A stretch of 64,000 bases of DNA from a virus. The stretch's first letter is position 1; each line of letters starts with the position of its first letter. Positions 1 to 64,000 of the stretch are shown in pieces. Below the pieces are notes generated by a model that was not told where the DNA came from, did not search any database, and saw only the letters and a program-made list of their open reading frames with translations. The stretch is from positions 62,001 to 126,000 of the IMG/VR virus record IMGVR_UViG_3300031951_000024. One strand, given 5' to 3'. The position numbers were made by a program, and so were the translations under genes.

Positions 1-342
1 ATGGAAGAAGCTAAAAAAAGAGGGATAAATCTTGGTAAACTAATTGGTTTAGATGAGTTTGAATTGGTTACACAATATACGTCAAATCCAGATAAATTCT
101 GTACTGATTATGGTCCTGAACAATGTGAAAAATTTAAAAAAATACTTGAGGAAAATAGAAATTTATATCTTAAACAAAAAGAACAACAACAAGAAATACC
201 AACCGAATATGAAAATATGATATACCAGTATTTTAATACTGAACAAAATGAATGGAAAACAATTTCAAAAACACAATATGAAATTTGGAAGAAAAAGGGT
301 AAGAATACTAGAGAAGTTCCAAAAAACGTAGAACAAAAGTGA
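1..342 (+). CDS. Hypothetical protein sharing a WKKKG module with the gene at 1939 (possibly partial)
   Basis: The reading frame is open from base 1, where an ATG happens to sit, so the gene may continue upstream of the window. The visible 113 residues are charged and soluble. The C-terminal 40 residues contain the pattern Y-x-W-x-x-(I/C)-S/K-K-x-Q-x-x-x-WKKKG-x-x-x-R-x-x-P-x-NV. The same pattern forms the N-terminus of the protein at 1939, so the two share a small domain. I recognise no family. Position directly upstream of two large virion-type proteins suggests a structural or virion-associated role, which is inference only. Confidence 0.6.
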   Translation: MEEAKKRGINLGKLIGLDEFELVTQYTSNPDKFCTDYGPEQCEKFKKILEENRNLYLKQKEQQQEIPTEYENMIYQYFNTEQNEWKTISKTQYEIWKKKGKNTREVPKNVEQK

Positions 343-362
343 AATATTAATAATAATAAACA

Positions 363-369
363 TATTTAT
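363..369 (+). promoter_or_regulatory. Late-type promoter motif TATTTAT
   Basis: TATTTATA lies 15 bases before the ATG at 385. The same heptamer precedes most structural genes of the window. Confidence 0.55.
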
Positions 370-384
370 ATATAAAATTATATT

Positions 385-1911
385 ATGAGAAATACTCTTT
401 TAATTGAAGAACTAGTAAGAATAAAAGAAATTATGGGTGTTAGATTAAACTCAAATGCGGTTAATGAAGCGGTAACAATAGGAAACCCAACTAGAATTAA
501 GGCTTTTGACGTAAACTTAAATCCGGCAATCAGAAATGAGATTGAAACTCAAATGGTTGATTGGGCAAATACAACAAATACACTATCAAGAACCGTTAGA
601 AATTTTGATGAGTTAACAACTTTAGCTAGAGCTGAAGCTAGGGCTGCTGGTGAACAAATAACAACTGATGCTGAGGCATTATACTGGTTAGCGGCAACAT
701 CAGGCAGGGACAATTTTAGTAATATTGTCAGAAGAATTAGTGATGTTAATATGTCAAATTTCAATAGACAAGCAACGAACATTACCAACAACACTTTAGC
801 CGGTAGTTTACAAAATCAGATGAATACATTTAATCGTACAATCGGTAGAGATATTGAGACTGGCGCTGTTAGTGATGCAACAGCAACATCACATGCGGCA
901 AATTTAACCCGTTTAAAAAATAATATTATTAATGCTTCGTTATCCGATATTGATCAAGCAACAAAAGATAGATTAGTTAAACTAATTGACGATCAAATTG
1001 ATATGATAGATACCGCAACAAATTCTGCTTATGTGTCAACAACCCCAACGACACGTACTGGAGCCGGCGGTGGAGGTCAACAAGGTGGCGGAGGTCAACA
1101 AGGTGGCGGAGGTCAACAAGGTGGCGGAGGTCAACAAGGTGGCGGAGGAAACCAAGGTGGTGGAGGAAACCAAGGTGGTGGAGGAAACCAAGGTGGTGGT
1201 CAGCCACCAGCATTTAATGTTAGACAAGCATTAGATGACCAAATTGATTTAATAACTAACAACCCTATCTATGGTAGAGTTGCTCGTGAACAGAAAGATT
1301 TGATTGCCAATAATATTCGTAACAGATTTGGTAGTCTAACACCAGAAGAGTTTAACGAACAATTACCTATGATTCGTAGAGAATTAAATGATATGTGTGA
1401 CGACCAAATAAACGGACTTCAGAGGGAAGCGGACAGACTTAGAACTGAAGGTCGTACTGAAGAGGCAGACCAATTAACTAGACGAGCTAGGAATATTGAG
1501 CGTGCAAAAAATATTGCCGGTGATGTACTTGGTTTTTGTGTTGGTAAAAAAGCTGGTGGTGGGCAAGGTGGTAAACTATCTACTGCGGGTAAAATTGGTA
1601 TTTGCGCATTTACTGGTTATATGGTTTGGGGTATCTTACACTCAATTGTTAGTGGTGGTGACGTAACAGTGGGTGATTATTTATGTGATATACCTAAAAT
1701 GCTTTCACATTATGAACCTGATTTCATTAGTAAAGCCTGTGGTAGAGAAGAGGTTACTGGTGAATATGAGAATACTAGCGAAGGATTCACTAAGTGGCTT
1801 GGAGATAACGGATTAAGTGGTACTTGGGACGATGATGGTTATCCTATTGTTGTTATTAATGGGGAAGATACATTATATCAATACAAAGATGGAACTTTTA
1901 AACCGGTTTAA
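385..1911 (+). CDS. Glycine-rich virion-type protein with N-terminal targeting-like sequence
   Basis: A 508-residue protein of no recognised family. The N-terminus is a short basic amphipathic segment (LLIEELVRIKEIMG) followed by VNEA near residue 28, resembling the targeting-like N-termini seen in other proteins of this window. Residues about 230-275 are a glycine-rich linker of repeated GGGGQQ and GGGGNQ units, encoded by an 18-bp tandem repeat. A hydrophobic stretch lies near residues 400-425 (GICAFTGYMVWGIL) and several Cys residues lie in the C-terminal half. It has a late-type TATTTAT motif 15 bases upstream and lies next to another linker-rich protein. A virion-associated or packaged role is inferred. 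The start ATG is the first after the promoter motif. Confidence 0.75.
   Translation: MRNTLLIEELVRIKEIMGVRLNSNAVNEAVTIGNPTRIKAFDVNLNPAIRNEIETQMVDWANTTNTLSRTVRNFDELTTLARAEARAAGEQITTDAEALYWLAATSGRDNFSNIVRRISDVNMSNFNRQATNITNNTLAGSLQNQMNTFNRTIGRDIETGAVSDATATSHAANLTRLKNNIINASLSDIDQATKDRLVKLIDDQIDMIDTATNSAYVSTTPTTRTGAGGGGQQGGGGQQGGGGQQGGGGQQGGGGNQGGGGNQGGGGNQGGGQPPAFNVRQALDDQIDLITNNPIYGRVAREQKDLIANNIRNRFGSLTPEEFNEQLPMIRRELNDMCDDQINGLQREADRLRTEGRTEEADQLTRRARNIERAKNIAGDVLGFCVGKKAGGGQGGKLSTAGKIGICAFTGYMVWGILHSIVSGGDVTVGDYLCDIPKMLSHYEPDFISKACGREEVTGEYENTSEGFTKWLGDNGLSGTWDDDGYPIVVINGEDTLYQYKDGTFKPV
1065..1203 (+). repeat. 18-bp tandem repeat encoding GGGGQQ/GGGGNQ
   Basis: About seven near-perfect 18-bp units lie inside the gene at 385. 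The first four encode GGGGQQ and the last three GGGGNQ, so two variants have been amplified in blocks. This is a coding repeat, in frame throughout. Confidence 0.9.
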
Positions 1912-1938
1912 TCTTTAAAAATTTAACATAGAATTAAA

Positions 1939-3999
1939 ATGGCAGAAATTAAAGATTGGCAATATAAAAATAAATCAACTGGTAATTGGGTTGATTGTAC
2001 TAAATCACAAGCTGTTGCTTGGAAAAAGAAGGGTTATGATATTAGAAAAAAACCTGCTAATGTGGATACTATTGAAAAATGTAAGACAGATCTTGACGCT
2101 ATAAAATCCGATGGATACACTAGAGTAAAGAAAGAATATTATGACACTTTAAGTACTACGAATTACGATAAAAAAACTTATTTGTGTAAATATAATAACA
2201 CAACAAGTTATCACGTAAAAAGAAAAGGAGCACCAAACCCAGACCCTAACCCAGACCCTAACCCAGACCCTAACCCAACACCAGGACCTATTTCAAGTAA
2301 ATACCAAGATTGTACTGGTAAGAAAATCAGGTTCAATGGGTGTAAAGATACCGATGGTATAATCAATAGAGTACAAGGATGTCTTGGTGTGAAACAAGAT
2401 AATTTCTTTGGTCCAAAAACCGAAGAACAATTAAAACTAAAAACTGGTAAAGAATATTTTACAACGGATCAAGTTGATGCAATTTGTTCTGGAAAATTAA
2501 CACCAGATGGTGAATCTGGAGCAGGTACAACAACATTTAGTTGGGATACTTTAATTGAGAATGAGCAAATTTATAATAGTGGTCTTAAATACAAAATAAA
2601 AGACGGAACTGAAGTTTACATCATAAAAAGAGAACTTAACACAGATAAAAAATTACCATTAGATACACTATCCGGAGCTGATCCAGAAAAGTTTGATTAC
2701 TTTGTCTATTTCCCAATTCCTCAAGGACAAACAAGAGGTAATTATGGTAAATTAATTTTCTATACAACACCAAATGGTGAAAGAAAAGTAAAGGTTGATA
2801 AGAATCAAAACTGGAAATGGGAAGCTGAAGAAAACATTGAGTCATTTGATGTTATGGAAGGTAGTATAAAGAAACTATTAAATAATATTTTATCCGAACA
2901 AAAACATTATGGTGGTCCGGCAGATAGAAGAAGTTCTGACCAATCTGGAGGTAGTCCATCAACAAGTCAAACATCCGGAGTACAACAGACTGGTGGTTCT
3001 GGGGCATCCGGAGTGCAACAGACTGGCGGTTCTGGGGTTACAAATGTAAAACCAAATCCTAATGATGTTAAAAAGGTTATTGAACCAATAAGACTTGAAA
3101 CAATTGGATTATTAAACCAAATTAAAGAAAATCTTAAATTTAAGGCTGCGGCATCACCAGAAGATAGAAAAAATTTAGATGATGCAATAACTTTACTTAA
3201 GAATTTTGATTCTTCTAAAGCTTGTGATAATATCACTCTAATTGATGAAAATTTAACATTTTTAAATCAAATGATTAAGGCTAATGAAGGTGGTTTTGGT
3301 AAAAAAGACATTGTTGATTTAGCAAAACAAGTAAGAACCAATTTAGAAAAAGTTAAATCTGAATGCCAGAGACTAGAAAATGAGGCTGTATCAAAATCTA
3401 AAATTAGTCAACAACAAGTGACACAACCTAATACAATGACTGGTACACAAACCACAACACAACCTAATCAACAAGGTAGTGTGACAACAACATCACAAAC
3501 TAATCAAACAACACAACAAAATAAAATGACAGGATCTGAAGAACCGATACAAGAGTTTGACTTATCAAGAGACGCATGTAGAAATAAAATTAAAGAACTT
3601 CATTTGGCCGCGTTCCCACCTAGACTTCGTGCTGATGAGTCAGATATTAAAGATATTCCATTAGCTAAAAAAGAGATAATCTGGTGCGCAAGAGAATACC
3701 CATTTGGAAAAGTATTTGGCGCTAAAGATGAACTTCAGGAATTGATTAAATGTAGAACTGAAAAGAATAGAAAATTACAAAAAGGGCGTAACGAATACTG
3801 TTTGTATGATGTTAAAAATCAAATTGAACTTAAAACTGAAAGTATTGTTAGTAACCAGGTTAATAACCTACTAACTGAAAAAAGAAATAATAAATCAAAA
3901 ATTAGTTCTTTAATTTCTGAAGCGGTAGTTGCAAAAAGAAAAGAAAAGACAAGAGATGTAATAGCCGAAGATTTAATTAGAATGATTAAAGGTTATTAA
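1939..3999 (+). CDS. Multidomain virion-type protein with peptidoglycan-binding-like domain
   Basis: 686 residues in modules. Residues 1-45 carry the WKKKG module shared with the gene at position 1. Residues about 100-118 are a Pro-rich linker of DPNP repeats. Residues about 125-180 read like a PG_binding_1 domain (IINRVQGCLGV, then FFGPKTEEQLK), the fold that holds lysins to peptidoglycan. Near residues 305-320 there is a targeting-like helix ending ILSEQ, followed by Ser/Gly and Gln/Thr-rich linkers. The C-terminus has another basic helix (SKISSLISEAV). The gene follows the 385 gene by 27 bases and is closed by a strong terminator at 4069. A virion protein that engages the cell wall during entry is a reasonable inference. 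No catalytic domain is visible. Confidence 0.7.
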   Translation: MAEIKDWQYKNKSTGNWVDCTKSQAVAWKKKGYDIRKKPANVDTIEKCKTDLDAIKSDGYTRVKKEYYDTLSTTNYDKKTYLCKYNNTTSYHVKRKGAPNPDPNPDPNPDPNPTPGPISSKYQDCTGKKIRFNGCKDTDGIINRVQGCLGVKQDNFFGPKTEEQLKLKTGKEYFTTDQVDAICSGKLTPDGESGAGTTTFSWDTLIENEQIYNSGLKYKIKDGTEVYIIKRELNTDKKLPLDTLSGADPEKFDYFVYFPIPQGQTRGNYGKLIFYTTPNGERKVKVDKNQNWKWEAEENIESFDVMEGSIKKLLNNILSEQKHYGGPADRRSSDQSGGSPSTSQTSGVQQTGGSGASGVQQTGGSGVTNVKPNPNDVKKVIEPIRLETIGLLNQIKENLKFKAAASPEDRKNLDDAITLLKNFDSSKACDNITLIDENLTFLNQMIKANEGGFGKKDIVDLAKQVRTNLEKVKSECQRLENEAVSKSKISQQQVTQPNTMTGTQTTTQPNQQGSVTTTSQTNQTTQQNKMTGSEEPIQEFDLSRDACRNKIKELHLAAFPPRLRADESDIKDIPLAKKEIIWCAREYPFGKVFGAKDELQELIKCRTEKNRKLQKGRNEYCLYDVKNQIELKTESIVSNQVNNLLTEKRNNKSKISSLISEAVVAKRKEKTRDVIAEDLIRMIKGY

Positions 4000-4068
4000 T
4001 GAAACTTACCGGATGTAGTTGTCTGGTATGTATAAACCATCTAAAAGAAGGAGGTGTTCATTATCTAG

Positions 4069-4101
4069 CAAAATAGGAACTTAGGTTCCTATTTTGTTTT
4101 T
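4069..4101 (+). terminator. Rho-independent terminator
   Basis: A 12-bp perfect stem (CAAAATAGGAAC with GTTCCTATTTTG) with a TTAG loop is followed by TTTTT. It ends the 385-1939 unit and lies at the 3' end of the convergent glycosyltransferase gene. Confidence 0.9.
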
Positions 4102-4798
4102 ATAAAAGATATATTTTTTTTATATATTCAATATCTTCAATAGGTAATTTTTTTCCGGTGTAAATCCCATAATACCATTTCTCAATTAGTTTACCACCTT
4201 TTCTATATAAATGTCCAGTATCTAAAATCCAAGGACTTGACCCAAAAATTTTCCAGTCACTAGTTTTACTTAACTCAGATCCGCGTATTTCAAAATCCCA
4301 AAGTGTTGTACATTTTTTTGCATAATTAACAAAAAAATCTTTATTCCATATTGATGAGGTACAAGAAATTCTATATTCGGTATTATGTTCGTTTTCAAAA
4401 ATATCTAAACCGTTTTTATGTTCTATATTTTTATGTAATCTTCTGAAATTATCTTTGGTCAGACCAATCCTACCAATTTTATCATTGTTTTTTATTACAT
4501 CAACAAGAGTATTAAATAAATTATGATTAACTCTATCAACTAATGGCTTATCATCAACCTCAAAAACAAAAAACTTATCTGACACCGATTCAAAATATTC
4601 AGAAACTTGAGAACAAATAGTATCCACACCTAAATCTATTCCTATAGAAACAAATTTAGCATGTACTGGCAGCTTGTCCGGGGACTTATAACCTAAAATC
4701 ACAACTTCAATTTCAGGCCAATATTTTTTAAAACTATAGTCAATCATTTTACAGGTTTCGTTGACTAATCTATCTGATGTTAAAATGTAAAACTTCAT
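4100..4798 (-). CDS. Putative glycosyltransferase (GT-A-like)
   Basis: 232 residues, the only reverse-strand gene in this part of the window. It starts with a short beta-strand (MKFYILTSDR) and carries VFEVDDKPLVD near residue 80, which looks like the acidic DxD-type metal/nucleotide-sugar site of GT-A enzymes. Later it has WDFEIRGSELS, a pattern seen in phage-encoded sugar transferases. It lies next to three forward glycosyltransferase genes, so a shared role in making or adding a glycan (on the virion or on the host surface) is likely. The acceptor is unknown. Confidence 0.6.
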   Translation of the reverse strand: MKFYILTSDRLVNETCKMIDYSFKKYWPEIEVVILGYKSPDKLPVHAKFVSIGIDLGVDTICSQVSEYFESVSDKFFVFEVDDKPLVDRVNHNLFNTLVDVIKNNDKIGRIGLTKDNFRRLHKNIEHKNGLDIFENEHNTEYRISCTSSIWNKDFFVNYAKKCTTLWDFEIRGSELSKTSDWKIFGSSPWILDTGHLYRKGGKLIEKWYYGIYTGKKLPIEDIEYIKKIYLL

Positions 4799-4822
4799 TC
4801 ATTGGAAAATATACAATATAAA

Positions 4823-4829
4823 TATTTAT
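4823..4829 (+). promoter_or_regulatory. Late-type promoter motif TATTTAT
   Basis: ATAAATATTTATT lies 17 bases before the ATG at 4847 and supports that start over an upstream in-frame ATG at 4802. Confidence 0.5.
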
Positions 4830-4846
4830 TTTATATATTATACATA

Positions 4847-5617
4847 ATGATATTAGTTGAAAACTTTAAAAAAAATCAAATTGTGGATTTAGAAATTGAC
4901 TATTTTTTAGACCGAATTAAAAATAAAGACTTTTTTTCGTATTCACGATTTAATGATGGTGAATTAATATGCGCCATTAAAAATTTTACAGAAGTTGGGT
5001 CAACACACAATTGTGATAAACACGAGTATTTCCCAGATTTAGGGTTAGATTTAATACAATCTTTAAATAACGCCGATAATAAAAATTATTTCATACAATA
5101 CTTATCGGCATTTATAAACAACTCAAAATATATTGAGTACACTGAAACGTTATTAAAAAATAACAAATTAAATGGTCAATACGTTAGTAGTGATTTTCTA
5201 CAAATTATGTTAAGGTACAAACCTGAAGAGTTTAAAAAGTTTATTGATATTTTAAATCAAAATCAAATTATGATTGTTGGTCCAGAATATTTAAATAAGT
5301 TTAAATTATTAAATATTACCGATTTTATTCAGGTACCAACTAAAAATTGTTATTTACACAAAGATAGAATTCTGCATGAGATAAGAAATAAATTAAAAGA
5401 AAATCAAATAGTGTTATTTTCATCTTCTATGGCAACAAATTCATTTATTAATGTGCTGTTTGCTGAATATGGTAATACTAATTTTTTTATTGACGCCGGA
5501 TCAATATGGGATATTTTTTTCTATAAAACAAATCCAGAAATAAAACAGAGAAGTGTTAATTTTGATAAAATAACACAATTTAGTAACTGGTATAAAGATT
5601 TTTTTATTGATAATTAA
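4847..5617 (+). CDS. GT-D-fold-type glycosyltransferase
   Basis: 256 residues from the chosen ATG at 4847. The upstream in-frame ATG at 4802 would place the late-type promoter motif inside the gene. The region SYSRFNDGELICAI near residue 30 matches the R-F-x-D-G-E signature of the GT-D glycosyltransferase domain (formerly DUF1792). The rest is AT-rich and Asn/Lys-rich like its neighbours. It is the first of three forward glycosyltransferase genes spaced by 2 bases or less. These enzymes usually extend protein-linked or surface glycans; the phage substrate is not known. Confidence 0.6.
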   Translation: MILVENFKKNQIVDLEIDYFLDRIKNKDFFSYSRFNDGELICAIKNFTEVGSTHNCDKHEYFPDLGLDLIQSLNNADNKNYFIQYLSAFINNSKYIEYTETLLKNNKLNGQYVSSDFLQIMLRYKPEEFKKFIDILNQNQIMIVGPEYLNKFKLLNITDFIQVPTKNCYLHKDRILHEIRNKLKENQIVLFSSSMATNSFINVLFAEYGNTNFFIDAGSIWDIFFYKTNPEIKQRSVNFDKITQFSNWYKDFFIDN

Positions 5618-5619
5618 AA

Positions 5620-6192
5620 ATGCAAAAATTTTTAATAAACTTAAAAAGAAGAAACGATAGATTAAAATTACTTAATCTACCATTTGAATATACCCTATTT
5701 GAGGCTACGGATGGTAAAACAAAATATTCTACCCACCCAGAAAACGAACAGGGGTTTATGGGTTGTCTAGATAGTCATAGAAGATTATTTTCTTTTGCTA
5801 AAGAAAGTAAAATAAATACACTTATGGTACTTGAGGATGATGTTGTTGTTGACGAAAACTTTATTTCAAAATTAAACAAGGTTATGAGTGAACTTCCGGA
5901 AGATTGGGATTTACTTTACTTAGGTGGTTGGAATATTGGGGAAAAGGTAAAATATTCGGAATCTTTAGATATTGCACATAAAGTATATACAACTCACGCA
6001 TTTATAGTTAAAAACAAATTTTTTGACACAATAATAAATAATATAAATTCTAGAGATTGGAAAGTTGATGTTTTAATAAGTGAAATTTTAGAAACTGGTA
6101 AATGTTTTATATGTAACCCAGTGATAGCGTGGCAAAGAGAGGGGTTTAGTGATATTGAAAATAAAATAACAAACAATATACATTTAATGTGA
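5620..6192 (+). CDS. Glycosyltransferase family 25-like protein
   Basis: 190 residues beginning FLINLKRRNDRL, the typical start of GT25 (LPS-biosynthesis type) enzymes. It is followed by GCLDSHRRLF and VLEDDVVVDENF, the conserved acidic EDD motif of the family, and later DWDLLYLGG. It starts 2 bases after the previous gene, so the two are co-transcribed. The length is that of a single compact GT25 domain. The family transfers galactose or glucose-type residues; the target here is unknown. Confidence 0.8.
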   Translation: MQKFLINLKRRNDRLKLLNLPFEYTLFEATDGKTKYSTHPENEQGFMGCLDSHRRLFSFAKESKINTLMVLEDDVVVDENFISKLNKVMSELPEDWDLLYLGGWNIGEKVKYSESLDIAHKVYTTHAFIVKNKFFDTIINNINSRDWKVDVLISEILETGKCFICNPVIAWQREGFSDIENKITNNIHLM

Positions 6193-6193
6193 T

Positions 6194-7846
6194 ATGGATA
6201 GGAGAATTGTAAATGTTGCGTCATATAATAGGGTTGATTCTTTAATAATTTCATTAAAGTCAATTTACGACCAGTGTGATGAGATTAATGTTTGTTTGAA
6301 CGACCATAAGGGTGTTATCCCAGATTTTTTACAACAACCAAAAATTAATTTAACAATGACTGACAACTCAAAAGGTGACGCATTCAAGTTTTTAAAGTTA
6401 AATGATTCTAACGGATATTTTATTACAATAGATGATGATCTAGTTTACCCTCAAGGCTATGTTGAATTTATGGTTACAAAGTGTAAAGAAAATGATAACA
6501 AAAAAATCATAACACTACACGGAAGAAATTTTAATAAATTCCCAATACCAAGTTATTATAATTCGGCATCAGAAGTATACCATTGTTTAAAGGAAGTTAA
6601 AAAAGACGTTGTAGTCCAATTCGGTGGAACCGGGGTTATGTGTTTTCATACATCTATTTTAAAAAAATCAATAGATGATTTCATATACCCTAATATGGCT
6701 GACGTTTGGATTGGTAAATTTGCTAAAGAAAATAAAATTGAAATAATTTGTGTGGCACATAATTCTGGTTTTATAACTTACACATCACAAAAAACAACCA
6801 TATATAATTCCGAAATAAATAAAGACACTTTACAAACTAAAATTGTTAATGAAATGTTTGGTTTTACAAAAAAACCAGAATTATCTGTGGTGATTCCAGC
6901 ATATAACTGTAAAAACCATATTGATGATTGTATTATGTCAATTATTAAATCAGGTAGAGATAATGATATTGAAATTTTGGTTGGTGTTGATGGATGTATT
7001 GATACGTTAAATCATATTAAGAATAAAAATTACCACAACGTTAAATATTTTTATTTTACAGAAAACAAGGGTCCATACTCAATAAAAAACACTTTGGCTA
7101 ATATGTCAAAGTCAGATAAACTATTATTTTTTGATTCTGATGACATTATGAACCAAAATATGATTGGTCTAACAATAAAAGAACTCAATAACTATATTTG
7201 TGTTAAACCAAAATATGAAGAATTTGGTGACAGAAATAAAATACGTAAGTTTGGTGAGGGTGTTTTTGGTATTGGTAAAGAAACTTTTTTACAAATGAAT
7301 GGGTTTGAACCTTGGATGATGGCAGCAGACTCAGATTTTATGGGGAGACTATATAAAACAAAACCAAGAATTCTACACACTGAACAAGTTTTGTTTAGAA
7401 GAAGAGTTCACTCAAGTAGTTTAACAAATAGAAAGGACACTGGAATGAGTTCTCCGCTAAGAGCTTATTATGCAAACATAAGTAAAAACAAAAAAGGACA
7501 CGGAAATCCAGATAAACTAAATGTTAGGGGTTACATTGAAATAACTCCAAATGGGGACTACATATTCCAAACATCAGATGTTGACAACATAATTCCAACA
7601 CCAGAACCACCAAAAGAAAAAAATTCTGTATTAAAAATACTAGACAGACCGCAGGTTGCTACACCACAAAAAGAAGCTAAAGAAATAAATTACGAAGAAG
7701 TAAATAAAGTAATTTACAACAAACAAACAAATAAGAAAAACCAGGGTCAAGGGGTAAACAATCAATCTGCAAAAACACTTAATATTAAGAAAAAACTTTT
7801 TGAAAATATTAAAGGAGGTATTACTAGAGAGTCAAGAAGGATTTGA
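6194..7846 (+). CDS. Two-domain glycosyltransferase (GT-A plus GT2)
   Basis: 550 residues. The N-terminal domain (1-220) is GT-A-like, with ITIDDDLVYP as its DxD site near residue 77. The second domain (about 227-420) is a canonical GT2: LSVVIPAYNC at its start, then LFFDSDDIM as the catalytic acidic motif and GFEPWMMAADSDF as the acceptor region. The C-terminal 130 residues are a basic, Lys/Asn-rich tail of unknown role. It follows the GT25 gene by one base. Two fused transferases suggest that two sugars are added in succession. A disaccharide-building role is inference. Confidence 0.8.
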   Translation: MDRRIVNVASYNRVDSLIISLKSIYDQCDEINVCLNDHKGVIPDFLQQPKINLTMTDNSKGDAFKFLKLNDSNGYFITIDDDLVYPQGYVEFMVTKCKENDNKKIITLHGRNFNKFPIPSYYNSASEVYHCLKEVKKDVVVQFGGTGVMCFHTSILKKSIDDFIYPNMADVWIGKFAKENKIEIICVAHNSGFITYTSQKTTIYNSEINKDTLQTKIVNEMFGFTKKPELSVVIPAYNCKNHIDDCIMSIIKSGRDNDIEILVGVDGCIDTLNHIKNKNYHNVKYFYFTENKGPYSIKNTLANMSKSDKLLFFDSDDIMNQNMIGLTIKELNNYICVKPKYEEFGDRNKIRKFGEGVFGIGKETFLQMNGFEPWMMAADSDFMGRLYKTKPRILHTEQVLFRRRVHSSSLTNRKDTGMSSPLRAYYANISKNKKGHGNPDKLNVRGYIEITPNGDYIFQTSDVDNIIPTPEPPKEKNSVLKILDRPQVATPQKEAKEINYEEVNKVIYNKQTNKKNQGQGVNNQSAKTLNIKKKLFENIKGGITRESRRI

Positions 7847-7859
7847 TAGTTATTAATTT

Positions 7860-7866
7860 TATTTAT
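7860..7866 (+). promoter_or_regulatory. Late-type promoter motif TATTTAT
   Basis: TTTATTTATATTTTT lies 22 bases upstream of the ATG at 7889. Confidence 0.45.
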
Positions 7867-7888
7867 ATTTTTATCTAAAATTAAACCT

Positions 7889-8074
7889 ATGTATGTTATT
7901 GTAAAATTTATTAAAAACAAAAAAACAAATAAACACCTTCCGGTTATCCTTTTAAATACTCAAAGTGAGATTTGGGAGTTTAAAACAAAAAGTGAGGCCG
8001 ATCAAATAAAAGATGTTTTTGAAAAAAATTCTGATTCTGGTTACATTTATGATGTCAAAAAAATTGGTCAATAA
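7889..8074 (+). CDS. Small hypothetical protein
   Basis: 61 residues, basic at the N-terminus (KFIKNKKTNKH) and with an alpha-helical, acidic second half. A late-type motif lies upstream, and its stop codon overlaps the ATG of the next small gene (TAATG). No family recognised. Confidence 0.6.
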   Translation: MYVIVKFIKNKKTNKHLPVILLNTQSEIWEFKTKSEADQIKDVFEKNSDSGYIYDVKKIGQ

Positions 8075-8181
8075 TGGATGATGTATTTGAAGAAATTCAT
8101 AATGAATTTGTAAACTCCGAAGATTATTATTATTTCATAAAAGAAATGATGGAATACAATTATGAAGAATCACAAGAATAG
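8074..8181 (+). CDS. Very small acidic protein
   Basis: 35 residues, strongly acidic and aromatic (EDYYYFIKEMMEYNYEES). Its ATG overlaps the stop of the previous gene, which implies translational coupling. It ends just before the late-type motif at 8185. Function unknown. Confidence 0.5.
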   Translation: MDDVFEEIHNEFVNSEDYYYFIKEMMEYNYEESQE

Positions 8182-8184
8182 TGA

Positions 8185-8191
8185 TATTTAT
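8185..8191 (+). promoter_or_regulatory. Late-type promoter motif TATTTAT
   Basis: TATTTATA lies 5 bases before the ATG at 8197. At this spacing the 5' leader would be very short or absent. Confidence 0.5.
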
Positions 8192-8196
8192 AAAGT

Positions 8197-8640
8197 ATGA
8201 AAAGAAGAATAAGATTAACGGAAAGTCAATTAGTTTCTTTGATACAACGAATTGTTGAGGAAGAAAAGTATTCAGAGGAAGATTTGACATTTCCAAATGA
8301 AGTTTACGGTAAGGATTGTATTATCCGGGCAGCAAGAAAAAAACGAACAAATATGCCTGGTCGTGAATATGGGGCTGTTGTATTATGTGATGTTAATGAT
8401 ACCGGCAATTTATTTGTTGTTGGTGAATTAACGGTTTTTGGAAAAACTGAAGAAGAGGTTAACCAACGTATTTGTCAAAACATAGAACAGGTAAAAGCTG
8501 AGTACGATGAGCTATTCCAAGGAGAGGAAGAAACCCTTATGGAGTCAATTGAGAGTTCAAGATGGGACGTAAGTGATCGGCCAATTTCTTGTGATTTTTA
8601 TGACCAGGAGTATGAAAATCCTTGGGAATATAGAGGATAA
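8197..8640 (+). CDS. Hypothetical protein with LTES-type N-terminal targeting-like sequence
   Basis: 147 residues. The first 25 contain a basic start, RIRLTESQL and an amphipathic helix ending QRIVEEE, which carries an I-x-E site like those cut by T4-type prohead proteases. The body (about 30-100) looks like a small alpha/beta domain of unknown family, and the C-terminus is acidic and aromatic. A late-type motif lies directly upstream. Packaging in the head is inferred from the N-terminus and from similar N-termini in the window. Confidence 0.65.
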   Translation: MKRRIRLTESQLVSLIQRIVEEEKYSEEDLTFPNEVYGKDCIIRAARKKRTNMPGREYGAVVLCDVNDTGNLFVVGELTVFGKTEEEVNQRICQNIEQVKAEYDELFQGEEETLMESIESSRWDVSDRPISCDFYDQEYENPWEYRG

Positions 8641-8652
8641 TTAAAAAAACAT

Positions 8653-8682
8653 TTGTCAATTAAAAAAAATAACCTATATTTG
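8653..8682 (+). promoter_or_regulatory. Host-type promoter TTG-N19-TATATTTG
   Basis: TTG (8653-8655) and TATATTTG (8675-8682) are 19 bases apart, which matches the Bacteroidota housekeeping consensus TTG / TAnnTTTG. It faces the tRNA region. Confidence 0.75.
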
Positions 8683-8715
8683 TAAAAGAAAATTAAACTT
8701 TTTGTAAAACACATA

Positions 8716-8722
8716 TATTTAT
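8716..8722 (+). promoter_or_regulatory. Late-type promoter motif TATTTAT
   Basis: ATATATTTATAACG lies 6 bases before the ATG of a 36-residue open frame. Confidence 0.45.
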
Positions 8723-8728
8723 AACGAA

Positions 8729-8839
8729 ATGAAAACAACACAGATAAATATGAACTTTAATAACCCGTGTCAGAGCTGGGTCAAGTCGTATATTACGCTT
8801 CATAAATTTCCGTGTCTTTCATTTAATAGTACAATGTAA
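8729..8839 (+). CDS. Possible short peptide before a terminator
   Basis: A 36-codon frame starts 6 bases after a late-type motif and is closed by a terminator 27 bases downstream. It has two Cys and an internal Trp and resembles no family. The arrangement (late motif, tiny frame, terminator, RNA genes) recurs at 12016. It could be a real peptide or a leader that adjusts readthrough into the tRNA array. Confidence 0.4.
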   Translation: MKTTQINMNFNNPCQSWVKSYITLHKFPCLSFNSTM

Positions 8840-8865
8840 CGTATCATCAAATATAAAAGTGAAAG

Positions 8866-8896
8866 ACCCGGATCCAAAAGACCCGGGTTTTTTGTT
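8866..8896 (+). terminator. Rho-independent terminator before tRNA array
   Basis: ACCCGG pairs with CCGGGT and is followed by a T-run. It stands 8 bases before tRNA-Thr, so tRNA expression from upstream promoters needs readthrough or antitermination. Confidence 0.75.
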
Positions 8897-8903
8897 TTAA
8901 ATT

Positions 8904-8975
8904 GGTCTCTTAGTTTAACTGGAAAAATACGACTCTTGTAAAGTTGAGTTGTCGGGTCAGTTCCGACAGGGACCT
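8904..8975 (+). tRNA. tRNA-Thr(UGU)
   Basis: Acceptor stem GGTCTCT/AGGGACC, anticodon loop CTTGTAA with anticodon UGU. The T-loop is GTCAGTT instead of the usual TTCRANY, so positions 54 and 58 are both G. No CCA is encoded. Confidence 0.88.
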
Positions 8976-8988
8976 CAAAAAAGAAAAT

Positions 8989-9000
8989 GTTCTTTGACAT
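8989..9000 (+). promoter_or_regulatory. boxA-like element
   Basis: GTTCTTTGACAT resembles the boxA antitermination sequence found in Bacteroidota rRNA leaders. It lies between tRNA-Thr and tRNA-Ser. Confidence 0.5.
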
Positions 9001-9013
9001 ATCGGCCTTAAAA

Positions 9014-9097
9014 GGAGAGGTAATCACAGCGGCCTGTGATCCCGTCTTGAAAACGGTGAGTACCGAAAGGTATGGGGGTCGGCACCTCATCTCTCCT
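9014..9097 (+). tRNA. tRNA-Ser(UGA) with unusual D-arm
   Basis: Acceptor GGAGAGG/TCTCTCC, anticodon loop CTTGAAA (UGA) and a variable arm TACC-GAAA-GGTA typical of Ser. The D-arm region forms a 7-bp hairpin ATCACAG/CTGTGAT with a CGGC loop instead of the normal short stem and GG-containing loop. The T-loop is GTCGGCA (G54/G58). Confidence 0.8.
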
Positions 9098-9107
9098 CTT
9101 TTATAAT

Positions 9108-9179
9108 GTCCTGTAGACGAATTGGCAGAGTCACCTCACTTTGAACGAGGAGTATGGAGGTTCAACCCCTTCCGGGACA
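9108..9179 (+). tRNA. tRNA-Gln(UUG)
   Basis: Anticodon loop CTTTGAA (UUG), T-loop TTCAACC, acceptor GTCCTGT/CCGGGAC with one mismatch. Confidence 0.88.
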
Positions 9180-9192
9180 ACAATAATAAACA

Positions 9193-9268
9193 TAGGGTAG
9201 TTGGCTAATTGGCTAAGCCGCCTCGTTTGGGACGAGGAAGATGCAGGTTCAAGTCCTGTCTACCCTAC
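9193..9268 (+). tRNA. tRNA-Pro(UGG)
   Basis: Acceptor TAGGGTA/TACCCTA, anticodon loop TTTGGGA (UGG), T-loop TTCAAGT. Confidence 0.92.
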
Positions 9269-9284
9269 TAAAAAACTATAAGTT

Positions 9285-9473
9285 ATGATAACAAACGAAG
9301 AATGTGAAAAAATTTCTATCAAAGGTAAGTTGAGTGGTTTAAATAATTACTATATTAGCCTTGTTAAAATTAGTAAGGACCCATCATATCGTGGGGATTT
9401 AAGTGAAGAACTTAAAAGAGTGGAAACAGAAATAAAAATAAACAATCAAAAACTAATGTCTTATGAAAAGTGA
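9285..9473 (+). CDS. Small hypothetical protein between tRNA genes
   Basis: 62 residues starting MITNEECEKISIKGK. It is helical and charged (SEELKRVETEIKINNQK) and may form a short coiled coil. It lies 16 bases after tRNA-Pro and 18 before tRNA-Lys, and so is probably co-transcribed with the tRNAs. No family recognised. Confidence 0.6.
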   Translation: MITNEECEKISIKGKLSGLNNYYISLVKISKDPSYRGDLSEELKRVETEIKINNQKLMSYEK

Positions 9474-9491
9474 CAAGTATGACAAACGAAA

Positions 9492-9564
9492 CCCCTCGTA
9501 GCTTAATCGGGAAAGCACCATACTTTTAATATGGGGAGAATCGGATCGTAACCGGTCGGGGGGA
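9492..9564 (+). tRNA. tRNA-Lys(UUU)
   Basis: Acceptor CCCCTCG/CGGGGGG, anticodon loop CTTTTAA (UUU). The T-loop is ATCGTAA: A54 and T58 replace the universal T54/A58 pair. Confidence 0.88.
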
Positions 9565-9574
9565 CAAAAAACAC

Positions 9575-9648
9575 ACACTCTTAGCTCAGTTGGTAGTAGC
9601 GGTTGTTTTACATACAACAGGTCATAGGTTCAAGTCCTATAGGGTGTA
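9575..9648 (+). tRNA. tRNA-Val(UAC)
   Basis: Acceptor ACACTCT/AGGGTGT, anticodon loop TTTACAT (UAC), T-loop TTCAAGT. Confidence 0.92.
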
Positions 9649-9654
9649 CAATAG

Positions 9655-9781
9655 GTTGATTAGGGAAGTACATAACGTTAACGTGTCAGTAGTTCGTAGT
9701 TATGTGGGAGTTTTAACTGTCATAGTAAAGCTAATCGTAAAATCAGATGTCCACAGAACCATCTTCTGATTTCCTAAACTT
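9655..9781 (+). ncRNA. Structured spacer RNA between tRNA-Val and tRNA-Tyr
   Basis: No open frame. GATTAG (9658) pairs with CTAATC (9731) and encloses a 7-bp ACATAAC/GTTATGT helix. A second hairpin starts at 9742 (ATCAGATG). It does not fold as a tRNA by eye. Class unknown. Confidence 0.4.
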
Positions 9782-9862
9782 GGGAGAGTTGAGCAATTGG
9801 TTGGCTCAGCAGACTGTAAATCTGTCGCGAAAGCCTTGGGGGTTCAAGTCCCTCCTCTCCCA
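9782..9862 (+). tRNA. tRNA-Tyr(GUA)
   Basis: Acceptor GGGAGAG/CTCTCCC, anticodon loop CTGTAAA (GUA), variable arm GCGAAAGC, T-loop TTCAAGT. Confidence 0.94.
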
Positions 9863-9871
9863 CAACAAAAT

Positions 9872-9944
9872 GGACAAGTAGCTCAATTGGTAGAGCAATC
9901 GGCTGTTAACCGATAGGTTGTAGGATCGTACCCTTCCTTGTCCG
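9872..9944 (+). tRNA. tRNA-Asn(GUU)
   Basis: Acceptor GGACAAG/CTTGTCC, anticodon loop CTGTTAA (GUU). T-loop ATCGTAC (A54/T58). Confidence 0.92.
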
Positions 9945-9950
9945 CAATAA

Positions 9951-10023
9951 GTTCACGTAGCTCAATTGGTAGAGTGCCGATCTGATATGTCGGAGGTAAT
10001 GGGATCGTAACCCGTCGTGAACA
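9951..10023 (+). tRNA. tRNA-Ile(GAU)
   Basis: Acceptor GTTCACG/CGTGAAC, anticodon loop CTGATAT (GAU), T-loop ATCGTAA (A54/T58). Confidence 0.92.
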
Positions 10024-10081
10024 CAAAAGAGGAATAACTTGCGTAGGTGCCTCAAGGAACTGCAGTCCTACTACGCTCTAT

Positions 10082-10170
10082 GGAAAGTAATCCCTGAAGG
10101 CGACGGGGCATGCCTGCTAAGCATTGCGATCGGTGAGAATCCGATTGTGGATCGTTACCACTGCTTTCCT
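10082..10170 (+). tRNA. tRNA-Ser(GCU), divergent
   Basis: Acceptor GGAAAGT/GCTTTCC (7 bp), anticodon loop CTGCTAA (GCU), and a long variable arm ATCGG/CCGAT as in Ser tRNAs. T-loop ATCGTTA on stem GTGG/CCAC. The D-arm (CCC..GGG) is irregular, so standard scanners could miss this gene. The spacer just upstream (10040-10077) holds a GCGTAG/CTACGC hairpin. Confidence 0.65.
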
Positions 10171-10179
10171 CAACATATG

Positions 10180-10252
10180 GTGTATGTAGCTCAATCGGTA
10201 GAGCGTTGGTTTGTGGAACCAAAGGTAATGGGATCGTAACCCATCATACACA
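10180..10252 (+). tRNA. tRNA-His(GUG)
   Basis: Acceptor GTGTATG/CATACAC with a G at -1, anticodon loop TTGTGGA (GUG), T-loop ATCGTAA (A54/T58). Confidence 0.92.
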
Positions 10253-10447
10253 CAAATAGTTCACAACGGACAAGGCTTAGGCAAGTGAGTTGAGAATGAG
10301 TCGTAGGAGATATTACCAAAATGATTAAGTTCAATAAAGGAATCGTTTGGACTACAAAAAGTTTGATACAAGAGATTGGTGGGTGGCGAGTGGTTGACCA
10401 GAACTATTTAAATATCCGATGTCGGTCCCGAGCTAGGTCGGGCATTT

Positions 10448-10518
10448 GCGTGGTACAGACAAGGTGTCGGGTAGGTCTCCAAAACCTCACTGGGTGGGTT
10501 CAATTCCTACACCACGCG
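10448..10518 (+). tRNA. tRNA-Trp(CCA)
   Basis: Acceptor GCGTGGT/ACCACGC, anticodon loop CTCCAAA (CCA), T-loop TTCAATT. The D-arm is compact: GACA/TGTC with a 3-nt loop. The ~190-nt spacer before it has no convincing gene, only a CCCGA/TCGGG hairpin at 10426. Confidence 0.8.
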
Positions 10519-10530
10519 CTAAAAATAATT

Positions 10531-10560
10531 TTGGTGGTTAAAAAACTTTTTGTATCTTTG
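10531..10560 (+). promoter_or_regulatory. Host-type promoter TTG-N19-TATCTTTG
   Basis: TTG (10531) and TATCTTTG (10553-10560) are 19 bases apart. The start codon of the next gene is exactly 4 bases after the -7 element, so the mRNA should be leaderless. Confidence 0.8.
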
Positions 10561-10564
10561 AGAT

Positions 10565-11062
10565 ATGAAAAACAGACTACCATACGAAGCAACAGGAAAG
10601 GCAATCAAAGGGTATAGTGACTCTAAAATTGCAAAAGGTGAAACAAACGATTGTGTTGTAAGAGCATTTGCGTCCTCATTTGAGGTTTCATATGACTATG
10701 CACACAAGTATGTCGCTGAAGAGTTTAATAGACAACCAAGAAGAGGGACATTTGGGACTCCATTAAAATTTGTTAAAATGTCCGATAACAGAGTTATGAT
10801 AAACGGAAAAAAAGTTCATATTGTTGGTGAAAGAAAGAACGACTATATGTTAAGATCTTTGGATTACCCCGTTAAGGTTAAAGGTGAAGTGGTTACAAGA
10901 AAAATGACTGTTGGTACCTTTGTTAAGAAAAATCCAAAGGGAACTTTTTTTGTACTTGTTAAAGGTCACGCTTTTACAATTAAAGATGGTGTTGTTGTTG
11001 GAAACTTTGAGGATTCTCAAAAATTGAAAAGACCGATGCGTTGTGCATTTGAAATTAAATAA
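10565..11062 (+). CDS. Predicted papain-like cysteine peptidase
   Basis: 165 residues. NDCVVRAFA near residue 29 looks like the catalytic Cys helix of papain-fold peptidases. GHAFTIKDG near residue 138 would supply the His, and VVGNFED just after it an Asn/Asp. The order Cys-His-Asn fits the clan, but no close family is recognised. It is transcribed from its own host-type promoter and predicted to be leaderless, so it is an early or middle gene. A target (host protein, or a ubiquitin-like or toxin-type substrate) cannot be read from the sequence. Confidence 0.55.
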   Translation: MKNRLPYEATGKAIKGYSDSKIAKGETNDCVVRAFASSFEVSYDYAHKYVAEEFNRQPRRGTFGTPLKFVKMSDNRVMINGKKVHIVGERKNDYMLRSLDYPVKVKGEVVTRKMTVGTFVKKNPKGTFFVLVKGHAFTIKDGVVVGNFEDSQKLKRPMRCAFEIK

Positions 11063-11064
11063 AA

Positions 11065-11140
11065 GGAACTATGGTGTAAGTGTGGTGTGTCACGTTGGAC
11101 TGAAAATCCAAAGGTTGGGGTTCAACTCCCTATGGTTCCA
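11065..11140 (+). tRNA. tRNA-Phe(GAA)
   Basis: Acceptor GGAACTA/TGGTTCC, anticodon loop CTGAAAA (GAA), T-loop TTCAACT. It starts 2 bases after the preceding stop codon. Confidence 0.9.
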
Positions 11141-11163
11141 CAAACAAATAAATTAAGGAAATT

Positions 11164-11619
11164 ATGAACAGAGTATTCAGAAAAGTAACCGGAGAATCTG
11201 TTCCTGACATTGTAAAACATACTGTTGATATATTAAAGGAATGTCCCTGGGTTGAGGTACACATTGGTACTGACTCTCAGAATCATAGAAGAAGCACTAT
11301 ATATGTTACAGCAATTGCTTATAGATTTGGGAATAGGGGGGTTCATTATATCTATCACAAACAAAAGACAAAAAAGATTAAAGATAAATGGACCAGATTA
11401 TGGAATGAGGCCGATTATTCAATTGAGGTTGCAGAGTGGTTAACCACAAAAGTGAATGTAAAGGTGGAAATAGATTTAGATTACAACAGCGACTTAAAAC
11501 ACTTCAGCTCAAAATTAGTCCAACCGGCTGTTGGTTGGGCGACTTCACTGGGGTACAAGACAAACATTAAACCCCACAACCAAATTGCAACAAGGGCGGC
11601 AGACCACCACTGCCGCTAA
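11164..11619 (+). CDS. RNase H-like nuclease family protein (DUF458/YkuK-like)
   Basis: 151 residues. VEVHIGTDSQNH near residue 35 places an Asp at the end of a beta-strand, as in the RNase H fold. VEIDLDYNSD near residue 103 and ATRAADHHCR at the C-terminus complete the pattern of the predicted RNase H-like family represented by YkuK (PF04308). The family is uncharacterised and assumed to act on nucleic acid. It sits between tRNA-Phe and tRNA-Cys in the same direction, which makes RNA processing or degradation an attractive but unproven role. Confidence 0.75.
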   Translation: MNRVFRKVTGESVPDIVKHTVDILKECPWVEVHIGTDSQNHRRSTIYVTAIAYRFGNRGVHYIYHKQKTKKIKDKWTRLWNEADYSIEVAEWLTTKVNVKVEIDLDYNSDLKHFSSKLVQPAVGWATSLGYKTNIKPHNQIATRAADHHCR

Positions 11620-11623
11620 TTAT

Positions 11624-11696
11624 GAGAGGTTGTCCGAGCGGCGTTAGGTCTGTGGTTGCAACCCACAGTACGGGGGTTCAAGTCCCTCACCTCTCT
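11624..11696 (+). tRNA. tRNA-Cys(GCA)
   Basis: Acceptor GAGAGGT/ACCTCTC, anticodon loop TTGCAAC (GCA), T-loop TTCAAGT. Confidence 0.92.
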
Positions 11697-11705
11697 CAAC
11701 AAAAT

Positions 11706-11779
11706 GCCCCTATGGCGGAATAGGTATACGCGTCAGATTTAGGATCTGAATTTTGCAGGTTCAAGTCCTGCTAGGGGTA
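11706..11779 (+). tRNA. tRNA-Leu(UAG) with short variable loop
   Basis: Acceptor GCCCCTA/TAGGGGT, anticodon loop TTTAGGA (UAG), T-loop TTCAAGT. The variable region is only about 5 nt, whereas bacterial Leu tRNAs normally have a long variable arm. Confidence 0.85.
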
Positions 11780-11804
11780 CAAAACTTTAAAAAAATAAAC
11801 GATT

Positions 11805-11960
11805 ATGAAAACGTATGACCAACATAAGATGAAAAGAACTCAGATCAGGGAAGACCAGGTAAAAGCCGGATTCTTTGACGGTAGATTTGTTTCCCGGGTT
11901 GAGGAGTCAAAAAATACTTACACACGAAAGATTAAACATAAAAAACAATTTTTTGTTTAA
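11805..11960 (+). CDS. Small basic hypothetical protein
   Basis: 51 residues, very basic (MKTYDQHKMKRTQIRED, ending HKKQFFV), possibly nucleic-acid binding. It lies just after tRNA-Leu and before a late-type motif. No family recognised. Confidence 0.5.
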   Translation: MKTYDQHKMKRTQIREDQVKAGFFDGRFVSRVEESKNTYTRKIKHKKQFFV

Positions 11961-11986
11961 TATTTACACTTTTTAAAAGTATTATA

Positions 11987-11993
11987 TATTTAT
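11987..11993 (+). promoter_or_regulatory. Late-type promoter motif TATTTAT
   Basis: TATATATTTATAAC lies 22 bases before a 23-codon open frame at 12016 (to 12090) that is followed by a terminator. This is the same arrangement as at 8716-8896. Confidence 0.45.
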
Positions 11994-12115
11994 AACAAAA
12001 ATAATAAAACTGCAAATGAAAAATTTACATATCATATCTTTGAGAGGGTTAGCAGAAGCTGAGGATTCTATCTATGTGAAGATGGTGTGATAAATTAATA
12101 CATAAAATATTAGAA

Positions 12116-12144
12116 ACCCATCTTCAAAAAAGATGGGTTTTTTG
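12116..12144 (+). terminator. Rho-independent terminator running into boxA
   Basis: AAACCCATCTT pairs with AAGATGGGTTT, then a T-run. The T-run continues directly into a boxA-like GTTCTTTGACA. Confidence 0.9.
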
Positions 12145-12155
12145 TTCTTTGACAT
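12144..12155 (+). promoter_or_regulatory. boxA-like element
   Basis: GTTCTTTGACAT is the same sequence as at 8989, here fused to the end of a terminator. Confidence 0.45.
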
Positions 12156-12156
12156 A

Positions 12157-12187
12157 TTGGAAATATAAAAAATTAAATATACCTTTG
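12157..12187 (+). promoter_or_regulatory. Host-type promoter TTG-N20-TACCTTTG
   Basis: TTG (12157) and TACCTTTG (12180-12187). The ATG of the next gene is exactly 4 bases downstream, so a leaderless mRNA is predicted. Confidence 0.75.
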
Positions 12188-12191
12188 TTGT

Positions 12192-12485
12192 ATGGTAAAA
12201 TTTAGTGATATAAAGTTTAAACCCCATAGCATGGGTGTTGGTCTTCAGGGTACTATTTTCTTTCCGGGAGGATATGGAATTTCTTGTGTTAGATTTAAAT
12301 CTCCTTTTGGTGATAGATATATGTCTTATACAAGTAACGAAGATGAGTGGGAAGTTGCAATCCTAAAAGGTGATGAAAACAACTGGGAACTTTGTTATGA
12401 TACAATTTTAACAAATGATGTTTTGGGATACCAAACAAAAGAAGATATTGAAAAAATTATGAGATATCTTATAAGATTACATTAA
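12192..12485 (+). CDS. Hypothetical protein, leaderless
   Basis: 97 residues. The N-terminal half is beta-rich with many Gly and aromatics (GVGLQGTIFFPGGYGISCVRF), followed by EDEWEVAILK and a helical C-terminus. Not recognised. It has its own TAnnTTTG promoter with the start codon 4 bases downstream, and so is predicted to be expressed early or middle from a leaderless mRNA. Confidence 0.65.
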   Translation: MVKFSDIKFKPHSMGVGLQGTIFFPGGYGISCVRFKSPFGDRYMSYTSNEDEWEVAILKGDENNWELCYDTILTNDVLGYQTKEDIEKIMRYLIRLH

Positions 12486-12490
12486 AAAGA

Positions 12491-12522
12491 TTTGGTAGAT
12501 TAAAAAATTTGACATATCTTTG
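12491..12522 (+). promoter_or_regulatory. Host-type promoter for structured RNAs
   Basis: TTTG (12491) - N20 - TATCTTTG (12515-12522). The flanking bases (AAAAAGATTTGG) are shared with the promoter at 14218, so the two RNA operons have duplicated promoter regions. Confidence 0.8.
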
Positions 12523-12533
12523 TAAGACAAACG

Positions 12534-12572
12534 ATGGGGGTAGGAAGTTTAGAAATTGGTATCCTACCCCCA
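12534..12572 (+). promoter_or_regulatory. Leader hairpin upstream of boxA
   Basis: GGGGGTAGGA pairs perfectly with TCCTACCCCC in the first 50 nt of the transcript. A smaller hairpin occupies the same place in the 20150 transcript. Confidence 0.7.
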
Positions 12573-12587
12573 GATAAAGGGAAAAAA

Positions 12588-12599
12588 GTTCTTTGAAAA
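12588..12599 (+). promoter_or_regulatory. boxA-like element
   Basis: GTTCTTTGAAAA, just before a structured RNA that lacks any open frame. Confidence 0.6.
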
Positions 12600-12600
12600 C

Positions 12601-12741
12601 ATTGTGATTTATTACACTAAAGCGAGGGGGAAAACTTTAGGTAGTATGTGTTGAACTAGCTTGCTCCGACTAGCACGGTCTAATCCGCCGTGAAGCATTT
12701 AATAATGGAGTAATGATGCTGATACATATAAATCACAACTT
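12601..12741 (+). ncRNA. Structured RNA A (multibranched, unknown class)
   Basis: An 11-bp closing stem pairs TTGTGATTTAT with ATAAATCACAA. Inside are hairpins CTAAAG/CTTTAG, CACGG/CCGTG and AGCAT/ATGCT. It is clearly less AT-rich than neighbouring genes and has no coding frame. Promoter, leader hairpin and boxA lie upstream. I do not recognise the family. Confidence 0.65.
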
Positions 12742-12746
12742 TTTAA

Positions 12747-12845
12747 AATATTGTGGTGGTAAGAAAAGGTGAACTCGTTAAGTTCATAGACCTGTTGACA
12801 AAAGATGGTGAAACGAGTGTGGTTGTCAACTACTGTATCACAGAT
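12747..12845 (+). ncRNA. Structured RNA B
   Basis: Between RNA A and tRNA-Met. Hairpins TGAACT/AGTTCA and GTTGACA/TGTCAAC (7 bp). No coding frame. Probably processed from the same transcript. Confidence 0.45.
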
Positions 12846-12847
12846 AT

Positions 12848-12920
12848 AGCAGGCGGGAGGTAGAGGATCTCACCGGTCTCATAAGCCGGTTTAACTTGGT
12901 GCGATTCCAAGGCGTTGCTA
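12848..12920 (+). tRNA. tRNA-Met(CAU), irregular
   Basis: Anticodon loop CTCATAA (CAU) on stem CCGGT/GCCGG, T-loop TGCGATT on stem CTTGG/CCAAG. The acceptor stem pairs AGCAG-CG with CGTTGCT only if one G is bulged. The D-arm is also unusual. Confidence 0.65.
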
Positions 12921-12927
12921 CAACAAA

Positions 12928-12991
12928 AAGGGTGGATAGGTGGGAGGGCCTTTCCTAAAAGACGGCACGCTAGGCCCGTGTTCACCCTTAA
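12928..12991 (+). ncRNA. tRNA-like element without an anticodon arm
   Basis: AAGGGTGGA pairs with TTCACCCTT as an acceptor-like 9-bp stem. CACG/CGTG with a 7-nt loop CTAGGCC stands where a T-arm would be, and TAGG/CCTA where a D-arm would be. No normal anticodon stem is visible. It could be a degenerate tRNA (TTTCCTA resembles a Gly UCC loop) or a processing element. Confidence 0.3.
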
Positions 12992-12994
12992 AAT

Positions 12995-13066
12995 GGTCCA
13001 TTGGTGTAGTGGCTAACATACATCCCTGTCACGGATGTGCTCCGGGTTCAATTCCCGGATGGACCG
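12995..13066 (+). tRNA. tRNA-Asp(GUC)
   Basis: Acceptor GGTCCAT/ATGGACC, anticodon loop CTGTCAC (GUC), T-loop TTCAATT. Confidence 0.94.
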
Positions 13067-13095
13067 CTAAACAATTAAAAACTAAACAAAATGAA

Positions 13096-13317
13096 ATGTT
13101 AAAGTTTAAACTGGGGTTGTGGGGTGTTGTAGGTACCACAATGATTTACATCTACATAATGAATTTATTTTTCAGTTATGTAATCAACCGGGAGGTTGAT
13201 GAAATCCTACAAATCGGTGCTAGTTTTATAGCTTTATTCTACACCGTTTTTCAAATAAAGCTAATAGTAAAAGAAATAACAAATTTATTTAACAAAAAAG
13301 AAAAAGAAAATGATTAG
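13096..13317 (+). CDS. Small two-TM membrane protein
   Basis: 73 residues with two hydrophobic segments (GVVGTTMIYIYIMNLFF and GASFIALFYTVFQIKLIV) and a Lys/Glu-rich end. The start is the ATG at 13096; the open frame extends further upstream but overlaps tRNA-Asp. Its stop overlaps the start of the SPFH gene (ATGATTAG), so the two are translationally coupled and probably act together at the membrane. Confidence 0.65.
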   Translation: MLKFKLGLWGVVGTTMIYIYIMNLFFSYVINREVDEILQIGASFIALFYTVFQIKLIVKEITNLFNKKEKEND

Positions 13318-14212
13318 TTTGATTGTAACATTAGTGTTTTTGATTATCGCAGGGGTGATGATTGTAAAAGGTAAAATTAACGATGAGTCCTCAAGTATTC
13401 TAAAAGGAGTTGTTGTTGGTGTTGTGGGTGTATTGATTGGCGTATTCCAACCATACTCACTTGAGAGAATTGACGCCGGTCACAAAGGTATTGTGGTTAA
13501 CTTGTCCGGATCTGAAAGAGGGGTTGCTTCATATCAGTACAAAACTGGGTGGGTTGTTTATAACACCTGGTTCACGCAAGTTCTTGAGTTCCCAACCTTT
13601 CAACAACATATTGAGTATGATGATCAGGTTGTAATTACAAAGGGTGGGTTCTCAGCAACTATTAAACCATCGTTTAACTACTCGTTGAAACCGGAAGCAA
13701 TTGGTGATATGTTTGAAAACCTACGATTGGGTGTTAAAGAAATTGAACAAGGGTGGCTTAAAAACGCAATTGTTGGGGCGGTTAATGATGAAGCAAATAA
13801 ATGGGAAGTTGATAGTATTTTTTCTAATCGTCAACAGTTTGAAGCGGCAATTGTTGTTGAGTGTAATAAACGATTAACAAAGTGGTTTGATGTGTCACAA
13901 CTTAGAACAAACATTACACCACCGGAGGCGCTCCAGGAATCAATTATTGCAAAAACAAAAGCTATCCAACAAGCTGAAGCCTCCGAGCAACAAGCAATTG
14001 CTGCAATTGCAGAAGGAAAACGTAAGGTGGCTGTCGCAAGAGCCGACTCGGCAGAAACAATTATCAACGCAAAAGCGGCATCACTTGCAATTGAGTTGAA
14101 ACAACAAAAACTAACACCGATGTATATTGAGTATTTGAAGGCAAATGCTTGGGATGGTAAACTTCCAACAACAATGGCAGGCAGTTCTGGAACGTTTTTG
14201 AATATTAAATAA
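13310..14212 (+). CDS. SPFH/Band-7 (prohibitin-like) membrane protein
   Basis: 300 residues. The N-terminus has two hydrophobic segments (LIVTLVFLIIAGVMIV and GVVVGVVGVLIGVF), then the Band-7 entry R-I-D-A-G-H-K-G-I-V near residue 52 and an SPFH body to about 190. A long Ala/Glu/Lys-rich coiled coil follows (AIQQAEASEQQAIAAIAEG). This is the classical prohibitin layout; such proteins form large rings in the membrane. Phage prohibitin-like proteins are known in T4-like phages, with roles in lysis inhibition or membrane protection proposed but unsettled. It sits among RNA genes. Confidence 0.85.
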   Translation: MISLIVTLVFLIIAGVMIVKGKINDESSSILKGVVVGVVGVLIGVFQPYSLERIDAGHKGIVVNLSGSERGVASYQYKTGWVVYNTWFTQVLEFPTFQQHIEYDDQVVITKGGFSATIKPSFNYSLKPEAIGDMFENLRLGVKEIEQGWLKNAIVGAVNDEANKWEVDSIFSNRQQFEAAIVVECNKRLTKWFDVSQLRTNITPPEALQESIIAKTKAIQQAEASEQQAIAAIAEGKRKVAVARADSAETIINAKAASLAIELKQQKLTPMYIEYLKANAWDGKLPTTMAGSSGTFLNIK

Positions 14213-14217
14213 AAAGA

Positions 14218-14249
14218 TTTGGAGGATTGAAAAATTCTCCTTATCTTTG
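14218..14249 (+). promoter_or_regulatory. Host-type promoter for structured RNA C
   Basis: TTTG (14218) - N20 - TATCTTTG (14242-14249). It shares its upstream AAAAAGATTTGG with the promoter at 12491. Confidence 0.8.
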
Positions 14250-14269
14250 TAAAACAAATAAGGAAAGAA

Positions 14270-14280
14270 GTTCTTTGAAA
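14270..14280 (+). promoter_or_regulatory. boxA-like element
   Basis: GTTCTTTGAAA, about 16 nt after the predicted transcription start. Confidence 0.6.
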
Positions 14281-14288
14281 TAATAGAT

Positions 14289-14512
14289 TGGTAAGATAGC
14301 AGATAGACCTACGTCAGCAGACTCTCATAGAGAATCAGAAATGATGAGTAAAACGGAGCCCCTATCAGACTAACGTGTTGAGGAGGTACTCAAAGTTTTC
14401 CGGGAGGTTAACTGGTAATAAACGATGGTTTGGGTAGAACGGATGTTAAAGGCGAGGTGTGGGTAGTAAGGATGGGGTAACCCACGAATAAGTAAATCTT
14501 AAGGTCTTACCA
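14289..14512 (+). ncRNA. Structured RNA C (~224 nt, unknown class)
   Basis: TGGTAAGA (14289) pairs with TCTTACCA (14505-14512). Inside are CTCT/AGAG and GTGGGT/ACCCAC hairpins and much purine-rich single strand. No coding frame. It follows its own promoter and boxA. Confidence 0.6.
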
Positions 14513-14525
14513 TTTTTTAAAAATC

Positions 14526-14607
14526 TAAATCACGGGTGGCTCCCTTAATAGTTAAGGCTGACCTTAAGCATCTGACGCATGTCTATACAGGGGGCGAAAG
14601 TGATTTA
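14526..14607 (+). ncRNA. Structured RNA D (~82 nt)
   Basis: TAAATCAC pairs with GTGATTTA at the ends. The hairpins CCTTAA/TTAAGG and GGG/CCC lie inside. The closing sequence resembles that of RNA A (GTGATTTA/TAAATCAC), so the two may be related or may share a processing signal. Confidence 0.5.
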
Positions 14608-14672
14608 AAATATTGTAATGAACAACGCGACCGCAGGAGTTGTACCTTTATGGTTTTGTAATGTGGTTTTAT

Positions 14673-14747
14673 GTTCCGTTCGTCTAGCTGGTTTAGGACA
14701 CTTCCCTTTCACGGAAGAGATCATGGGTTCAAATCCCATACGGAATA
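14673..14747 (+). tRNA. tRNA-Glu(UUC)
   Basis: Acceptor GTTCCGT/ACGGAAT, anticodon loop CTTTCAC (UUC), T-loop TTCAAAT. Confidence 0.93.
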
Positions 14748-14757
14748 CAAAAAATAT

Positions 14758-14831
14758 GGTCCCGTAGCTCAGCTGAATAGAGCAACGCCCTTCTAAGGCG
14801 AAGGTCACAGGTTTGAATCCTGTCGGGACTA
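14758..14831 (+). tRNA. tRNA-Arg(UCU)
   Basis: Acceptor GGTCCCG/CGGGACT, anticodon loop CTTCTAA (UCU), T-loop TTTGAAT (position 56 is T, not C). Confidence 0.92.
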
Positions 14832-14847
14832 CAAAAAATTAAAAGTT

Positions 14848-14979
14848 ATGAATTATACAATAGAAAAGAAATGTCATGCTTGGATAGGAATATGGTGGCA
14901 AGTTAAGGAAGATAAAGAGATAGTCTTTAAGAGCAAACGAAAAAAAGATTGTGTGTTCTACGTGAACAGTAAAAAATAG
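14848..14979 (+). CDS. Small hypothetical protein
   Basis: 43 residues (MNYTIEKKCHAWIGIWWQV...). It is basic and aromatic, with beta-strand character. Its stop codon overlaps the first bases of the following Leu-type tRNA. No family recognised. Confidence 0.5.
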   Translation: MNYTIEKKCHAWIGIWWQVKEDKEIVFKSKRKKDCVFYVNSKK

Positions 14980-15081
14980 TCAGGTGGCGGAATTGGTAGA
15001 CGCACCTCAACACCCTGGGGTTGAGACATTAAATGAGGGTTAACAATGGGTCTCTTATAGGTTCAAATCCTGTCCTGACTA
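14978..15081 (+). tRNA. Leu-type tRNA with expanded anticodon region
   Basis: Acceptor AGTCAGG/CCTGACT, Leu-like D-arm (GCG..CGC) and T-arm ATAGG/CCTGT with loop TTCAAAT. Between them the anticodon region does not give a 7-nt loop. It folds as CTCAAC/GTTGAG around ACCCTGGG, or alternatively CCTCA/TGAGG around a 24-nt loop, and GAGAC/GTCTC can form the variable arm. The anticodon is undetermined; a short insert is possible. Confidence 0.6.
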
Positions 15082-15343
15082 CACGTGGTAGGGTTCATCA
15101 CCCCCTAGTGTGCCCCACATAATGAGAAACGGAGTGATATCCGTAGGGGAACGTACATTGTCGTATAGGGAGAACGACTGGGAAAGTAAGTTGTATTAGA
15201 TACAGTGGAAACGCACATCTCAACAGAGGTGGACTGAAAGTTTGCCCGACCTGGGTTGAGGACGAAAGAAACTATTTCTAACCTACCTTTTTGGTGGGGA
15301 CAACCGGAGCACCTGTAAGCTGAATAAATTAGGGTGTTAACAA
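15082..15343 (+). ncRNA. Structured spacer between two Leu-type tRNAs
   Basis: 262 nt without a convincing frame and less AT-rich than the coding regions. Hairpins ACGGA/TCCGT and TGTAT/ATACA are visible. Class unknown; it may be part of the same processed transcript. Confidence 0.4.
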
Positions 15344-15443
15344 AGGCAAGTGGCGAAATCGGCAGACGCTAAGGTAGATCTAACTAAGATTGTACCGAGA
15401 CAATGTAAAAGTTGTCGTATAGGTTCAAATCCTTTCTTGTCTA
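15344..15443 (+). tRNA. Leu-type tRNA with expanded anticodon arm
   Basis: Acceptor AGGCAAG/CTTGTCT, D-arm GCG..CGC, variable arm GACAA/TTGTC, T-loop TTCAAAT. The anticodon arm is an extended helix (GGTA-GATC with GATT-G-TACC) and its loop TAACTAA has A, not T, at position 33. Decoding identity is unclear. Confidence 0.55.
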
Positions 15444-15459
15444 CAAATACAATTAAAAG

Positions 15460-15531
15460 ATGAATATGTTATTGTTTGTATCATTTGTTTTGTTTATACT
15501 TTTAATAGGTAGAAAAAAAAGAAAATATTAA
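15460..15531 (+). CDS. Possible 23-residue membrane mini-protein
   Basis: A single hydrophobic segment (LLFVSFVLFILLI) ends in GRKKRKY. It starts just after the Leu-type tRNA. Its 3' end lies in the stem of the next structured RNA. Weak support. Confidence 0.35.
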   Translation: MNMLLFVSFVLFILLIGRKKRKY

Positions 15532-15615
15532 CTTCAGTACCCATACAGCGGTGAGACGGGCTAAGTAAGATACGATTCCTCGGGGCTGGGAGTAGAATGC
15601 TGAAGAAATATTTTC
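15521..15615 (+). ncRNA. Long-stem structured RNA (~95 nt)
   Basis: GAAAATATT (15521) pairs with AATATTTTC (15607), continued by CTTCAG/CTGAAG after a small internal loop: 15 bp in total enclosing a less AT-rich core. It directly precedes tRNA-Leu(UAA) and may direct processing. Confidence 0.55.
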
Positions 15616-15623
15616 TAAAATAT

Positions 15624-15703
15624 GCTCCGATGGTGAAATTGGTATACACGATGCGTTTAAGCCGCATTCCTACGGGGTGAGGGTTCAAATCCCTCTCGGA
15701 GTA
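15624..15703 (+). tRNA. tRNA-Leu(UAA)
   Basis: Acceptor GCTCCGA/TCGGAGT, anticodon loop TTTAAGC (UAA), variable arm TCCTACGGGG, T-loop TTCAAAT. Confidence 0.92.
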
Positions 15704-15705
15704 CT

Positions 15706-15782
15706 GTTGTGTTATTCCCTTGAGAAAGGAATTACGGTGGGATATGGTCTTGATTTGGATTTAACCTAGTATGAATCACAAC
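15706..15782 (+). ncRNA. Structured spacer RNA
   Basis: GTTGTG (15706) pairs with CACAAC (15777) and encloses an ATTCC/GGAAT hairpin. It lies between tRNA-Leu and tRNA-Met. Confidence 0.4.
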
Positions 15783-15806
15783 ACAGAGGACTTCTCATCC
15801 TCAACC

Positions 15807-15880
15807 GGACCTTTAACTCAGTTGGTCAGAGTGCTTGACTCATAATCAAGGAGTCGTAGGTTCAAACCCTACAAGGTCCA
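15807..15880 (+). tRNA. tRNA-Met(CAU) (elongator or Ile2)
   Basis: Acceptor GGACCTT/AAGGTCC, anticodon loop CTCATAA (CAU), T-loop TTCAAAC. If C34 is modified to lysidine it would read AUA as Ile; this cannot be decided from sequence. Confidence 0.92.
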
Positions 15881-15897
15881 CACCGCTTAAGATGCAA

Positions 15898-15936
15898 ACA
15901 ACCACATTAATAGAAATATTGTGTGGTTGTTTTTTA
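15898..15936 (+). terminator. Terminator of the tRNA operon
   Basis: AACAACCACA pairs with TGTGGTTGTT, followed by a T-run. It ends the tRNA/ncRNA array. Confidence 0.9.
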
Positions 15937-15976
15937 TTTTCCTATATGTAATAAATAAAAAATGAAAAAATATTAA

Positions 15977-16153
15977 ATGAGAAGAATTAGATTAATTAAA
16001 AGAAAGTTAAAAAAAATGTTAAAACACAATTGTAACAGAGAAGGAAGAATTGTTGGGATGTATTATGGTGATTCTACAGAGGATACAACCACAAAAGTAA
16101 CATACAAATGTAGGGTATGTAATAATGTCTGGACAATGGAGCAATTAGTATAA
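15977..16153 (+). CDS. Small zinc-ribbon-like protein
   Basis: 58 residues. Basic start (MRRIRLIKRKLKKML), one HNC near residue 17 and CRVCNN near residue 47, suggesting a metal-bound hairpin pair. Its stop is one base before the next ATG. Possibly nucleic-acid binding. No family recognised. Confidence 0.55.
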   Translation: MRRIRLIKRKLKKMLKHNCNREGRIVGMYYGDSTEDTTTKVTYKCRVCNNVWTMEQLV

Positions 16154-16154
16154 T

Positions 16155-16529
16155 ATGGACACAAACCTTAAAATATTCCAGGAAATCTTTGACAACCTAA
16201 AAGGTGAACTTGTCATTTGTGATTTTTCTGTATATAGACTTATTGGAATGGTTGAAGATGAATATGATTATTATTATCTTTTATTTGATGGTAAAGAATT
16301 GTACTTATTTAGTTGTTTAATTAATTTGATTAGACTAAAAAATCAAATTGATGATGAGGATTATTCCGAAATGACTAGACTTGTAAAACTTAACCATCCG
16401 GATCAACCGGGATTTGACGGAATTACCGAAGAACTTACAACACTAAATGAAGAGTTTAAAAAAGAAATTATTTCTTCATTAAGAAACGATGTTAAATTTA
16501 TTGTTGGACCATATTGGGATTTAAATTAA
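16155..16529 (+). CDS. Hypothetical protein
   Basis: 124 residues with an acidic, Tyr-rich centre (VEDEYDYYYLLFDGKELYLF) and a helical C-terminal half. It is co-directional with the small zinc-ribbon gene one base upstream and ends 5 bases before the DUF3310 gene, so it is part of a small-gene operon between the tRNA terminator and the lysis genes. Function unknown. Confidence 0.65.
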   Translation: MDTNLKIFQEIFDNLKGELVICDFSVYRLIGMVEDEYDYYYLLFDGKELYLFSCLINLIRLKNQIDDEDYSEMTRLVKLNHPDQPGFDGITEELTTLNEEFKKEIISSLRNDVKFIVGPYWDLN

Positions 16530-16534
16530 ATAAA

Positions 16535-16759
16535 ATGAATAAAGAACAAGTAAACCATCCAGAACATTACGGAGGATCTGATAATGTTTATGAAGCAATT
16601 AAGGTTATTGATGCCTGGGACCTTGGATTTTCTCTGGGAAATACAGTTAAATACATCTCAAGAGCCGGAAAGAAAGAATCCGATAAAGAACTCCAGGATT
16701 TGAAAAAAGCTCTTTGGTATTTAAATCATCGTATTGAGCAACTTGAAAAAAATAGATAA
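16535..16759 (+). CDS. DUF3310 (SaV-like) protein
   Basis: 74 residues from the ATG at 16535. NHPEHYGG at the start, then YEAIKVIDAW, NTVKYISRAGKK and ELQDLKKALWYLNHRI match DUF3310, a small helical family common in phages and often called a nucleotide kinase or SaV-like protein, with little direct evidence. An upstream in-frame start at 16514 would overlap the preceding gene and lies outside the conserved domain. Confidence 0.85.
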   Translation: MNKEQVNHPEHYGGSDNVYEAIKVIDAWDLGFSLGNTVKYISRAGKKESDKELQDLKKALWYLNHRIEQLEKNR

Positions 16760-17031
16760 TGAACTACTTTTTGTTTTTAATTGGATTTTTATTTGTTGGT
16801 TGCACAACAACATATGTTGAAATTTATAACATTGAAAAATACCCGGTAACCTGGGATGATACAATAATTTATAAGGAGGATCACTGGCATTTTTGTGATA
16901 ATGATAATATTTGGCATTGTGTTGAGCTTGAGGCTGACACAGTTCAAATTAATTGTAAAGATACATTGGTTATAAAACAATTAGTAACAAAATATAAAAT
17001 AAGAAAAAATGACAACAGAAGAATTAAGTGA
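16759..17031 (+). CDS. Putative lipoprotein
   Basis: 90 residues. A hydrophobic signal (YFLFLIGFLFVGC) ends in a lipobox-like F-V-G-C at residue 15, so the mature protein would be lipid-anchored. The rest is acidic with two Cys. The start overlaps the preceding stop (TAATG). Possible roles are an outer-membrane lysis component or superinfection exclusion; neither can be shown here. Confidence 0.65.
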   Translation: MNYFLFLIGFLFVGCTTTYVEIYNIEKYPVTWDDTIIYKEDHWHFCDNDNIWHCVELEADTVQINCKDTLVIKQLVTKYKIRKNDNRRIK

Positions 17032-17401
17032 GTATCTAGAATCAATTGGTGGACTTAAAAATGGATATTACCCGGATAAACCACCAATTAAAAATGCGTA
17101 TTATTTTAATTGTGATTCCGGATGGAATGAATTACTCAAAGAACTTATTGAAGACTTAATAAGTCTTGGGTGGAATAAACAAGTATGTCAAGTTAAGGAA
17201 AAATTTGGCGGACTTAGATTTTATATAAATGAAGGGTCTGATGAGATTTTTGATAGAATAATAAAAGCTGAAAGGGATAGTTATAAAATCTGTGAAAAAT
17301 GTGGTAAGGATGGTGAATTAAGGAATGATTTGGGTTGGTATTTAACACTTTGTCCGGAACACTATAACGAAAAGCTAATTAAGAAAAACAGTACTTTGTA
17401 A
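17009..17401 (+). CDS. Hypothetical protein with C-terminal Cys/His cluster
   Basis: 130 residues. The N-terminal part is helical and the centre reads KQVCQVKEKFGGLRFYI. CEKCGKDGEL near residue 95 and CPEHY near residue 118 form a CxxC...CxxH zinc-ribbon-like pair. It overlaps the lipoprotein gene by 23 bases in another frame. The KEKFGGLRFYI pattern occurs in small phage proteins of unknown function. Confidence 0.6.
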   Translation: MTTEELSEYLESIGGLKNGYYPDKPPIKNAYYFNCDSGWNELLKELIEDLISLGWNKQVCQVKEKFGGLRFYINEGSDEIFDRIIKAERDSYKICEKCGKDGELRNDLGWYLTLCPEHYNEKLIKKNSTL

Positions 17402-17411
17402 GATTTTTAAA

Positions 17412-17418
17412 TATTTAT
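17412..17418 (+). promoter_or_regulatory. Late-type promoter motif TATTTAT
   Basis: AATATTTATCATAA, 31 bases before the holin-like gene. Confidence 0.5.
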
Positions 17419-17449
17419 CATAATAAATAAACTTTAAAAAACAAAAATT

Positions 17450-17617
17450 ATGAAGTTAACAAAAGAACAAGCACTAGGTATTCTTAGACACGTATTAACG
17501 TTTGCCGGAGGTATCGTTGTTGCTAAAGGTTACGTTGATAACGCAGCAGTGGTTGAAATTATTGGTGGTGTTATGACATTAGCAGGTGCTGTTTGGTCTA
17601 TAATTGACAAAAAGTAA
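17450..17617 (+). CDS. Holin-like small membrane protein
   Basis: 55 residues with two hydrophobic helices (ILRHVLTFAGGIVVAKGYV and IIGGVMTLAGAVWSII) and a Lys-rich end. Size, helix layout and the pattern KEQALGILRHVLTFAGG resemble small phage holins. It has a late-type motif upstream, is closed by a terminator, and directly precedes an endolysin gene. Such proteins open the inner membrane at lysis. Confidence 0.7.
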   Translation: MKLTKEQALGILRHVLTFAGGIVVAKGYVDNAAVVEIIGGVMTLAGAVWSIIDKK

Positions 17618-17642
17618 TTTATTTGATAACATTTCTTACTTA

Positions 17643-17671
17643 ACCCCACTTAAACGGTGGGGTTTTTTATT
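17643..17671 (+). terminator. Rho-independent terminator
   Basis: CCCCAC pairs with GTGGGG, followed by TTTTTT, after the holin-like gene. Confidence 0.9.
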
Positions 17672-17679
17672 TAATAATA

Positions 17680-17686
17680 TATTTAT
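17680..17686 (+). promoter_or_regulatory. Late-type promoter motif TATTTAT
   Basis: TATTTATA lies 9 bases before the endolysin ATG. Confidence 0.55.
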
Positions 17687-17695
17687 ATTATAATT

Positions 17696-18517
17696 ATGAA
17701 AAAAATACTTACAGAGTCTGAAGTTAAAAACATTAAAAATATGTACTCAATTAATGAGTCATTACTTTCTGATGTTGTTGACAAAATAAAAGATTTACCG
17801 GATTTTGAAAATATCAAAAAAAAATTTAAGGAAGTTACAGGAATTGATCTTGAATCAAAGGTCAATATTGGTGGCAAATCATCTAACACCAATTATAAAG
17901 GAAAAGTTGACTTTAGTCGTGGAGGGTTTAGTAGTGAACAAAAGGAAAATATTGAATACCTTTTATCTGAAATGGAGAAAAAGGGGATTAAGGACCCTTA
18001 CACTCAAATAGGGATTTTATCTGTAATTATGAAAGAAACTAACTTCATTCAAAAAAGTGAAGTTGACTATTCAGATACCGCAAACTCAAGAATACGAAAC
18101 ACATTCGGTAAAAGAGTACGAAAATATTCCGATGAACAACTAAATAAATTAAAAGCAAACCCAAAGAGATTTTTTAATGTTGTTTATGCAAATATAATTG
18201 GAAATGGTGATGTAGAAAGTGGTGATGGATATAAGTATCGTGGGAGAGGGTTTAATCAGTTAACAGGGAAGGGTAACTATAGAAAATATGGTTCACTTGC
18301 CGGTATTGATTTGGTAAGTAATCCAGATAAATTAAATGATAGAGAAGTTGCGGTAAAAGTTGCGTTACAATTTTTAACAAAAGGAAAAACAGATTTTCCT
18401 AAATTTGATAGTAAAAAAGAAGCAGCAGAATATTTTGCTGATATAAATGCTGGTGGTGGTACAAGTACTCACAGATCAAATGCGGTTAAAGCGTCTGAAA
18501 ATTTTGATATTAAATAA
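17696..18517 (+). CDS. GH19-type endolysin with targeting-like N-terminus
   Basis: 273 residues. The catalytic part (about 80-270) is glycoside hydrolase 19: MKETNF near residue 118 carries the catalytic Glu, and YRGRGFNQLTGKGNY near 182 is the family's conserved block. It should cleave the glycan strands of peptidoglycan. The first ~25 residues (KKILTESEVKNIKNM then SINES) match the LTES-type N-termini of other proteins here, with an I-N-E site like that in the capsid protein. This raises the possibility that it is packaged or processed, unusual for an endolysin. It lies in a lysis cassette. Confidence 0.85.
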   Translation: MKKILTESEVKNIKNMYSINESLLSDVVDKIKDLPDFENIKKKFKEVTGIDLESKVNIGGKSSNTNYKGKVDFSRGGFSSEQKENIEYLLSEMEKKGIKDPYTQIGILSVIMKETNFIQKSEVDYSDTANSRIRNTFGKRVRKYSDEQLNKLKANPKRFFNVVYANIIGNGDVESGDGYKYRGRGFNQLTGKGNYRKYGSLAGIDLVSNPDKLNDREVAVKVALQFLTKGKTDFPKFDSKKEAAEYFADINAGGGTSTHRSNAVKASENFDIK

Positions 18518-18520
18518 AGT

Positions 18521-19132
18521 ATGGAGAATTTATCTGGAATAATTATTGCTTTTATAACTGGAGTCTTGGGACCGATTTCAATCCTACTTATTAAAAACTA
18601 TTTTGATAAGAAAAAAAAGAAACCGGATATGGTTAGAGAAACACTTAAAGTTTCTGAACTTGTAAATCAAAAAATAGAACATATTAAAGAAGAGTTTAAT
18701 GCTGATCGTGTTTGGGTTACTCAATTTCATAATGGAGGCAACTTTTACCCAACTGGAAAATCAATGGCAAAATTCTCAATAATATATGAAGCTGTAAACC
18801 CTGGAATATCCTCAGTGCAGTCAAACTTTCATAATATACCAGTTAATCTATTTTCAAAATCAATCAATGAATTACTTGTAAATGACGTTATTGAAATTAC
18901 AGATTATAAAGATGAAACAATTGCAACTTTCGGTCTTAAGTATATTGCCGAAGACACTGGCTGTAAATCTGGTTATTTATTTGCAATTAAAACAATTGAT
19001 GAAAAATTTATTGGTACATTAGGTCTTGATTACACAAAAAAGAAAACAAAACTTAATATTGAATCAATAAATCATCTTCAGGTTCACGCATCATCTTTGG
19101 GTGGTGTTTTAATGAACCATTTAAATCAATAA
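18521..19132 (+). CDS. Membrane-anchored GAF-like protein
   Basis: 203 residues. Residues 5-25 form one membrane segment (IIIAFITGVLGPISILLI) followed by KKKKK, so the rest faces the cytoplasm. The body (about 45-200) has the strand pattern of a GAF-like domain (RVWVTQFHNGG, KSGYLFAIK, GTLGLDYTKKK). It starts 3 bases after the endolysin gene. A regulatory or membrane role in lysis is possible. The fold assignment is tentative. Confidence 0.55.
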   Translation: MENLSGIIIAFITGVLGPISILLIKNYFDKKKKKPDMVRETLKVSELVNQKIEHIKEEFNADRVWVTQFHNGGNFYPTGKSMAKFSIIYEAVNPGISSVQSNFHNIPVNLFSKSINELLVNDVIEITDYKDETIATFGLKYIAEDTGCKSGYLFAIKTIDEKFIGTLGLDYTKKKTKLNIESINHLQVHASSLGGVLMNHLNQ

Positions 19133-19149
19133 TTTTTACAATCTTAGTA

Positions 19150-19156
19150 TATTTAT
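19150..19156 (+). promoter_or_regulatory. Late-type promoter motif TATTTAT
   Basis: GTATATTTATTG lies 6 bases before the M23 peptidase ATG. Confidence 0.5.
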
Positions 19157-19162
19157 TGTAGT

Positions 19163-19846
19163 ATGAATTTAGTCTATCCATTAGAAAAAAAAGGAGTTAA
19201 AACATCTGGATTTGGGAATAGAAAGCACCCGGTTAAAGGTAGCACTATTCACCATAATGGTATTGATATTGGTATTCCAGACGGAACAAGTGTTATATCA
19301 GTCGCTAACGGTGAGGTTGTTAGATCAGATATGAAAGACAAAAATGGGTATGGAAATTTTATTATTGTAAAACATAATGTTGATGGTGAAACCTTTTTTT
19401 CTTGTTATGCACATTTAACAAAAAGACTTGTTGATGTTGGTGATAAGGTTAAAAAAGGAGAGAAAATTGCCGAATCCGGTGGAGGTCAGGGTATTTCTGG
19501 TGGTGGGGGTATGTCAACAGGACCACATTTACATTTTGAGATAAGAAAATCAGTTACTGGTGGTTGGGTAAATCCAGAACCATACATTAATGGAGCACCA
19601 ATCACAAAAGGTTTTGGTGGTAAGGAAAATAAAAAAGATTTGAGTGATGATGGTTTAGCGGCAACACTAATGAGTATCGCTAATGATTATGTCCTTAAAC
19701 CAGTTGGGGATTTGTTGGACAAATCAGAAACAATCAAGTTATTCAAAAAAATGGCTGCCGATGTTGAGAAGGAATACGAAGCATCCGATAAGGGAATGTG
19801 GGAACAAAATGAGAGATTAAAAAAAATTATTAAAAAAATTCTCTAA
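19163..19846 (+). CDS. M23-family peptidoglycan endopeptidase
   Basis: 227 residues. The LysM-less M23 domain (about 5-145) shows HHNGIDIG (His and Asp zinc ligands) near residue 32 and GPHLHFEIR near residue 117 (HxH motif), with a Gly-rich loop between. It cleaves peptide cross-bridges of peptidoglycan. The C-terminal 80 residues are helical and may bind a partner. There is no signal peptide, so export needs the holin or the protein is a virion component. A late-type motif lies 6 bases upstream. It complements the GH19 enzyme. Confidence 0.9.
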   Translation: MNLVYPLEKKGVKTSGFGNRKHPVKGSTIHHNGIDIGIPDGTSVISVANGEVVRSDMKDKNGYGNFIIVKHNVDGETFFSCYAHLTKRLVDVGDKVKKGEKIAESGGGQGISGGGGMSTGPHLHFEIRKSVTGGWVNPEPYINGAPITKGFGGKENKKDLSDDGLAATLMSIANDYVLKPVGDLLDKSETIKLFKKMAADVEKEYEASDKGMWEQNERLKKIIKKIL

Positions 19847-19850
19847 CTTC

Positions 19851-19881
19851 TTGTCAAATCAAAATATTTATCATAACTTTG
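19851..19881 (+). promoter_or_regulatory. Host-type promoter TTG-N20-TAACTTTG
   Basis: TTG (19851) and TAACTTTG (19874-19881), 20 bases apart, followed by a boxA-like GTTCTTTAA at 19902. Confidence 0.75.
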
Positions 19882-19901
19882 TAATGTATTTAAAACAGAT
19901 A

Positions 19902-19910
19902 GTTCTTTAA
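19902..19910 (+). promoter_or_regulatory. boxA-like element (weaker)
   Basis: GTTCTTTAA, about 16 nt after the predicted start. This one precedes a short gene and then the giant RNA operon. Confidence 0.4.
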
Positions 19911-19937
19911 TTTATTAACCCTTAAAACCACATTAAG

Positions 19938-20096
19938 ATGTCAGAAGATAATTTTAATGAAGTAGAAAATAAGGAACCCCAAATGTTTGGGTATCGTGAT
20001 TCTGCTGGGAACCTACTTTGGACTCCCAACCAGGAATTTGCGAAACTTAGAGCATACCATTTTGGGACTTATGATGTCTACACAGAAAAAAATTAA
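19938..20096 (+). CDS. Small acidic hypothetical protein
   Basis: 52 residues (MSEDNFNEVENKEPQMFGY...), acidic at the start and aromatic at the end. It is transcribed from the host-type promoter at 19851 and lies just upstream of the large structured RNA. No family recognised. Confidence 0.5.
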   Translation: MSEDNFNEVENKEPQMFGYRDSAGNLLWTPNQEFAKLRAYHFGTYDVYTEKN

Positions 20097-20115
20097 AAAA
20101 AAGTTCATAAAGTAC

Positions 20116-20146
20116 TTGACAAACTGAAAAAAGTGTCGTAACTTTG
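20116..20146 (+). promoter_or_regulatory. Host-type promoter of the giant RNA
   Basis: TTG (20116) - N20 - TAACTTTG (20139-20146). A TTCGGA/TCCGAA leader hairpin follows at 20156 and a boxA-like GTTCTTTGAAAA at 20175-20186. Confidence 0.8.
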
Positions 20147-20174
20147 TAAAACAAATTCGGAAACGTCCGAAATC

Positions 20175-20186
20175 GTTCTTTGAAAA
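20175..20186 (+). promoter_or_regulatory. boxA-like element
   Basis: GTTCTTTGAAAA in the leader of a ~1-kb untranslated RNA, where antitermination would be needed. Confidence 0.65.
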
Positions 20187-21098
20187 ATTAGAATATCCAT
20201 TCAGAATGTTTGATGATGAAATCCTTGCGGTTGATTCTGAGTAACAAACTGATAAAGATATTTGGCCGTATATAGTCAATAAATAAACTGGGAAACCAGG
20301 ATAAAGTGGGTCAGTAGTGTAACTGATCTGCGGTTTGGGTAACCGAACTTAAGTATACAAGCGGGATACCGTTTAACCTTTAGTACCGAGGGCAACGCTG
20401 TAGGGAAAGTGGTTAGATGATTGGGCGATGTGGGTCGTCCGGTTGAGGTGGGAACACCAATAGGAATAACTCGTAGGGATATTGCAAAAAATAAGATTAT
20501 CCAATTTTATTATTGCGTGTCCCAATATCAGAGGATACTTAAAACCGAAAGGTATGATAACAAACAGGTGGTGCTGACATTATCCTTGACCCTTGCCTAC
20601 CAAGGCATAAGTCACGAAGTAATCTTAAAATATTGAGATGGGGACATTTCAGAGAGTAGTTGAGTATCGGCTCGTTCAAAAGATGAGCTGGCTCTGGTGG
20701 CGGACCACTACTTTCATAATCCACGACACAAAAACCTAAGAAAAAATTATGAAATTAATTTAATCAGAAAGGAAAAGTGTCCGTCAGGTTTGGATGAAAG
20801 GTGACTACATAGTAATGAGCCGTTCATTGCACACAAGGATCCCAAGTCTAAGTGTAATTATCCGAAAAACCTTTAGTCCCGCAAGGACGAACTGGGGAGG
20901 CATCCTCGGAAAGAGTCAAGTAAGGTGAGAGTAGTCCAAATCTCAAGGAGTGGTTCCCCTAAGTGACCGTCACTGAGAAATACTTCTCAAAAGGAAGTGG
21001 ATAGGAGTAGAATAAATAATGACTCTAAAGGTTCTCAATAAAACGTGTAATCTCAACGTTCTTTTTAGGTTTAATCTTATAAGACAAAAAAAATTAGT

Positions 21099-21125
21099 AG
21101 GGACAGGAAACTGATCCCTTTTTTT
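21099..21125 (+). terminator. Terminator of the giant RNA
   Basis: AGGGACAG-GAAA-CTG-A-TCCCT followed by seven T. Confidence 0.9.
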
Positions 21126-21178
21126 GTTTACACAAAAATATAGAAATCGTACAGCAATAATATATAATTTTAAGACAT

Positions 21179-21207
21179 AAAAAAACCCCATCGTATGATG
21201 AGGTTAT
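21179..21207 (-). terminator. Terminator of tmRNA
   Basis: On the minus strand CCTCATC pairs with GATGGGG and is followed by a T-run, a few bases after the tmRNA 3' end. Confidence 0.85.
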
Positions 21208-21211
21208 TAAT

Positions 21212-21602
21212 TGGTGGAGATGCGGGGCTCCGACTCCCCGGTCCAGCTCGTCTTGTTTAAAAGACCACTACATGCTTAGGTTGGTATTTTCTAATACCCC
21301 AAAATAGTTGATTTGTTCTTTTCCATCGTAAATCAACAACCAATGGTTTCTAATCCGGATTTAGAGAGCCGACCAGGTTGCTCTATAAAACTACGACTTC
21401 TGTTGCTAGGCTATATGTCTGCCGGCCCCCGGTTTTTGTTGCGATTACGCTACAGCAACCTCAGAAGTGCGGATTAACCCAACAGCTTCCATTTTGTTTA
21501 GCACATTGCCATTTAAAAAGTGAATCAGTTTTTAACGAGATTAATTCAGTCCCGACATGCTCCTTTTATTCAACCAACGCCTGTCAAATCCAATACATCC
21601 CC
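21212..21602 (-). ncRNA. ssrA: Phage tmRNA
   Basis: The minus strand starts GGGGATG and continues TGGATTTGACAGGCGTTGG, a tmRNA 5' signature. It ends CATCTCCACCA, whose CATCTCC pairs with GGGGATG as the acceptor stem; CCA is encoded. Length 391 nt. About 160 nt from the 5' end an open frame ends ...TSEVAVA then TAA, plausible as the proteolysis tag. Read upstream it can begin with Gly (GGC at ~93), but the resume codon is not certain. The T-arm loop is (A)GTCGGAG, not the usual TTCGANT. It is expressed from its own TTG-N20-TATATTTG promoter with a boxA, and is convergent to the giant RNA. tmRNA rescues stalled ribosomes and tags the product. Confidence 0.9.
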
Positions 21603-21621
21603 GTATATTGTAAATGACTAT

Positions 21622-21632
21622 TATCAAAGAAC
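21622..21632 (-). promoter_or_regulatory. boxA-like element before tmRNA
   Basis: The minus strand reads GTTCTTTGATA 20 nt upstream of the mature 5' end. Confidence 0.5.
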
Positions 21633-21644
21633 TATATATAAATA

Positions 21645-21675
21645 CAAATATAAACATATTTATACTATATGCCAA
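21645..21675 (-). promoter_or_regulatory. Host-type promoter of tmRNA
   Basis: Minus-strand TTG (21675-21673) - N20 - TATATTTG (21652-21645). The -33 part lies inside the first codons of the divergent gene at 21669. Confidence 0.7.
21657..21663 (+). promoter_or_regulatory. Late-type promoter motif TATTTAT
   Basis: CATATTTATACTATATG, 5 bases before the ATG at 21669. Confidence 0.5.
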
Positions 21676-22703
21676 CAAATACATACGAATTTTTAAAACA
21701 AATTGCAAAAGGTGAGGACTCAGGGTATAATAGATGGAATTACCCGGATGACTTAATCCACGATATTCGTATTAACGAAAAAAACCCATTGGCATCACAA
21801 ATTACTTTAGATTTTGATAAGGACAGTGACTTCCTAGAGATATTAGGTGTTGATGAAAATGACGCCTGGACATATAACTATATAATGTATGGCGACTCTA
21901 GTGACTGGGATTGGTATACCTATAGAGATGAATGGAAAGAAGGATACATTTTAGATGGTTTTAACAATGAGAATAAAGAAAAATTTGAAAAAATTGTAAG
22001 ACTATCACTTTCACCAAAAACTTCAGTAAGAAGTGATATTTTAAATGGAATACTTGGGATTTATGAAGATCAAGTAGAAAATATCATTTCGGCATATGCA
22101 AATGAAAATGAAAGATGTCAAATTGATGGGGCTAAAGAAATTATAAGACGAGAAACAGAAAAACCATTTGATAGATTTGGAATTATTGAAGTATGGCACG
22201 GATCCAGATTTAAAACAACAGTTGGTATTTTACTTAATTGGTATAGAATGTTAAAAATGGAAGATGATGATATTAAACATCTTCTTAAATCTTTATTTGA
22301 AAAATATAACCCAAAAAGTGATATTGGTGGTTGGGAAGAGATTAGATATAACTCATTTTGTGATGACTATGATTCAGAAGGAGTCCAAATGGAGATTAGT
22401 CACGAACTTGACAAAATAATTGAGATAATTGAAGAAGAAGGGGTTCACGACGAGTTTCAAAAAATATATGATGTTGTTGTAAAACTTGGAGGGTTCAATA
22501 AAATGCTTGATTTAAAAGAAAAGGAAATATCTGTTATATTTGATAGTATTGATCCACATACCGGACAACTAGTTTTTAAATTATATAAAAAAGGTGGTAA
22601 GATGGAAAAAAGAAGTGTTGACAATCTTGAGGATCTTTATTTAAATTTATACCACCCAGAATTATTTGAAAGTGTTAAAGATATTTTAAATAGAATTTTG
22701 TAG
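21669..22703 (+). CDS. Large acidic hypothetical protein
   Basis: 344 residues, acidic and aromatic (DENDAWTYNYIMYGD, DWDWYTYRDEW). A middle segment has EVWHGSRFKTTVGILLNWY, and the C-terminal third is a helical, then beta-rich domain (KEKEISVIFDSIDPHTGQLVFKLY). No family recognised. It has a late-type motif 5 bases upstream and is divergent from tmRNA, sharing the intergenic control region. It is followed by a gene with its own host-type promoter. Confidence 0.7.
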   Translation: MPTNTYEFLKQIAKGEDSGYNRWNYPDDLIHDIRINEKNPLASQITLDFDKDSDFLEILGVDENDAWTYNYIMYGDSSDWDWYTYRDEWKEGYILDGFNNENKEKFEKIVRLSLSPKTSVRSDILNGILGIYEDQVENIISAYANENERCQIDGAKEIIRRETEKPFDRFGIIEVWHGSRFKTTVGILLNWYRMLKMEDDDIKHLLKSLFEKYNPKSDIGGWEEIRYNSFCDDYDSEGVQMEISHELDKIIEIIEEEGVHDEFQKIYDVVVKLGGFNKMLDLKEKEISVIFDSIDPHTGQLVFKLYKKGGKMEKRSVDNLEDLYLNLYHPELFESVKDILNRIL

Positions 22704-22727
22704 TATCAAATAAGTTTATTATATTTG
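22698..22727 (+). promoter_or_regulatory. Host-type promoter TTG-N19-TATATTTG
   Basis: TTG (22698-22700) and TATATTTG (22720-22727). The ATG at 22732 is exactly 4 bases downstream, so a leaderless mRNA is predicted. Confidence 0.75.
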
Positions 22728-22731
22728 GGCT

Positions 22732-23517
22732 ATGGAAAGAAATTTTGAATTACTAAAAAAGGTCCTTTCGGTTCCGACTAAGACCTACCAGGAAGATTTA
22801 ATGATTGAGTTTATTGTTGACTGGCTTGAGTCAAAGAATATTCCATTTTATCTGGACCAATACTATAATGTATATGCTACAAAACAAACAGATACCAATA
22901 TTGAGTATTTTCCTTGTGTTGTAGCCCACACAGACACTGTTCACAATATTGATACAATAAATGTCGTTGAGGAGATGCTTCCAAACGCACAGAAAGAGAT
23001 AAAACTAGCACTTAAAGCTTATAACGATAAAGGAGAACCAACCGGTATTGGTGGTGATGATAAATGTGGCGTATTTGCCTGTCTTGAACTTCTTGAGGAA
23101 ATGCCAAACCTAAAAGCTGCGTTCTTTGTTGCTGAAGAAACTGGATGTAAAGGGTCATTTAACTCAGATTCGGCTTTCTTTGAAAACGTGGGTTATGTTA
23201 TTCAGTTTGATGCACCAGAAAATAATATGATTTCTGAGTTTCTTATGAGTGCGCCAATGTTTACCCGGGATAGTGATTTCTTTAAGGTTGGTGGAAGGTT
23301 GATTACAGAACATTTCCCAAAGGACACAAAATACCATAGACATCCATATACGGATATTTATCCTTTAAATCAAAGATATAAGATATCTTGTTTTAATATC
23401 TCAATTGGTTATTACAACTACCACACAAGAAATGAGTACGTTGTTATTGATGATACATACAACGGAATAAAGGTAGGTAAGTTAATGATTGAGGAACTTG
23501 GTTATACCAAACATTAA
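22732..23517 (+). CDS. M20/M28-clan metallopeptidase-like protein
   Basis: 261 residues. VVAHTDTVH near residue 65 supplies the first zinc His and Asp. TGIGGDDKCGV near 105 gives the bridging Asp, AFFVAEETGCKGS near 138 the catalytic Glu pair, and NYHTRNEYV near 237 a late His. This is the order of co-catalytic zinc exopeptidases of the M20/M28/M42 type; it is shorter than most because no dimerisation domain is evident. The substrate could be a peptide from degraded host protein. It is predicted leaderless from its own host-type promoter. It ends at a bidirectional terminator facing the Clp gene. Confidence 0.75.
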   Translation: MERNFELLKKVLSVPTKTYQEDLMIEFIVDWLESKNIPFYLDQYYNVYATKQTDTNIEYFPCVVAHTDTVHNIDTINVVEEMLPNAQKEIKLALKAYNDKGEPTGIGGDDKCGVFACLELLEEMPNLKAAFFVAEETGCKGSFNSDSAFFENVGYVIQFDAPENNMISEFLMSAPMFTRDSDFFKVGGRLITEHFPKDTKYHRHPYTDIYPLNQRYKISCFNISIGYYNYHTRNEYVVIDDTYNGIKVGKLMIEELGYTKH

Positions 23518-23545
23518 AAAAGGAGGGTTTTTAACCCTCCTTTTT
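23516..23545. terminator. Bidirectional terminator between convergent genes
   Basis: AAAAGGAGGGTT pairs with AACCCTCCTTTT, with T-runs on both strands. On the minus strand the hairpin overlaps the last codons of the Clp gene. Confidence 0.9.
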
Positions 23546-25576
23546 CTTTCTACCCCTTTTAGGTTTATTCTCAATAAGAACATCAATCTTAATTTCCTTA
23601 TCTACAACTGTCAATTTATAATCAACATCTTCTAGAACTTCATTTAGTAATATTTTCTCAGAGATAAGGTCTTCAATTTTATCCTGGATTGCCCTTTTAA
23701 TTGGTCTTGCACCAAATTGTTCATCAAACCCAACCTCAGATATCAATTCAACAACTGACTCATCGTATGTAATTTTATATTTCATTGACTCAATTCTGTT
23801 AACTAACTTCTCAATTTCAATTTTAACAATCCGGTCAACGTGCTCTTTTTTAAGCGAGTTAAAGACAATAACGTCATCAATTCTATTTAGGAATTCTGGA
23901 GCGAAGAACTTACTTAATTCTTTTTTGAGGATATCTCTTTTTTCTTCTTCTCTTACTGCTTCACTACTATTTGATTTAAACCCAACTCCAGTTCCAAAAT
24001 CCTGTAATTTTCTAACACCAATATTTGATGTCATAATAATTAAACAATTTTTGAAGTTAATTTTTCTTCCAAGTCCGTCGGTCATATGCCCGTCATCAAG
24101 CATTTGAAGAAGTGTTGAGAAGATATCTTTATTTGCCTTTTCAATCTCATCAAATAAGATAACAGAGTATGGTTTATTTTTAACCTGTTCTGTAAGCTGT
24201 CCACCCTCTTCGTGACCAACATATCCTGGAGGAGAACCGATAAGCCTTGATATAGTATGTTTTTCCTGATATTCAGACATATCAACACGAATCAAACTAT
24301 CTTCACTACCAAAAATTTCTTTTGCTAGTTTCTTTGCAAGATATGTTTTACCAACACCGGTTGACCCAAGGAAGATAAATGAACCAATTGGTCTATTTGG
24401 GTCCTTAATTCCAATTCTATTTCTTCTAATGGATTTTGATATTTTTGTTACCGCTTCAGCCTGACCAATTACATAGCTATTTAGTGCGTTCTCTAAATTA
24501 ACAAGAGAGTTTTTCTCGTCAACATTAATTTTGCTTACCGGGATTTTAGTCATTTTAGAAACAACCTCATAAATTAAATCTTCCGGAATTACTCTTTTAC
24601 TATTTCTAAGTTCTTCCTCAAATTTTAATCTTTCGGCATCAAGTGATGACATTACTGATTTTTCCCGGTCCCTTAACTCAGCAGCCATTTCGTATTTCTG
24701 TTTTTTTATAACGTCAGACTTCTCCTTTTTAATTTCAAGAAGTTCTTGTTTTAGATTTTCAATACTTTCAGGAAGTTTAATATCAATTTGCATTCTTGAC
24801 CCAACCTCATCAATAATATCAAAAGCTTTATCCGGAAACTCACGATCTGTAATATATCTATCGGCAAGTTCTACACATAAAAGAAGTGATTCGTCTGAAT
24901 ATGTTACCTTGTGATGTTCTTCATACTTTTCTTTACTATTTTTTAAAATTTGAAAAGTTTCAGCCTTTGTTGATGGTTCTACAATTACTTTCTGGAATCT
25001 TCTCTCAAGAGCTCCATCCTTCTCAAAATGCTTTCTATATTCATCAAGGGTTGTAGCACCAATACATTGGATTTCACCCCTAGAAAGGGCCGGTTTAAAG
25101 ATGTTTGAGGCATCAAGTGAACCAGAACTATTACCAGCACCAACCATTGTATGAATCTCATCAATAAAAAGAATAATGTTTGGATTACTTTGAAGTTCCT
25201 CAATTATTACTTTCATTCTTTCCTCAAATTGTCCACGATATTTTGTACCGGCAACAATTGAATTCATCTCAAGGGAAACAATTCTTTTCTCTGAAAGATT
25301 TTTAGGACATTCACCACTATGAATCATCATTGCCAACCCTTCTACAATTGCTGTTTTACCACAACCTGGTTCACCGATAATAATAGGGTTGTTTTTCTTT
25401 CTTCTAGATAAAATTTGTGCAATTCTAATAATTTCATCTTCTCTACCTATTACAGGGTCTAATTTACCTTCTTGAGCTAACTTATTTAAGTCTTTACTAA
25501 AGTTGTCTAGAACCGGAGTTCCACTATCACTTTTTTTCTTGTTCTTGTCGTTGTCATCAATGAATTCTATTGCCAT
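23531..25576 (-). CDS. ClpC-like AAA+ unfoldase lacking the N-domain
   Basis: 681 residues with two AAA+ modules. First: Walker A GEPGCGKT (68-75), Walker [10 protein letters not shown]. Second: Walker A GSTGVGKT, Walker [11 protein letters not shown], then the C-terminal D2-small domain ([11 protein letters not shown]). The middle domain is short and has a UVR-type motif ([15 protein letters not shown]), a ClpC hallmark. A GVGF in the second module fits the (I/L/V)GF loop that docks on ClpP, so it could use host ClpP; no ClpP gene is in the window. The ~130-residue Clp N-domain is missing, so substrates must come through another adaptor. A divergent UVR-motif gene is the obvious partner. Confidence 0.9.
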
Positions 25577-25624
25577 AATGTTTTTTATTTAAATTTAGTA
25601 ATTTTTATTTTTTTAGTAAAGTAT

Positions 25625-25667
25625 TGACACAATGTCATAATGTCTTGTGTTATATGACAAAATGTCA
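25625..25667. promoter_or_regulatory. Twin operator-like palindromes TGACA-N3-TGTCA
   Basis: TGACACAATGTCA (25625-25637) and TGACAAAATGTCA (25655-25667) have the same arms and lie 30 bp centre to centre (about three helical turns), between the divergent Clp and UVR-protein genes. This looks like a binding site pair for one dimeric regulator that controls both. Confidence 0.7.
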
Positions 25668-25735
25668 GGTTTATAAATTTTGGTATCCTTTTAGTATAAA
25701 TATTAACCAAAATAAACCAAATAAAAAAATAAAAA

Positions 25736-26119
25736 ATGGATAGATTTAATTTTAACAAATTTAACAGATTATTTGACGACTTTTTTTCTAGAAATGAGTC
25801 CTTTAACTTTGATCAGTTTTTAACTGGTGATAATAACCTTGAGAAAAGGGTTTACACAAACGAAGATGGGTCAGTAAACGTTGTCTACATTAAAAATGGA
25901 AAAAATAGAAATGAGATTGATGAATTAAAACAAAAACTTGATATGGTAATTGAGAATCAAGAGTTTGAACTTGCGGTTGAGTTAAGGGATAAGATTAAAA
26001 ATCTTGAACAAAACCAAGAAGAAATTAAAAAGTTAAACGACGAGTTAAAAAGTCACATTCAAAACCAAGACTTTGAAAAGTGTATTGAACTCCGAGACAA
26101 AATAAAATCGTTAAAATAA
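25736..26119 (+). CDS. UVR-motif protein, possible Clp adaptor
   Basis: 127 residues. The N-terminal 60 are aromatic and Asn-rich (FNFNKFNRLFDDFF). The C-terminal half has two tandem UVR motifs (FELAVELRDKIKNL and FEKCIELRDKIKSL), as in McsA-type ClpC activators and UvrB/UvrC contacts. It lies divergently from a ClpC-like gene that has its own UVR motif and lacks the usual adaptor-binding N-domain. The natural reading is that this protein binds the phage unfoldase and brings it substrates. No zinc-finger pairs of classical McsA are visible. Confidence 0.7.
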   Translation: MDRFNFNKFNRLFDDFFSRNESFNFDQFLTGDNNLEKRVYTNEDGSVNVVYIKNGKNRNEIDELKQKLDMVIENQEFELAVELRDKIKNLEQNQEEIKKLNDELKSHIQNQDFEKCIELRDKIKSLK

Positions 26120-26124
26120 TAAGG

Positions 26125-26146
26125 ACCTCTTCGGAGGTTTTTTTTT
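26125..26146 (+). terminator. Rho-independent terminator
   Basis: ACCTC-TTCG-GAGGT with a UUCG loop and eight T. Confidence 0.92.
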
Positions 26147-26153
26147 ATGTGTA

Positions 26154-26160
26154 TATTTAT
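26154..26160 (+). promoter_or_regulatory. Late-type promoter motif TATTTAT
   Basis: GTATATTTATAAT lies 12 bases before the ATG at 26173. Confidence 0.55.
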
Positions 26161-26172
26161 AATAAAAAAACT

Positions 26173-26760
26173 ATGAATAAGAACTTATTTACTATAGATG
26201 ATTCTGAAAGACAAAGAATTCTTGAGATGCACCAATCCGCAACAAATAGACAGTACTTAGTTGAGCAAACTGGAAGTGATTTTACGAATTGGGCTGAGGA
26301 CACTGGGTGGTCTGCAAAAACAAGAAATGAAGATCCACAACAGAGAAGCTATGAGGAGCAATTAAGCGCTGAAAATTATGATAGATTTTTAGAATATTAC
26401 CACACAGGTGAAAGAGTTTCAAATGGAGATTTAACATACTATAATGCAGTTGGTAAAAAGGCTTATTTGTTTAACAATATTAACTACCCATTTTCAAAAT
26501 CAAATTTAGTTGACAACCTTACATTTACAATCAATAATATACAACCCGGTAAAGCAAATGTTCAAACAAGTGACGTTAAATTATATTTACTATCAGCGGC
26601 ACCAAATGAACCTAATCCGTATGAGAAACCTTATTTAGCGGTTTTCCCAAATGGAAAGGTTGAGTATCACGTTAATAATAAAACTAAAAATACAAATGTT
26701 ACATCCCCAGTTGGTGTTATTAGATTTATTACCTTAGAACCTGACGTAACTGATAAGTAA
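26173..26760 (+). CDS. Hypothetical virion-type protein with LxE N-terminus
   Basis: 195 residues from the ATG at 26173; an in-frame upstream start at 26149 would include the promoter motif. The first 35 residues (FTIDDSERQRILEMH, then QYLVEQTG) are a charged helix ending in an L-V-E site, as in other proteins here. The body has an SNGDLTYYNAVGKKAYLF segment and a beta-rich C-terminus (KPYLAVFPNGKVEYHV). Not recognised. It is probably a packaged or virion protein. Confidence 0.65.
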   Translation: MNKNLFTIDDSERQRILEMHQSATNRQYLVEQTGSDFTNWAEDTGWSAKTRNEDPQQRSYEEQLSAENYDRFLEYYHTGERVSNGDLTYYNAVGKKAYLFNNINYPFSKSNLVDNLTFTINNIQPGKANVQTSDVKLYLLSAAPNEPNPYEKPYLAVFPNGKVEYHVNNKTKNTNVTSPVGVIRFITLEPDVTDK

Positions 26761-26763
26761 TTA

Positions 26764-27162
26764 TTAAAGAACTGAAAAGACTTTAGTGTACTCCTCAGTT
26801 AAAGTCTTTTTATTTTTAATTTTAATGATAGAACAAAAAGGTATAATTACACTATCATCACCATTACCAACCTCCAACCAGATATCAGAAATGTATTCGG
26901 TGTTACCATTATAAGTAATTACATAAGCCTTATACTTATCCAAACTAAATTCCTTTTGGATTGCAGCTTCAAACAACTCAATTCCATTTTTATCGTTAGA
27001 TTGTGGTATTTTAAAGTTTTTATAATCTAAGTTAATTGAGCTATCACAATACGAAAATAAAGCTGGTGAAACAACAGACAAGTCAATTATATTTGTATCC
27101 TTTTGGGAAAATCCAACAAAAGAACAAAACGTAAAGACAAAAGAAATAATAATATTTTTCAT
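26764..27162 (-). CDS. Small secreted protein
   Basis: 132 residues. The signal peptide MKNIIISFVFTFCSFVGFSQ ends in SQ, the common Bacteroidota form in which cleavage exposes Gln. The mature part is beta-rich with no recognised domain. It is on the minus strand inside a block of late genes and has its own host-type promoter (TATATTTG, 27198-27191), so it is expressed separately, perhaps early, to alter the host envelope. Confidence 0.65.
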   Translation of the reverse strand: MKNIIISFVFTFCSFVGFSQKDTNIIDLSVVSPALFSYCDSSINLDYKNFKIPQSNDKNGIELFEAAIQKEFSLDKYKAYVITYNGNTEYISDIWLEVGNGDDSVIIPFCSIIKIKNKKTLTEEYTKVFSVL

Positions 27163-27190
27163 AACGAGTTTTATTAAATGATTATTTCTA

Positions 27191-27219
27191 CAAATATAAA
27201 CAAATTATTTAATTTACAA
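27191..27219 (-). promoter_or_regulatory. Host-type promoter of the secreted-protein gene
   Basis: Minus-strand TTG (27219-27217) - N18 - TATATTTG (27198-27191), 28 bases before the start codon. Confidence 0.65.
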
Positions 27220-27249
27220 AAAGAAATATACTTTTTTTGTTTTTTGTTT

Positions 27250-27256
27250 TATTTAT
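27250..27256 (+). promoter_or_regulatory. Late-type promoter motif TATTTAT
   Basis: TTTATTTATAGTA lies 19 bases before the ATG at 27276. Confidence 0.5.
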
Positions 27257-27275
27257 AGTATATATAATATTTTCT

Positions 27276-28610
27276 ATGGACAACAAAAAAATTAATTTAC
27301 TAGAAGAAATAAAAAGAATTAAATCACTTGTAGATTTTAAATATGGTGATTTAATAATGGAACAAGAAGAAACTTTTGAAACGTTTGACTTTTCAAATTC
27401 TTATCCGGATAACATTGCTTTTCCAATAAGACCAAATTCAACAATAAACAGTGTTCAAGATGTTTTAAACTTAAGTAATTTAAATCAAGACTTGGTTGAA
27501 TTTATCACTAGATTAAAGACTCGTCTTGAAAACAATATAAAGATAGGTACAATTAGGATTAGTAGTGGTGCTTCAGATGTTAGGGCGACAGCGAATGTCC
27601 CAGAAGGATACAACCAGTCAATTGTTAATTATTCATATAACTCAACGACTGGTAATCAAACAGCAACTGCTTTTAATCAACAAATTAAAGTAACTATTAG
27701 TAATAAGGTTCTAGCAATAAATAGAGCAAATTTTATGTCCTGGATTTTAAAAAGCTTAATTCCTAAACTAAAGGATGTTAATATTGAGGTAGTCACAAAC
27801 CTACCAGAAAAAAAAGTAATAGTTCAAATACCAACTAGTGTTATGACTAACTTTGAAACAAACAAAATCTTTAAAGATGATTATGTTAAAACAAATAAAA
27901 CATACATTCCAGACCCAAAAAAACCGTCCATAAGATCAAAATGTAACTCTAGAGCCGACGCGACAGGTAATTCTGGAAGGGCGCCAGAATATATTGCGGA
28001 TAGATTAAAAATTGATTTAGAAAATTATAATGGTGATGTAACAATAAATTACAACTCATTTGCAATTCCAGATAGGTTTATAATAAAAGAGTATGACCCA
28101 ACAACAAACCAATTTACAACAAAAGGTGATACTGGGTTTGTTACAACAGTTCCTGATGATAGAAATTTAGGTTTAATTAGTAGTGAACTTAATTATTTAT
28201 TCGGTGGTGGTCAAACTATAAAAACAATGGACACAGGTACAATCACATTTAAAGCAGAACCAAACAAAGAATATTTTGTTGACGTTGTCGCACCTATTGG
28301 TGGTACAAAATGGGTTGCTAGTATTATTTGTGGTAAAAAAGAACCAGAAAAATCAATAATAACAATTAAACCAGTAACTTGGCCCAATTTAAACGCTACT
28401 TTGGACCCCAGTAAAGAGTATACTTTCTATACGGACCTTAAGGGTAATTACTATGACAAACAAGACCCATCAGGAACATTAAAAATATACGCTAAAGGTA
28501 TTTTTAGAAAGGGTTCACAAGGACCAATACTACAGAATGGTGATTTTTATGATTATGATAAAGAAGGTAATCAAACTGGTATTAGAAAAATTAAAGATGG
28601 TAAAATATAA
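27276..28610 (+). CDS. Hypothetical virion-type protein with LxE N-terminus
   Basis: 444 residues from the ATG at 27276, chosen because the late-type motif lies just upstream; an in-frame start at 27237 would swallow it. The first 30 residues form a basic amphipathic helix (INLLEEIKRIKSLV) ending DLIMEQEE, with an I-M-E site. The body has beta-rich repeats and an OmpA-like-looking segment with SNKVLAINRANFMSWIL, but no secure family. It is likely packaged or virion-associated. Confidence 0.65.
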   Translation: MDNKKINLLEEIKRIKSLVDFKYGDLIMEQEETFETFDFSNSYPDNIAFPIRPNSTINSVQDVLNLSNLNQDLVEFITRLKTRLENNIKIGTIRISSGASDVRATANVPEGYNQSIVNYSYNSTTGNQTATAFNQQIKVTISNKVLAINRANFMSWILKSLIPKLKDVNIEVVTNLPEKKVIVQIPTSVMTNFETNKIFKDDYVKTNKTYIPDPKKPSIRSKCNSRADATGNSGRAPEYIADRLKIDLENYNGDVTINYNSFAIPDRFIIKEYDPTTNQFTTKGDTGFVTTVPDDRNLGLISSELNYLFGGGQTIKTMDTGTITFKAEPNKEYFVDVVAPIGGTKWVASIICGKKEPEKSIITIKPVTWPNLNATLDPSKEYTFYTDLKGNYYDKQDPSGTLKIYAKGIFRKGSQGPILQNGDFYDYDKEGNQTGIRKIKDGKI

Positions 28611-28622
28611 AAATAAAAAATT

Positions 28623-28868
28623 ATGGCAATCACAAGTGAAAAAATTGAAGGAACAAAAATTTTAAATGAGGTTGAATCGTCAAATCTGGTAAGAACAGAA
28701 TATGACGTTGAGACAAAGAAATTAATTGCAGAATTTAAAAATGGGATGAAGTATGAATATGAAGATGTTCCACACCAAACCTACACATCTTTTAGATCTG
28801 CAAAATCACAAGGAAATTTCTTTAACACAAGTATCTCAAAAGCTTTTAAATATAGAAAATTAAGTTAA
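28623..28868 (+). CDS. KTSC-domain protein
   Basis: 81 residues. The pattern SNLVRTEYD, LIAEFKNGMKYEYEDVP, YTSFRSAKSQGNFFN and ISKAFKYRK matches the KTSC domain (PF13619), a short fold common in phages and linked by context to nucleic-acid or lysyl-tRNA-synthetase-related functions. It follows the previous gene by 12 bases. The exact role is unknown. Confidence 0.8.
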   Translation: MAITSEKIEGTKILNEVESSNLVRTEYDVETKKLIAEFKNGMKYEYEDVPHQTYTSFRSAKSQGNFFNTSISKAFKYRKLS

Positions 28869-28881
28869 TTAGAATTTCATA

Positions 28882-28888
28882 TATTTAT
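28882..28888 (+). promoter_or_regulatory. Late-type promoter motif TATTTAT
   Basis: CATATATTTATATC lies 5 bases before the ATG at 28894. Confidence 0.5.
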
Positions 28889-28893
28889 ATCAT

Positions 28894-29631
28894 ATGGATA
28901 ATTCGGAAATTTTAAAAAGTTTTGAAACCCAAAAAGAATTAAACCCAAAAATTTGGGAAAAGAAAGGTAAGAAATACGAAATGAATCAAGAAGTAAGAGA
29001 AAAACTACTTGAGATTTCAAACCTATTTATTGATTTTTTAGGTGTTGATATTCTTGTAACTGACATAATTATGATTGGTTCATTAACAAATTATAATTGG
29101 TCAAAATTTTCCGACATTGATTTACACGTTGTTGTAAATTATTCCCAATTCCCAGAAAATACAAAAGATTTATATGTTGAGTTTTTTGATCTTAAAAAAA
29201 TAATCTTTAATCAAAAACATAATCTTAAAATGTTTGGATATGACGTTGAATGTTTTGTCCAGGATGAGAATGAAGTCACCTTTAGTTCCGGTGTTTATTC
29301 AGTACTTTATGATATGTGGGTTAACGAACCTAAAAAAGAAGATATGAAAAACATTGACAAGGAATTAATTAAAGAAAAAGCAAAACAATGGATGAGAATA
29401 ATTGATGGTGTTGTTGACAATATCAAAGATGAAACTCCGGATGAAATAAAAACAATTGTTAAAACATATAAAGAAAAACTTAAGAAGTTTAGAAACTGCG
29501 GATTACAAAAAGGGGGTGAGATGTCGCTTGAAAATCTAGTCTTCAAATTACTCAGAAGAAATGGGTATATAGAAAAACTTTACAACTTACCAACTGAAAT
29601 CATAGATAAGAAATTATCTATGAACCAATAA
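28894..29631 (+). CDS. Nucleotidyltransferase-fold protein
   Basis: 245 residues. IMIGSLTNYNWSKFSDIDLHVVV near residues 62-84 is the signature of the polymerase-beta/MNT nucleotidyltransferase fold: GS, then D-x-D after ~12 residues. A further acidic residue lies near YDVECFVQD. The C-terminus is helical. Such enzymes add nucleotides to RNA, proteins or small molecules. Late expression and neighbours suggest a virion or host-modification role, unproven. Confidence 0.75.
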   Translation: MDNSEILKSFETQKELNPKIWEKKGKKYEMNQEVREKLLEISNLFIDFLGVDILVTDIIMIGSLTNYNWSKFSDIDLHVVVNYSQFPENTKDLYVEFFDLKKIIFNQKHNLKMFGYDVECFVQDENEVTFSSGVYSVLYDMWVNEPKKEDMKNIDKELIKEKAKQWMRIIDGVVDNIKDETPDEIKTIVKTYKEKLKKFRNCGLQKGGEMSLENLVFKLLRRNGYIEKLYNLPTEIIDKKLSMNQ

Positions 29632-29666
29632 TTTAGTAAAAAACAAAATAATCTTAATATTTGATA

Positions 29667-29673
29667 TATTTAT
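29667..29673 (+). promoter_or_regulatory. Late-type promoter motif TATTTAT
   Basis: GATATATTTATTAAG lies 33 bases before the ATG at 29707. Confidence 0.45.
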
Positions 29674-29706
29674 TAAGAAAAAATAATTTATTCAAAACAA
29701 AATACT

Positions 29707-31206
29707 ATGGGAGGACTTAGACCTATTGGAAGTGAAAAATTACAAGGAATGGATAAAATCCGTAGAATTATGGAAATTGCCAGATATAATGAAAGTATTC
29801 CAACTCCAGTAAATGAAAATACAAGAACAGATTATACAGCAGAATTAGCTGATGGAAATGAATATTCAATTGTAAAAGAAAGACAAGGATATATAATCAA
29901 AAGAACAATTTCAGAATCTGTAAACGATTATATTGAACCTATTCAGAATAGAAAATACTTTTCTTCGTATTCTGAAGCCCTTAAAAAATTAAATTTAATG
30001 GCAAAAGAATTTAATTCCCTTTACGGTAACGATGAAGGTATGTCGCTCTTTACTGAGCAAAAAAAAAAGTTTAAACTAAGGTTACCTGGAGGTAAAAAAA
30101 CAGAAGAAACTCCAGCCCCTGAGTTACCACCACCACCTGCCGCAGAACCAATACCGGCACCTGCTCCAGCTCCAGATATGGCCGCAACACCACCAATGGG
30201 AGATGAAATGGGGGGTGAGCTTCCTCCACCACCAGCAGGAGACGAAATGGGTGGTGAATTACCTGCTCCACCAACAGATGAGATGGAACCACCAACAGAT
30301 GAGATGGAACCACCAACAGATGAGGATATGCCAGAAGATGAAATGGACTTACCGGCCGATGAAGATATGCCAGAAGATGAAGGAGATAAAAAAGGACCTT
30401 CACTTAAAACAATCCAAAAACTTACAGGTAAACTAGCTCAAAAAATCAGAAGTTACAACACAAAAGATGAAATGGATTCAAATGATGTGAAATACATTGT
30501 GAATTCCATTTTATCTGCAATTGATGTTGATGTATTAGATGATGACGATCTTGAGGAAATAATTGATCGTCTTGAGGGTAACTACGAAGAAGACGAGGAT
30601 GGTGATGAAGATATGGATATGGAAGATGAAGATATGGAAGAACCACAAATGCCATCAGATGAGGAGGAATTACCAACACCACCAGAAGCGCCAGAAGGTG
30701 GTGAAGTTGCCGAATATTTTGGTGGTGAAATGAGTGAAACTATGAATCTTGCACAAGGTATTAATAAATCTGTTGCATCACAATATACGAGTGCGATGAA
30801 AAACGAATTACCTAAAGGTGATATGACAGAATACGGAATGCACGGAGCTAGAAAACCAAGACACACTTATGGCGATACTGGTGAGTTCAAACATTTTACA
30901 CACGGAACATTTGGCGAGTCTGAAGTTGACAAGATTATTTCACAATATTTTAATGTTAATGAGGATGAAATTATCAAAGAAGAAAAACAAAGAATTACAA
31001 AATTAGAAAAACTTGAAAAACAAAGAGAGTTAAACAAAAAAAATGTGCGTAACTTATCGGAATCTGTAGCTCAAGAAAGAGGGGCTCTTAAATTCCTTGA
31101 AAACCACCCAAATTATAAATTAATTGGTAAAACAAACAAAGGTAATTTAGTATTCAAAAATGGTATTGTTGAAACTAAAATAAACTTAAATGGTAAGCCT
31201 CTGTGA
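29707..31206 (+). CDS. Acidic Pro-rich virion-type protein
   Basis: 499 residues. The N-terminus (KLQGMDKIRRIMEIARYNES, then TPVNENT) is of the helical, xNE-ending type. Residues about 135-225 are Pro/Glu/Met-rich repeats (GDEMGGELPPPPA, TDEMEPP), then an acidic run (DEDGDEDMDMEDEDM) and a conserved-looking block (MNLAQGINKSVASQY, HGARKPRHTYGDTGEF). It resembles internal or scaffolding-like head proteins of T4-type phages in composition only. It overlaps the next gene by 4 bases. Confidence 0.65.
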   Translation: MGGLRPIGSEKLQGMDKIRRIMEIARYNESIPTPVNENTRTDYTAELADGNEYSIVKERQGYIIKRTISESVNDYIEPIQNRKYFSSYSEALKKLNLMAKEFNSLYGNDEGMSLFTEQKKKFKLRLPGGKKTEETPAPELPPPPAAEPIPAPAPAPDMAATPPMGDEMGGELPPPPAGDEMGGELPAPPTDEMEPPTDEMEPPTDEDMPEDEMDLPADEDMPEDEGDKKGPSLKTIQKLTGKLAQKIRSYNTKDEMDSNDVKYIVNSILSAIDVDVLDDDDLEEIIDRLEGNYEEDEDGDEDMDMEDEDMEEPQMPSDEEELPTPPEAPEGGEVAEYFGGEMSETMNLAQGINKSVASQYTSAMKNELPKGDMTEYGMHGARKPRHTYGDTGEFKHFTHGTFGESEVDKIISQYFNVNEDEIIKEEKQRITKLEKLEKQRELNKKNVRNLSESVAQERGALKFLENHPNYKLIGKTNKGNLVFKNGIVETKINLNGKPL

Positions 31207-31610
31207 GTTATTTAATTTACATAAATGGTTTAGGATCAAATTACAAAGGTGAGAACATTTATGAATTTATTTTTTCTGACACCACAGAAGATATCTGGGG
31301 TGAAAACTGGGAAGCAAGACCTGCAAACGGTTATCCAAGTCCTCCGGATATTGAGCATGTAAAAAAGGTTGGTGTTTTAACAAATGGTGATGTAACACTT
31401 GAGCTAGTACAACAATCTGATGTTTTTTCCGTTCAAGACTCAATTGATGATGTTATTGCTCTTGGATGGGAGAAGGAAGATGAAATTGATTTTTCTTTGG
31501 TTAAACGTCTTGTTTTTAGATATGGTGACCAAGAACAAATAGTTAAAGATAAATTATATGAGAGAGATCTTGTATTAGAGTTTGAAAAAAAAATGGTGTA
31601 TGAAAACTAA
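31203..31610 (+). CDS. Hypothetical protein (GTG start)
   Basis: 135 residues. The start codon is GTG at 31203, overlapping the preceding TGA stop (GTGA), so it is translationally coupled. Sequence such as YIYINGLGSNYKGENIYEFIF and TEDIWGENWEARPANG suggests a small mixed fold. It occurs next to virion genes and has no recognised family. Confidence 0.65.
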   Translation: MSYLIYINGLGSNYKGENIYEFIFSDTTEDIWGENWEARPANGYPSPPDIEHVKKVGVLTNGDVTLELVQQSDVFSVQDSIDDVIALGWEKEDEIDFSLVKRLVFRYGDQEQIVKDKLYERDLVLEFEKKMVYEN

Positions 31611-32751
31611 AAAGGATATTAAAATTTTATTTGAAAATGGGCTTACATTTTCAACAATTAAAAATCTAACACCAAACCAAGTTAAGGTTTTGGTTGAGAA
31701 GTTTACAAAGAAAGATGAACCGACTGAAGCGTTCCAAGTCACAAATGTTCCGGCAATGAAAAAAGTAACAGGTACTGTTGAAGATTTAAAGAAAACAGGT
31801 TTAAAGGTTGATGGTGAGGTTAGCATTGACCCTTCAACAGGTCTTGTAACTGCAATAACAAAAGAAGGTGAGATGAGTGAAGAATCACAAGAACTTGATG
31901 AAAAATTTGCATCAAAGGCGCAACAAAAATTGTTTTTTGTTAAATGTGGTAATGGTAAAACAAAAGAACAAAAAAAATGGTGTAAATTAAGAGATGAATT
32001 TGCAAGTTCTACAACAAAAAAAGACTACAAAAAAATGTCAGAAAAATTACACCCAGAAAAAACTGTTCCAGTTAAAAAAAGAAAAAGTATTAAAGAAGAG
32101 GAATATGAAAAGTTCCTTGAAAATAGAATTGTTAGTTTAATTGAAAGACACACAGATCCAGAAATGACAAAAGGGGAACTTATCCAAACAATTATGGAAA
32201 AAGTTAATAAGTCAGAAAACTTCGTGTTGAGAAACCCAAAAAAGAATACTATGTTTCAACCAAAAGGTAAAATGACAAAACCAATTGGTAATTTATATTC
32301 AATTTCTGGTGAAATGAAAGAAGACACAAAAGAAAAGGAAAGAACAAAAACAAGACCTGACACTGACAAAAAAGAGAAAGATAAAGGTAGAGAAAGAAAG
32401 AATCCTTTTGAGCCAAAACATAATCCAAAACCGAAAGCTGGTGATACAAAAGAAAAAGAAAGAACAAAACCAGATACAGATACAGACAAAAAAGAAAAGG
32501 ATAAAGGTAGAGAAAGAAAAAATCCTTTTGAACCAAAACACAACCCAAAACCAAAAGCAAAATCTGATGAGTTAAAAGAAATGTATGGGACAGAAACAGC
32601 TCCGACTCCAGTTAAAAAACCCGGAACTAAAGAAAAGTCACCAGGAAAGGGAACCCCTTTCCAACCAAAACATAATCCAAAACCAAAAGCCGGTAAATCA
32701 AATATACCATCTTGGTTATCTTGGAATAAACTTGGAGTTAAATTAAAATAA
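31600..32751 (+). CDS. Lys/Pro-rich repeat protein with a DUF3008-like segment
   Basis: 383 residues from the ATG at 31600, which overlaps the preceding stop. Residues about 15-90 are a small helical domain. A segment near 105-125 (FASKAQQKLFFVKCGNGK) resembles DUF3008 (SKAQQK). The C-terminal third contains three copies of a basic unit ending PFxPKHNPKPKAG, two of them in ~44-residue repeats rich in KEKERTKPDTD. It may bind DNA in the head; that is inference from charge. Confidence 0.65.
   Translation: MKTKKDIKILFENGLTFSTIKNLTPNQVKVLVEKFTKKDEPTEAFQVTNVPAMKKVTGTVEDLKKTGLKVDGEVSIDPSTGLVTAITKEGEMSEESQELDEKFASKAQQKLFFVKCGNGKTKEQKKWCKLRDEFASSTTKKDYKKMSEKLHPEKTVPVKKRKSIKEEEYEKFLENRIVSLIERHTDPEMTKGELIQTIMEKVNKSENFVLRNPKKNTMFQPKGKMTKPIGNLYSISGEMKEDTKEKERTKTRPDTDKKEKDKGRERKNPFEPKHNPKPKAGDTKEKERTKPDTDTDKKEKDKGRERKNPFEPKHNPKPKAKSDELKEMYGTETAPTPVKKPGTKEKSPGKGTPFQPKHNPKPKAGKSNIPSWLSWNKLGVKLK
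32320..32560 (+). repeat. Coding tandem repeat (two ~130-bp units)
   Basis: Encodes the repeated DTKEKERTK...PFEPKHNPKPKA unit inside the gene at 31600; the copies are highly similar at DNA level. Confidence 0.75.
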
Positions 32752-32756
32752 ATAAA

Positions 32757-34031
32757 ATGGCAAAGTTAAACGACAGACAAATTAAAAATCTAATAAGAAG
32801 AAATTTAAATGAAGCTCCAATTGATTACGAAGGACCAGAAAGAATGGACCCAAGTATTGAAAGAAAAATATTAGGTAAAGAAACACCATATTCTTCTCAT
32901 CCCGGTATGCCAAGAATGGATAGAGATTTTATTGAACTTGTTGCCTCAAGAAGATTTAAGGATACTGTTACAAAATTAAAAACAATACTCCAAAGAACAA
33001 CTGGTAAAACAACTCAGTTAACAACTGGAAATCCACTAATGAATTTATTAATGCTTGTTTCACAAGCAATTAGTCAAACATCAAGAATGGAGTCTAGACA
33101 CAAAGCGGACCTTGAGAAAATGGCTGTTGATTTAGTTAAAAAACAATTAGGGGTTCCTGAAGGTCAGTTACAATTTGATGCAAAACTTGTTGGTATGGGT
33201 CAAAGTGAGTCGGCTCAAAAAATGAGAAGAGAATCTGAAAAACCATCAAGAGAAGAAATGACACAAGCTTTTAAAAATGCTCAAGAGAATCAAAATGATG
33301 TTGAGGCGTTTTTGGATGCTATGGATAATTTTGATATGGAAAAAAATAAGAGACGAATGATTAATGCTCTTATTGGTGGTGCAGCAAAAAAAGGTCAATA
33401 TATGTATCATTTAGTTTCTGAAAAACTAGATGAAATAGATCCAGATTTAATTGAGTACTATAGTTTATCAACAGCAATTATTGACCACTTATACTGGTTG
33501 TATCCGGAAGAAACAATAGAGGCTATGTCTGGAGAAGGAGGTAGTGAAGCCGGTACTTCTGAAATTGACGCATCAACAAATCCACCAACAGTAATTGCAA
33601 GAGGAATTAATTTCCCAACACTTGTTCACGAACTTGTTAAAGGTGTTTATGAAGTTCTTGGGACTCAAGGATTACCTGACGACCCAAGACAAGCTGAAAT
33701 GGTTATGGCATCCGAAGATACAGTTCCAGCTGAAGCCTGGGATTTAAGATTAGGGCCAGTATTTTGGGAGTTACTTCAAAGAGCATACCCAATTGATCTT
33801 TTAAGTGATGAGGACCAAAGACACATTCAATTATATCTTTTTAGTAAAATTAGTACTATGTCAGCACAAGAATTTTTCCAACTATTCAAAGATGTTTTAG
33901 CGGAAAAACAAGCTGGTATGGATAAGATACAAAGAATGGTTAATGAACTTGTCGCAGAATTAGAACAAAACGATGATGAGGAAGATGAGGACGAAGATGA
34001 AGATGATATTCTTTCACAATTAGGATTATAA
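32757..34031 (+). CDS. Virion-type protein with LNE N-terminus
   Basis: 424 residues. The N-terminus KLNDRQIKNLIRRNLNEAP is a basic amphipathic helix ending in L-N-E-A, nearly the same as the predicted cleavage site of the capsid protein (LINEA). The body is helical (TVTKLKTILQRTTGKT, MNLLMLVSQAISQTSRM) with an acidic C-terminal tail (DEEDEDEDEDD). It starts 5 bases after the previous gene and is followed by a terminator. I infer a packaged head protein. Confidence 0.7.
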   Translation: MAKLNDRQIKNLIRRNLNEAPIDYEGPERMDPSIERKILGKETPYSSHPGMPRMDRDFIELVASRRFKDTVTKLKTILQRTTGKTTQLTTGNPLMNLLMLVSQAISQTSRMESRHKADLEKMAVDLVKKQLGVPEGQLQFDAKLVGMGQSESAQKMRRESEKPSREEMTQAFKNAQENQNDVEAFLDAMDNFDMEKNKRRMINALIGGAAKKGQYMYHLVSEKLDEIDPDLIEYYSLSTAIIDHLYWLYPEETIEAMSGEGGSEAGTSEIDASTNPPTVIARGINFPTLVHELVKGVYEVLGTQGLPDDPRQAEMVMASEDTVPAEAWDLRLGPVFWELLQRAYPIDLLSDEDQRHIQLYLFSKISTMSAQEFFQLFKDVLAEKQAGMDKIQRMVNELVAELEQNDDEEDEDEDEDDILSQLGL

Positions 34032-34051
34032 AATAATGTCTATTTAATTTA

Positions 34052-34086
34052 AAAACCCCCTTTTATAAAAAAATTGGGGGTTTTGT
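34052..34086 (+). terminator. Rho-independent terminator
   Basis: AAAAACCCCC pairs with GGGGGTTTT, followed by GTTTTTT. It ends the head-associated gene block. Confidence 0.88.
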
Positions 34087-34118
34087 TTTTTGGGGAATCA
34101 AAAACATAACTTAAAGTA

Positions 34119-34125
34119 TATTTAT
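34119..34125 (+). promoter_or_regulatory. Late-type promoter motif TATTTAT
   Basis: GTATATTTATCAA lies 12 bases before the ATG at 34138. Confidence 0.55.
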
Positions 34126-34137
34126 CAAATAAAAACT

Positions 34138-36210
34138 ATGCCCAACTTAAATAAAAGAATAGTTGACTTACCATTAATTTTAGCAAATGATATTTCATCA
34201 CTTGATGTTCTACCAATAGTTAATGTTGAAGCAGATGTAACAAACAAAGTAACTATTGGTGAGTTAGCCAATTACTTTGATTCAAGCGATACTTTTTTAA
34301 CCGGGGTAACATATAATACTTTAGAGGATAATCTAACATTATCTTTAAACAACGGAACAAGTTTATCTGCCGATATTCCAAGATATAATAGATGGTTTAT
34401 TCCATCGGGACAAACATATATAATTGAAAATAATTTCCAAAGTTTTATATATGGTGATTTAATCGTTGAGGGTACATTGGACTTAGAACCTGAAGGCCAA
34501 CTAATTGTATTAAATGGTAATATAATTTTAAGTGGCGGGTCCATTATAGGTTCCGGAACAACATATTTAATTGATTTACCAGAGAATGATATTTATGTAA
34601 CTTCAGGAACTTTTAATCCCGGAACAAAATTAATTACTTTTTCTGGAAATACTGGATTTGTTCCATTTAATGTTGATTTAAGTTCGTTATCAACAGATAA
34701 TTTTTATTTAACTGCCGGAACATATAATTCATTAAGTGAAAGTATTGATTTTGTTGGTAATGATTTGGTGACTAACTTTTCTGTTGACGTTAGTCAATTA
34801 CTTGACGATACAAACACCTACACAACTGGTGCAACACTTAATGGTACAATTGTTGAGTTTAATAGGAATGATTTGACAAATGCATATTCTGTTGATTTAG
34901 CACCACTTAAATTTACCGGAAACACAATATCTGAATGTATTGCGGATATATACGTATCAAATTTACACGCCTGTTCACCATTAAATATTAATCCAGGCGA
35001 CGAAGGTAATGTTAATTTTGGCTCAACAAACCAAGTATCAATAGAATTACCATCTGGAAAAGTAGTCACACAAGATTTGCAAATTGTAAATGGGGCTAAT
35101 AGTGGATATGTTTTAACATCAGATGTGAGTGGTAACGCTAGTTGGCAAGCCCCGTTTAATACTAATTTATATAATTCTGATGGCACATTAACTGGTAGTA
35201 GAACTGTTACTATGAATGGAAATAATTTAAGTTTCCAATCAAATGGTTCTGGTGCAAACATAATTAATTTTTATGGTGAAGGTAATACTTCAGCGTCAAG
35301 AACTTATTTTGAAATTGCTCAAAGAAAAAATGGGGCGTTTTCAACATCAGTATTTTTCTCAACGTTTTCACCAGACTATACCGCAAGTTTATGGGGTTCT
35401 TATTTTGCTGGTAGTTCAATGCTATCTTCATATCACGAAAATGCCGGTGGCGGTAATGGTAATTTATATTTTGACCTTTCTCACTATTCTGGAACCTTAA
35501 GTGGTAAACACTTTGCTTGGCATGCGGCACCAGTATTAACAGCTAGAGGTCTCAATACCGAAATGATGCGCCTTGAGGTTATTAGTGATGGTAATGGTTA
35601 TTTAGGTCTTGGGACTAAAGGAGTTCCTCAACAAAGACTACACGTAAGTGGAAATACAAGAGTTGATGGTAATTTATATGTTAATGGGAACTCAATATTT
35701 TCTGGTCAAACAACAGACGTTGTTAAAATTTATGGCTCCGGAACGACAACACCAATATTTACAATTCAAGGATCAAGTGGTGAGTTATTTAGTGTTACAG
35801 ATAGTTTAATTGGTTCATTATTTAGTGTTAACGATATTTCTGGTCTACCAGTACTTGAAGCCTTTAGTGATAATACGATATTAATGGGTAGTTACCAAGC
35901 ACCATCACTAAATACTACAAGTAAAAAGACCGCAAACGCCGGAACTACAACAATATACTCAATTCCTACAAGCGCATACACCGGAGCTTTCTTTGATTAC
36001 ACAGTTAATGATGGTACCAATTTGAGAGCCGGAAACATTATGTCAATATGGAGTGGAACTTCAGTTAATTTTACAGAAACAACAACAACCGATTTTGGAA
36101 ACACAAGTGGTATAACATTTAATATGGTTGTGAGTAGTGGTAATGCGATATTAGAGACATCAGCCGTAACATCAAGCTGGGTTGTTAAAACAATAATAAG
36201 AAGTATATAA
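34138..36210 (+). CDS. Tail-fibre-type protein
   Basis: 690 residues from the ATG at 34138; the late-type motif lies upstream of it. The N-terminus (LNKRIVDLPLILANDISSLDVLPIV) resembles the attachment end of phage fibres. The body is beta-rich with repeated (T/S)xYxTxxxY and NGTSLS-type strands, and a middle segment RLHVSGNTRVDGNLYVNG matches repeats of trimeric fibres. A motif GANSGYVLTSDVSGNASWQ is shared with the fibre gene at 40214. It heads the adhesin region. Confidence 0.8.
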   Translation: MPNLNKRIVDLPLILANDISSLDVLPIVNVEADVTNKVTIGELANYFDSSDTFLTGVTYNTLEDNLTLSLNNGTSLSADIPRYNRWFIPSGQTYIIENNFQSFIYGDLIVEGTLDLEPEGQLIVLNGNIILSGGSIIGSGTTYLIDLPENDIYVTSGTFNPGTKLITFSGNTGFVPFNVDLSSLSTDNFYLTAGTYNSLSESIDFVGNDLVTNFSVDVSQLLDDTNTYTTGATLNGTIVEFNRNDLTNAYSVDLAPLKFTGNTISECIADIYVSNLHACSPLNINPGDEGNVNFGSTNQVSIELPSGKVVTQDLQIVNGANSGYVLTSDVSGNASWQAPFNTNLYNSDGTLTGSRTVTMNGNNLSFQSNGSGANIINFYGEGNTSASRTYFEIAQRKNGAFSTSVFFSTFSPDYTASLWGSYFAGSSMLSSYHENAGGGNGNLYFDLSHYSGTLSGKHFAWHAAPVLTARGLNTEMMRLEVISDGNGYLGLGTKGVPQQRLHVSGNTRVDGNLYVNGNSIFSGQTTDVVKIYGSGTTTPIFTIQGSSGELFSVTDSLIGSLFSVNDISGLPVLEAFSDNTILMGSYQAPSLNTTSKKTANAGTTTIYSIPTSAYTGAFFDYTVNDGTNLRAGNIMSIWSGTSVNFTETTTTDFGNTSGITFNMVVSSGNAILETSAVTSSWVVKTIIRSI

Positions 36211-36211
36211 T

Positions 36212-36928
36212 ATGAGTTTTAATTTTTCACCAAAAATTGTTACGGATGGGTTAGTATTATATTTAGATGCTGCCAATACTAAATCATTTATTAGTGGTAG
36301 TACAACATGGAATGACATATCAAAAAATAAAAACGATGGTACCTTAATTAATGGACCAACTTTTAATCCCAATAATATGGGTAGTATAGTGTTTGATGGG
36401 TTAAACGATTATGTAAATTGTGGTAAGAATAGTTCCATTCTTTTTTTAAATAATAGTCCGTATACACTTTCTGTTTTTACTAAAATTGTGAATTTTAAAT
36501 CAACATACCCTTCTTGGATAAGAAGAGAAGACTTTATTAGTGGTGTTAGAAATGGTTATAATTTATTATACACAATAGAAGGTCAACCATCAGATCAGGT
36601 TTATATTTACACAGAGAGATTCTCAACCGCTGGTTCAAGTGGTACAGGGGCAAATGTAAGTCGTAGTTCTATACAAGGTTCTTGGGTATATATTTCATCA
36701 ACTTATGATGGGTCAACACTTAAAATGTATTTAAATGGTGAATTATTAAGTCAAACCACATCATTAGGTAATATAATCAATATAACATCTAATTTTTTAA
36801 TAGGGTTCCCTGGGTTTATAAATTATAATAACTGTAACATTGCAACTGTTAATATCTATAATAGGGACCTTAGTTTAAGTGAATTAAAACAAAATTATAA
36901 CACTTTAAAAACAAGATTCGGATTATGA
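36212..36928 (+). CDS. LamG-like adhesin 1
   Basis: 238 residues, one concanavalin/LamG-like jelly-roll domain: GLVLYLDAANTKSFISGSTT, then NDGTLINGP, VFDGLNDYVNCG, STYDGSTLKMYLNGEL and the ending QNYNTLKTRFGL. These are typical of carbohydrate-binding LamG-like domains. It begins 2 bases after the fibre gene, and its stop overlaps the next start (ATGA), so the array is translated as one operon. It is probably a virion-surface glycan-binding protein. Confidence 0.85.
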   Translation: MSFNFSPKIVTDGLVLYLDAANTKSFISGSTTWNDISKNKNDGTLINGPTFNPNNMGSIVFDGLNDYVNCGKNSSILFLNNSPYTLSVFTKIVNFKSTYPSWIRREDFISGVRNGYNLLYTIEGQPSDQVYIYTERFSTAGSSGTGANVSRSSIQGSWVYISSTYDGSTLKMYLNGELLSQTTSLGNIINITSNFLIGFPGFINYNNCNIATVNIYNRDLSLSELKQNYNTLKTRFGL

Positions 36929-37626
36929 GTTATAATTTTTCACCAAAAATAGTAACAAATGGTTTAGTTCTGTGTTTGGATGCTGCTAACATTAATTCAT
37001 ATGTTTCAGGTTCAACTGTATGGTCTGATTTAAGTGGTAGAAACAATGACTGTACATTAGTTAATGGTCCAACATTTGATTCAAAAAATAAAGGGAGTAT
37101 TTTATTTGATGGTTTAAATGATGAAGGTACATTCCCTATATTGTCAGATTTACAATTTTTAAATAGAAGTCCTTATACTTTAAGTTTATTTGCAAAAATA
37201 ATCACAGCAAATAGTACTTTTCACGGATTACTTAATCGTGAATATGGAGCGCCAAGAAATGGGTACAATTTGTGGTTTTATAGGGATAGCCCAAATGTAA
37301 TTGCAATTGCTTCTGAACGTTGGGCTGGTACAGGTCAAAAAGTTGTATTTACACTTTTAAATAATTCACAATGTATAGATGTTTGGAACCACTACTGTGT
37401 TACTTATGATGGTAATGATTTAAAATTTTACATTAATGGTGTATTTGTAAGTAGTGTTTTTGCCGACGGAAATATTACAAATACAACCGGAACACTACAA
37501 ATAGCTAGAAGACAAACAACAAATGGTAATTGTGAAATAGCAAACGTTAAAATATACAATAGAGGTTTATTAGCTAATGAGGTTTTACAAAACTATAACA
37601 CATTAAAAACAAGATTTGGACAATGA
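36925..37626 (+). CDS. LamG-like adhesin 2
   Basis: 233 residues, a paralogue of copy 1 (MSYNFSPKIVTNGLVLCLDAAN). The ends (first ~55 and last ~25 residues) are much more alike than the middle, which suggests that the ligand-binding part varies. ATGA overlap with both neighbours. Confidence 0.85.
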   Translation: MSYNFSPKIVTNGLVLCLDAANINSYVSGSTVWSDLSGRNNDCTLVNGPTFDSKNKGSILFDGLNDEGTFPILSDLQFLNRSPYTLSLFAKIITANSTFHGLLNREYGAPRNGYNLWFYRDSPNVIAIASERWAGTGQKVVFTLLNNSQCIDVWNHYCVTYDGNDLKFYINGVFVSSVFADGNITNTTGTLQIARRQTTNGNCEIANVKIYNRGLLANEVLQNYNTLKTRFGQ

Positions 37627-38372
37627 GTGGAAATGTAGCACCTAATGTGGTAACAAATGGTTTAGTAGTATGTTTGGATGGTGCTAATCTTTATTCATAT
37701 CCGAGTAGCGGTACGTTATGGTCTGATTTAACAGGTAATAGAAATAATTTTACTTTAATAAATGGACCGACCTATGATACTTCTAATGGTGGTAGTATTT
37801 TATTTGATGGTGTAAATGATTACGCAAATATTACATATAATCCAACTTTAAGTGTTGCTAGTGGTCATACTTTAGAATCTTGGTTTTACTCAACTGGTCG
37901 TGGAACAAACGCAATATTTGATGGTTCGGGTCACTTAATGAGAGCCGGTCAAGTTGAAGATAGTCAATTCCAACTAAATTATATTTATGATTATGGTGCA
38001 ATAGGGTATCTATGGTTTAGATCAAACAATGGTAATCCTTATCCATCACCAGGTTCATTTAATTTTATAGGTTCACCAAATTACGTAGCACCAGCAAATA
38101 AATGGAATTTGGCAACAGTAACTAGAGATTTATCCACAGTTAAAATATACGTTAATGGCACTTTGGTTACAACAGTAACAGGTGCAACAATATCATCTAA
38201 CCCTTCTTGGATTACTTATTTAGGTGGTTCATTAACACTAGGTAGAGGTACTGGTAATAATCTTATAAATTATAAAGGAAAAATAGCAATAACTAGAATA
38301 TATAATAGAGCGTTATCTGAATCAGAAGTATTACAGAATTTTAACGCACATAAAGGTAGATTTAATTTATAA
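37623..38372 (+). CDS. LamG-like adhesin 3
   Basis: 249 residues. Same start (NVVTNGLVVCLDGANLYSYP) and end (SESEVLQNFNAHKGRFNL) with a divergent middle. It overlaps the preceding gene by 4 bases. Confidence 0.85.
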   Translation: MSGNVAPNVVTNGLVVCLDGANLYSYPSSGTLWSDLTGNRNNFTLINGPTYDTSNGGSILFDGVNDYANITYNPTLSVASGHTLESWFYSTGRGTNAIFDGSGHLMRAGQVEDSQFQLNYIYDYGAIGYLWFRSNNGNPYPSPGSFNFIGSPNYVAPANKWNLATVTRDLSTVKIYVNGTLVTTVTGATISSNPSWITYLGGSLTLGRGTGNNLINYKGKIAITRIYNRALSESEVLQNFNAHKGRFNL

Positions 38373-38377
38373 AAATT

Positions 38378-38668
38378 ATGGGAGCAGTTTATAACAACAG
38401 ACAATTTATGATATTCAATGTATCGGAGTTAAATCAAATTGATTTTTCTCAGGTACTAGAAACATCTGAAGAAACAGTCAGGAACTCAGTAGATGAAACA
38501 AAAACATTTGTTAAGTGGGATGGTGATATTCCATCATCTGTTGATTCTTTAACAACAAAAGAAGGTCCTTATACCTATGAAGAAATTTTAACGATTTTGG
38601 AGACTCCTGAATGGGTTAATCCATATTCAGTTTCATTTAATCAAACTATACTTAATGGTAATGGATAA
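38378..38668 (+). CDS. Small protein inside the LamG array
   Basis: 96 residues (NNRQFMIFNVSELNQIDFSQV...). It is acidic, not LamG-like, and its stop overlaps the next ATG (TAATGAG). Similar small proteins accompany phage fibres as connectors or chaperones. That role is inference from position. Confidence 0.55.
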   Translation: MGAVYNNRQFMIFNVSELNQIDFSQVLETSEETVRNSVDETKTFVKWDGDIPSSVDSLTTKEGPYTYEEILTILETPEWVNPYSVSFNQTILNGNG

Positions 38669-39387
38669 TGAGTACAACAGAGGGTGGTATAAATATTATT
38701 TTAGAAAATTTAATTTATTATTTGGATACCTCAAATCCTAAATCTTATATTTCGGGCAGTACTTCTTGGTCAGATATTAGTGTACAACAAAAAAATAGTG
38801 GAACATTAATTAATGGTGTAACATTTTCTGAAACAAATAAGGGTTGTTTATTACTAGACGGATCTAATGATTACATAGGATTACCACAAATAACAACAAA
38901 CCAAACATTTGGTAACTATTCTTTTAGTATTTGGTTTAGTCCAACAATTAATATAACGCCAGCAAATACAAATTATTATATGGTTATGGAAGCCCAAAAC
39001 ACATTACTTAATGGTGTTGATAATTATTTACATTTACTAGGTAATGCTTCAGGTAGGATTAGTTTTCAAACATTTAACCCATTTGGTATTATATATTCCA
39101 CAACTAATAATTGGACTATCAATAATTGGTATAATATAACTTGTACTTATGATATTTTAACAAGTACAATGTCACTTTATGTAAATGGGGTTTTAGAAGG
39201 TACATCAACTAGTTTGAATTGTTATTTTAACACAAATACCCATTTTAATTTGGGTACATATTCTACTCCTGGGAAGACTTGGTTTTTACCTGCAAGAATA
39301 AATAATTTTATGGTTTACACAAAAACCTTATCATCATCAGAAGTTTTACAAAATTATAATACATTAAAACGTAGGTTTGGGTTATGA
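38668..39387 (+). CDS. LamG-like adhesin 4
   Basis: 239 residues (LIYYLDTSNPKSYISGSTSW ... QNYNTLKRRFGL). The same LamG-like frame, with the middle unlike the other copies. The start overlaps the stop of the small gene before it, and its own stop overlaps the next start. Confidence 0.85.
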   Translation: MSTTEGGINIILENLIYYLDTSNPKSYISGSTSWSDISVQQKNSGTLINGVTFSETNKGCLLLDGSNDYIGLPQITTNQTFGNYSFSIWFSPTINITPANTNYYMVMEAQNTLLNGVDNYLHLLGNASGRISFQTFNPFGIIYSTTNNWTINNWYNITCTYDILTSTMSLYVNGVLEGTSTSLNCYFNTNTHFNLGTYSTPGKTWFLPARINNFMVYTKTLSSSEVLQNYNTLKRRFGL

Positions 39388-40115
39388 GTACGGTAGGTAA
39401 TTGGCGAGGGCCTAATATTGTTGAAGATGGTTTATTAATTTATATAGACCCAAGTTCACCGAATTCTTATTATAGTTTACAGGGTGGGTCAACATTAAAA
39501 GATATTTCTGGAAACATAAATAATGGTTCTTTGGTTAATACACCAATATTTAGTACATCTGTCGGTGGTATGTTTACTTTTAATGGGTCTAACCAATATA
39601 TTAATTGTGGAAACACACCACAATTACAAATAACTTTAGGGACAATCAGTGCTTGGATTAAAGCAACAAGTGGTAATAGTAGTTTTAGAGGTGTTATTAC
39701 AAAACAAAACGCTTGGGGTTTATTTTTAATTGATAATGTATTATGTGCATTTGATTGGGGTAATTACTTAGCAACTTGTCCTAGTTGTAATATAAATGCG
39801 GGAATAAGAAGTACTGGAATCAATTTAGGTACAAACACTTGGACTCACGTTGCTATGACATTTGGTGAGACCATTGGGGTTGTTTTACCCGGACCACCAA
39901 ATAATAATGTTGTTATCTATGTGAATGGTATACCAGTATTAACTACAACAACATTACATTCGGACCATAGCGCACCAATTCAGTTTGCTGGAGCCAACTT
40001 TGCTGGACAATATATGGTTGGTAGTATTGCGCAGGGTATTGTTTATAATAGGGTTCTTACATCGTCTGAAATATTACAAAACTATAACTCAACAAAGTCA
40101 AGATTTGGGTTTTGA
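39384..40115 (+). CDS. LamG-like adhesin 5
   Basis: 243 residues (GLLIYIDPSSPNSYYSLQ ... QNYNSTKSRFGF). It has four Cys in the middle (LATCPSCN). It overlaps copy 4 by 4 bases. Confidence 0.85.
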   Translation: MSTVGNWRGPNIVEDGLLIYIDPSSPNSYYSLQGGSTLKDISGNINNGSLVNTPIFSTSVGGMFTFNGSNQYINCGNTPQLQITLGTISAWIKATSGNSSFRGVITKQNAWGLFLIDNVLCAFDWGNYLATCPSCNINAGIRSTGINLGTNTWTHVAMTFGETIGVVLPGPPNNNVVIYVNGIPVLTTTTLHSDHSAPIQFAGANFAGQYMVGSIAQGIVYNRVLTSSEILQNYNSTKSRFGF

Positions 40116-40130
40116 TTGTATTTATAAATT

Positions 40131-40169
40131 TTACAAAATTATAATACATTAAGATCCAGATTTAATTAA
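40131..40169 (+). pseudogene. Remnant of a further LamG copy
   Basis: Just after copy 5, 13 codons read LQNYNTLRSRFN-stop, the conserved C-terminal end of the array (compare QNYNTLKTRFGL), with no matching upstream part. This is what remains of a deleted copy. Confidence 0.8.
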
Positions 40170-40175
40170 CACATA

Positions 40176-40182
40176 TATTTAT
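40176..40182 (+). promoter_or_regulatory. Late-type promoter motif TATTTAT
   Basis: ACATATATTTATTG lies 31 bases before the ATG at 40214. Confidence 0.5.
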
Positions 40183-40213
40183 TGTTATAAATCTTGGAAA
40201 GGGAAAAGATTAA

Positions 40214-41593
40214 ATGGCAAATGAATTTATAATTAAAAATGGGTTCGTATCAAAGGGAAACGGACTAGTTGATGGTACATTAACCACAACAAGTATATCA
40301 GCAACAACTTATTATAATCTACCACCTTCAGGTGTTTCAGGAAGTGGATTTACAGGGCAAATTGCTTTATTTGATACATCTTCATCACTAAGTGGAAGTA
40401 GTCAATTGACTTATAATAATGGTATATTACAAGTAATAGCTACTGGGACAACGCTTACCGACACAACTTTTAGAATTAGAAATAGTGTAGATAGTGGTAA
40501 TTTATTTTCAGTCACAAATTCAACAGTGAGCACCACTTGGGATGACAATTATACTTTACAATATGGTGACTCTAATTTTGGTCTAACTATGAGAAAAAAT
40601 GGCCAATATGGTACAAACCTATCAGTCAATCAGTTTGGTAACCCAGCAATTATTTTAAGTGAAAATGGTTTAAGTTCCAGCAGTGGTAAATTAACTTTAG
40701 GTAGTCTAACTCACGGAAATTACCCCATATCTCTTGCAGGTAATGGGTACGGTTCCGAACTTGATCATATTTTATTTTCACAAAACCAAAACCAAACAAG
40801 AAAGGCCTCAATTTTATTTAGGACAGACTATAGTGCTGGTGTTAGTTATGATACTGGTAGAATACAAACAGAAACAGAAATCATTTCGTCTATTTCTAGA
40901 AGTAAATTTAATTTTTGGTTGACAGACGGAAATCCAGGTGCTAGTATTTTAAAAAAGGCGTCATTGACGTGTACTAGTAATTTTTTATTAGGTGATTTAC
41001 AACAAGACATTACGGATTCAAATTGTATTTACATACCTAATGGTACCTCACCTACTAGTGGTATTACAAATGGGTTCAAATTTTATTCAGCCGATAGGGG
41101 TGGTGTTGATGGTAAAGCATCTGCTCATTTTAGATCTGAAGATGGTACTGTAAATGTTATAGGTGATTTAAGTGGGTTTGGAACCTCTACCCCAACAGAA
41201 AGATTAGAGGTTAGTGGTAAAACAAAAACGACCTCATTACAAGTAACATCGGGAGCAACAAGTGGATATGTATTAACCTCTGATGCTAGTGGTAATGGAA
41301 CTTGGCAACCAGCAACAATAACCACATTATCTAGTACTACAGCAACAATACATTTTACCGGTAACACAGTATTCGGTACTTACTCTTCACCGATATCTTC
41401 TAATTTAACAGATACTTTAACAAATGCTAAATTAGGGGTTACCCAAAAAATATACCATAATAGTGGTACAGCGCCCACAGTTCCAGTTGGGTGGGTATTA
41501 TTGGGTAGTACAACTTATCAAACAAGTACTGTTAATATAATTTATGCTGAATGGTCTGAAGGGACAAGAGTGGAGTATTGGATAGTAAGGTAA
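40214..41593 (+). CDS. Tail-fibre-type protein 2
   Basis: 459 residues. The start EFIIKNGFVSKGNGLVDGTL and the segment TERLEVSGKTKTTSLQV are fibre repeats, and GATSGYVLTSDASGNGTWQ repeats a motif of the fibre at 34138. The C-terminus (SEGTRVEYWIVR) is compact. It is bounded by LamG copies on both sides, so fibres and LamG proteins probably assemble together. Confidence 0.8.
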   Translation: MANEFIIKNGFVSKGNGLVDGTLTTTSISATTYYNLPPSGVSGSGFTGQIALFDTSSSLSGSSQLTYNNGILQVIATGTTLTDTTFRIRNSVDSGNLFSVTNSTVSTTWDDNYTLQYGDSNFGLTMRKNGQYGTNLSVNQFGNPAIILSENGLSSSSGKLTLGSLTHGNYPISLAGNGYGSELDHILFSQNQNQTRKASILFRTDYSAGVSYDTGRIQTETEIISSISRSKFNFWLTDGNPGASILKKASLTCTSNFLLGDLQQDITDSNCIYIPNGTSPTSGITNGFKFYSADRGGVDGKASAHFRSEDGTVNVIGDLSGFGTSTPTERLEVSGKTKTTSLQVTSGATSGYVLTSDASGNGTWQPATITTLSSTTATIHFTGNTVFGTYSSPISSNLTDTLTNAKLGVTQKIYHNSGTAPTVPVGWVLLGSTTYQTSTVNIIYAEWSEGTRVEYWIVR

Positions 41594-41597
41594 GACT

Positions 41598-42323
41598 ATG
41601 AATAAATATAAAGCGATATTATCTAGTATACCAGCTAAACCAATTTTGTGTTATGATTTTACAAATCAAAATTCATATCCAACAACCGGTTCTGTAGTTA
41701 CCGATTTATTTGATGTTTCAGATGGAACGTTAAGTAATACACCAACCTATTCGGCATTTACGTCAGGGTCAATATATTTTGATGGTGTTAATGAATACTT
41801 AATAACTAATACTGCATTAGATAGTTTTTTTAATGGAACATCACCAACAAAATCAGAAGTTACATCTATATTTTTATGGATTTATCCAATGGATAATGGT
41901 GTTATTCTTAGTGAACAAGGTACATCACCAACACCAAATACAGCTTGGTTTGACTCTCAAATTGAAATGGTTAGTGGTACTTTAAAATTTGGAATGTGGG
42001 ATGGTAGTGCTATTAGTTCTATAACTTCATCAATAGCAACCCCTTTAAATAATTGGTATTATATAGGTATGGTCTATAATGGCACAACATTAACTGCATA
42101 TGTTAATGGTTCATCGGCAGGCACCCTAACATTCAATAGAGCAGCCCCATATAATAATGGTACAAATTTATATTACGCCATTGCCAGTAATTGTCCTACG
42201 AGTATGGGTGATGGTTCTTATTCTAAAATGTATTTGAGTCGTTTTGAGGTGTTTAATTATGCTTTAACACAACCACAAATAAATTATAATTATAATATGA
42301 CAAAAAGTAGATTTGGCTTATAA
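41598..42323 (+). CDS. LamG-like adhesin 6
   Basis: 241 residues (ILCYDFTNQNSYPTTGSVV ... YNYNMTKSRFGL), the most divergent member of the family and separated from the others by the fibre gene. It starts 4 bases after the fibre stop. Confidence 0.82.
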   Translation: MNKYKAILSSIPAKPILCYDFTNQNSYPTTGSVVTDLFDVSDGTLSNTPTYSAFTSGSIYFDGVNEYLITNTALDSFFNGTSPTKSEVTSIFLWIYPMDNGVILSEQGTSPTPNTAWFDSQIEMVSGTLKFGMWDGSAISSITSSIATPLNNWYYIGMVYNGTTLTAYVNGSSAGTLTFNRAAPYNNGTNLYYAIASNCPTSMGDGSYSKMYLSRFEVFNYALTQPQINYNYNMTKSRFGL

Positions 42324-42370
42324 ACTTACAAAAAAGTAAACGTTTTTAGAACTTATTTGATAAACAAAAA

Positions 42371-42377
42371 TATTTAT
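42371..42377 (+). promoter_or_regulatory. Late-type promoter motif TATTTAT
   Basis: AATATTTATAAAT lies 15 bases before the ATG at 42393. Confidence 0.55.
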
Positions 42378-42392
42378 AAATAAAAACACGAA

Positions 42393-45300
42393 ATGGGTAA
42401 ATTAATTTTAAAAAATAATGGTCTAGAAACACAATTTGTAAATGGTGTTGATTTTACAACCTTAACACCACAAACTGATGTGTATTATGTCGGTGTTGAC
42501 TCACTTACTGGGACATTTGACAAATTAAATCCAAATGGAACCATTATAGATCTTGAAGCCGGAGGTGGTGGAGGTGGTATAACTGGGGCTACAGAAGTAA
42601 CATATTCTGACCTTGTCAATAGAATAAGTACTAATACCTTAACGGCCAGTACTTTTTATTTAATCACGGACTTCCAAACTTGTTATGACCAACCAGATTT
42701 TGATTATGATGGTAACCCAATTACTAGTGGTAACTATAAACAAGGTCCGGTTGAACCTATTTTAGTTTTGGCAACAAGTGAAAATACAATAAGTGAAATA
42801 GCTTACCAACCAACATATCCTAAAGATAGAATACTATATGATTGGACTTATAGTACAACTGAAGTTACTACTAATCCTGCTTTTGGTAGAATTTCCGAAA
42901 GAATTGATGAGTTTAACAATAGGACTGATTACGATCACAGAAACATTTTATTTAAAAGATATAGGTTGTTTACTATTAGACAACAACAACCATTAAATGG
43001 GTCTATTGAATTACAAAGCGATGGTACTGTGCTTGGTACTAATACTTATTTTACTAGTTTATCTGTTGGTGATGTAATTTATATGGATGGTAATAGTAGA
43101 TTCCACGAAATTATAAGTATTACCGATAACACAACAATGGCTGTATCCGGTGATACTATAAATTCATTTGGTTGTTGTAGTAATTTTTATATGGGAATTG
43201 AAGAAAATAATGGTTCTGGTTATTTTAGTTACAAACAAACAAACGTTAAAACATATGACTATTTAGAATATACAACATTCGGAGATGCAATATCAAACGA
43301 TTATGTTAAGAACACATATATTGGTAATTACGCTAATAATTATCAAAATGTAGGACCAGGAACTTTCTTATTGGCAAATAATGTGTTCTTAGAAGGGCAA
43401 TATGAAAGTAATAAATTTGGTGATTACTGCTATAATAATACTTTTGGTACTGACAATCAAAATAATACTTGGGGTGATTATTGTTATGAAAATGTGTCAA
43501 CCAATGATATAGATGAATGTACTTTTGGTTATTATTTTAATAATAATTTAATAAACTCTAATATGGAGAGCTCTAAAGTTGGGAACCAATTTGCCAATAA
43601 CAAAATATTAGGTGAAAATAGTACCAATTTTAGGAATAATATAATTGGGGATAATTTCAGTAATAATACTATTTATTCTGATTTTTACGAAAACGATATT
43701 TTATATAGATTTCAAGATAATATAATAGGTGATTTTGGAAACTTAGATAATTTTGAGTTTTATAGAAATTATATAAGTAATGACTTTTTAAATAATACTA
43801 TTAGACAAACGTTTCAAAACAATAGAGTTGGTACTAATTACCAAAATAATCAAATAAATGGTGAATTTATTGGAAACACAATTTTAAACGGGTTTAATAA
43901 TAACCAAACCGGATATAATTTTAGAGTAAACAATATCGGTAATGGGTTTAATAACAATATTGTAAACGATAACTTTTTTAATAACTCTACAGATTATTAT
44001 TTCTATAATAATAAAATTAGTAATGATTTTATTTATAATGATATACAAACTTATTTCCAAAGTAATGTACCAGAAAATCAAACTCTATTTGGGTGGTATG
44101 ATTTATCTACGGTCTCAACAAGAACATATGATGTCTTTAATAATATTGTAGGTAACGGCAATTTAGGTAATAGATTATTAGGTAAAGAATTTGTTATGAG
44201 AATTATTTCTACATCACAATACTTTATAATTAAATTTACACAATGGACACAAAATAATAATGGAGGTGGGTTCCAATACGAAAGAACTGAAATTGATTCT
44301 GCCGGTAACACAATTGGGTCTACAATATTATTTACAAAAAGAAATTACACTAATGATATTGATGTTATTGTACCAGGTGTTGCTGGAGTTGGAATAACTA
44401 GAGGTAACAATGGTGGTATTTATAATAGTTTTTCTGAAGGTGGTTGGAATAGTTCTGTAAGCCCTAGTGATACTGAATGGAATTCTATTTATACCGAGCC
44501 TAATAGTGGTGAAAGATTTGGGTATAATAAAATTGGTAACCTTTTCCAAAACAACATAATCGGTAGTGATTTTGGTTATGGTGGGGGTAACGAACAGGGT
44601 AACGTTATTAATGATAAATTCCAAGACAACCTAATTGGTCAATTTATGTATAACAACGTTATTGGTAATGAATTCCGTGATAATGTTATTGGGGATAATT
44701 TTGAAAATAACACAATTAAAAATTATTTTTATTACAACTCAATTGGTAATAATTTTGAGTCAAATATAATCGGCGATTACTTCGGTAATTTTAATTCAGA
44801 TTCCACACCACCAGTAACAAACACAATTTTCAACGACTTTAAATTTAACAAAATTGGAAATTACTTTGGTAATGACACAAATTATCCTGGTGCAACAAAT
44901 CCAGGTGGAAATGGTGGAAATGTTATAAATACCGGTTTCCAATACAATGTTGTCGGTGATGATATCATATATAATCTAATAGATTCCGATTTTACAAATA
45001 ATAAAATAGGAAATTCATTTTGGTTTAATTCATTTAATACATTATCAATACTAAATAATTTTGGTGATTACTTTGTTGGAAACGCGGGTATTGGTGGATT
45101 CCCAAATCCAATTAATGGTGTGTTTACTTCAAATAACGTTGGTAATTTTATGGCATTTAACATTATTGATAATGATTTTGAGGACAACCAAATAGGACAC
45201 TATTTTGGTAATGGTGGCTCCGGAACTGAAAACACAATATATAGTGAATTTAGATCAAATAAAATAGGTAACTATTTTGGTTTTGACGGACCAACAAGTG

Positions 45301-46409
45301 GTGGAAATACAATATACTCACCATTCTACAATAATTTAATTGGGGATAGTTTCTATGATAACTTTATTGGGGAACCTAGTATAAGTAGTTCTTTCTATAG
45401 AAATGATATTGGTAATGATTTTAGAGAGAATATTGTATACTACGAATTCCAAAATAACGAAATTGGAAATCAATTTAATAATAACATTTGTGGTAATGAA
45501 TTCTTAAAAAATACCATAGGTAATGGATTCAATAACAACAAAGTAAGTTATTTTGATACCAATAAACTTGGCAATGGTGTTAATGGTAATATTTTTAATT
45601 ACGATGTCACCAATAACTTTATTGGTAATTATTTTGGGAATAATAGATTGTCCTCAATGGATAGTAATTCTATTTTGAGTGATTTTAGTAATAATAGATT
45701 TGGTGATGGATATGGTTTCTATGACTTTTCAGATATTACAACTAGAACGTATGATAATTTTAGAGATGCTTTAAATGGTAATGTTGGTAATAATATAATT
45801 GGTAGAGAACTTATTATGTATGATACAGTTAGTAATGAATATCATAAAGTTGTATTTACCAAATGGACTCAAGGAGGAAATGGCGGTGGATTTAAATATA
45901 CTAGAGAATTGGTCTTCCCAACATCTGGACCTACAATCACATTTGAAAGACCAGATTATAGTCCATCAACAATTGATGTTATAGTTCCTGGAGTACTTGA
46001 AATTAAAAGAGACGACAATGGTGGTGGTATATATAATGTTGCTGTTGAGGGATCATTTAATAGTTCAGTTTCACCAACAAACACAACTTGGAACTCTATG
46101 TTCACGTCCCCAACACCCGGAAACAACTTTAGTAATAATGTAATTGGGTATGGGTTTTATAACAATGAAATTATAGGTAATAATTTTTATTATAATAACA
46201 TTAGTAACGCCTTCCAAAGTGCGACAAATATAGGGTCAAACTTCCAAAAAAATATTATAAACTGTATTGTTAGCGGTTATGATTTTACATCAGCAACTTT
46301 TGTGTATGACAACTACAATTGTAATGTATTTGAAAACTCAAGTAATTCTATTAGATTAAGCTATTATGATGGTAGTGACGTATTAAACATAACAAATATT
46401 AACTCTTAA
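42393..46409 (+). CDS. Giant Asn-rich beta-helix fibre protein with duplicated insert domain
   Basis: 1338 residues. Residues 1-300 are a head domain (KLILKNNGLETQFVNGVDF, then FYLITDFQTCYD). From about 300 the protein consists of irregular ~10-12 residue repeats of the form NxIGxxFxNNxI, alternating IG(N/D) with NN, which should build an Asn-ladder beta-helix. Two homologous ~130-residue domains interrupt it, at about 565-705 and 1110-1250. Both contain RTYDxF, (F/T)xWTQxxxGGGF, DVIVPGV and NSSVSP. No enzyme motif is recognised. It is probably the long receptor-binding or host-wall-contacting fibre. Confidence 0.8.
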   Translation: MGKLILKNNGLETQFVNGVDFTTLTPQTDVYYVGVDSLTGTFDKLNPNGTIIDLEAGGGGGGITGATEVTYSDLVNRISTNTLTASTFYLITDFQTCYDQPDFDYDGNPITSGNYKQGPVEPILVLATSENTISEIAYQPTYPKDRILYDWTYSTTEVTTNPAFGRISERIDEFNNRTDYDHRNILFKRYRLFTIRQQQPLNGSIELQSDGTVLGTNTYFTSLSVGDVIYMDGNSRFHEIISITDNTTMAVSGDTINSFGCCSNFYMGIEENNGSGYFSYKQTNVKTYDYLEYTTFGDAISNDYVKNTYIGNYANNYQNVGPGTFLLANNVFLEGQYESNKFGDYCYNNTFGTDNQNNTWGDYCYENVSTNDIDECTFGYYFNNNLINSNMESSKVGNQFANNKILGENSTNFRNNIIGDNFSNNTIYSDFYENDILYRFQDNIIGDFGNLDNFEFYRNYISNDFLNNTIRQTFQNNRVGTNYQNNQINGEFIGNTILNGFNNNQTGYNFRVNNIGNGFNNNIVNDNFFNNSTDYYFYNNKISNDFIYNDIQTYFQSNVPENQTLFGWYDLSTVSTRTYDVFNNIVGNGNLGNRLLGKEFVMRIISTSQYFIIKFTQWTQNNNGGGFQYERTEIDSAGNTIGSTILFTKRNYTNDIDVIVPGVAGVGITRGNNGGIYNSFSEGGWNSSVSPSDTEWNSIYTEPNSGERFGYNKIGNLFQNNIIGSDFGYGGGNEQGNVINDKFQDNLIGQFMYNNVIGNEFRDNVIGDNFENNTIKNYFYYNSIGNNFESNIIGDYFGNFNSDSTPPVTNTIFNDFKFNKIGNYFGNDTNYPGATNPGGNGGNVINTGFQYNVVGDDIIYNLIDSDFTNNKIGNSFWFNSFNTLSILNNFGDYFVGNAGIGGFPNPINGVFTSNNVGNFMAFNIIDNDFEDNQIGHYFGNGGSGTENTIYSEFRSNKIGNYFGFDGPTSGGNTIYSPFYNNLIGDSFYDNFIGEPSISSSFYRNDIGNDFRENIVYYEFQNNEIGNQFNNNICGNEFLKNTIGNGFNNNKVSYFDTNKLGNGVNGNIFNYDVTNNFIGNYFGNNRLSSMDSNSILSDFSNNRFGDGYGFYDFSDITTRTYDNFRDALNGNVGNNIIGRELIMYDTVSNEYHKVVFTKWTQGGNGGGFKYTRELVFPTSGPTITFERPDYSPSTIDVIVPGVLEIKRDDNGGGIYNVAVEGSFNSSVSPTNTTWNSMFTSPTPGNNFSNNVIGYGFYNNEIIGNNFYYNNISNAFQSATNIGSNFQKNIINCIVSGYDFTSATFVYDNYNCNVFENSSNSIRLSYYDGSDVLNITNINS

Positions 46410-46419
46410 AAAAAAGAAT

Positions 46420-46836
46420 ATGGCAAGTAGTGAATTTTATATATTAGAAAGTTGTAAAAATCCAGGACAACGAATAATCGCACAATATGATAACAGGCGT
46501 GTTGAGGTGTTTCAAAATGAAAAACAATTAGGTGATATTGTAGCACTAGAGTCAAAGGATAACTTTTTGGCTAATGCTGAAAAAGGTGAAATAAAACCAG
46601 TCACAATATTTGTTTATAACTCATCAAATGATACGATTGCCGGTTGTTTTACTGTGGTTGATCAAACTCAAACTGAGGGGTATGACTATTATATTAACCC
46701 CGGACTAGGTGGAGAATTTAAAAATTGTGGTGATTGTCAATACCAATTAGGTGTTGAGAATATCTCAAGTGTTGATACAATAAAAAAAGCTGAAGGATCA
46801 AAAATAATTTTAGCACAAATAATAGACAAAATATAA
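46420..46836 (+). CDS. Hypothetical fibre-associated protein
   Basis: 138 residues, beta-rich with paired Cys (GCF, NCGDCQ). It starts 10 bases after the giant fibre and ends 6 before the next fibre. Small proteins in this position often are fibre caps or connectors. No family recognised. Confidence 0.6.
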   Translation: MASSEFYILESCKNPGQRIIAQYDNRRVEVFQNEKQLGDIVALESKDNFLANAEKGEIKPVTIFVYNSSNDTIAGCFTVVDQTQTEGYDYYINPGLGGEFKNCGDCQYQLGVENISSVDTIKKAEGSKIILAQIIDKI

Positions 46837-46842
46837 CATAAA

Positions 46843-48747
46843 ATGAGCGTAAAATATATAATAGATAATTTAGACAATACACTAACAGAACAGATAATTA
46901 ATGGTGCTGTAAGTGCTACAACATTTTCTGCTGTTACATATTATGGTGATGGTAGTAATTTAACAGGTGTTGTATCTTCATTTACTGGGAACACATCAGG
47001 AAGTCCAATTAACGAACTACACGTTTGTAATGTTGTTGGTTGTTCACCAATAACTTTTTTTGATAGCATACAATCAAATGGGTCTATAGCTGATGATTTT
47101 TTATCAATGGCTTTTGGTTATAACGTTGTAGCTAGTGGGAGTTATTCTCACGCCGAAGGTTATCAAACAACGTCAAAAGGTCTCACTTCCCATGCTGAAG
47201 GTATTGATACAACATCTAACGGTGAGTATTCTCACGCAGAAGGGTATCAAACAAGAACATATGGTGGTTCTTCACACACTGAAGGGGCTTATGGTGTTAC
47301 AGGTTTACCTGCTTGGACGACTAATGGTACGTTTAATGGCCTAATTCAATTACCTAGCGGTTTCGGTGATTTATCTAGCAATTTCCCATCCGGAACTATA
47401 GTTGTTTTATATGGTCAGTTCTACACTGTAAGTGCCTCAACATTCACCACTTTAACAAACATACAATTAACTGATACAACATTAAATGCAGGCGGAGGGC
47501 TACCACTTTCAATTTATGACCCAACCTCATTAGCAACAACGTACCCATATCAAGGGGTAAACCAAAATACATCCCAATCCCTAGGTTTTGGGGCTCACGT
47601 TGAAGGTGGTTACTTTTTTAATAATGTTGCGTTAGGTGTTGGATCACACGCAGAAGGTGATGACAACTTAAGTTTAGGTTACGTTTCTCACGTTGAGGGT
47701 GTTGGTAATATAACAATTGGTTACTCGTCACACGCTGAAGGCTATAACAATAGAGTTGGGTTACCTGGTTGGGAAACAGACGGTACAAGTAGTAGTGTTG
47801 TTGGTTTACCAGCTTCTTTTGGGGATTTAACGGCTTATTTCCCTAGTGGAACTACAGTTATTTTAGATGGGTCAATACACACCGTAACTACAGCAACGTT
47901 TACAACAAAAACAAATGTCACATTAGCAACACCGGGGTTATTTGTTAGTGCCGGAGTTCCACTTTCTATTTATAACCCTGGAGCCTTTATGTGGGGAAAA
48001 AGTCTACCATACCAAACTTTATTTCAGGGGGGCACCTATTCACACGCTGAAGGTAACACAACATTAAGTTTAAGTATTGGGTCACACGCTGAAGGTAATG
48101 GGACAATTGCATACGAAGGGTATCAACACGTTTCTGGTACGTGGAATGACACAACAAACCCAAATCAATTATTTATTATAGGTAAAGGCACATCAAATTC
48201 CGCAAGGTCAAACGCATTTAGAGTTGACACAAGTGGTAATGTTTATGGCGCTGGTGCCAGTTATAATACTGGTGCCGATTACGCTGAATATTTTGAATCC
48301 GTAACAGGTGAAGCACTTCCTTTTGGCACCGTTGTAGAATTAGACGGGGATAAAATAAAAGTTTGTCAAGACGCTAATAACGCAATTGGTGTCATATCAT
48401 CAACACCTACACTTGTTGGTAACAATGAAGATGGTACAGCAGATGAATGGGTTGGTAAATATGAAAAAGATATCTGGGGTAAAATAGTAATGGAGGATTA
48501 TTCTTATGACGTTGTTGATAATGTTGTGAGTGGAGTTACAACTCATAAAACAATTACGGGGAAAAGACCAAAGATAACACCAAATTTTGACCCAACTATT
48601 ACTTACACACCTAGAGCCAAAAGACCTGAATGGAATGTTGTTGGTTTACTTGGTCAAATAAGAGTTCTAAAAAACCAACAAATCCCTAGTAGATGGATTA
48701 AAATGAAAGATATTAATGATGAAATATCATTATACTTTGTTAGGTGA
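46843..48747 (+). CDS. Tail-fibre protein with SHAEG repeats and Peptidase_G2-like end
   Basis: 634 residues. The N-terminus VKYIIDNLDNTLTEQIING is fibre-like. The middle has about ten copies of (Y/T)SHAEG(Y/N), the repeat of YadA-head-like fibres. The last ~180 residues (GADYAEYFESVTGEALPFG, KVCQDANNAIGVIS, DEWVGKYEKDIWGKIV) match the Peptidase_G2 type of intramolecular chaperone, which trimerises and then cuts itself off in other phages. It ends at a terminator. Confidence 0.82.
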   Translation: MSVKYIIDNLDNTLTEQIINGAVSATTFSAVTYYGDGSNLTGVVSSFTGNTSGSPINELHVCNVVGCSPITFFDSIQSNGSIADDFLSMAFGYNVVASGSYSHAEGYQTTSKGLTSHAEGIDTTSNGEYSHAEGYQTRTYGGSSHTEGAYGVTGLPAWTTNGTFNGLIQLPSGFGDLSSNFPSGTIVVLYGQFYTVSASTFTTLTNIQLTDTTLNAGGGLPLSIYDPTSLATTYPYQGVNQNTSQSLGFGAHVEGGYFFNNVALGVGSHAEGDDNLSLGYVSHVEGVGNITIGYSSHAEGYNNRVGLPGWETDGTSSSVVGLPASFGDLTAYFPSGTTVILDGSIHTVTTATFTTKTNVTLATPGLFVSAGVPLSIYNPGAFMWGKSLPYQTLFQGGTYSHAEGNTTLSLSIGSHAEGNGTIAYEGYQHVSGTWNDTTNPNQLFIIGKGTSNSARSNAFRVDTSGNVYGAGASYNTGADYAEYFESVTGEALPFGTVVELDGDKIKVCQDANNAIGVISSTPTLVGNNEDGTADEWVGKYEKDIWGKIVMEDYSYDVVDNVVSGVTTHKTITGKRPKITPNFDPTITYTPRAKRPEWNVVGLLGQIRVLKNQQIPSRWIKMKDINDEISLYFVR

Positions 48748-48767
48748 TATTATAAATTTTAAAAATA

Positions 48768-48804
48768 ACATAAACCCCTTTGTTTAAAATAACAAGGGGG
48801 TTTG
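48768..48804 (+). terminator. Rho-independent terminator
   Basis: AAACCCCTTTGTT pairs with AACAAGGGGGTTT. It separates fibre and packaging genes. Confidence 0.8.
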
Positions 48805-48805
48805 A

Positions 48806-48812
48806 TATTTAT
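48806..48812 (+). promoter_or_regulatory. Late-type promoter motif TATTTAT
   Basis: GATATTTATATAA lies 14 bases before the terminase ATG. Confidence 0.6.
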
Positions 48813-48826
48813 ATAAAAATACTTTT

Positions 48827-50602
48827 ATGAGTTTGACAAAGGAACAAATAATGCTTGAGTATGTGAAGTGTATGAGAGACACACCATATGCTTTAAGAAC
48901 TTATTTACAAACATATGATAATACAGTCTCAAAGTATGTTCCATTAGAGTTATTTCCAGATCAAGTATCTCTACTAAAAGATTATGAAGATTATGAGGAA
49001 AATATAGCCCTCAAGTATCGCCAGGCTGGTGTATCAACGGTAACCGCCGCTTGGGTATCAAAAAGACTTGTGTTTGCTAAAAAAGAAAAACCAGAAAAAA
49101 TTCTAATTATTGCAAACAAACTTGATACGTCAATGGAAATGGCAAACAAGATTAGAGCCTTTGTTGACCAATGGCCAAAGTGGGTTGGTACCGGATTTTC
49201 AGCCGACAAAAATTCACAAAGACATTATAAGTTAACAAATGGTTGTGAAGTTAAAGCTGTTGCAACATCACGAGATGCACTAAGGGGTTACACACCAACA
49301 ATACTTGTTTTTGATGAAGCAGCCTTCATTGAAGCTGACAATGATTTCTGGGCAGCTTGTATGGCGTCACTTTCTACCGGTGGTAAAGTAATTGTTGTAT
49401 CAACACCAAATGGATATGACCCAATTTATTATGAAATCTACGATCAATCAACAAAAGGTATAAATAACTTTAAAATCTCTGAAATGTTTTGGTGGAAAGA
49501 CCCAAGATATTCCAAAGACTTATATCTTGTCCCAACAGATGATATGGTTGATTATTTATTACACAAAGAAGAAAGAGACCATTCTGGAAATATTTCATTT
49601 GGGGATTCTGACCCATACGAAAGAGATTATGACCACATAAAAGAATATTTCCTTAAAGGATATAAACCATGCTCATCCTGGTATGAGAAAATGGTTAAAA
49701 AATTAAAATACGATAAAAGAAAAATTAACCAAGAGTTAAATTGTGAATTCTTAGGATCTGGAGATAACGTATTTGACGCAAAACAACTAGAATATCTAAA
49801 ATCAAATACAATCTATGATGCACCAAATAAAATGATGGGAAATTCTCTTTGGATGTGGAAAGAACCAGAACAAGGACATAAATACATTATGGGTGTTGAT
49901 GTATCAAGAGGTGATAGTGAAGACTTTTCATCAATTCAAATTATTGACTTTGATGAAAGAGAACAAGTTCTTGAATATGTTGGGAAAATACCACCGGATG
50001 CACTTGCTGAAATAGCATACAAATGGGGATTAATGTACAATGCTTTTTGTGTTGTGGATATTACCGGAGGTATGGGAATTACAACAGTTAGAAAAATGCA
50101 AGAACTTGGTTATAAAAACTTATATATTGATGGGGTTGATACGACAAATATCTGGTCGTATAACGCAAAAGCCTTGGATAAAATCCCCGGGATTAATTTT
50201 AACAATAAACGGGTTCAGATTATTGCAGCGTTTGAGGAGTATGTAAGACACAAGTTTAAAATTAGAAGTTCTCGTTTGTACAATGAGATGAACACATTTA
50301 TTTATGTAAATGGTAGACCAGATCACCAGAAAGGACAACACGATGATTTAATTATGGGGATATCAATGGCAATTTATGTTGGGGAATCGTCATTCCAAAA
50401 ACTTGAAAAGGTTGTTGAAAAAACAAAAATGATGATTGAATCTTGGACTGTGTCAAATAATGATTCAGTTAGTAGACAACTTCATTTTGACCCGGTACTT
50501 CCAAATATGAATACAATGAATGATAGATATAGAAATAATAGTGGGCCAAGTAGAGAGGAGTATATGAAATACGGCTGGTTATTTGGTGGAATGACAAGAT
50601 AA
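48827..50602 (+). CDS. Terminase large subunit (T4 gp17-like)
   Basis: 591 residues, close to T4 gp17 (610). The ATPase domain shows a Walker A-type YRQAGVSTV near residue 67 and a Walker B ILVFDEAAF near residue 163, then VVSTPNGYD as the coupling motif. The C-terminal nuclease is RNase H-like: YIMGVDVSRGDSEDF, CVVDITGGMG and QHDDLIMGISMA give the metal-binding acids. It drives DNA into the prohead. Its promoter is a late-type motif. Tail sheath and tube genes do not follow it as they do in T4. Confidence 0.96.
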   Translation: MSLTKEQIMLEYVKCMRDTPYALRTYLQTYDNTVSKYVPLELFPDQVSLLKDYEDYEENIALKYRQAGVSTVTAAWVSKRLVFAKKEKPEKILIIANKLDTSMEMANKIRAFVDQWPKWVGTGFSADKNSQRHYKLTNGCEVKAVATSRDALRGYTPTILVFDEAAFIEADNDFWAACMASLSTGGKVIVVSTPNGYDPIYYEIYDQSTKGINNFKISEMFWWKDPRYSKDLYLVPTDDMVDYLLHKEERDHSGNISFGDSDPYERDYDHIKEYFLKGYKPCSSWYEKMVKKLKYDKRKINQELNCEFLGSGDNVFDAKQLEYLKSNTIYDAPNKMMGNSLWMWKEPEQGHKYIMGVDVSRGDSEDFSSIQIIDFDEREQVLEYVGKIPPDALAEIAYKWGLMYNAFCVVDITGGMGITTVRKMQELGYKNLYIDGVDTTNIWSYNAKALDKIPGINFNNKRVQIIAAFEEYVRHKFKIRSSRLYNEMNTFIYVNGRPDHQKGQHDDLIMGISMAIYVGESSFQKLEKVVEKTKMMIESWTVSNNDSVSRQLHFDPVLPNMNTMNDRYRNNSGPSREEYMKYGWLFGGMTR

Positions 50603-50606
50603 AAAA

Positions 50607-50861
50607 ATGGGATTAGAAAGTAGAAAAACATCTGGCAGATTAATTGGTGGATCAACACTTACTGTGACTGGTCAACCTATTTATTCGGTTAAAAAATTTC
50701 CAAATACTTTTCAGTATAAGTATAGACCATTACCAGAAGGTGGTCCCGGAACACCGGTAACAACAACTACAACCACTCAAGAAATAACAACTTGTTATAT
50801 TCTAACACAAGATTACGATTATATAACAACACAAGATAATTATGTCTTGGTTTGGTGTTAA
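50607..50861 (+). CDS. Small hypothetical protein between terminase and portal
   Basis: 84 residues with a beta-rich start (RLIGGSTLTVTGQPIYSV) and a Thr-rich linker before CYILTQDYDYITTQDNYV. It starts 4 bases after the terminase gene. In T4 this place holds sheath and tube genes; this protein is far too small for either. Confidence 0.6.
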   Translation: MGLESRKTSGRLIGGSTLTVTGQPIYSVKKFPNTFQYKYRPLPEGGPGTPVTTTTTTQEITTCYILTQDYDYITTQDNYVLVWC

Positions 50862-50899
50862 AATATTTAATATTATAAAAAAATATTTAAATTTTAAAT

Positions 50900-52693
50900 A
50901 TGGAAAATAAAAATAATGAACTAACTGTTTGGCAACGACTGACCCAGGCCTTTGGTCCCAACTCTTTATTGGGTCAAGATGTCCCAACGTATAAGTTTGA
51001 TAAGAAAGAACTTTTAAGAACTAAAGATAGAAATGAATACGAAAAAGAGTTACTACAATCTCAACAAACTTTATATTTAGCAAATCAATGGCAAAAGATT
51101 GAAAGTAATTTATATACTCAAGCAATATATTATGAACCAACAAGACTTGCAGCATTTTATGATTATGAATCAATGGAGTTTACTCCGGAGATATCAACAG
51201 CACTTGACATTTATGCTGAAGAGTCAACAACACCAGATGAAAACGGACATATACTTCAAATATATTCAGAATCAAAAAGAATAAAAGGAATTTTAGCCGA
51301 TTTATTTAATAATACATTAGATATCAACACAAACTTACAGATGTGGATTAGAAACACTTGTAAGTATGGTGATAATTTTGTTTACTTAAAATTAGATCCA
51401 GAAAAAGGAATCATTGGTTGTGTTCAGTTACCGAATATTGAAATTGAAAGGTTAGAAAAGGGTATGTCCCCAAAAAGACCTAACACTGAAGTAAAACCAG
51501 ACGAGAAGGGTGTTAGGTTTAATTGGAAAGAAAAAAATATGGAATTTAACACTTGGGAGGTAGCACACTTTAGACTTCTAGGTGACGATAGAAAATTACC
51601 ATATGGAACTTCTATGCTTGAAAAGGCAAGAAGAATTTGGAAACAATTAGTACTTGCTGAAGATGCGATGTTAATTTATCGTACATCAAGAGCCCCGGAA
51701 AGAAGGGTATTCAAAGTATTCGTTGGAAATATGGACGATAAAGATGTTGAACCATACGTACAACGTGTTGCCAATAAATTTAAAAGGGATCAAATTGTAG
51801 ATAATAAAACAGGTAATGTTGATTTACGATTTAATCAAATGGCGGTGGATCAAGATTATTTTATTCCGGTTCGTGATGCAACACAAACAATGCCAATTGA
51901 GACATTAGCAGGTGCTCAGAACCTTTCTGAAATTGCGGATATTGAGTACATCCAAAAGAAACTTGTAACCGCTATTCGTGTACCAAAAGCTTACCTTGGT
52001 TTTGAAGAACCAGTTGGTGATGGTAAAAATTTATCTCTACTTGATATTCGTTTTGCAAGAACAATTAATAAAATTCAGAAAAATATGCTATCTGAATTAA
52101 ACAAAATTGCAATTATTCATTTATTTCTTTTAGGATTTGAGGACGAACTTACAAACTTTACATTAGGTCTTACAAACCCGTCAAAACAAGCTGATCTTCT
52201 TATGGTTGAGGTTTGGAAAGAAAAAGTATTACTTTATAAAGATTTGGTTACAGATATCCAAGGAACAATCGCACCAACATCGGCGACTTGGGCTAAGAAA
52301 CATATATTTGGTTGGTCAGACGAGGATATCAAATTAGATATCCAAAGACAAAGAATGGAGAAAGCGGTTGCGGCAGAACTTGTAAACACACCAACAATTA
52401 TTACACATACCGGATTATTTGATAACATTGACAATTTGTATAAAACTGTAAGTGGGGTAACCGACTCAACAGCCGCAGCACCGGCCGAAGGTGGCGGAAT
52501 GGATATGGGTGGTGACTTAGGAGGTCCTCCACCACCACCAGGACCACCTCCGGGAGGACCAGAAGGTGGTCTACCAGAAAGTAAGGCAAAGATGGAAAAT
52601 CTATTATTAGAAAATATTGATAATGAAATATTAATTGGTAATAACTCTCTAGGTGAAATAGAAAAAGAACTTATGAAGATTTTAGATAAGTAA
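50900..52693 (+). CDS. Portal protein (T4 gp20-like)
   Basis: 597 residues (T4 gp20 is 524). Motifs typical of the family: FTPEISTALDIYAEESTTPD near residue 95, RTSRAPERRVFKVFVGN near 260, MPIETLAGAQNLSEIADIEY near 335, and VPKAYLGFEE. The last ~90 residues include a Pro/Gly-rich linker (GGPPPPPGPPPGG) and a short acidic end absent from T4. The dodecameric ring at the head vertex is the DNA channel and the start point for scaffold assembly. Confidence 0.95.
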   Translation: MENKNNELTVWQRLTQAFGPNSLLGQDVPTYKFDKKELLRTKDRNEYEKELLQSQQTLYLANQWQKIESNLYTQAIYYEPTRLAAFYDYESMEFTPEISTALDIYAEESTTPDENGHILQIYSESKRIKGILADLFNNTLDINTNLQMWIRNTCKYGDNFVYLKLDPEKGIIGCVQLPNIEIERLEKGMSPKRPNTEVKPDEKGVRFNWKEKNMEFNTWEVAHFRLLGDDRKLPYGTSMLEKARRIWKQLVLAEDAMLIYRTSRAPERRVFKVFVGNMDDKDVEPYVQRVANKFKRDQIVDNKTGNVDLRFNQMAVDQDYFIPVRDATQTMPIETLAGAQNLSEIADIEYIQKKLVTAIRVPKAYLGFEEPVGDGKNLSLLDIRFARTINKIQKNMLSELNKIAIIHLFLLGFEDELTNFTLGLTNPSKQADLLMVEVWKEKVLLYKDLVTDIQGTIAPTSATWAKKHIFGWSDEDIKLDIQRQRMEKAVAAELVNTPTIITHTGLFDNIDNLYKTVSGVTDSTAAAPAEGGGMDMGGDLGGPPPPPGPPPGGPEGGLPESKAKMENLLLENIDNEILIGNNSLGEIEKELMKILDK

Positions 52694-52695
52694 TA

Positions 52696-52702
52696 TATTT
52701 AT
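52696..52702 (+). promoter_or_regulatory. Late-type promoter motif TATTTAT
   Basis: AATATATTTATTAA lies 15 bases before the ATG at 52718. Confidence 0.5.
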
Positions 52703-52717
52703 TAAAAAACAATTAAA

Positions 52718-53437
52718 ATGAAATTTGGACTTATAAAAAGTAAAATAGAGAAATGTCTAACAGATTCATACCTTAAGGAATCATTTAAAAAAGACATTTT
52801 TATTTTTAGTGAACTTGTATTAAAAAACAAGACATTAAAAGAAATGTATTATATGTACGACGAACTATCTTCAAGTAAGGGTTATAGTGATGATTTTGCA
52901 AATGAATTCCTTAACGAATCAATAACCACTTTAAAGGAAAGTATTAAAAATTTAAGTTCAAACTCTATTAATGAATTAGATTTATGGTTATCTGAAATAG
53001 AGACTAAAAACATATATGAAAATATTGACAATCTAGTCTACACAAAAAACTTAAATCTTGAATCAAGAATTAAAAGTAAAAAGTTTATTTTAGAATCTTT
53101 ATCAAAATCAAAAAAAGAAGAATACACTGATATGGTAAAATTACCAGTAAGTAAAATTGTTGATGTTGCTAATAAGACAATTTCAGATTATTTATCTAGT
53201 ATTAACGAATCTGAAAGAGAAGAAGTTAAAAAAATCTTGTCAGAAGACAATGATAAATTATTGGTTAAATATGAAGTATTAAAAGAGAGTACTCTTGATA
53301 AATTAAATGATTTAAAATCAACAAACGATGATACTGAAGTAACATCAAGAATTAATCAGACAATTAATAAATTAAATAACGAAACCTACAATAGAGTAAA
53401 TTATTACAAATTAAAAGATTTATTTACAAATCTTTAG
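52718..53437 (+). CDS. Hypothetical helical head-module protein
   Basis: 239 residues, almost entirely helical and charged (FLNESITTLKESIKNL, YLSSINESEREEVKKIL), with several possible L/I-x-E sites such as INES. It lies between portal and protease genes, where T4 has core genes. A prohead-core component is a reasonable guess. Its end overlaps the bS21 gene on the other strand by 14 bases. Confidence 0.6.
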   Translation: MKFGLIKSKIEKCLTDSYLKESFKKDIFIFSELVLKNKTLKEMYYMYDELSSSKGYSDDFANEFLNESITTLKESIKNLSSNSINELDLWLSEIETKNIYENIDNLVYTKNLNLESRIKSKKFILESLSKSKKEEYTDMVKLPVSKIVDVANKTISDYLSSINESEREEVKKILSEDNDKLLVKYEVLKESTLDKLNDLKSTNDDTEVTSRINQTINKLNNETYNRVNYYKLKDLFTNL

Positions 53438-53618
53438 GAGTAATTTTTAGTTTCTGAATATAGATTGCTTTTTTAACCTGGCTACGTTTTACAACAGATT
53501 TTTTCTTAAATTCCCGTCTATCATTTAGGTGGGAATTTTGTCTTGTTTTAATCACCTTACTTTTAAGTTCTTTTAACGCCCTTTCTATATCACCTCTTTT
53601 AACTTCTACTTTTAACAT
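53424..53618 (-). CDS. rpsU: Ribosomal protein bS21
   Basis: 64 residues. The pattern K-V-E-V-K-x-G-D-x-E-R-A-L-K-x-L-K-x-K-V-x-K-T near the start, then NDRREFKKKSVVKRSQ and KKAIYIQKL, matches bS21 of Bacteroidota in order and length. bS21 sits by the 3' end of 16S rRNA. In Bacteroidota ribosomes it helps to hide the anti-Shine-Dalgarno region, so a phage version could retune start-site choice. It is on the reverse strand inside the head module, so it is probably expressed separately from the late genes. Confidence 0.88.
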   Translation of the reverse strand: MLKVEVKRGDIERALKELKSKVIKTRQNSHLNDRREFKKKSVVKRSQVKKAIYIQKLKITPKDL

Positions 53619-53697
53619 ATTTTGATATTATATTGATATATATCCCAAAAATACATAAACTTCTAAAAAATAAACTAAATAATTATGAAAAAGTTTT

Positions 53698-54168
53698 ATG
53701 AAAAAAGGAAAAACTTCCAAAATAAATGGGTTTAGAACTTGTAAAGTCAGTTATGGTACTGTAGACTCAAAAGAATTCAAATCCCTTTATTTAAATTTAC
53801 AAACCTGGGTAGAACCAAAAAAAGAAAGTCTAAACTGGGAAAGAGTTGTCCTTAATATGACAAGAGATATAAAACATTCTGTGTTTAATAATATTGATAA
53901 AAATTTATTTGATGAAAAATTTATAGTTGATTTAGACCTAAGAACAAGTGGTATACAATTAAAGAAAAAATCATTTATGAATCTTGAGATAAATCTATAC
54001 AACCTAGAAAATCCTATTGACTTTAAATCACCAATTCTTAAAAAAACACTTAAAAAATTATCCAAAGATATATACTCAGAGGTTTTCACACATAACAAAT
54101 TTTTTAAATTCTATTTAACAAAAAAAGGAAATATTAAACCGGAAAAAATAAAAACTCAGATTGATTAA
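53698..54168 (+). CDS. Hypothetical basic protein
   Basis: 156 residues, Lys-rich at both ends (MKKGKTSKINGF, KKGNIKPEKIKTQ), with a middle of alternating strands and helices (KFIVDLDLRTSGIQL, NLEINLYNLENPI). No family recognised. It lies between bS21 and the prohead protease. Confidence 0.6.
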   Translation: MKKGKTSKINGFRTCKVSYGTVDSKEFKSLYLNLQTWVEPKKESLNWERVVLNMTRDIKHSVFNNIDKNLFDEKFIVDLDLRTSGIQLKKKSFMNLEINLYNLENPIDFKSPILKKTLKKLSKDIYSEVFTHNKFFKFYLTKKGNIKPEKIKTQID

Positions 54169-54175
54169 TATTTAT
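54169..54175 (+). promoter_or_regulatory. Late-type promoter motif TATTTAT
   Basis: TAATATTTATTATT lies 14 bases before the protease ATG. Confidence 0.55.
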
Positions 54176-54189
54176 TATTAAAACTTAAG

Positions 54190-54927
54190 ATGAGTAATTA
54201 TAAAATTTTATCACCAAGTGAAACTGGAAAGGGTATTCTAATTGAGTACGATGCCGGATATATCAACCCTAAAGTAACTCAAAATAGTTATATAATGGAA
54301 AATAAAAGTTTCCTTGATCACTCAAAACCATTTGAGTTCTACGCTGTATTACAAAAATACAATACGCCAAATAGAAACGGTAGAGTATATCCTGAAGATA
54401 TTTTAAAAAGAGAAGCTGAAAATTATAAAAAGATGATTGAAAGAGGAACTTCTCTTTCTGAATTAAATCACCCAGAATCTTCTCTTATTGATCTTGACCG
54501 GGTATCACACATTATAACCGAAGTATGGTGGGAAGGAAATGTTCTTATGGGTAAATTAAAATTGCTTACAAGTCCAGGATTTCACGAAAGGGGAGTTTGT
54601 TCCACAAAAGGTGATTTGGCAGCAAACTACTTAAGACAAGGTGTTACTTTGGGTATTTCATCTCGTGGAGTTGGTTCACTTAAAAAAGTTGGTGAAACAA
54701 ATGAGGTACAAAAAGATTTTGAATTAATTTGTTTTGACCTTGTATCATCTCCCTCAACTCCTGGTGCATATCTTTTCTTAAATAAAGATGATAGAATGAA
54801 TTATGAGGAGAATCTTGATGAGGAAAAGAAAATGCAATCAACAAGAAGTAGTGAAATGGATGATGCTTCAGCAATTGATAAATCAAAAAAATTAATGGAT
54901 AAATTATCCGCTTTTCTTGATAAATAA
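54190..54927 (+). CDS. Prohead protease (T4 gp21-like, family S78)
   Basis: 245 residues (T4 gp21 is 212). NTPNRNGRVYP near residue 55, SELNHPESS near 97 with the catalytic His, and LGISSRGVGS near 157 with the catalytic Ser form the S78 pattern. DFELICFDLVSSPSTPGAYL completes it. The enzyme matures the head by cutting scaffold, capsid and packaged proteins after (L/I)-x-E. Such sites are present in the capsid protein and in several N-termini of this window. The C-terminal 40 residues are acidic and probably self-cleaved. Confidence 0.95.
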   Translation: MSNYKILSPSETGKGILIEYDAGYINPKVTQNSYIMENKSFLDHSKPFEFYAVLQKYNTPNRNGRVYPEDILKREAENYKKMIERGTSLSELNHPESSLIDLDRVSHIITEVWWEGNVLMGKLKLLTSPGFHERGVCSTKGDLAANYLRQGVTLGISSRGVGSLKKVGETNEVQKDFELICFDLVSSPSTPGAYLFLNKDDRMNYEENLDEEKKMQSTRSSEMDDASAIDKSKKLMDKLSAFLDK

Positions 54928-54962
54928 AAATAGTTGTTCTATAATTAATTAAAATAAAAATT

Positions 54963-55178
54963 ATGGAACAAGGAGAAAAATATTTTGTAGCAAAAATTAC
55001 TTCAGATTTACTTGATAGTGAATCCGGTAGAGTTAAAAAAGTTAAAGAAGAAAAATTAGTTTTGGGATATACACCAACAGATGTAGAGGCAAAGGTTACC
55101 AAGATTTATGAAAACTACACAATGGATTGGAGAATCACTTCAATTACAGAAAGTAAAATTGATGAGGTAATTGAATAA
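54963..55178 (+). CDS. DUF4494-like small protein
   Basis: 71 residues. YFVAKITSDLLDSESGRVKKVKEEKLVLGYTP followed by DVEAKVTKIYEN matches the pattern of DUF4494, a small family found mainly in Bacteroidota. The function is unknown. It lies between protease and scaffold genes and is closed by a terminator. The host-group-specific family supports a Bacteroidota host. Confidence 0.6.
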   Translation: MEQGEKYFVAKITSDLLDSESGRVKKVKEEKLVLGYTPTDVEAKVTKIYENYTMDWRITSITESKIDEVIE

Positions 55179-55203
55179 AATACAATTTATTTAAAAATAC
55201 TTG

Positions 55204-55233
55204 AAGGATGGACAAATGTTCATCCTTTTTTGT
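55204..55233 (+). terminator. Rho-independent terminator
   Basis: AAGGATG pairs with CATCCTT, followed by a T-run. Confidence 0.85.
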
Positions 55234-55271
55234 TTTATATCACGCAAAACGAATTTTTTCATTTTTGTTAG

Positions 55272-55278
55272 TATTTAT
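55272..55278 (+). promoter_or_regulatory. Late-type promoter motif TATTTAT
   Basis: TTAGTATTTATTGTTAAT lies 20 bases before the scaffold ATG. The same TATTTATTGTTAAT recurs at 58829. Confidence 0.55.
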
Positions 55279-55298
55279 TGTTAATAGAAAACAAAATA

Positions 55299-56783
55299 AT
55301 GACAAAAAATAAAAATGTTATTGAAGAGGCGTTACTTCAGATTTCAAATCTGGAGGAGTCTCTTAACAAGAATGCAGAAGGAATACTTTCTTCAACAATG
55401 AAGGAAGAAATCAGTTCATTAGTAAAAGAATCTCTTAAAGAACAAGATGAGGTTGAAGACGATGAGGTTGATATTGAGGACACGGATGTTGATACAGATG
55501 TGGAAGATATTGATACTGATAATTTAGATGTTGATGATTCCGAAGAAGAAGATGACATGCTTGGCATGGATGACACAGAAGATGATTTTGAAATGGAATT
55601 TGATACTGATACAGAAGATGACACAATTGATTTAACCGGAGCTTCAGACGAAGAAGTTTTAACTGTGTTTAAAGCAATGGGAGATAATGATGGTGTTATT
55701 GTAAAAAAAGATGACAAAATGATACATCTATCAGATACAGAAAATGATACCGAATATCTGATACAATTAGGTGAATCTGAAATGGATGATTTTTCTGAAG
55801 TGAATGATTTTTCTGAAATGGGTTCCGATGAAGAATTGGAAGAACTCTATTCAAGAGAAGTTGATGATTTTGATTTTTACTTTTCTAAAGACGAAGAGAA
55901 AGATGAAGATGAATTTTCTTTTGATGATGAAGAAGAGGAAGATGAATTTTCTTTTGATGATGAAGAAGAGGATGATGAATTTTCTTTTGATGATGAAGAA
56001 GAGGATGAAATTATCTTTGAACTTGAGTTAGACGATACTGAGTTAGAAGACGAAATCGGCGTAGAAGAGTCAATTTACGAATCTAAAAAATCAATTAAAC
56101 CTAAAGGTATCGGAATGGGTAACGCATCTAAATTCAAATATGACAAGAAACCTAATATGGGTGGTGGATTTAAAACAGTTAAAAAATCTGCTAACAAAAC
56201 TATGGGTACTGGTAAAGCAAAATTTGAATACAAAGAAGGTGCTAACCTTGATGGTAAAATGAAAAAAGTTGAAGGTAAAAAAACTGAAACTAAAGAAGCG
56301 TCAAGAACATTGGCTAATGGCAAGTATTGGGGTAGAGAAGGTTTACCAAAACCAAAAGCGGCACCAAGACATTTAAGAAAAGAAGGTACTGAAGAATTAG
56401 AAGTTTTGAGAGCAAAAAATGAAGAATACAGAAAAGCTCTTGATCTATTCAGAACTAAATTAAATGAGGTTGCCATATTTAACTCAAATCTTGCTTATGC
56501 AACTAGATTGTTTACAGAACATTCAACAACAAAACAAGAAAAGATTAATATTCTTAGAAGATTTGACAATGTTGATACTTTAAAAGAATCAAAAAATCTT
56601 TACAAATCTATCAAGGATGAATTAGGATCTCCAAAATCTACGGAAAATACAATCACAGAATCATTTGAGAGAACAGTCTCTAAAACACCAAGTACTGGTT
56701 CGGCTGCTAACTTAATTGAGTCTAAAACGTATGAAAATCCACAATTTTTGAGAATGAAAGACTTGATGGGAAAAATAAAATAA
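55299..56783 (+). CDS. Prohead core/scaffold protein (gp22-like)
   Basis: 494 residues from the ATG at 55299; an in-frame TTG at 55278 would include the promoter motif. The N-terminal 50 residues are helical (IEEALLQISNLEESL). Residues about 50-255 are extremely acidic, with three in-frame repeats of (E)DEFSFDDEEE. The C-terminal half is basic then helical (LRAKNEEYRKALDLFRTKLNEVA, TKQEKINILRRFDNVDT). Position between gp21- and gp23-like genes and the helical C-terminus fit the T4 core protein gp22, though T4 gp22 is only about 270 residues. Confidence 0.78.
   Translation: MTKNKNVIEEALLQISNLEESLNKNAEGILSSTMKEEISSLVKESLKEQDEVEDDEVDIEDTDVDTDVEDIDTDNLDVDDSEEEDDMLGMDDTEDDFEMEFDTDTEDDTIDLTGASDEEVLTVFKAMGDNDGVIVKKDDKMIHLSDTENDTEYLIQLGESEMDDFSEVNDFSEMGSDEELEELYSREVDDFDFYFSKDEEKDEDEFSFDDEEEEDEFSFDDEEEDDEFSFDDEEEDEIIFELELDDTELEDEIGVEESIYESKKSIKPKGIGMGNASKFKYDKKPNMGGGFKTVKKSANKTMGTGKAKFEYKEGANLDGKMKKVEGKKTETKEASRTLANGKYWGREGLPKPKAAPRHLRKEGTEELEVLRAKNEEYRKALDLFRTKLNEVAIFNSNLAYATRLFTEHSTTKQEKINILRRFDNVDTLKESKNLYKSIKDELGSPKSTENTITESFERTVSKTPSTGSAANLIESKTYENPQFLRMKDLMGKIK
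55905..56012 (+). repeat. Coding tandem repeat (three ~33-bp units)
   Basis: Encodes DEFSFDDEEE-type units in the scaffold gene. Confidence 0.85.
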
Positions 56784-56802
56784 ACTTTTTAAAAGTACAT
56801 AG

Positions 56803-56809
56803 TATTTAT
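56803..56809 (+). promoter_or_regulatory. Late-type promoter motif TATTTAT
   Basis: ATAGTATTTATTAAA lies 32 bases before the capsid ATG. Confidence 0.5.
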
Positions 56810-56841
56810 TAAATACATAAAATAAATTAAAAAAAAAGAAA

Positions 56842-58698
56842 ATGGGAGCATTATTAGAATCTGGTCTTGTTGGTAACATCGGTCTTAAGCACCTTAAAGT
56901 TATCAAAGAAGATACAATTAACAAATGGGATAAATTAGGATTCCTTGATGGACTTAAAGGTCATCTAAAAGAGAACGTGGCTCAGTTATATGAGAACCAA
57001 GCATCTCACCTAATTAACGAAGCAACTTCAGAAGGTTCAAACGGAGCTTTTGAAACGGTTGTTTTCCCTATCGTTAGAAGAGTTTTCTCTAAATTGTTAG
57101 CTAACGATATCGTATCAGTACAAGCTATGAACTTACCAATTGGTAAATTGTTCTACTTTGTACCTCGTATCCAAGGATATAACCCAAATGAAGCTGGTAG
57201 TGTTCACTATCCACCAATTGGTTCTCCTGAAGCGGTTAATGGTGGTTATAACGTACCGGGTCAAGGTTACCCAGGAGCTGATACAGCACCTAACGCTAAC
57301 GCACCTTTCTCAAAAAATCTTTATGATTTATTCTACGAAGGAGCTGAGCCAGGATTGGATCCTGCTGGTCTATTTGATTATTCTAAAGGTCGTTTTTCTG
57401 CTATCACGGCAGCGGCTACTGTTGTAAAATGGTCAAATGGTGACTTAGTTGATGCTAACAATGACGACGCTGCTTATGTTGGTAACACAAGAAAAGTTCT
57501 TATCAAACTTTGTGGGTGGAGTAACATCCCAGGTGCTGGTAAACTTATCGGACCTGACGGAAATGAAATTGATACAGAATCTTTCCTTTCTGACCTTAAA
57601 ATCCTTACTAATACAGGATTAGGATTTGATGCTGCTAACGTATGTCCAGTTCCTACAGTTGGTGCATCACCACTTTTATTTAGAGTTGTAACTCAAAAAT
57701 ATGGTAAAGGAATTGTTGACTATGGTAGTCAATATCAAACTACATTCCCAGTTGATGGAAATGGTGGTTCTTTTAACAATATCTGTAACGCTAATGGTTG
57801 TATCATTCTTGAAGTAGATCTTTCTTGTCCTGCTTGTGCATCTTGTGGTGACACTTCACTTGATGGGTACACTGGTTCTACTCTTTCTGCTATCACATCT
57901 GCAACATCATTTACTGCTGTTTGGAGACGTTACGAAGAACTAGAGTTTGAAGAAAAAATCGGAGAGGTTTCTTTTGACCTTGAGTCTGTTACAGTATCAG
58001 TTACTGAAAGAAAATTAAGAGCACAATGGTCTCCAGAGCTTGCTCAAGACGTTGCGGCATTCCATAACATTGATGCTGAAGCTGAGCTTACTGCTCTTCT
58101 TTCAGAACAAGTTGCTGCGGAAATTGACCGTGAAATCCTAAGAGACCTTCGTAAAGGTGCTGCATGGAACCTACGTTGGGATTACAATGGATGGAGAAGA
58201 TTGTCTTTGACTACTTCTTACACACAGAAAGACTGGAACCAAACGTTGATTACAGCAATCAACCAGTTGTCTGCACAAATCCACAAGTCTACACTTAGAG
58301 GTGGTGCTAACTGGATTGTTGTTTCTTCTGAAGTTTCAGCTATCTTTGACGATTTAGAATACTTCCACGTATCTAACGCGTCTCCTGAGCAAGACCAATA
58401 CAATATGGGTATTGAAAGAGTTGGTACTCTTGCTGGACGTTACCAAGTTTATCGTGATCCTTACTTCCCACCAAACACAATCTTGTTGGGTCACAAAGGA
58501 ACATCATTGTTAGACACTGGATACATCTACGCACCATACGTACCTCTTCAGTTAACACCTACAATGTACAACCCATTCAACTTCACACCTATCAAAGGTA
58601 TTATGACAAGATACGCTAAGAAAATGGTTAACAACCGTTTCTACGCTCGTATCACTGTTGATGGAGTTCGTACATTTGATTTAAGAGAATTGAGATAA
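56842..58698 (+). CDS. Major capsid protein (T4 gp23-like)
   Basis: 618 residues (T4 gp23 is 521). ASHLINEATSEGS at residues 55-67 holds I-N-E/A, aligned with the T4 cleavage site, so residues 1-60 are probably removed. IVRRVFSKLLANDIVSVQAMNLPIG follows as in gp23. VTERKLRAQWSPELAQD, RDLRKGAAW and GVRTFDLRELR at the end are further family blocks. An inserted region (about 145-350) contains CPACASCGD, a Cys cluster that may bind metal or be a surface decoration. The DNA is noticeably richer in C-ending codons than neighbours, as expected for the most highly expressed gene. Confidence 0.96.
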   Translation: MGALLESGLVGNIGLKHLKVIKEDTINKWDKLGFLDGLKGHLKENVAQLYENQASHLINEATSEGSNGAFETVVFPIVRRVFSKLLANDIVSVQAMNLPIGKLFYFVPRIQGYNPNEAGSVHYPPIGSPEAVNGGYNVPGQGYPGADTAPNANAPFSKNLYDLFYEGAEPGLDPAGLFDYSKGRFSAITAAATVVKWSNGDLVDANNDDAAYVGNTRKVLIKLCGWSNIPGAGKLIGPDGNEIDTESFLSDLKILTNTGLGFDAANVCPVPTVGASPLLFRVVTQKYGKGIVDYGSQYQTTFPVDGNGGSFNNICNANGCIILEVDLSCPACASCGDTSLDGYTGSTLSAITSATSFTAVWRRYEELEFEEKIGEVSFDLESVTVSVTERKLRAQWSPELAQDVAAFHNIDAEAELTALLSEQVAAEIDREILRDLRKGAAWNLRWDYNGWRRLSLTTSYTQKDWNQTLITAINQLSAQIHKSTLRGGANWIVVSSEVSAIFDDLEYFHVSNASPEQDQYNMGIERVGTLAGRYQVYRDPYFPPNTILLGHKGTSLLDTGYIYAPYVPLQLTPTMYNPFNFTPIKGIMTRYAKKMVNNRFYARITVDGVRTFDLRELR

Positions 58699-58720
58699 TC
58701 AAAACTTAAATAACCCTTGA

Positions 58721-58748
58721 AAAGGTCAGAGAAATCTGACCTTTTTTT
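58721..58748 (+). terminator. Rho-independent terminator
   Basis: AAAGGTCAG pairs with CTGACCTTT, followed by a T-run, 22 bases after the capsid stop. Confidence 0.93.
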
Positions 58749-58828
58749 ATTTTGTTAAATAAAATATCATATATGATAAGTTATTGTTAATAATTAAATA
58801 AATCATTACATTCTTTAACCTTTTTATC

Positions 58829-58835
58829 TATTTAT
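58829..58835 (+). promoter_or_regulatory. Late-type promoter motif TATTTAT
   Basis: ATCTATTTATTGTTAATATG lies 7 bases before the ATG at 58843. Confidence 0.55.
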
Positions 58836-58842
58836 TGTTAAT

Positions 58843-59844
58843 ATGAAAAAGTTTTTTTTATTTTTTTTAATAGTTTTTTTCCCACCATTTTTATTTTCAC
58901 AAACTTTAATAAAATACGACTATATTGAATCATTCAATTGGTTAGGCGGATGGTCAGTTGGGTATGGAAATAATACCGGTTATTACGCCAACGCGTTTGT
59001 TAGTAGTACATCATCAGCAGCTTTAATCGGTACCGGTAATGGAACGTCAAACATTGAAGAAGGGGTCTATGTTTTACCAAATATCACAGGATTAGACCAA
59101 GGATTTGAGTATGAATTTAGATTTAGATTAGGGTCTTATAAATTTGGTTCATCGTCATCTTTAAGTGCTGGTGTTGATATTGCCGATTACGTATTACTTT
59201 ATATTAGTACCGATAATACTACTTTGGTTCAAGAGATAAAAATTAATGGTTATGATAATGCGTTATGGAATTACAACACAACATTAATACAAAAAACAGC
59301 AAGCGGGACACTCACAACATATTCAGCACAAAACGGAACTTATTCTGATATACGTTTAAAATTTACAAACGTAACACAATTTACCGCAAGAGTTTATGTT
59401 AGAGTTAATTCCGTAGGTGAAGAATGGTGGTTAGATAATTTTGAATTGTGGCAAATGACAACCCCATTACCGGTAAGTTTAATCTCTTTTGAAGGAGATA
59501 GAGATAGTTTATGGTGGGACATATATTCAGAATATAATAATGACTATTACACAATATTACACTCAATGGATGGGTATAATTTTGAACCAAAATATAATGT
59601 ACCATCTGAAGGTAAACATAAATATTCAATTAGAAATACGATTGGTTCTGGATATTTTATTTTAAGACAAACAGATTATGATGGTAAATTTGAAAATCTT
59701 AGTATTATCTACATTAAAGAACATAAGAATAGAATACTTATAAAAATCACAAATTTAATGGGACAAGCGGTGTTAAATATGAAAGAAGGTGAAATATATT
59801 TACTTATATATGATGATGGTTTTATAGAAAAAACTATGAAATAA
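58843..59844 (+). CDS. Exported protein with T9SS-cargo-like C-terminus
   Basis: 333 residues. The signal peptide is hydrophobic and ends FLFSQ (residue 20). The middle (about 25-200) is a jelly-roll-like beta domain. From about 207, PLPVSLISFEGDRDSLWWD is the sequence that typically opens the C-terminal part of Bacteroidota cell-surface proteins. The last ~40 residues (IKITNLMGQAVLNMKEGEIY, then DDGFIEKTMK) resemble the T9SS sorting domain (xxNxxGQ...GxYxxxxxDGxxxxK). It is expressed from a late-type promoter right after the capsid gene. I infer export by the host T9SS or mimicry of such cargo. Confidence 0.75.
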   Translation: MKKFFLFFLIVFFPPFLFSQTLIKYDYIESFNWLGGWSVGYGNNTGYYANAFVSSTSSAALIGTGNGTSNIEEGVYVLPNITGLDQGFEYEFRFRLGSYKFGSSSSLSAGVDIADYVLLYISTDNTTLVQEIKINGYDNALWNYNTTLIQKTASGTLTTYSAQNGTYSDIRLKFTNVTQFTARVYVRVNSVGEEWWLDNFELWQMTTPLPVSLISFEGDRDSLWWDIYSEYNNDYYTILHSMDGYNFEPKYNVPSEGKHKYSIRNTIGSGYFILRQTDYDGKFENLSIIYIKEHKNRILIKITNLMGQAVLNMKEGEIYLLIYDDGFIEKTMK

Positions 59845-60015
59845 ACTATCATACAAAATTTTACCCCATTTAAGTATTTTTACCTAACCATTCGTATGTA
59901 GTACTTATACTACTATAGAGCGTACCCCTTAATTTAAAAATACTATACCCCCCACAAAAGGACTTTATACCATTATATGACTAACTATGTGTATACAATA
60001 AAAAATATACACATT
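59845..60015 (+). promoter_or_regulatory. Intergenic region with two inverted repeats before the protease gene
   Basis: There is no gene here. GTAGTA/TACTAC forms a hairpin at 59898-59913. GTGTATA/TATACAC (59989-60012) ends 3 bases before the ATG at 60016 and could act on translation or as an operator. No TATTTAT motif was seen, unlike most late genes. Confidence 0.5.
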
Positions 60016-62001
60016 ATGAAAAATTTAATAGTAACAATTTTAACAATTTTAACAACAACAATTAGTGTCTTATCTCAGGACAACGTATGGGTAAAAATCC
60101 CAAATTATGAATCAAAAAGAACTGAGGTTTTAAATTCAATCTCAGACCTTAGTATTACAGAAATAAAAAAGGCGTTTCCATCATCACATAATTCTGAATT
60201 ACAACAAGTTTATCAAATAAATTGTAATTGTGATGTTAATGAATTACTAGTAAGAACTTCTAAAAATAATAATTTTGTTAAACCTGAATTAGGTCCTGAA
60301 TATAAAACTCTTGACACCCCAAACGACATCTCAGTTTTTATGTACGATTACGCACTTAATTCAATAAACGCTGAACAAGCTTGGGATATCACACACGGAG
60401 ATACTTCAGTAGTTATTGCTATTACAGATGCAAACTATTACCACAATCACGAAGATCTTGGTGGTAAAATTACTTATAGAACAATTGACAACTATAGTAC
60501 TGATTATACTCATGGTACCGCGGTAGCTATAACAGCTGCAGGTAACACAAATAATTTCGCCGGTAAAAGTTCAATTGGTTACAATTCAAAGTTACAACTA
60601 AGAGTTATGGATTATAATGAATTACTTGAAGCAACTTATTCAGGAGCAAGAGTAATAAACGCTAGTTGGGCTTCTAGTTGTTATTTTAACTATTACGCAC
60701 AACAAGTTATAAATGAGGTTCATAACAACGGTTCTGTTATAATAGCAGCCGCTGGTAACGGAAGTACTTGTGGTGGGTCAGTAAACGAAGTTTATCCTGC
60801 ATCATACGAACACGTAATTTCAGTTACATCTGTTGGACCGAACAACAATCACGAAAGATTCATCGGCAACCCAAATTCAACACACCAACACAATAATAAA
60901 GTAGATATTTCGGCTCCTGGATACGACATAGTGTTGTCAACATCACCGGGTCAATATGTTACAGGAAATGGTTCTTCTTTCGCCACACCACTTGTTTCAG
61001 GAACCGTAGCTTTGATGTTATCTGTTAATCCTTGTTTAACTCCCGATCAAATTGAGTATATTCTTAAAGAAACTGCTGATAGCTCAATTTATGAAGTTAA
61101 CCAAAACTATATTGGTATGTTAGGTTCAGGTAAATTAGATTCTTATAAAGCTGTTTTAATGGCAAAAAAATTCAATACGATTGAGGGTGAACTAATAACT
61201 GATGTTAATTGTGTTGATTCAAAAAGACAGGCAAAATTTAACAACATTACAGGTCAAGTTCCTTTATCTTTTGAATGGTCTAATGGTAGTACTAATGATA
61301 AAATAGAAGTAGATTCTACTGGTTTTTATAGTATAGAAGTTAAAGATGTTAAAGGTTGTAAATTTTACTCAGAAAGAGAAATTGAATCTTACAGTGAAAT
61401 AACAACACAATCCGAAATTAATCATGTAACGTGTTATGGTTTTGAAAATGGTGGGATAAGTGTTTCAACACAAGGTGGTGATTCTACTTTAACTTATGAA
61501 TGGTCAAATGGTAACACATTAAGTACTATGACAAATTTAAAACCTGGGTACTATCAGGTAAATGTAACAGACCAATCAGGGTGTGTTGTAATGGAAGATT
61601 TTACAATTAACGAACCCGAACTACTTGTTACAAGTTTAAATTACGTACAACCAACTCAAAATACCTTTGGATCAATTGATTTAGATGTGGTTGGTGGTAC
61701 TAAACCGTATAACTATCAATGGAATCATGGTGAAATTAGTGAGGATTTAAATAGTGTGGTATCGGATTTTTATGAGGTATTAGTTACAGATGATAATGGA
61801 TGTATGTCCTCTGAGAATGTAATTTTATCTAATTTAACAGAAGAAATATTAAATATAGGAGAAATAATAAACACTAATGAAAAATTAAATCCAGAAATTG
61901 TTTTAGATATGAACGGAAAACAAATTAGATTTGATAATGCCCCCGTTGGTTTTTACTTTATGGTTGAGGGTGGGGTAATAAAAAGAATATATAAAAGTTA
62001 A
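60016..62001 (+). CDS. Secreted subtilisin-like protease with SprB-type repeats and T9SS-like end
   Basis: 661 residues from the ATG at 60016, chosen because a signal peptide (KNLIVTILTILTTTISVLSQ) starts there. The S8 domain (about 100-375): Asp in VIAITDANY (~137), His in THGTAVAITAAG (~166), Asn in AAAGNGS (~246), Ser in GNGSSFATP (~320). Residues about 390-615 are three SprB/HYR-like repeats (YEWSNGNT, YYQVNVTDQSGC). The end (DMNGKQIRFDNAPVGFYFMVEGGVIKRI) resembles a T9SS sorting domain. It probably works outside the cell, on host surface proteins or in the medium. Confidence 0.85.
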   Translation: MKNLIVTILTILTTTISVLSQDNVWVKIPNYESKRTEVLNSISDLSITEIKKAFPSSHNSELQQVYQINCNCDVNELLVRTSKNNNFVKPELGPEYKTLDTPNDISVFMYDYALNSINAEQAWDITHGDTSVVIAITDANYYHNHEDLGGKITYRTIDNYSTDYTHGTAVAITAAGNTNNFAGKSSIGYNSKLQLRVMDYNELLEATYSGARVINASWASSCYFNYYAQQVINEVHNNGSVIIAAAGNGSTCGGSVNEVYPASYEHVISVTSVGPNNNHERFIGNPNSTHQHNNKVDISAPGYDIVLSTSPGQYVTGNGSSFATPLVSGTVALMLSVNPCLTPDQIEYILKETADSSIYEVNQNYIGMLGSGKLDSYKAVLMAKKFNTIEGELITDVNCVDSKRQAKFNNITGQVPLSFEWSNGSTNDKIEVDSTGFYSIEVKDVKGCKFYSEREIESYSEITTQSEINHVTCYGFENGGISVSTQGGDSTLTYEWSNGNTLSTMTNLKPGYYQVNVTDQSGCVVMEDFTINEPELLVTSLNYVQPTQNTFGSIDLDVVGGTKPYNYQWNHGEISEDLNSVVSDFYEVLVTDDNGCMSSENVILSNLTEEILNIGEIINTNEKLNPEIVLDMNGKQIRFDNAPVGFYFMVEGGVIKRIYKS

Positions 62002-62006
62002 AAAAA

Positions 62007-62330
62007 ATGAAAATAGAACTTATTCTTGAAGAGGCTAAAATTAGGGTTATAAATATGGTGGATGACCATTGTTGGGAAGTTATACGGGACCTATTAGATG
62101 AGATAAATAAAAGTTCTAACGATAAAAATATAAAATCCATAAGTGATATTGAAGAAACTTTAGAAATGATTAGGGGGGTTCAGAGGTTTAAACAAAAAGT
62201 AACTGATGAAATAAAAGACAAAACAACTCTGTCTGAAATATTAAATCTTTGTGAAGATGATTTAGTTAAAGAGGATGAAGAAGAAATATTAACGGCCTTT
62301 TTTGGTTATGAAATAAAAATAAAAAAATGA
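62007..62330 (+). CDS. Hypothetical helical protein
   Basis: 107 residues, charged and helical (MKIELILEEAKIRVINMV, EETLEMIRGVQRFKQKV). Its stop overlaps the start of the next gene (ATGA), so it is probably a functional partner of the SiaC-like protein. No family recognised. Confidence 0.6.
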   Translation: MKIELILEEAKIRVINMVDDHCWEVIRDLLDEINKSSNDKNIKSISDIEETLEMIRGVQRFKQKVTDEIKDKTTLSEILNLCEDDLVKEDEEEILTAFFGYEIKIKK

Positions 62331-62704
62331 GAACAACACTATCAGAAAAAACTAATACAACACCAAAAGTTGTTTTTAATCATAACAACAATACTTTGAG
62401 TATTGAGGGTAAATCAATATTGTTTGAACCAGAATTATTTTGGTCATTAATAATAAACCAAATTAAAAAATATGAGATAAAAACAATTATGGTAAAATTA
62501 AATCACATTAACACCAATTCTATACTCCACTTAATTAAGTTAATCAATCTTAAACAAAATAATGTTATTTGGTTTTATGAGGAATCTGACGAAGACCTAC
62601 TTGAATTAGGTAAAGATTTGGAGATATTGTCAAATAATTTATTTGAATTTGTTGTTTCTGATAATATAGAACTTAGTTTTACCGACTTAAAAGTGGTAGT
62701 ATAA
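62327..62704 (+). CDS. SiaC/DUF1987-like protein
   Basis: 125 residues. LSIEGKSILFEPELFWSLI, then LNHINTNSILHLIKLIN and VIWFYEESDEDLLELGKDLE match the layout of DUF1987 (SiaC-like): G-x-S-x-x-x-x-P near the start, N-T-x-S in the centre (the phosphorylated Ser/Thr site of SiaC) and W-x-Y-x-x-x-D-E-D-x-x-E-x-G. In Pseudomonas, SiaC is a phosphoprotein that activates the diguanylate cyclase SiaD. A phage copy may interfere with surface or adhesion signalling. Similarity was judged by eye. Confidence 0.6.
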   Translation: MRTTLSEKTNTTPKVVFNHNNNTLSIEGKSILFEPELFWSLIINQIKKYEIKTIMVKLNHINTNSILHLIKLINLKQNNVIWFYEESDEDLLELGKDLEILSNNLFEFVVSDNIELSFTDLKVVV

Positions 62705-62746
62705 ACAAATAACATCAAAAAACTTGATTATAACATTTATTTTTGA

Positions 62747-62753
62747 TATTTAT
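62747..62753 (+). promoter_or_regulatory. Late-type promoter motif TATTTAT
   Basis: TTGATATTTATAATAA lies 18 bases before the ATG at 62772. Confidence 0.55.
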
Positions 62754-62771
62754 AATAATAAAAACGTAGTT

Positions 62772-64000
62772 ATGAAAAATTTAATATTATTTATTTTTAC
62801 TTTATTAATGACTTTTTCAGGATTGTCACAGTATTGTAATACCGCAACAACAAATGAGACAATTACTCCAACAACAACCTTACAATATACGCCAGCTTAT
62901 GCCGCTGGTCGTAGAGCGTTTAATTTTTATGCTGAAGCGGGTAATGAATACACCTTTTCTACTGTAGGTCAAACTACGGTAGATACATATCTTCGTTTAT
63001 ATTCTACAGCAACTGGAGGTTCAGTTTTAGCGTGGAGTGATGATTATTTTAATACACAATCAGAAATAACATGGTATTGTACTACTTCAGGTAATTATTC
63101 AATACTTTTAACTCGTTGGTCTGCCTCAAGTACATGTAACACCATAAACGCTAGTGCAATAGTTAAGTATCAAAAAGGTAGTACGGCAGGAAGTACCATA
63201 GTAAGTATAGGTAGTGGTGAAGGTGTTGTTTATAACGCACCCGCCAATCATTACTACAAATATGGGTGGTCTGAAATAATTTATTTACAGTCGGAAATTA
63301 ATACAGAAGGAAACATTACAAAAATACGTTTCCAAGTAGACCCAACCACACCAGGTCCTTATACCGCAACAAACCAAAAAATATATATGGGTCACACAAC
63401 ACTATCAGTATTACCCTCACCGGTTAGTGAAAACGCACAAACAAATTATGTATCATCTAACTATACATTGGTTTATGATGGTAGTGTTACTTGGAATATT
63501 GGGTGGAACGAAATTGCACTACAAACACCATTTCCTTGGAATAACACAAATAACTTACTTATAAAATGGGAAAATAGAAATGGTACATATACTTTTGACG
63601 AACCTTGGTTTTATTACACATCAAAAACTAATACGGTAGGGTATAGTCACCAAGATGCGTCATATCCCACGTCAAATGGTGTACAATCTAGTCTTAGACC
63701 AAATATAAAAATAGCACTTTCAGATCCAAACCCATTACCTGTTGAATTATCAACTTTTAATGGTGTGAATAAAGGTCCAAATAATTATTTATTTTGGTCA
63801 ACTGTATCTGAACAAAATACAAGCCACTTTAACCTACAAAAAAGTAGAGATGGTGAAATATGGACTACTATCGCAACACTAAACGCAGCAGGAAATTCAA
63901 CACAAGAAATAACCTACGATGTTGTTGATTTTAAAGTTGACCCAAACATAAACTATTATAGATTACAACAATATGATTTAAATGGTGTTTATGACACATT
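62772..64000 (+). CDS. Exported protein with T9SS-cargo-like region (cut by window end)
   Basis: At least 409 residues; no stop before the window ends. Signal peptide NLILFIFTLLMTFSGLSQ. The first mature domain (about 20-140) looks like a PPC-type beta sandwich (RAFNFYAEAGNEYTF, YTFSTVGQTTVDTYLRLYS). A second beta domain follows (to ~300). Then PLPVELSTFNGVNKGPNNYL, NTSHFNLQKSRDGEIW and INYYRLQQYDLNGVYD form the region that precedes T9SS sorting domains in Bacteroidota surface proteins. A late-type motif lies upstream. The sorting domain itself would lie beyond the window. Confidence 0.78.
   Translation, partial: MKNLILFIFTLLMTFSGLSQYCNTATTNETITPTTTLQYTPAYAAGRRAFNFYAEAGNEYTFSTVGQTTVDTYLRLYSTATGGSVLAWSDDYFNTQSEITWYCTTSGNYSILLTRWSASSTCNTINASAIVKYQKGSTAGSTIVSIGSGEGVVYNAPANHYYKYGWSEIIYLQSEINTEGNITKIRFQVDPTTPGPYTATNQKIYMGHTTLSVLPSPVSENAQTNYVSSNYTLVYDGSVTWNIGWNEIALQTPFPWNNTNNLLIKWENRNGTYTFDEPWFYYTSKTNTVGYSHQDASYPTSNGVQSSLRPNIKIALSDPNPLPVELSTFNGVNKGPNNYLFWSTVSEQNTSHFNLQKSRDGEIWTTIATLNAAGNSTQEITYDVVDFKVDPNINYYRLQQYDLNGVYDT

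What the first reader, a model, noticed from the sequence alone, without database searches (positions are those of the whole stretch)
8904..10252. tRNA T-loops with covarying 54/58 swaps
The T54-A58 pair of the T-loop is nearly universal. Here Lys, Asn, Ile, Ser(GCU) and His have ATCGTAA/ATCGTAC/ATCGTTA (A54, T58), and Thr and Ser(UGA) have GTCAGTT/GTCGGCA (G54, G58). T55 and C56 are kept in all of these. The tmRNA loop (GTCGGAG) also fits the G/G type. The other tRNAs are normal. Changing both partners together suggests selection, perhaps to avoid a host modification enzyme or a defence tRNA nuclease that reads the T-loop.
Basis: seen in the sequence. Interest (0 to 1): 0.8.

Follow-up and report, generated by a model that had tools for sequence, protein, structure and literature searches.

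The report
Phage tRNAs with rewired T-loop pairs
Seven tRNA genes in this phage replace the almost universal U54-A58 pair of the tRNA T-loop with A54-U58 or G54-G58; the same coordinated swap recurs in hundreds of phage tRNAs and in a few bacterial and archaeal chromosomes, so it looks like a real second way to build the tRNA elbow rather than an error or decay.

Summary
The T-loops are as described: A54/U58 in Lys, Asn, Ile, Ser(GCU) and His; G54/G58 in Thr and Ser(UGA). Only the tmRNA claim fails (8-nt loop). The swap is neither artefact nor decay. Pattern scans of 2.9 million viral contigs give at least 122 distinct A54/U58 tRNAs, against 2 U54/U58 and 0 A54/C58. Position 60 is a third partner: with a non-U at 54, positions 54 and 60 are Watson-Crick complementary in 2 tRNAs where about 295 are expected. 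In bacteria with a single tRNA-His gene, that gene can be A54/U58, so the form must work. It is rare in cells (1 of 391 unselected genomes), about 2-3% in phage arrays and 10% in this phage's clade, where it switched repeatedly. Phage tRNAs also rewire the other elbow pairs: 19-56 (all four Watson-Crick forms) and 18-55 (G.U to A.G). Best reading: an alternative T-loop geometry reached by compensatory change on weakly constrained phage tRNAs. Evasion of a T-loop-reading nuclease or modification enzyme is possible but has no specific support: most tRNAs of each array stay canonical, carriers are not clustered, and T-arms are no more variable than other stems.

The parts
8904..8975 (+). tRNA-Thr(UGU), T-loop GTCAGTT at 8956-8962: G54/G58
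   Evidence: ARAGORN, RF00005 49.9 bits; same loop in 6 distinct Thr genes of relatives
9014..9097 (+). tRNA-Ser(UGA), T-loop GTCGGCA at 9078-9084: G54/G58; not called by ARAGORN or Rfam
   Evidence: Hand-parsed (acceptor GGAGAGG/TCTCTCC, anticodon TGA 9048-9050, T-stem TGGGG/CCTCA); syntenic Ser(UGA) between Thr and Gln in relatives
9492..9564 (+). tRNA-Lys(UUU), T-loop ATCGTAA at 9545-9551: A54/U58
9872..9944 (+). tRNA-Asn(GUU), T-loop ATCGTAC at 9925-9931: A54/U58
9951..10023 (+). tRNA-Ile(GAU), T-loop ATCGTAA at 10004-10010: A54/U58
10082..10170 (+). tRNA-Ser(GCU), T-loop ATCGTTA at 10151-10157: A54/U58; not called by ARAGORN or Rfam
   Evidence: Hand-parsed (acceptor GGAAAGT/GCTTTCC, anticodon GCT 10116-10118); syntenic Ser(GCU) ATCGTTA in L553, L554, L565 and others
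10180..10252 (+). tRNA-His(GUG), T-loop ATCGTAA at 10233-10239: A54/U58
14758..14831 (+). tRNA-Arg(UCU), T-loop TTTGAAT at 14812-14818 (U56) with G18-A19 at 14775-14776: A19-U56 in place of G19-C56
21212..21602 (-). tmRNA whose T-arm has an 8-nt loop (AGTCGGAG); considered and not counted as G54/G58
   Evidence: RF00023 86.7 bits, alignment shows 8 loop residues against 7; sequence

Best explanation
These are working tRNAs with an alternative T-loop. The non-Watson-Crick pair 54.58 that closes the T-loop exists in a few interchangeable forms: U.A, A.U, A.A and G.G, with C.A, C.G and U.G minor. Position 60 must not be complementary to 54, otherwise a 54-60 Watson-Crick pair would lengthen the T-stem and break the loop. 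U55, C56, R57 and the D-loop GG stay, so the elbow docks as usual. Shown: coordinated change of 54, 58 and 60; A.A and A.U forms one step apart on a nearly identical tRNA; repeated switching between sister phages; A54/U58 as the only tRNA-His gene found in some bacteria. Inferred: the change is reached by near-neutral compensatory paths (U.A/Y60 to A.A/R60 to A.U/non-U60) and by block replacement of the T-arm; it is tolerated far more in phages because phage tRNAs are redundant with host tRNAs and under weaker constraint; the isotypes that never or hardly switch (Leu, Arg, Gln, Cys) are those whose synthetase or other partners read the elbow. Also inferred: these tRNAs lack m5U54 and m1A58, and probably Psi55.
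For: Position 60: non-U54 Watson-Crick with 60 in 2 tRNAs, 295 expected. Within isotypes only 54, 58 and 60 stand far above background in association with class. Sole tRNA-His in Kiritimatiellae-type genomes; class sample 5 A.U against 10 U.A, one gene each. Only tRNA-Lys(CUU) found in a complete Gracilibacteria chromosome. Clade of 80 relatives: 59 A.U, 521 U.A, 6 G.G, no A.A or U.U; minimum changes His 9, Asn 10, Lys 8, Thr 6. Asn pair L394/L104 identical except 58 and 59; His pair identical outside the T-arm. Frequency 45/1712 phage tRNAs against 1 of 391 unselected genomes. Parallel covariation at 19-56 and 18-55.
Against: A54.U58 is probably not a simple isostere of U54.A58, because the purine Hoogsteen face that A58 supplies is lost; no structure is known to me. 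No expression, charging or ribosome data exist for these phage tRNAs. Enrichment in phages fits selection as well as relaxed constraint. The link between isotype bias and synthetases is untested. Cell and phage rates were measured with partly different tRNA subsets.
Confidence: 0.68

Rival explanations
1. Immune or modification evasion: the swap protects phage tRNAs from a host nuclease or modification enzyme that reads U54 or A58.
For: Roughly ten-fold or greater enrichment in phages over sampled chromosomes; frequent switching between sister phages, as in an arms race; A54/U58 removes U54 and A58 as targets and breaks the TruB consensus GUUYRANYC (PMC7912444); isotype bias could mirror isotype-specific nucleases.
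Against: Most tRNAs of an array stay canonical, and carriers are not clustered beyond chance (P = 0.32). The T-arm is no faster than acceptor and anticodon stems. The same loop sits on single-copy chromosomal tRNAs. I found no T-loop-reading defence nuclease in the papers searched.
Confidence: 0.17
2. Single origin: one ancestral A54/U58 tRNA was duplicated, and copies changed anticodon and spread among phages.
For: In the window Ile and His T-arms differ by one base, and Lys, Asn, Ile and His share similar D-arms.
Against: A54/U58 occurs on about 19 amino-acid types including class II Ser, with same-isotype U54/A58 neighbours up to 97% identical. T-stems of A.U tRNAs within one array are only slightly more alike than others (4.0 of 10 positions differ against 4.8). 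It also occurs in Kiritimatiellae, Bacteroidales, Bacilli, Chloroflexi and Hadesarchaea on different isotypes.
Confidence: 0.09
3. Decaying or inactive tRNA genes.
For: Two Ser genes fall below detection by standard tools; no CCA is encoded.
Against: Full cloverleafs, anticodons, G18G19 and U55C56 kept; coordinated three-position change; orthologues conserved across relatives; the normal U54/A58 genes in the array also lack CCA.
Confidence: 0.04
4. Sequencing or assembly error.
For: The window is from a metagenome-assembled virus record.
Against: The same loops recur in independent contigs, isolate genomes and a complete chromosome.
Confidence: 0.01

Closest known systems
Canonical tRNA T-loop (U54.A58 trans Watson-Crick/Hoogsteen pair, U55, C56, R57, Y60)
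   Same: Seven-nt loop, U55-C56-R57, D-loop GG, G53-C61 closing pair, cloverleaf
   Different: 54.58 is A.U or G.G and 60 no longer follows the pyrimidine rule; predicted not to be a substrate for m5U54 or m1A58 enzymes, nor to fit the published TruB consensus
Eukaryotic initiator tRNA T-loop (A54, with a longer A54-A58 purine pair; PMC7912444)
   Same: A54. The phage A.A class seen here (ATCGAAA) has the same A54/A58 (that the initiator also has A60 is my recollection)
   Different: In the window 58 is U, not A, and the tRNAs are elongators
Suppressor tRNAs selected in E. coli with G54-A58 or G54-G58 (Zagryadskaya, Doyon and Steinberg 2003, doi 10.1093/nar/gkg448; content recalled, the paper is not held)
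   Same: G54/G58 of Thr and Ser(UGA) is a combination found active in that selection
   Different: Natural genes here; A54/U58, the commonest natural alternative found here, was as I recall not among the selected forms
Elbow-deviant tRNAs (tRNA-Pyl, metazoan mitochondrial tRNAs; PMC7609411)
   Same: Depart from the standard D-loop/T-loop rules
   Different: Those lose G18G19 or TPsiC; here they are kept and only pair identities are exchanged

Membership tests
Transfer RNA (RF00005) | Cloverleaf with 7-bp acceptor, anticodon arm, 5-bp T-stem and 7-nt T-loop | tested here: met
   All 17 ARAGORN genes, including Lys, Asn, Ile, His and Thr, score above the RF00005 gathering cut-off; both Ser genes parsed by hand only
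Transfer RNA (RF00005) | Elbow docking residues G18, G19, U55, C56 | tested here: met
   D-loop GG in 266 of 286 A.U tRNAs; T55C56 in 265 of 286; present in all seven window genes
Canonical T-loop subtype | U54.A58 closing pair with pyrimidine 60 | tested here: not met
   A54/U58 or G54/G58 in seven genes; 60 is A in five, C in Asn, T in Thr
TruB (Psi55) minimal substrate | T-arm sequence 53-GUUYRANYC-61 (PMC7912444) | tested here: not met
   GAUCGUAAC and variants differ at 54, 58 and usually 60; actual modification not testable
Eukaryotic initiator-type T-loop | A54 with A58 | tested here: not met
   58 is U in the five A54 genes of the window
G54/G58 type for the tmRNA | 7-nt loop with G54 and G58 | tested here: not met
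   8-nt loop AGTCGGAG
Functional tRNA | Processed, charged and used by the ribosome | not testable with these tools
   Indirect only: single-copy tRNA-His of the same type in bacteria
Anti-defence tRNA variant | Resists a host enzyme that attacks canonical T-loops | not testable with these tools
   Host and any such enzyme unknown; the distribution shows no signature of it

The most novel reading that the evidence does not exclude
A54.U58 with a non-U at 60 is a second natural T-loop type, with its own geometry and free of Psi55, m5U54 and m1A58, and phages use it so that a subset of their tRNAs is invisible to host enzymes that read the T-loop.
Probability: 0.17. Interest if true: 0.85.

Novelty: new variant of a known kind. 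Interest (0 to 1): 0.6.

Why it matters
U54-A58, G18-U55 and G19-C56 are taught as near-invariant. Phage tRNAs show which substitutions nature accepts: A.U, A.A and G.G at 54.58 coupled to 60; all four Watson-Crick pairs at 19-56; A.G at 18-55. That gives a ready-made mutational map of the tRNA elbow, natural designs for hypomodified or orthogonal tRNAs, a correction for gene finders that miss such genes, and a direct test of whether the elbow modifications are needed for decoding.

Tried and rejected
Defence or arms-race signature: tested as clustering of A.U genes within arrays (none) and as extra variability of the T-arm (none). D-loop compensation for the 54/58 swap: no column beyond 54, 58 and 60 stands out. 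tmRNA as G/G: rejected on loop length. Phage-encoded TruB: none in the 154-kb record. Cultured phages: Mycobacterium phage Blue7 and Acinetobacter phage Aci01-1, two BLAST neighbours examined, have ordinary U54/A58 loops; I found no cultured phage with A54/U58. Literature: nine searches of open papers found no description of natural A54/U58 tRNAs; subscription papers are not covered. Zagryadskaya 2003 was not held. ARAGORN-based counts under-report odd loops, so the pair table rests on pattern scans. Sequences are related by descent; the Fisher odds are descriptive.

Full report
Setting. The window is positions 62001-126000 of a 154,296-bp IMG/VR phage record. It holds a tRNA array (17 ARAGORN genes at 8904-15881, plus two Ser genes, a Trp and a Leu-like gene that ARAGORN misses), a GOLLD RNA and a tmRNA. 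Its nearest relatives are uncultured viral contigs up to about 300 kb; in the phage reference set only two 640-kb uncultured phages show weak protein similarity to the one ORF tested.

Observation. The two Ser genes are missed by ARAGORN and Rfam, but relatives carry syntenic copies that are called. The tmRNA is real, but its T-arm has an 8-nt loop, so it does not belong to the G/G set. Arg(UCU) is a third kind of exception: U56 with A19.

Is the covariation real? I scanned 2.9 million viral contigs with a D-arm anchor plus a T-arm of fixed U55, C56 and purine 57. Of the 11 A.U hits with U60 found by a complete scan, only one lay in the truncated A.U scan, so the truncated scan had probably seen about a tenth of the collection. 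In tRNAs without the anchor, in loci fetched for other reasons, 1712 tRNAs gave 45 A.U, 28 A.A and no U.U (Fisher odds about 1200; relatedness makes the P-value descriptive).

A third partner. With A.U, position 60 is C, A or G and almost never U; with A.A it is a purine; with C54 it is mostly U. Over all viral tRNAs seen, when 54 is not U, 54 and 60 are Watson-Crick complementary in 2 cases where about 295 are expected. The simplest reading is negative design: a 54-60 pair would extend the T-stem and destroy the loop. The familiar Y60 of canonical tRNAs fits the same rule. Within eight isotypes, 54 and 58 (by construction) and 60 stand far above every other column in association with class.

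Does it work? Ten Kiritimatiellae, Lentisphaerae and Verrucomicrobia-type genomes with an A54/U58 tRNA-His show no other credible tRNA-His. In a sample of 57 genomes of that class, 15 matched a tRNA-His pattern, one gene each: 10 U.A and 5 A.U. In the complete Gracilibacteria chromosome CP042461.1, among the 30 tRNA loci read, the only tRNA-Lys(CUU) is A54/U58, alongside a canonical Lys(UUU). Other chromosomal or MAG cases are Gly(CCC) in Bacteroidales, Phe in Bacilli and Chloroflexi and Thr in Hadesarchaea. A single-copy tRNA-His must decode His codons, so A54/U58 is compatible with translation. For G54/G58, I recall that an E. coli selection (Zagryadskaya 2003) found it active; that paper could not be opened.

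How it evolves. In 80 relatives with the same array, distinct tRNAs are 521 U.A, 59 A.U, 6 G.G, 1 C.A and no A.A or U.U. Switching is isotype-specific: His 15 A.U and 12 U.A, Ile(GAU) 17 and 6, Asn 9 and 16, Lys 5 and 15; none in Leu, Arg, Cys, Phe, Met, Tyr, Val or Gln. On a tree of the marker protein the minimum numbers of changes are His 9, Asn 10, Lys 8, Thr 6, Ile 4; the marker is short and arrays may recombine. Elsewhere, an Asn tRNA exists in A.A and A.U forms that differ only at 58 and 59, and a His tRNA exists in U.A and A.U forms identical outside a wholly replaced T-arm. So both point changes, with A.A as a plausible intermediate, and block replacement occur.

Selection or relaxed constraint? 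For evasion: A.U is rare in chromosomes (1 of 391 unselected genomes of three phyla; about 6.7 canonical anchor tRNAs per Bacteroidota genome) but about 2-3% of phage tRNAs and 10% in this clade. Against: A.U genes are spread over arrays as a binomial would spread them (P = 0.32); most tRNAs in each array remain canonical; T-arms are not more variable than acceptor or anticodon stems in matched comparisons; the same loops live in chromosomes. Isotype bias is strong: Leu 0 of 268, Asp 18%, Phe 16%, Ile 11%, His 10.5%, Lys 10%, with A.A concentrated in Glu. It fits constraints from synthetases or other partners, but isotype-specific nucleases could also produce it. I therefore favour relaxed constraint plus compensatory structure, with evasion as a live minority view.

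Consequences for modification. A54 cannot be m5U, U58 cannot be m1A, and the loop departs from the TruB consensus GUUYRANYC (PMC7912444). The record encodes no TruB. Absence of Psi55 is a prediction, not a result.

A wider pattern. The same viral tRNAs show exchange of the other two elbow pairs. With C56 the D-loop has GG (3537 of 3578); with U56 it has GA (85 of 85, with GG in only 5); with A56, GT (13 of 14); with G56, GC (9 of 9): all four Watson-Crick pairs at 19-56. With G55 the D-loop has AG in place of GG (54 of 55 contain AG, only 5 contain GG), that is A18.G55 for G18.U55. Arg(UCU) in the window is an A19-U56 case. I found no account of these natural exchanges in the open literature searched.

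Limits.

Noticed in passing
window 14758-14831, and viral tRNAs in general: Elbow pair 19-56 exchanged in phage tRNAs through all four Watson-Crick combinations (Arg most often); the window's Arg(UCU) is A19-U56.
   Followed up: yes
viral loci, e.g. L546, L575, L010: 18-55 covariation: G55 goes with A18 instead of G18 (54 of 55 contain AG, 5 contain GG); G55 is over-represented in A54/U58 tRNAs (20/286 against 33/3268).
   Followed up: partly
window 14978-15081: Leu-like class II tRNA gene with an 8-nt anticodon loop (stem CTCAAC/GTTGAG, loop ACCCTGGG); relatives have array-end genes that ARAGORN reads as 4-base anticodon Leu (ttaa). Possible frameshifting tRNA.
   Followed up: no
window 20652-21059 (+) and 21212-21602 (-): GOLLD RNA next to a convergent phage tmRNA with an 8-nt T-loop; ARAGORN does not call the tmRNA.
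   Followed up: partly
viral tRNAs, all loci: Near-identical tRNAs often differ by a wholly replaced acceptor or anticodon stem, suggesting block exchange of tRNA arms in phages.
   Followed up: no
L423, L458, L404, L406 and similar: Phage tRNA-Arg genes are the main carriers of 19-56 exchanges, perhaps because arginyl-tRNA synthetase reads A20 in the D-loop (identity element from memory).
   Followed up: no
L237, L244: Array-rich contigs in Chloroflexales and Oscillochloris MAGs in which most T-loops are TGC (G55) type; probably phage or mobile arrays.
   Followed up: no

Follow-up and report, generated by a model that had tools for sequence, protein, structure and literature searches.

The window analysed here is a stretch of 64,000 nt that comprises bases 62001-126000 of the 154,296-base uncultivated virus record IMGVR_UViG_3300031951_000024. 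ARAGORN finds 17 tRNAs in this window, which also contains one GOLLD RNA (20652-21059) and one tmRNA; the phage tmRNA (21212-21602, - strand) adjoins GOLLD on the opposite strand. Promoters in the window have the form TTTG...TANNTTTG, which we take to be a Bacteroidota-type motif and which was also seen upstream of Bacteroidota 16S genes, and they point to a Bacteroidota host. The Band-7 protein encoded next to the RNA unit described below (13310-14212) has its nearest isolate-phage match, at 48% identity, in Flavobacterium phage FL-1.

The RNA unit lies on the + strand. It starts with a Bacteroidota-type promoter at 12491-12522 (-33 element TTTG at 12491-12494, N20 spacer, and -7 element TATCTTTG at 12515-12522), of which there is a 49-nt copy at G000:C1:76210-76258 and a weaker copy at 24070-24116. 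A leader hairpin follows at 12536-12571, and its 10-bp stem (12536-12545/12562-12571) occupies a boxB-like position upstream of a boxA-like element, GTTCTTTGAAAAC, at 12588-12600. Behind these elements lie two putative structured RNAs, RNA A (12602-12738, about 137 nt) and RNA B (12752-12842, about 91 nt). The linker TTTAAAATATTG (12742-12753) marks the boundary between them, and a second copy of this linker is found at 14604 between modules F and G. RNA B is followed by a tRNA-like gene with a CAT anticodon (12848-12921), small RNA module C (12928-12990), and tRNA-Asp (GTC) (12995-13067), which ends the RNA part of the unit. The CAT-anticodon gene was missed by ARAGORN and scores 19.0 bits against the Rfam tRNA model (gathering score 29); similar sequence is present in 11 of the compared loci. 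Module C, whose closing stem is GGGTG-A/T-TCACCC, was found at 47 loci (23 distinct), and this stem changes to GGATGAA/TTCATCC in the related phage L010.

The interval 12491-12845 contains no ORF of at least 80 aa, and the unit is non-coding by every test made. The original prediction had described this interval as frame-less, with a promoter, a 10-bp leader hairpin, a boxA, an 11-bp closing stem, and two RNAs whose ends were to be mapped near 12600 and 12745. Each of these elements was recovered, and the conserved boundaries of the two putative RNAs fit the predicted ends. The unit extends beyond the interval and belongs to a larger island of RNAs whose members can be exchanged.

Promoter, leader hairpin and boxA-like element

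Among 2000 dinucleotide shuffles of 12491-12845, 1.15% held a perfect 11-bp inverted repeat within 200 nt and 5.4% held a 10-bp repeat; the real sequence contains both the 11-bp closing stem of RNA A and the 10-bp leader stem. In 37 segments running from the -7 element to boxA, the leader hairpin is formed by 14 different stems with compensatory changes, such as GGGGGTAGGA/TCCTACCCCC, GGGGGTGAGA/TCTCACCCCC, and GGAGGTAGGG/CCCTACCTCC.

The boxA pattern has five matches on the + strand of the window and none on the - strand. The comparison took in the regions upstream of six Bacteroidota 16S genes from plasmid records. A Bacteroidota-type promoter of the same form precedes five of the six, and the strict boxA TTC[TA]TTGA occurs in three of the six leaders (Segatella, Aureibacter, and Persicobacter); the other three leaders have near forms of boxA, as judged by eye. 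In seven unrelated genomes, the boxA word gave 18 matches, and none of the 12 loci inspected had a 16S or 23S start downstream. The identification of boxA therefore rests on the Bacteroidota comparison, and its putative assignment before RNA A rests on consensus and position. We infer that this element may bind NusB/S10. As the original prediction had stated for the giant RNA, the order of the elements is the same at GOLLD in the window, where a promoter, a hairpin (TTCGGA/TCCGAA, 20156-20171), and a boxA (20175) precede the structured RNA. The unit at 14218 has a promoter and boxA without a hairpin.

This arrangement resembles the leaders of rRNA operons (boxB, boxA, and boxC; rrnTAC) in its succession of promoter, hairpin, boxA, and long structured untranslated RNA, and it shares both its promoter form and its boxA word with the regions upstream of Bacteroidota 16S genes. 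However, the unit encodes no rRNA, its products being RNA A, RNA B, tRNAs, and small RNAs; a boxC was not identified, and antitermination is putative. It also differs from a lambda-type nut site, where boxA lies upstream of the boxB hairpin and an N-like protein is involved, whereas here the hairpin lies upstream of boxA. Stringer et al. are said to have described, in 2020, boxA leaders of CRISPR arrays, where boxA stands in front of a long non-coding transcript other than rRNA. The present unit is similar in that respect, but it is a phage tRNA and small-RNA unit and a covarying hairpin precedes its boxA. GOLLD (RF02032) and ROOL are likewise structured RNAs of phage tRNA islands, and the GOLLD of the window has the same kind of leader. 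Compared with GOLLD, the two RNAs of this unit are small and share neither sequence nor fold with it; the RF02032 covariance model had no match in 12491-12845 and matched at 20652-21059 only. One report (PMC12286853) describes GOLLD and ROOL as phage RNAs of unknown function that are often found near tRNA islands and form RNA nanocages.

Folds and distribution of RNA A and RNA B

RNA A is closed by a perfect 11-bp stem (TTGTGATTTAT with ATAAATCACAA, 12602-12612/12728-12738), of which 12602-12611/12729-12738 are counted as helix P1; the stem encloses helices P2 (12617-12622/12635-12640), P3 (12645-12651/12722-12728), P4 (12656-12659/12670-12673), P5 (12674-12678/12688-12692), and P6 (12694-12698/12716-12720). 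Four distinct sequences are available: those of the window, L099, L188 (identical to L191), and L179 (identical to L190). Across these sequences, 97.3% of the cells in P1, P2, P3, and P6 are paired, and 10 of 28 pairs have double-sided changes, with compensatory changes in all four of these formally counted helices. In the controls for double changes, the count was 0 of 500 for shuffles, and slid structures gave 0-1 such pairs. P4 and P5 were compared by hand; P4 changes in a compensating manner from CTAG/CTAG to GATG/CATC, and P5 also varies compensatingly. A pseudoknot could form between 12661-12667 and 12707-12713 (loop GCTCC opposite GGAGT), whose strands hardly vary, too little for a test of pairing. 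All six helices appear in the minimum-energy fold of the L179 sequence alone, and the folding energy of RNA A as a single sequence gives a z of -1.34.

RNA B was aligned from 56 of its 68 distinct sequences, with 12 close relatives excluded by hand. Helix P2 (12794-12801/12823-12830) covaries strongly, with 98.4% of cells paired and double-sided changes in six of nine pairs. P2 and the H-type pseudoknot (12774-12778/12813-12817) together have 99.0% of cells paired, compared to 29.5-42.3% when the partners are slid. The first RNA B pattern required both pseudoknot strands, and invariance there was not counted; a second pattern that omitted the strands served as the test. This second set contains 47 distinct sequences, of which 43 have CTCGT/ACGAG, two have CTTGT/ACAAG, one has CTTGT/ACGAG with a G-U wobble, and one is cut by the contig end. 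The compensatory change from CUCGU/ACGAG to CUUGU/ACAAG, with its wobble intermediate, establishes the pseudoknot. P1 (12752-12757/12837-12842) is a weaker helix: 75.1% of cells are paired, double changes occur in four of six pairs, and at least six contiguous pairs form in 65 of the 68 sequences, where about 10% of shuffles on average score as well. The unpaired core of RNA B is strongly conserved.

The internal hairpins given by folding were borne out only in part for RNA B, where a GAAC/GTTC hairpin seen in the minimum-energy fold is not conserved and the true core consists of one hairpin and the pseudoknot. We rejected single-sequence folding as evidence, given the weak z-scores (-0.21 for RNA B) and this unconserved minimum-energy hairpin. 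Because single-sequence folding energies are unremarkable, the case for both RNAs rests on comparison. In relatives the folds persist although the sequence varies, which implies that the shapes matter.

An RNA A model found six places in a sample of 86 loci (E 1e-27 to 1e-32), all of them model sequences or identical copies. A looser RNA A pattern returned 13 stretches, among which L217-L221 were dropped as other sequence without the context of RNA A. RNA A is absent from most relatives. RNA B was found in 105 viral stretches of IMG/VR by pattern, and 116 of 119 pattern places belong to its family, all with the same 44-nt core length. The remaining three (L101, L152, and L165) have other core lengths and no match to the RNA B model, and were set aside as chance. 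With one place left out as too short, the 116 places yield 68 distinct sequences of 110 nt. In 33 larger virus records, picked mostly for size and two of them for RNA A, the RNA B model found a single full copy in 31, while one further record has a copy truncated at the contig end and another has no copy; GOLLD is also present in 26 of these 33 records. Contig L153 has two RNA B copies. From these matches, RNA B is a widespread family of predicted RNA in uncultivated phage contigs. In L004/L189 (IMGVR_UViG_3300008261_001363), which is otherwise nearly identical to the window, 62 nt inside RNA B are missing, by natural deletion or assembly error; unless the latter applies, RNA B may be dispensable.

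Neither RNA has a match in Rfam 15 at or above gathering score, and down to E 5 the only match is a minus-strand one to mir-753 that overlaps RNA A and lies far below gathering. RNA B gave no BLAST match to GenBank phages. Its pattern returned 15 stretches from 84,980 prokaryote genomes, but all of them lack the 44-nt core and the model recognises none. A literature search aimed only partly at such RNAs found no paper that describes RNA A or RNA B. At the sensitivities used, both appear to be previously unlisted folded RNAs.

These comparisons bear on whether the stems might have arisen by chance, either in a decayed spacer between genes or in a coding region that escaped recognition. The unexceptional single-sequence folding energies would fit such an origin, but compensatory changes in the leader hairpin, RNA A, and RNA B already refute it, and the exact 44-nt core in all but three places and the lack of an ORF of at least 80 aa are also against it; we regard it as hardly credible. 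The view of the original prediction that the interval is a non-coding operon and not a decayed spacer is instead supported by this covariation, which the prediction had proposed as its check, and by the same grammar of elements before GOLLD and Bacteroidota 16S genes.

The slot before RNA B and the possible roles of RNA A and RNA B

In 79 distinct upstream contexts, RNA B directly follows the leader and boxA in 38 and a leader without boxA in one, and stands directly at a promoter in 20, 13 of which lack boxA. Another RNA module precedes it in 16 contexts (A' in eight, F in four, A in two, A2 in one, and A2 plus A' in one). The closing stem of A' is ACAAGG/CCTTGT or ATAAGG/CCTTAT. A promoter call is absent in the last four contexts, which include L133, where a tRNA lies before RNA B. 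Since leader and boxA, promoter, module, and tRNA contexts all occur, RNA B is not tied to one leader. The original prediction had named unrelated, unstructured sequence in homologous phages as a finding that would speak against it. No such replacement was found for RNA B, and for RNA A it takes a special form, in that 14 of the 79 contexts hold a different module. On this comparison, boxA and RNA B flank a slot in which four putative RNA modules are exchanged, with RNA A as one of several interchangeable modules and RNA B as the constant one.

Exchange of four different RNA modules in one slot would also be expected of decoys that serve counter-defence or host takeover, such as mimics that occupy a host toxin, nuclease, or RNA-binding protein, with exchange tracking host defences. 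Phages are known to make RNA mimics directed at a type III toxin-antitoxin system (PMC3475682). However, the modules match no known RNA family, and the strong conservation of the unpaired core of RNA B would suit a fixed partner better than an arms race, so that we consider decoys quite unlikely. We also rejected RNA B as a ToxI-like repeat RNA, as it is present in one full copy in 31 of the 33 records and in two copies in contig L153. In type III toxin-antitoxin systems, RNAs of the ToxI kind come as a series of near-identical pseudoknot repeats beside a toxin gene.

RNA B lies within 330 nt of a promoter, our definition of promoter-proximal, in 61 of 65 distinct places, compared to 11 of 86 for modules C (2/26), I (4/25), J (5/24), K (0/5), and M (0/6) combined. 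Modules A (2/2), E (4/5), F (3/3), and G (5/8) are often proximal too. The put RNA of phage HK022 and the EAR element of Bacillus are folded antitermination RNAs in a promoter-proximal or leader position, and EAR contains a pseudoknot. RNA B is like both in being promoter-proximal and folded and shares a pseudoknot with EAR; it differs in that it has no Rfam match and is normally present in a single copy per phage record, and antitermination by RNA B is hypothetical. RNA B could be a cis-acting leader element, whose nascent fold would modify RNA polymerase or guide processing and so allow transcription of the full tRNA array, with RNA A and its replacements as passengers. Consistent with such a role, ARAGORN places a tRNA within 300 nt behind RNA B in 39 of 68 places, the unpaired core and pseudoknot are invariant, and RNA B stands at a promoter without boxA in 13 contexts. 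Against such a role, RNA B normally occurs once per record although a single phage contains several promoter units of this kind, the boxA also present in 38 of the 79 contexts would be redundant, the tRNA of L133 comes before RNA B, and inspection of the sequence reveals no expression platform or terminator behind RNA B. We consider a cis-acting role possible, if somewhat doubtful.

The reading that we prefer, to which we give even credence, is that the locus is a phage unit with an rRNA-type leader that makes stable RNAs acting in trans. In this mechanism, the Bacteroidota promoter would start the unit, and the hairpin and boxA would probably load host antitermination factors, which would let the long untranslated RNA be completed without termination by Rho. 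On this transcript RNA A and RNA B would come first, ahead of the tRNAs and a further small RNA. The two RNAs would most likely be excised together with the tRNAs and, once freed, may act in trans as stable molecules in the infected cell. We infer this trans role because RNA B is normally single-copy, has a conserved unpaired core, and occurs with or without the leader, and because the RNAs have closing stems. The promoter-proximal position of RNA B, which the distal modules do not share, would suit a cis role no less well.

The surrounding RNA island

The tRNA island to which the unit belongs holds additional conserved elements, untranslated and missing from Rfam (K, K2, M, N, C, E, F, G, H, I, and J), most of which have closing stems as judged by eye. 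We tentatively propose, as a rather doubtful reading, that the island of GOLLD-bearing Bacteroidota phages is a toolkit of swappable RNAs that acts on the translation or defence of the host and is not a plain tRNA store. In such a toolkit, rRNA-type units of promoter, hairpin, and boxA would direct the synthesis of about a dozen small structured RNAs that Rfam lacks and that are interspersed with the tRNAs, with RNA B near-constant and the slot before it exchangeable. GOLLD and ROOL have already shown that folded RNAs occur in the tRNA islands of phages. The islands described here hold further families, of which RNA B is a small and widespread one with a clear pseudoknot, in units that start like rRNA operons. 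Testable predictions follow on two points: the way in which phages get long untranslated RNAs transcribed in Bacteroidota, and what RNA A and RNA B bind.

Several minor observations were made in and around the island. The segment 12005-12145, kept in 73 loci, has a reading frame of 24 codons (MKNLHIISLRGLAEAEDSIYVKMV) with a terminator-like hairpin behind it. A group I intron (80 bits) lies at 5037-5224 of the related phage L010, within its tRNA region. K (9003-9106), K2 (9650-9781), M (10025-10179), and N (10254-10325) lie among the tRNAs, and each is present in 9-21 other loci. A second unit (14285-14672), with its promoter at 14218 and boxA at 14270, consists of the conserved modules E, F, and G and then tRNA-Glu; module F is also found upstream of RNA B in other phages, and module G follows RNA B in L179. 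A Leu-like tRNA-like gene with a long variable region (15345-15446) was missed by ARAGORN. Modules H (15085-15345, about 250 nt), I (15529-15622), and J (15705-15806) are untranslated and occur in 8, 41, and 34 loci, respectively.
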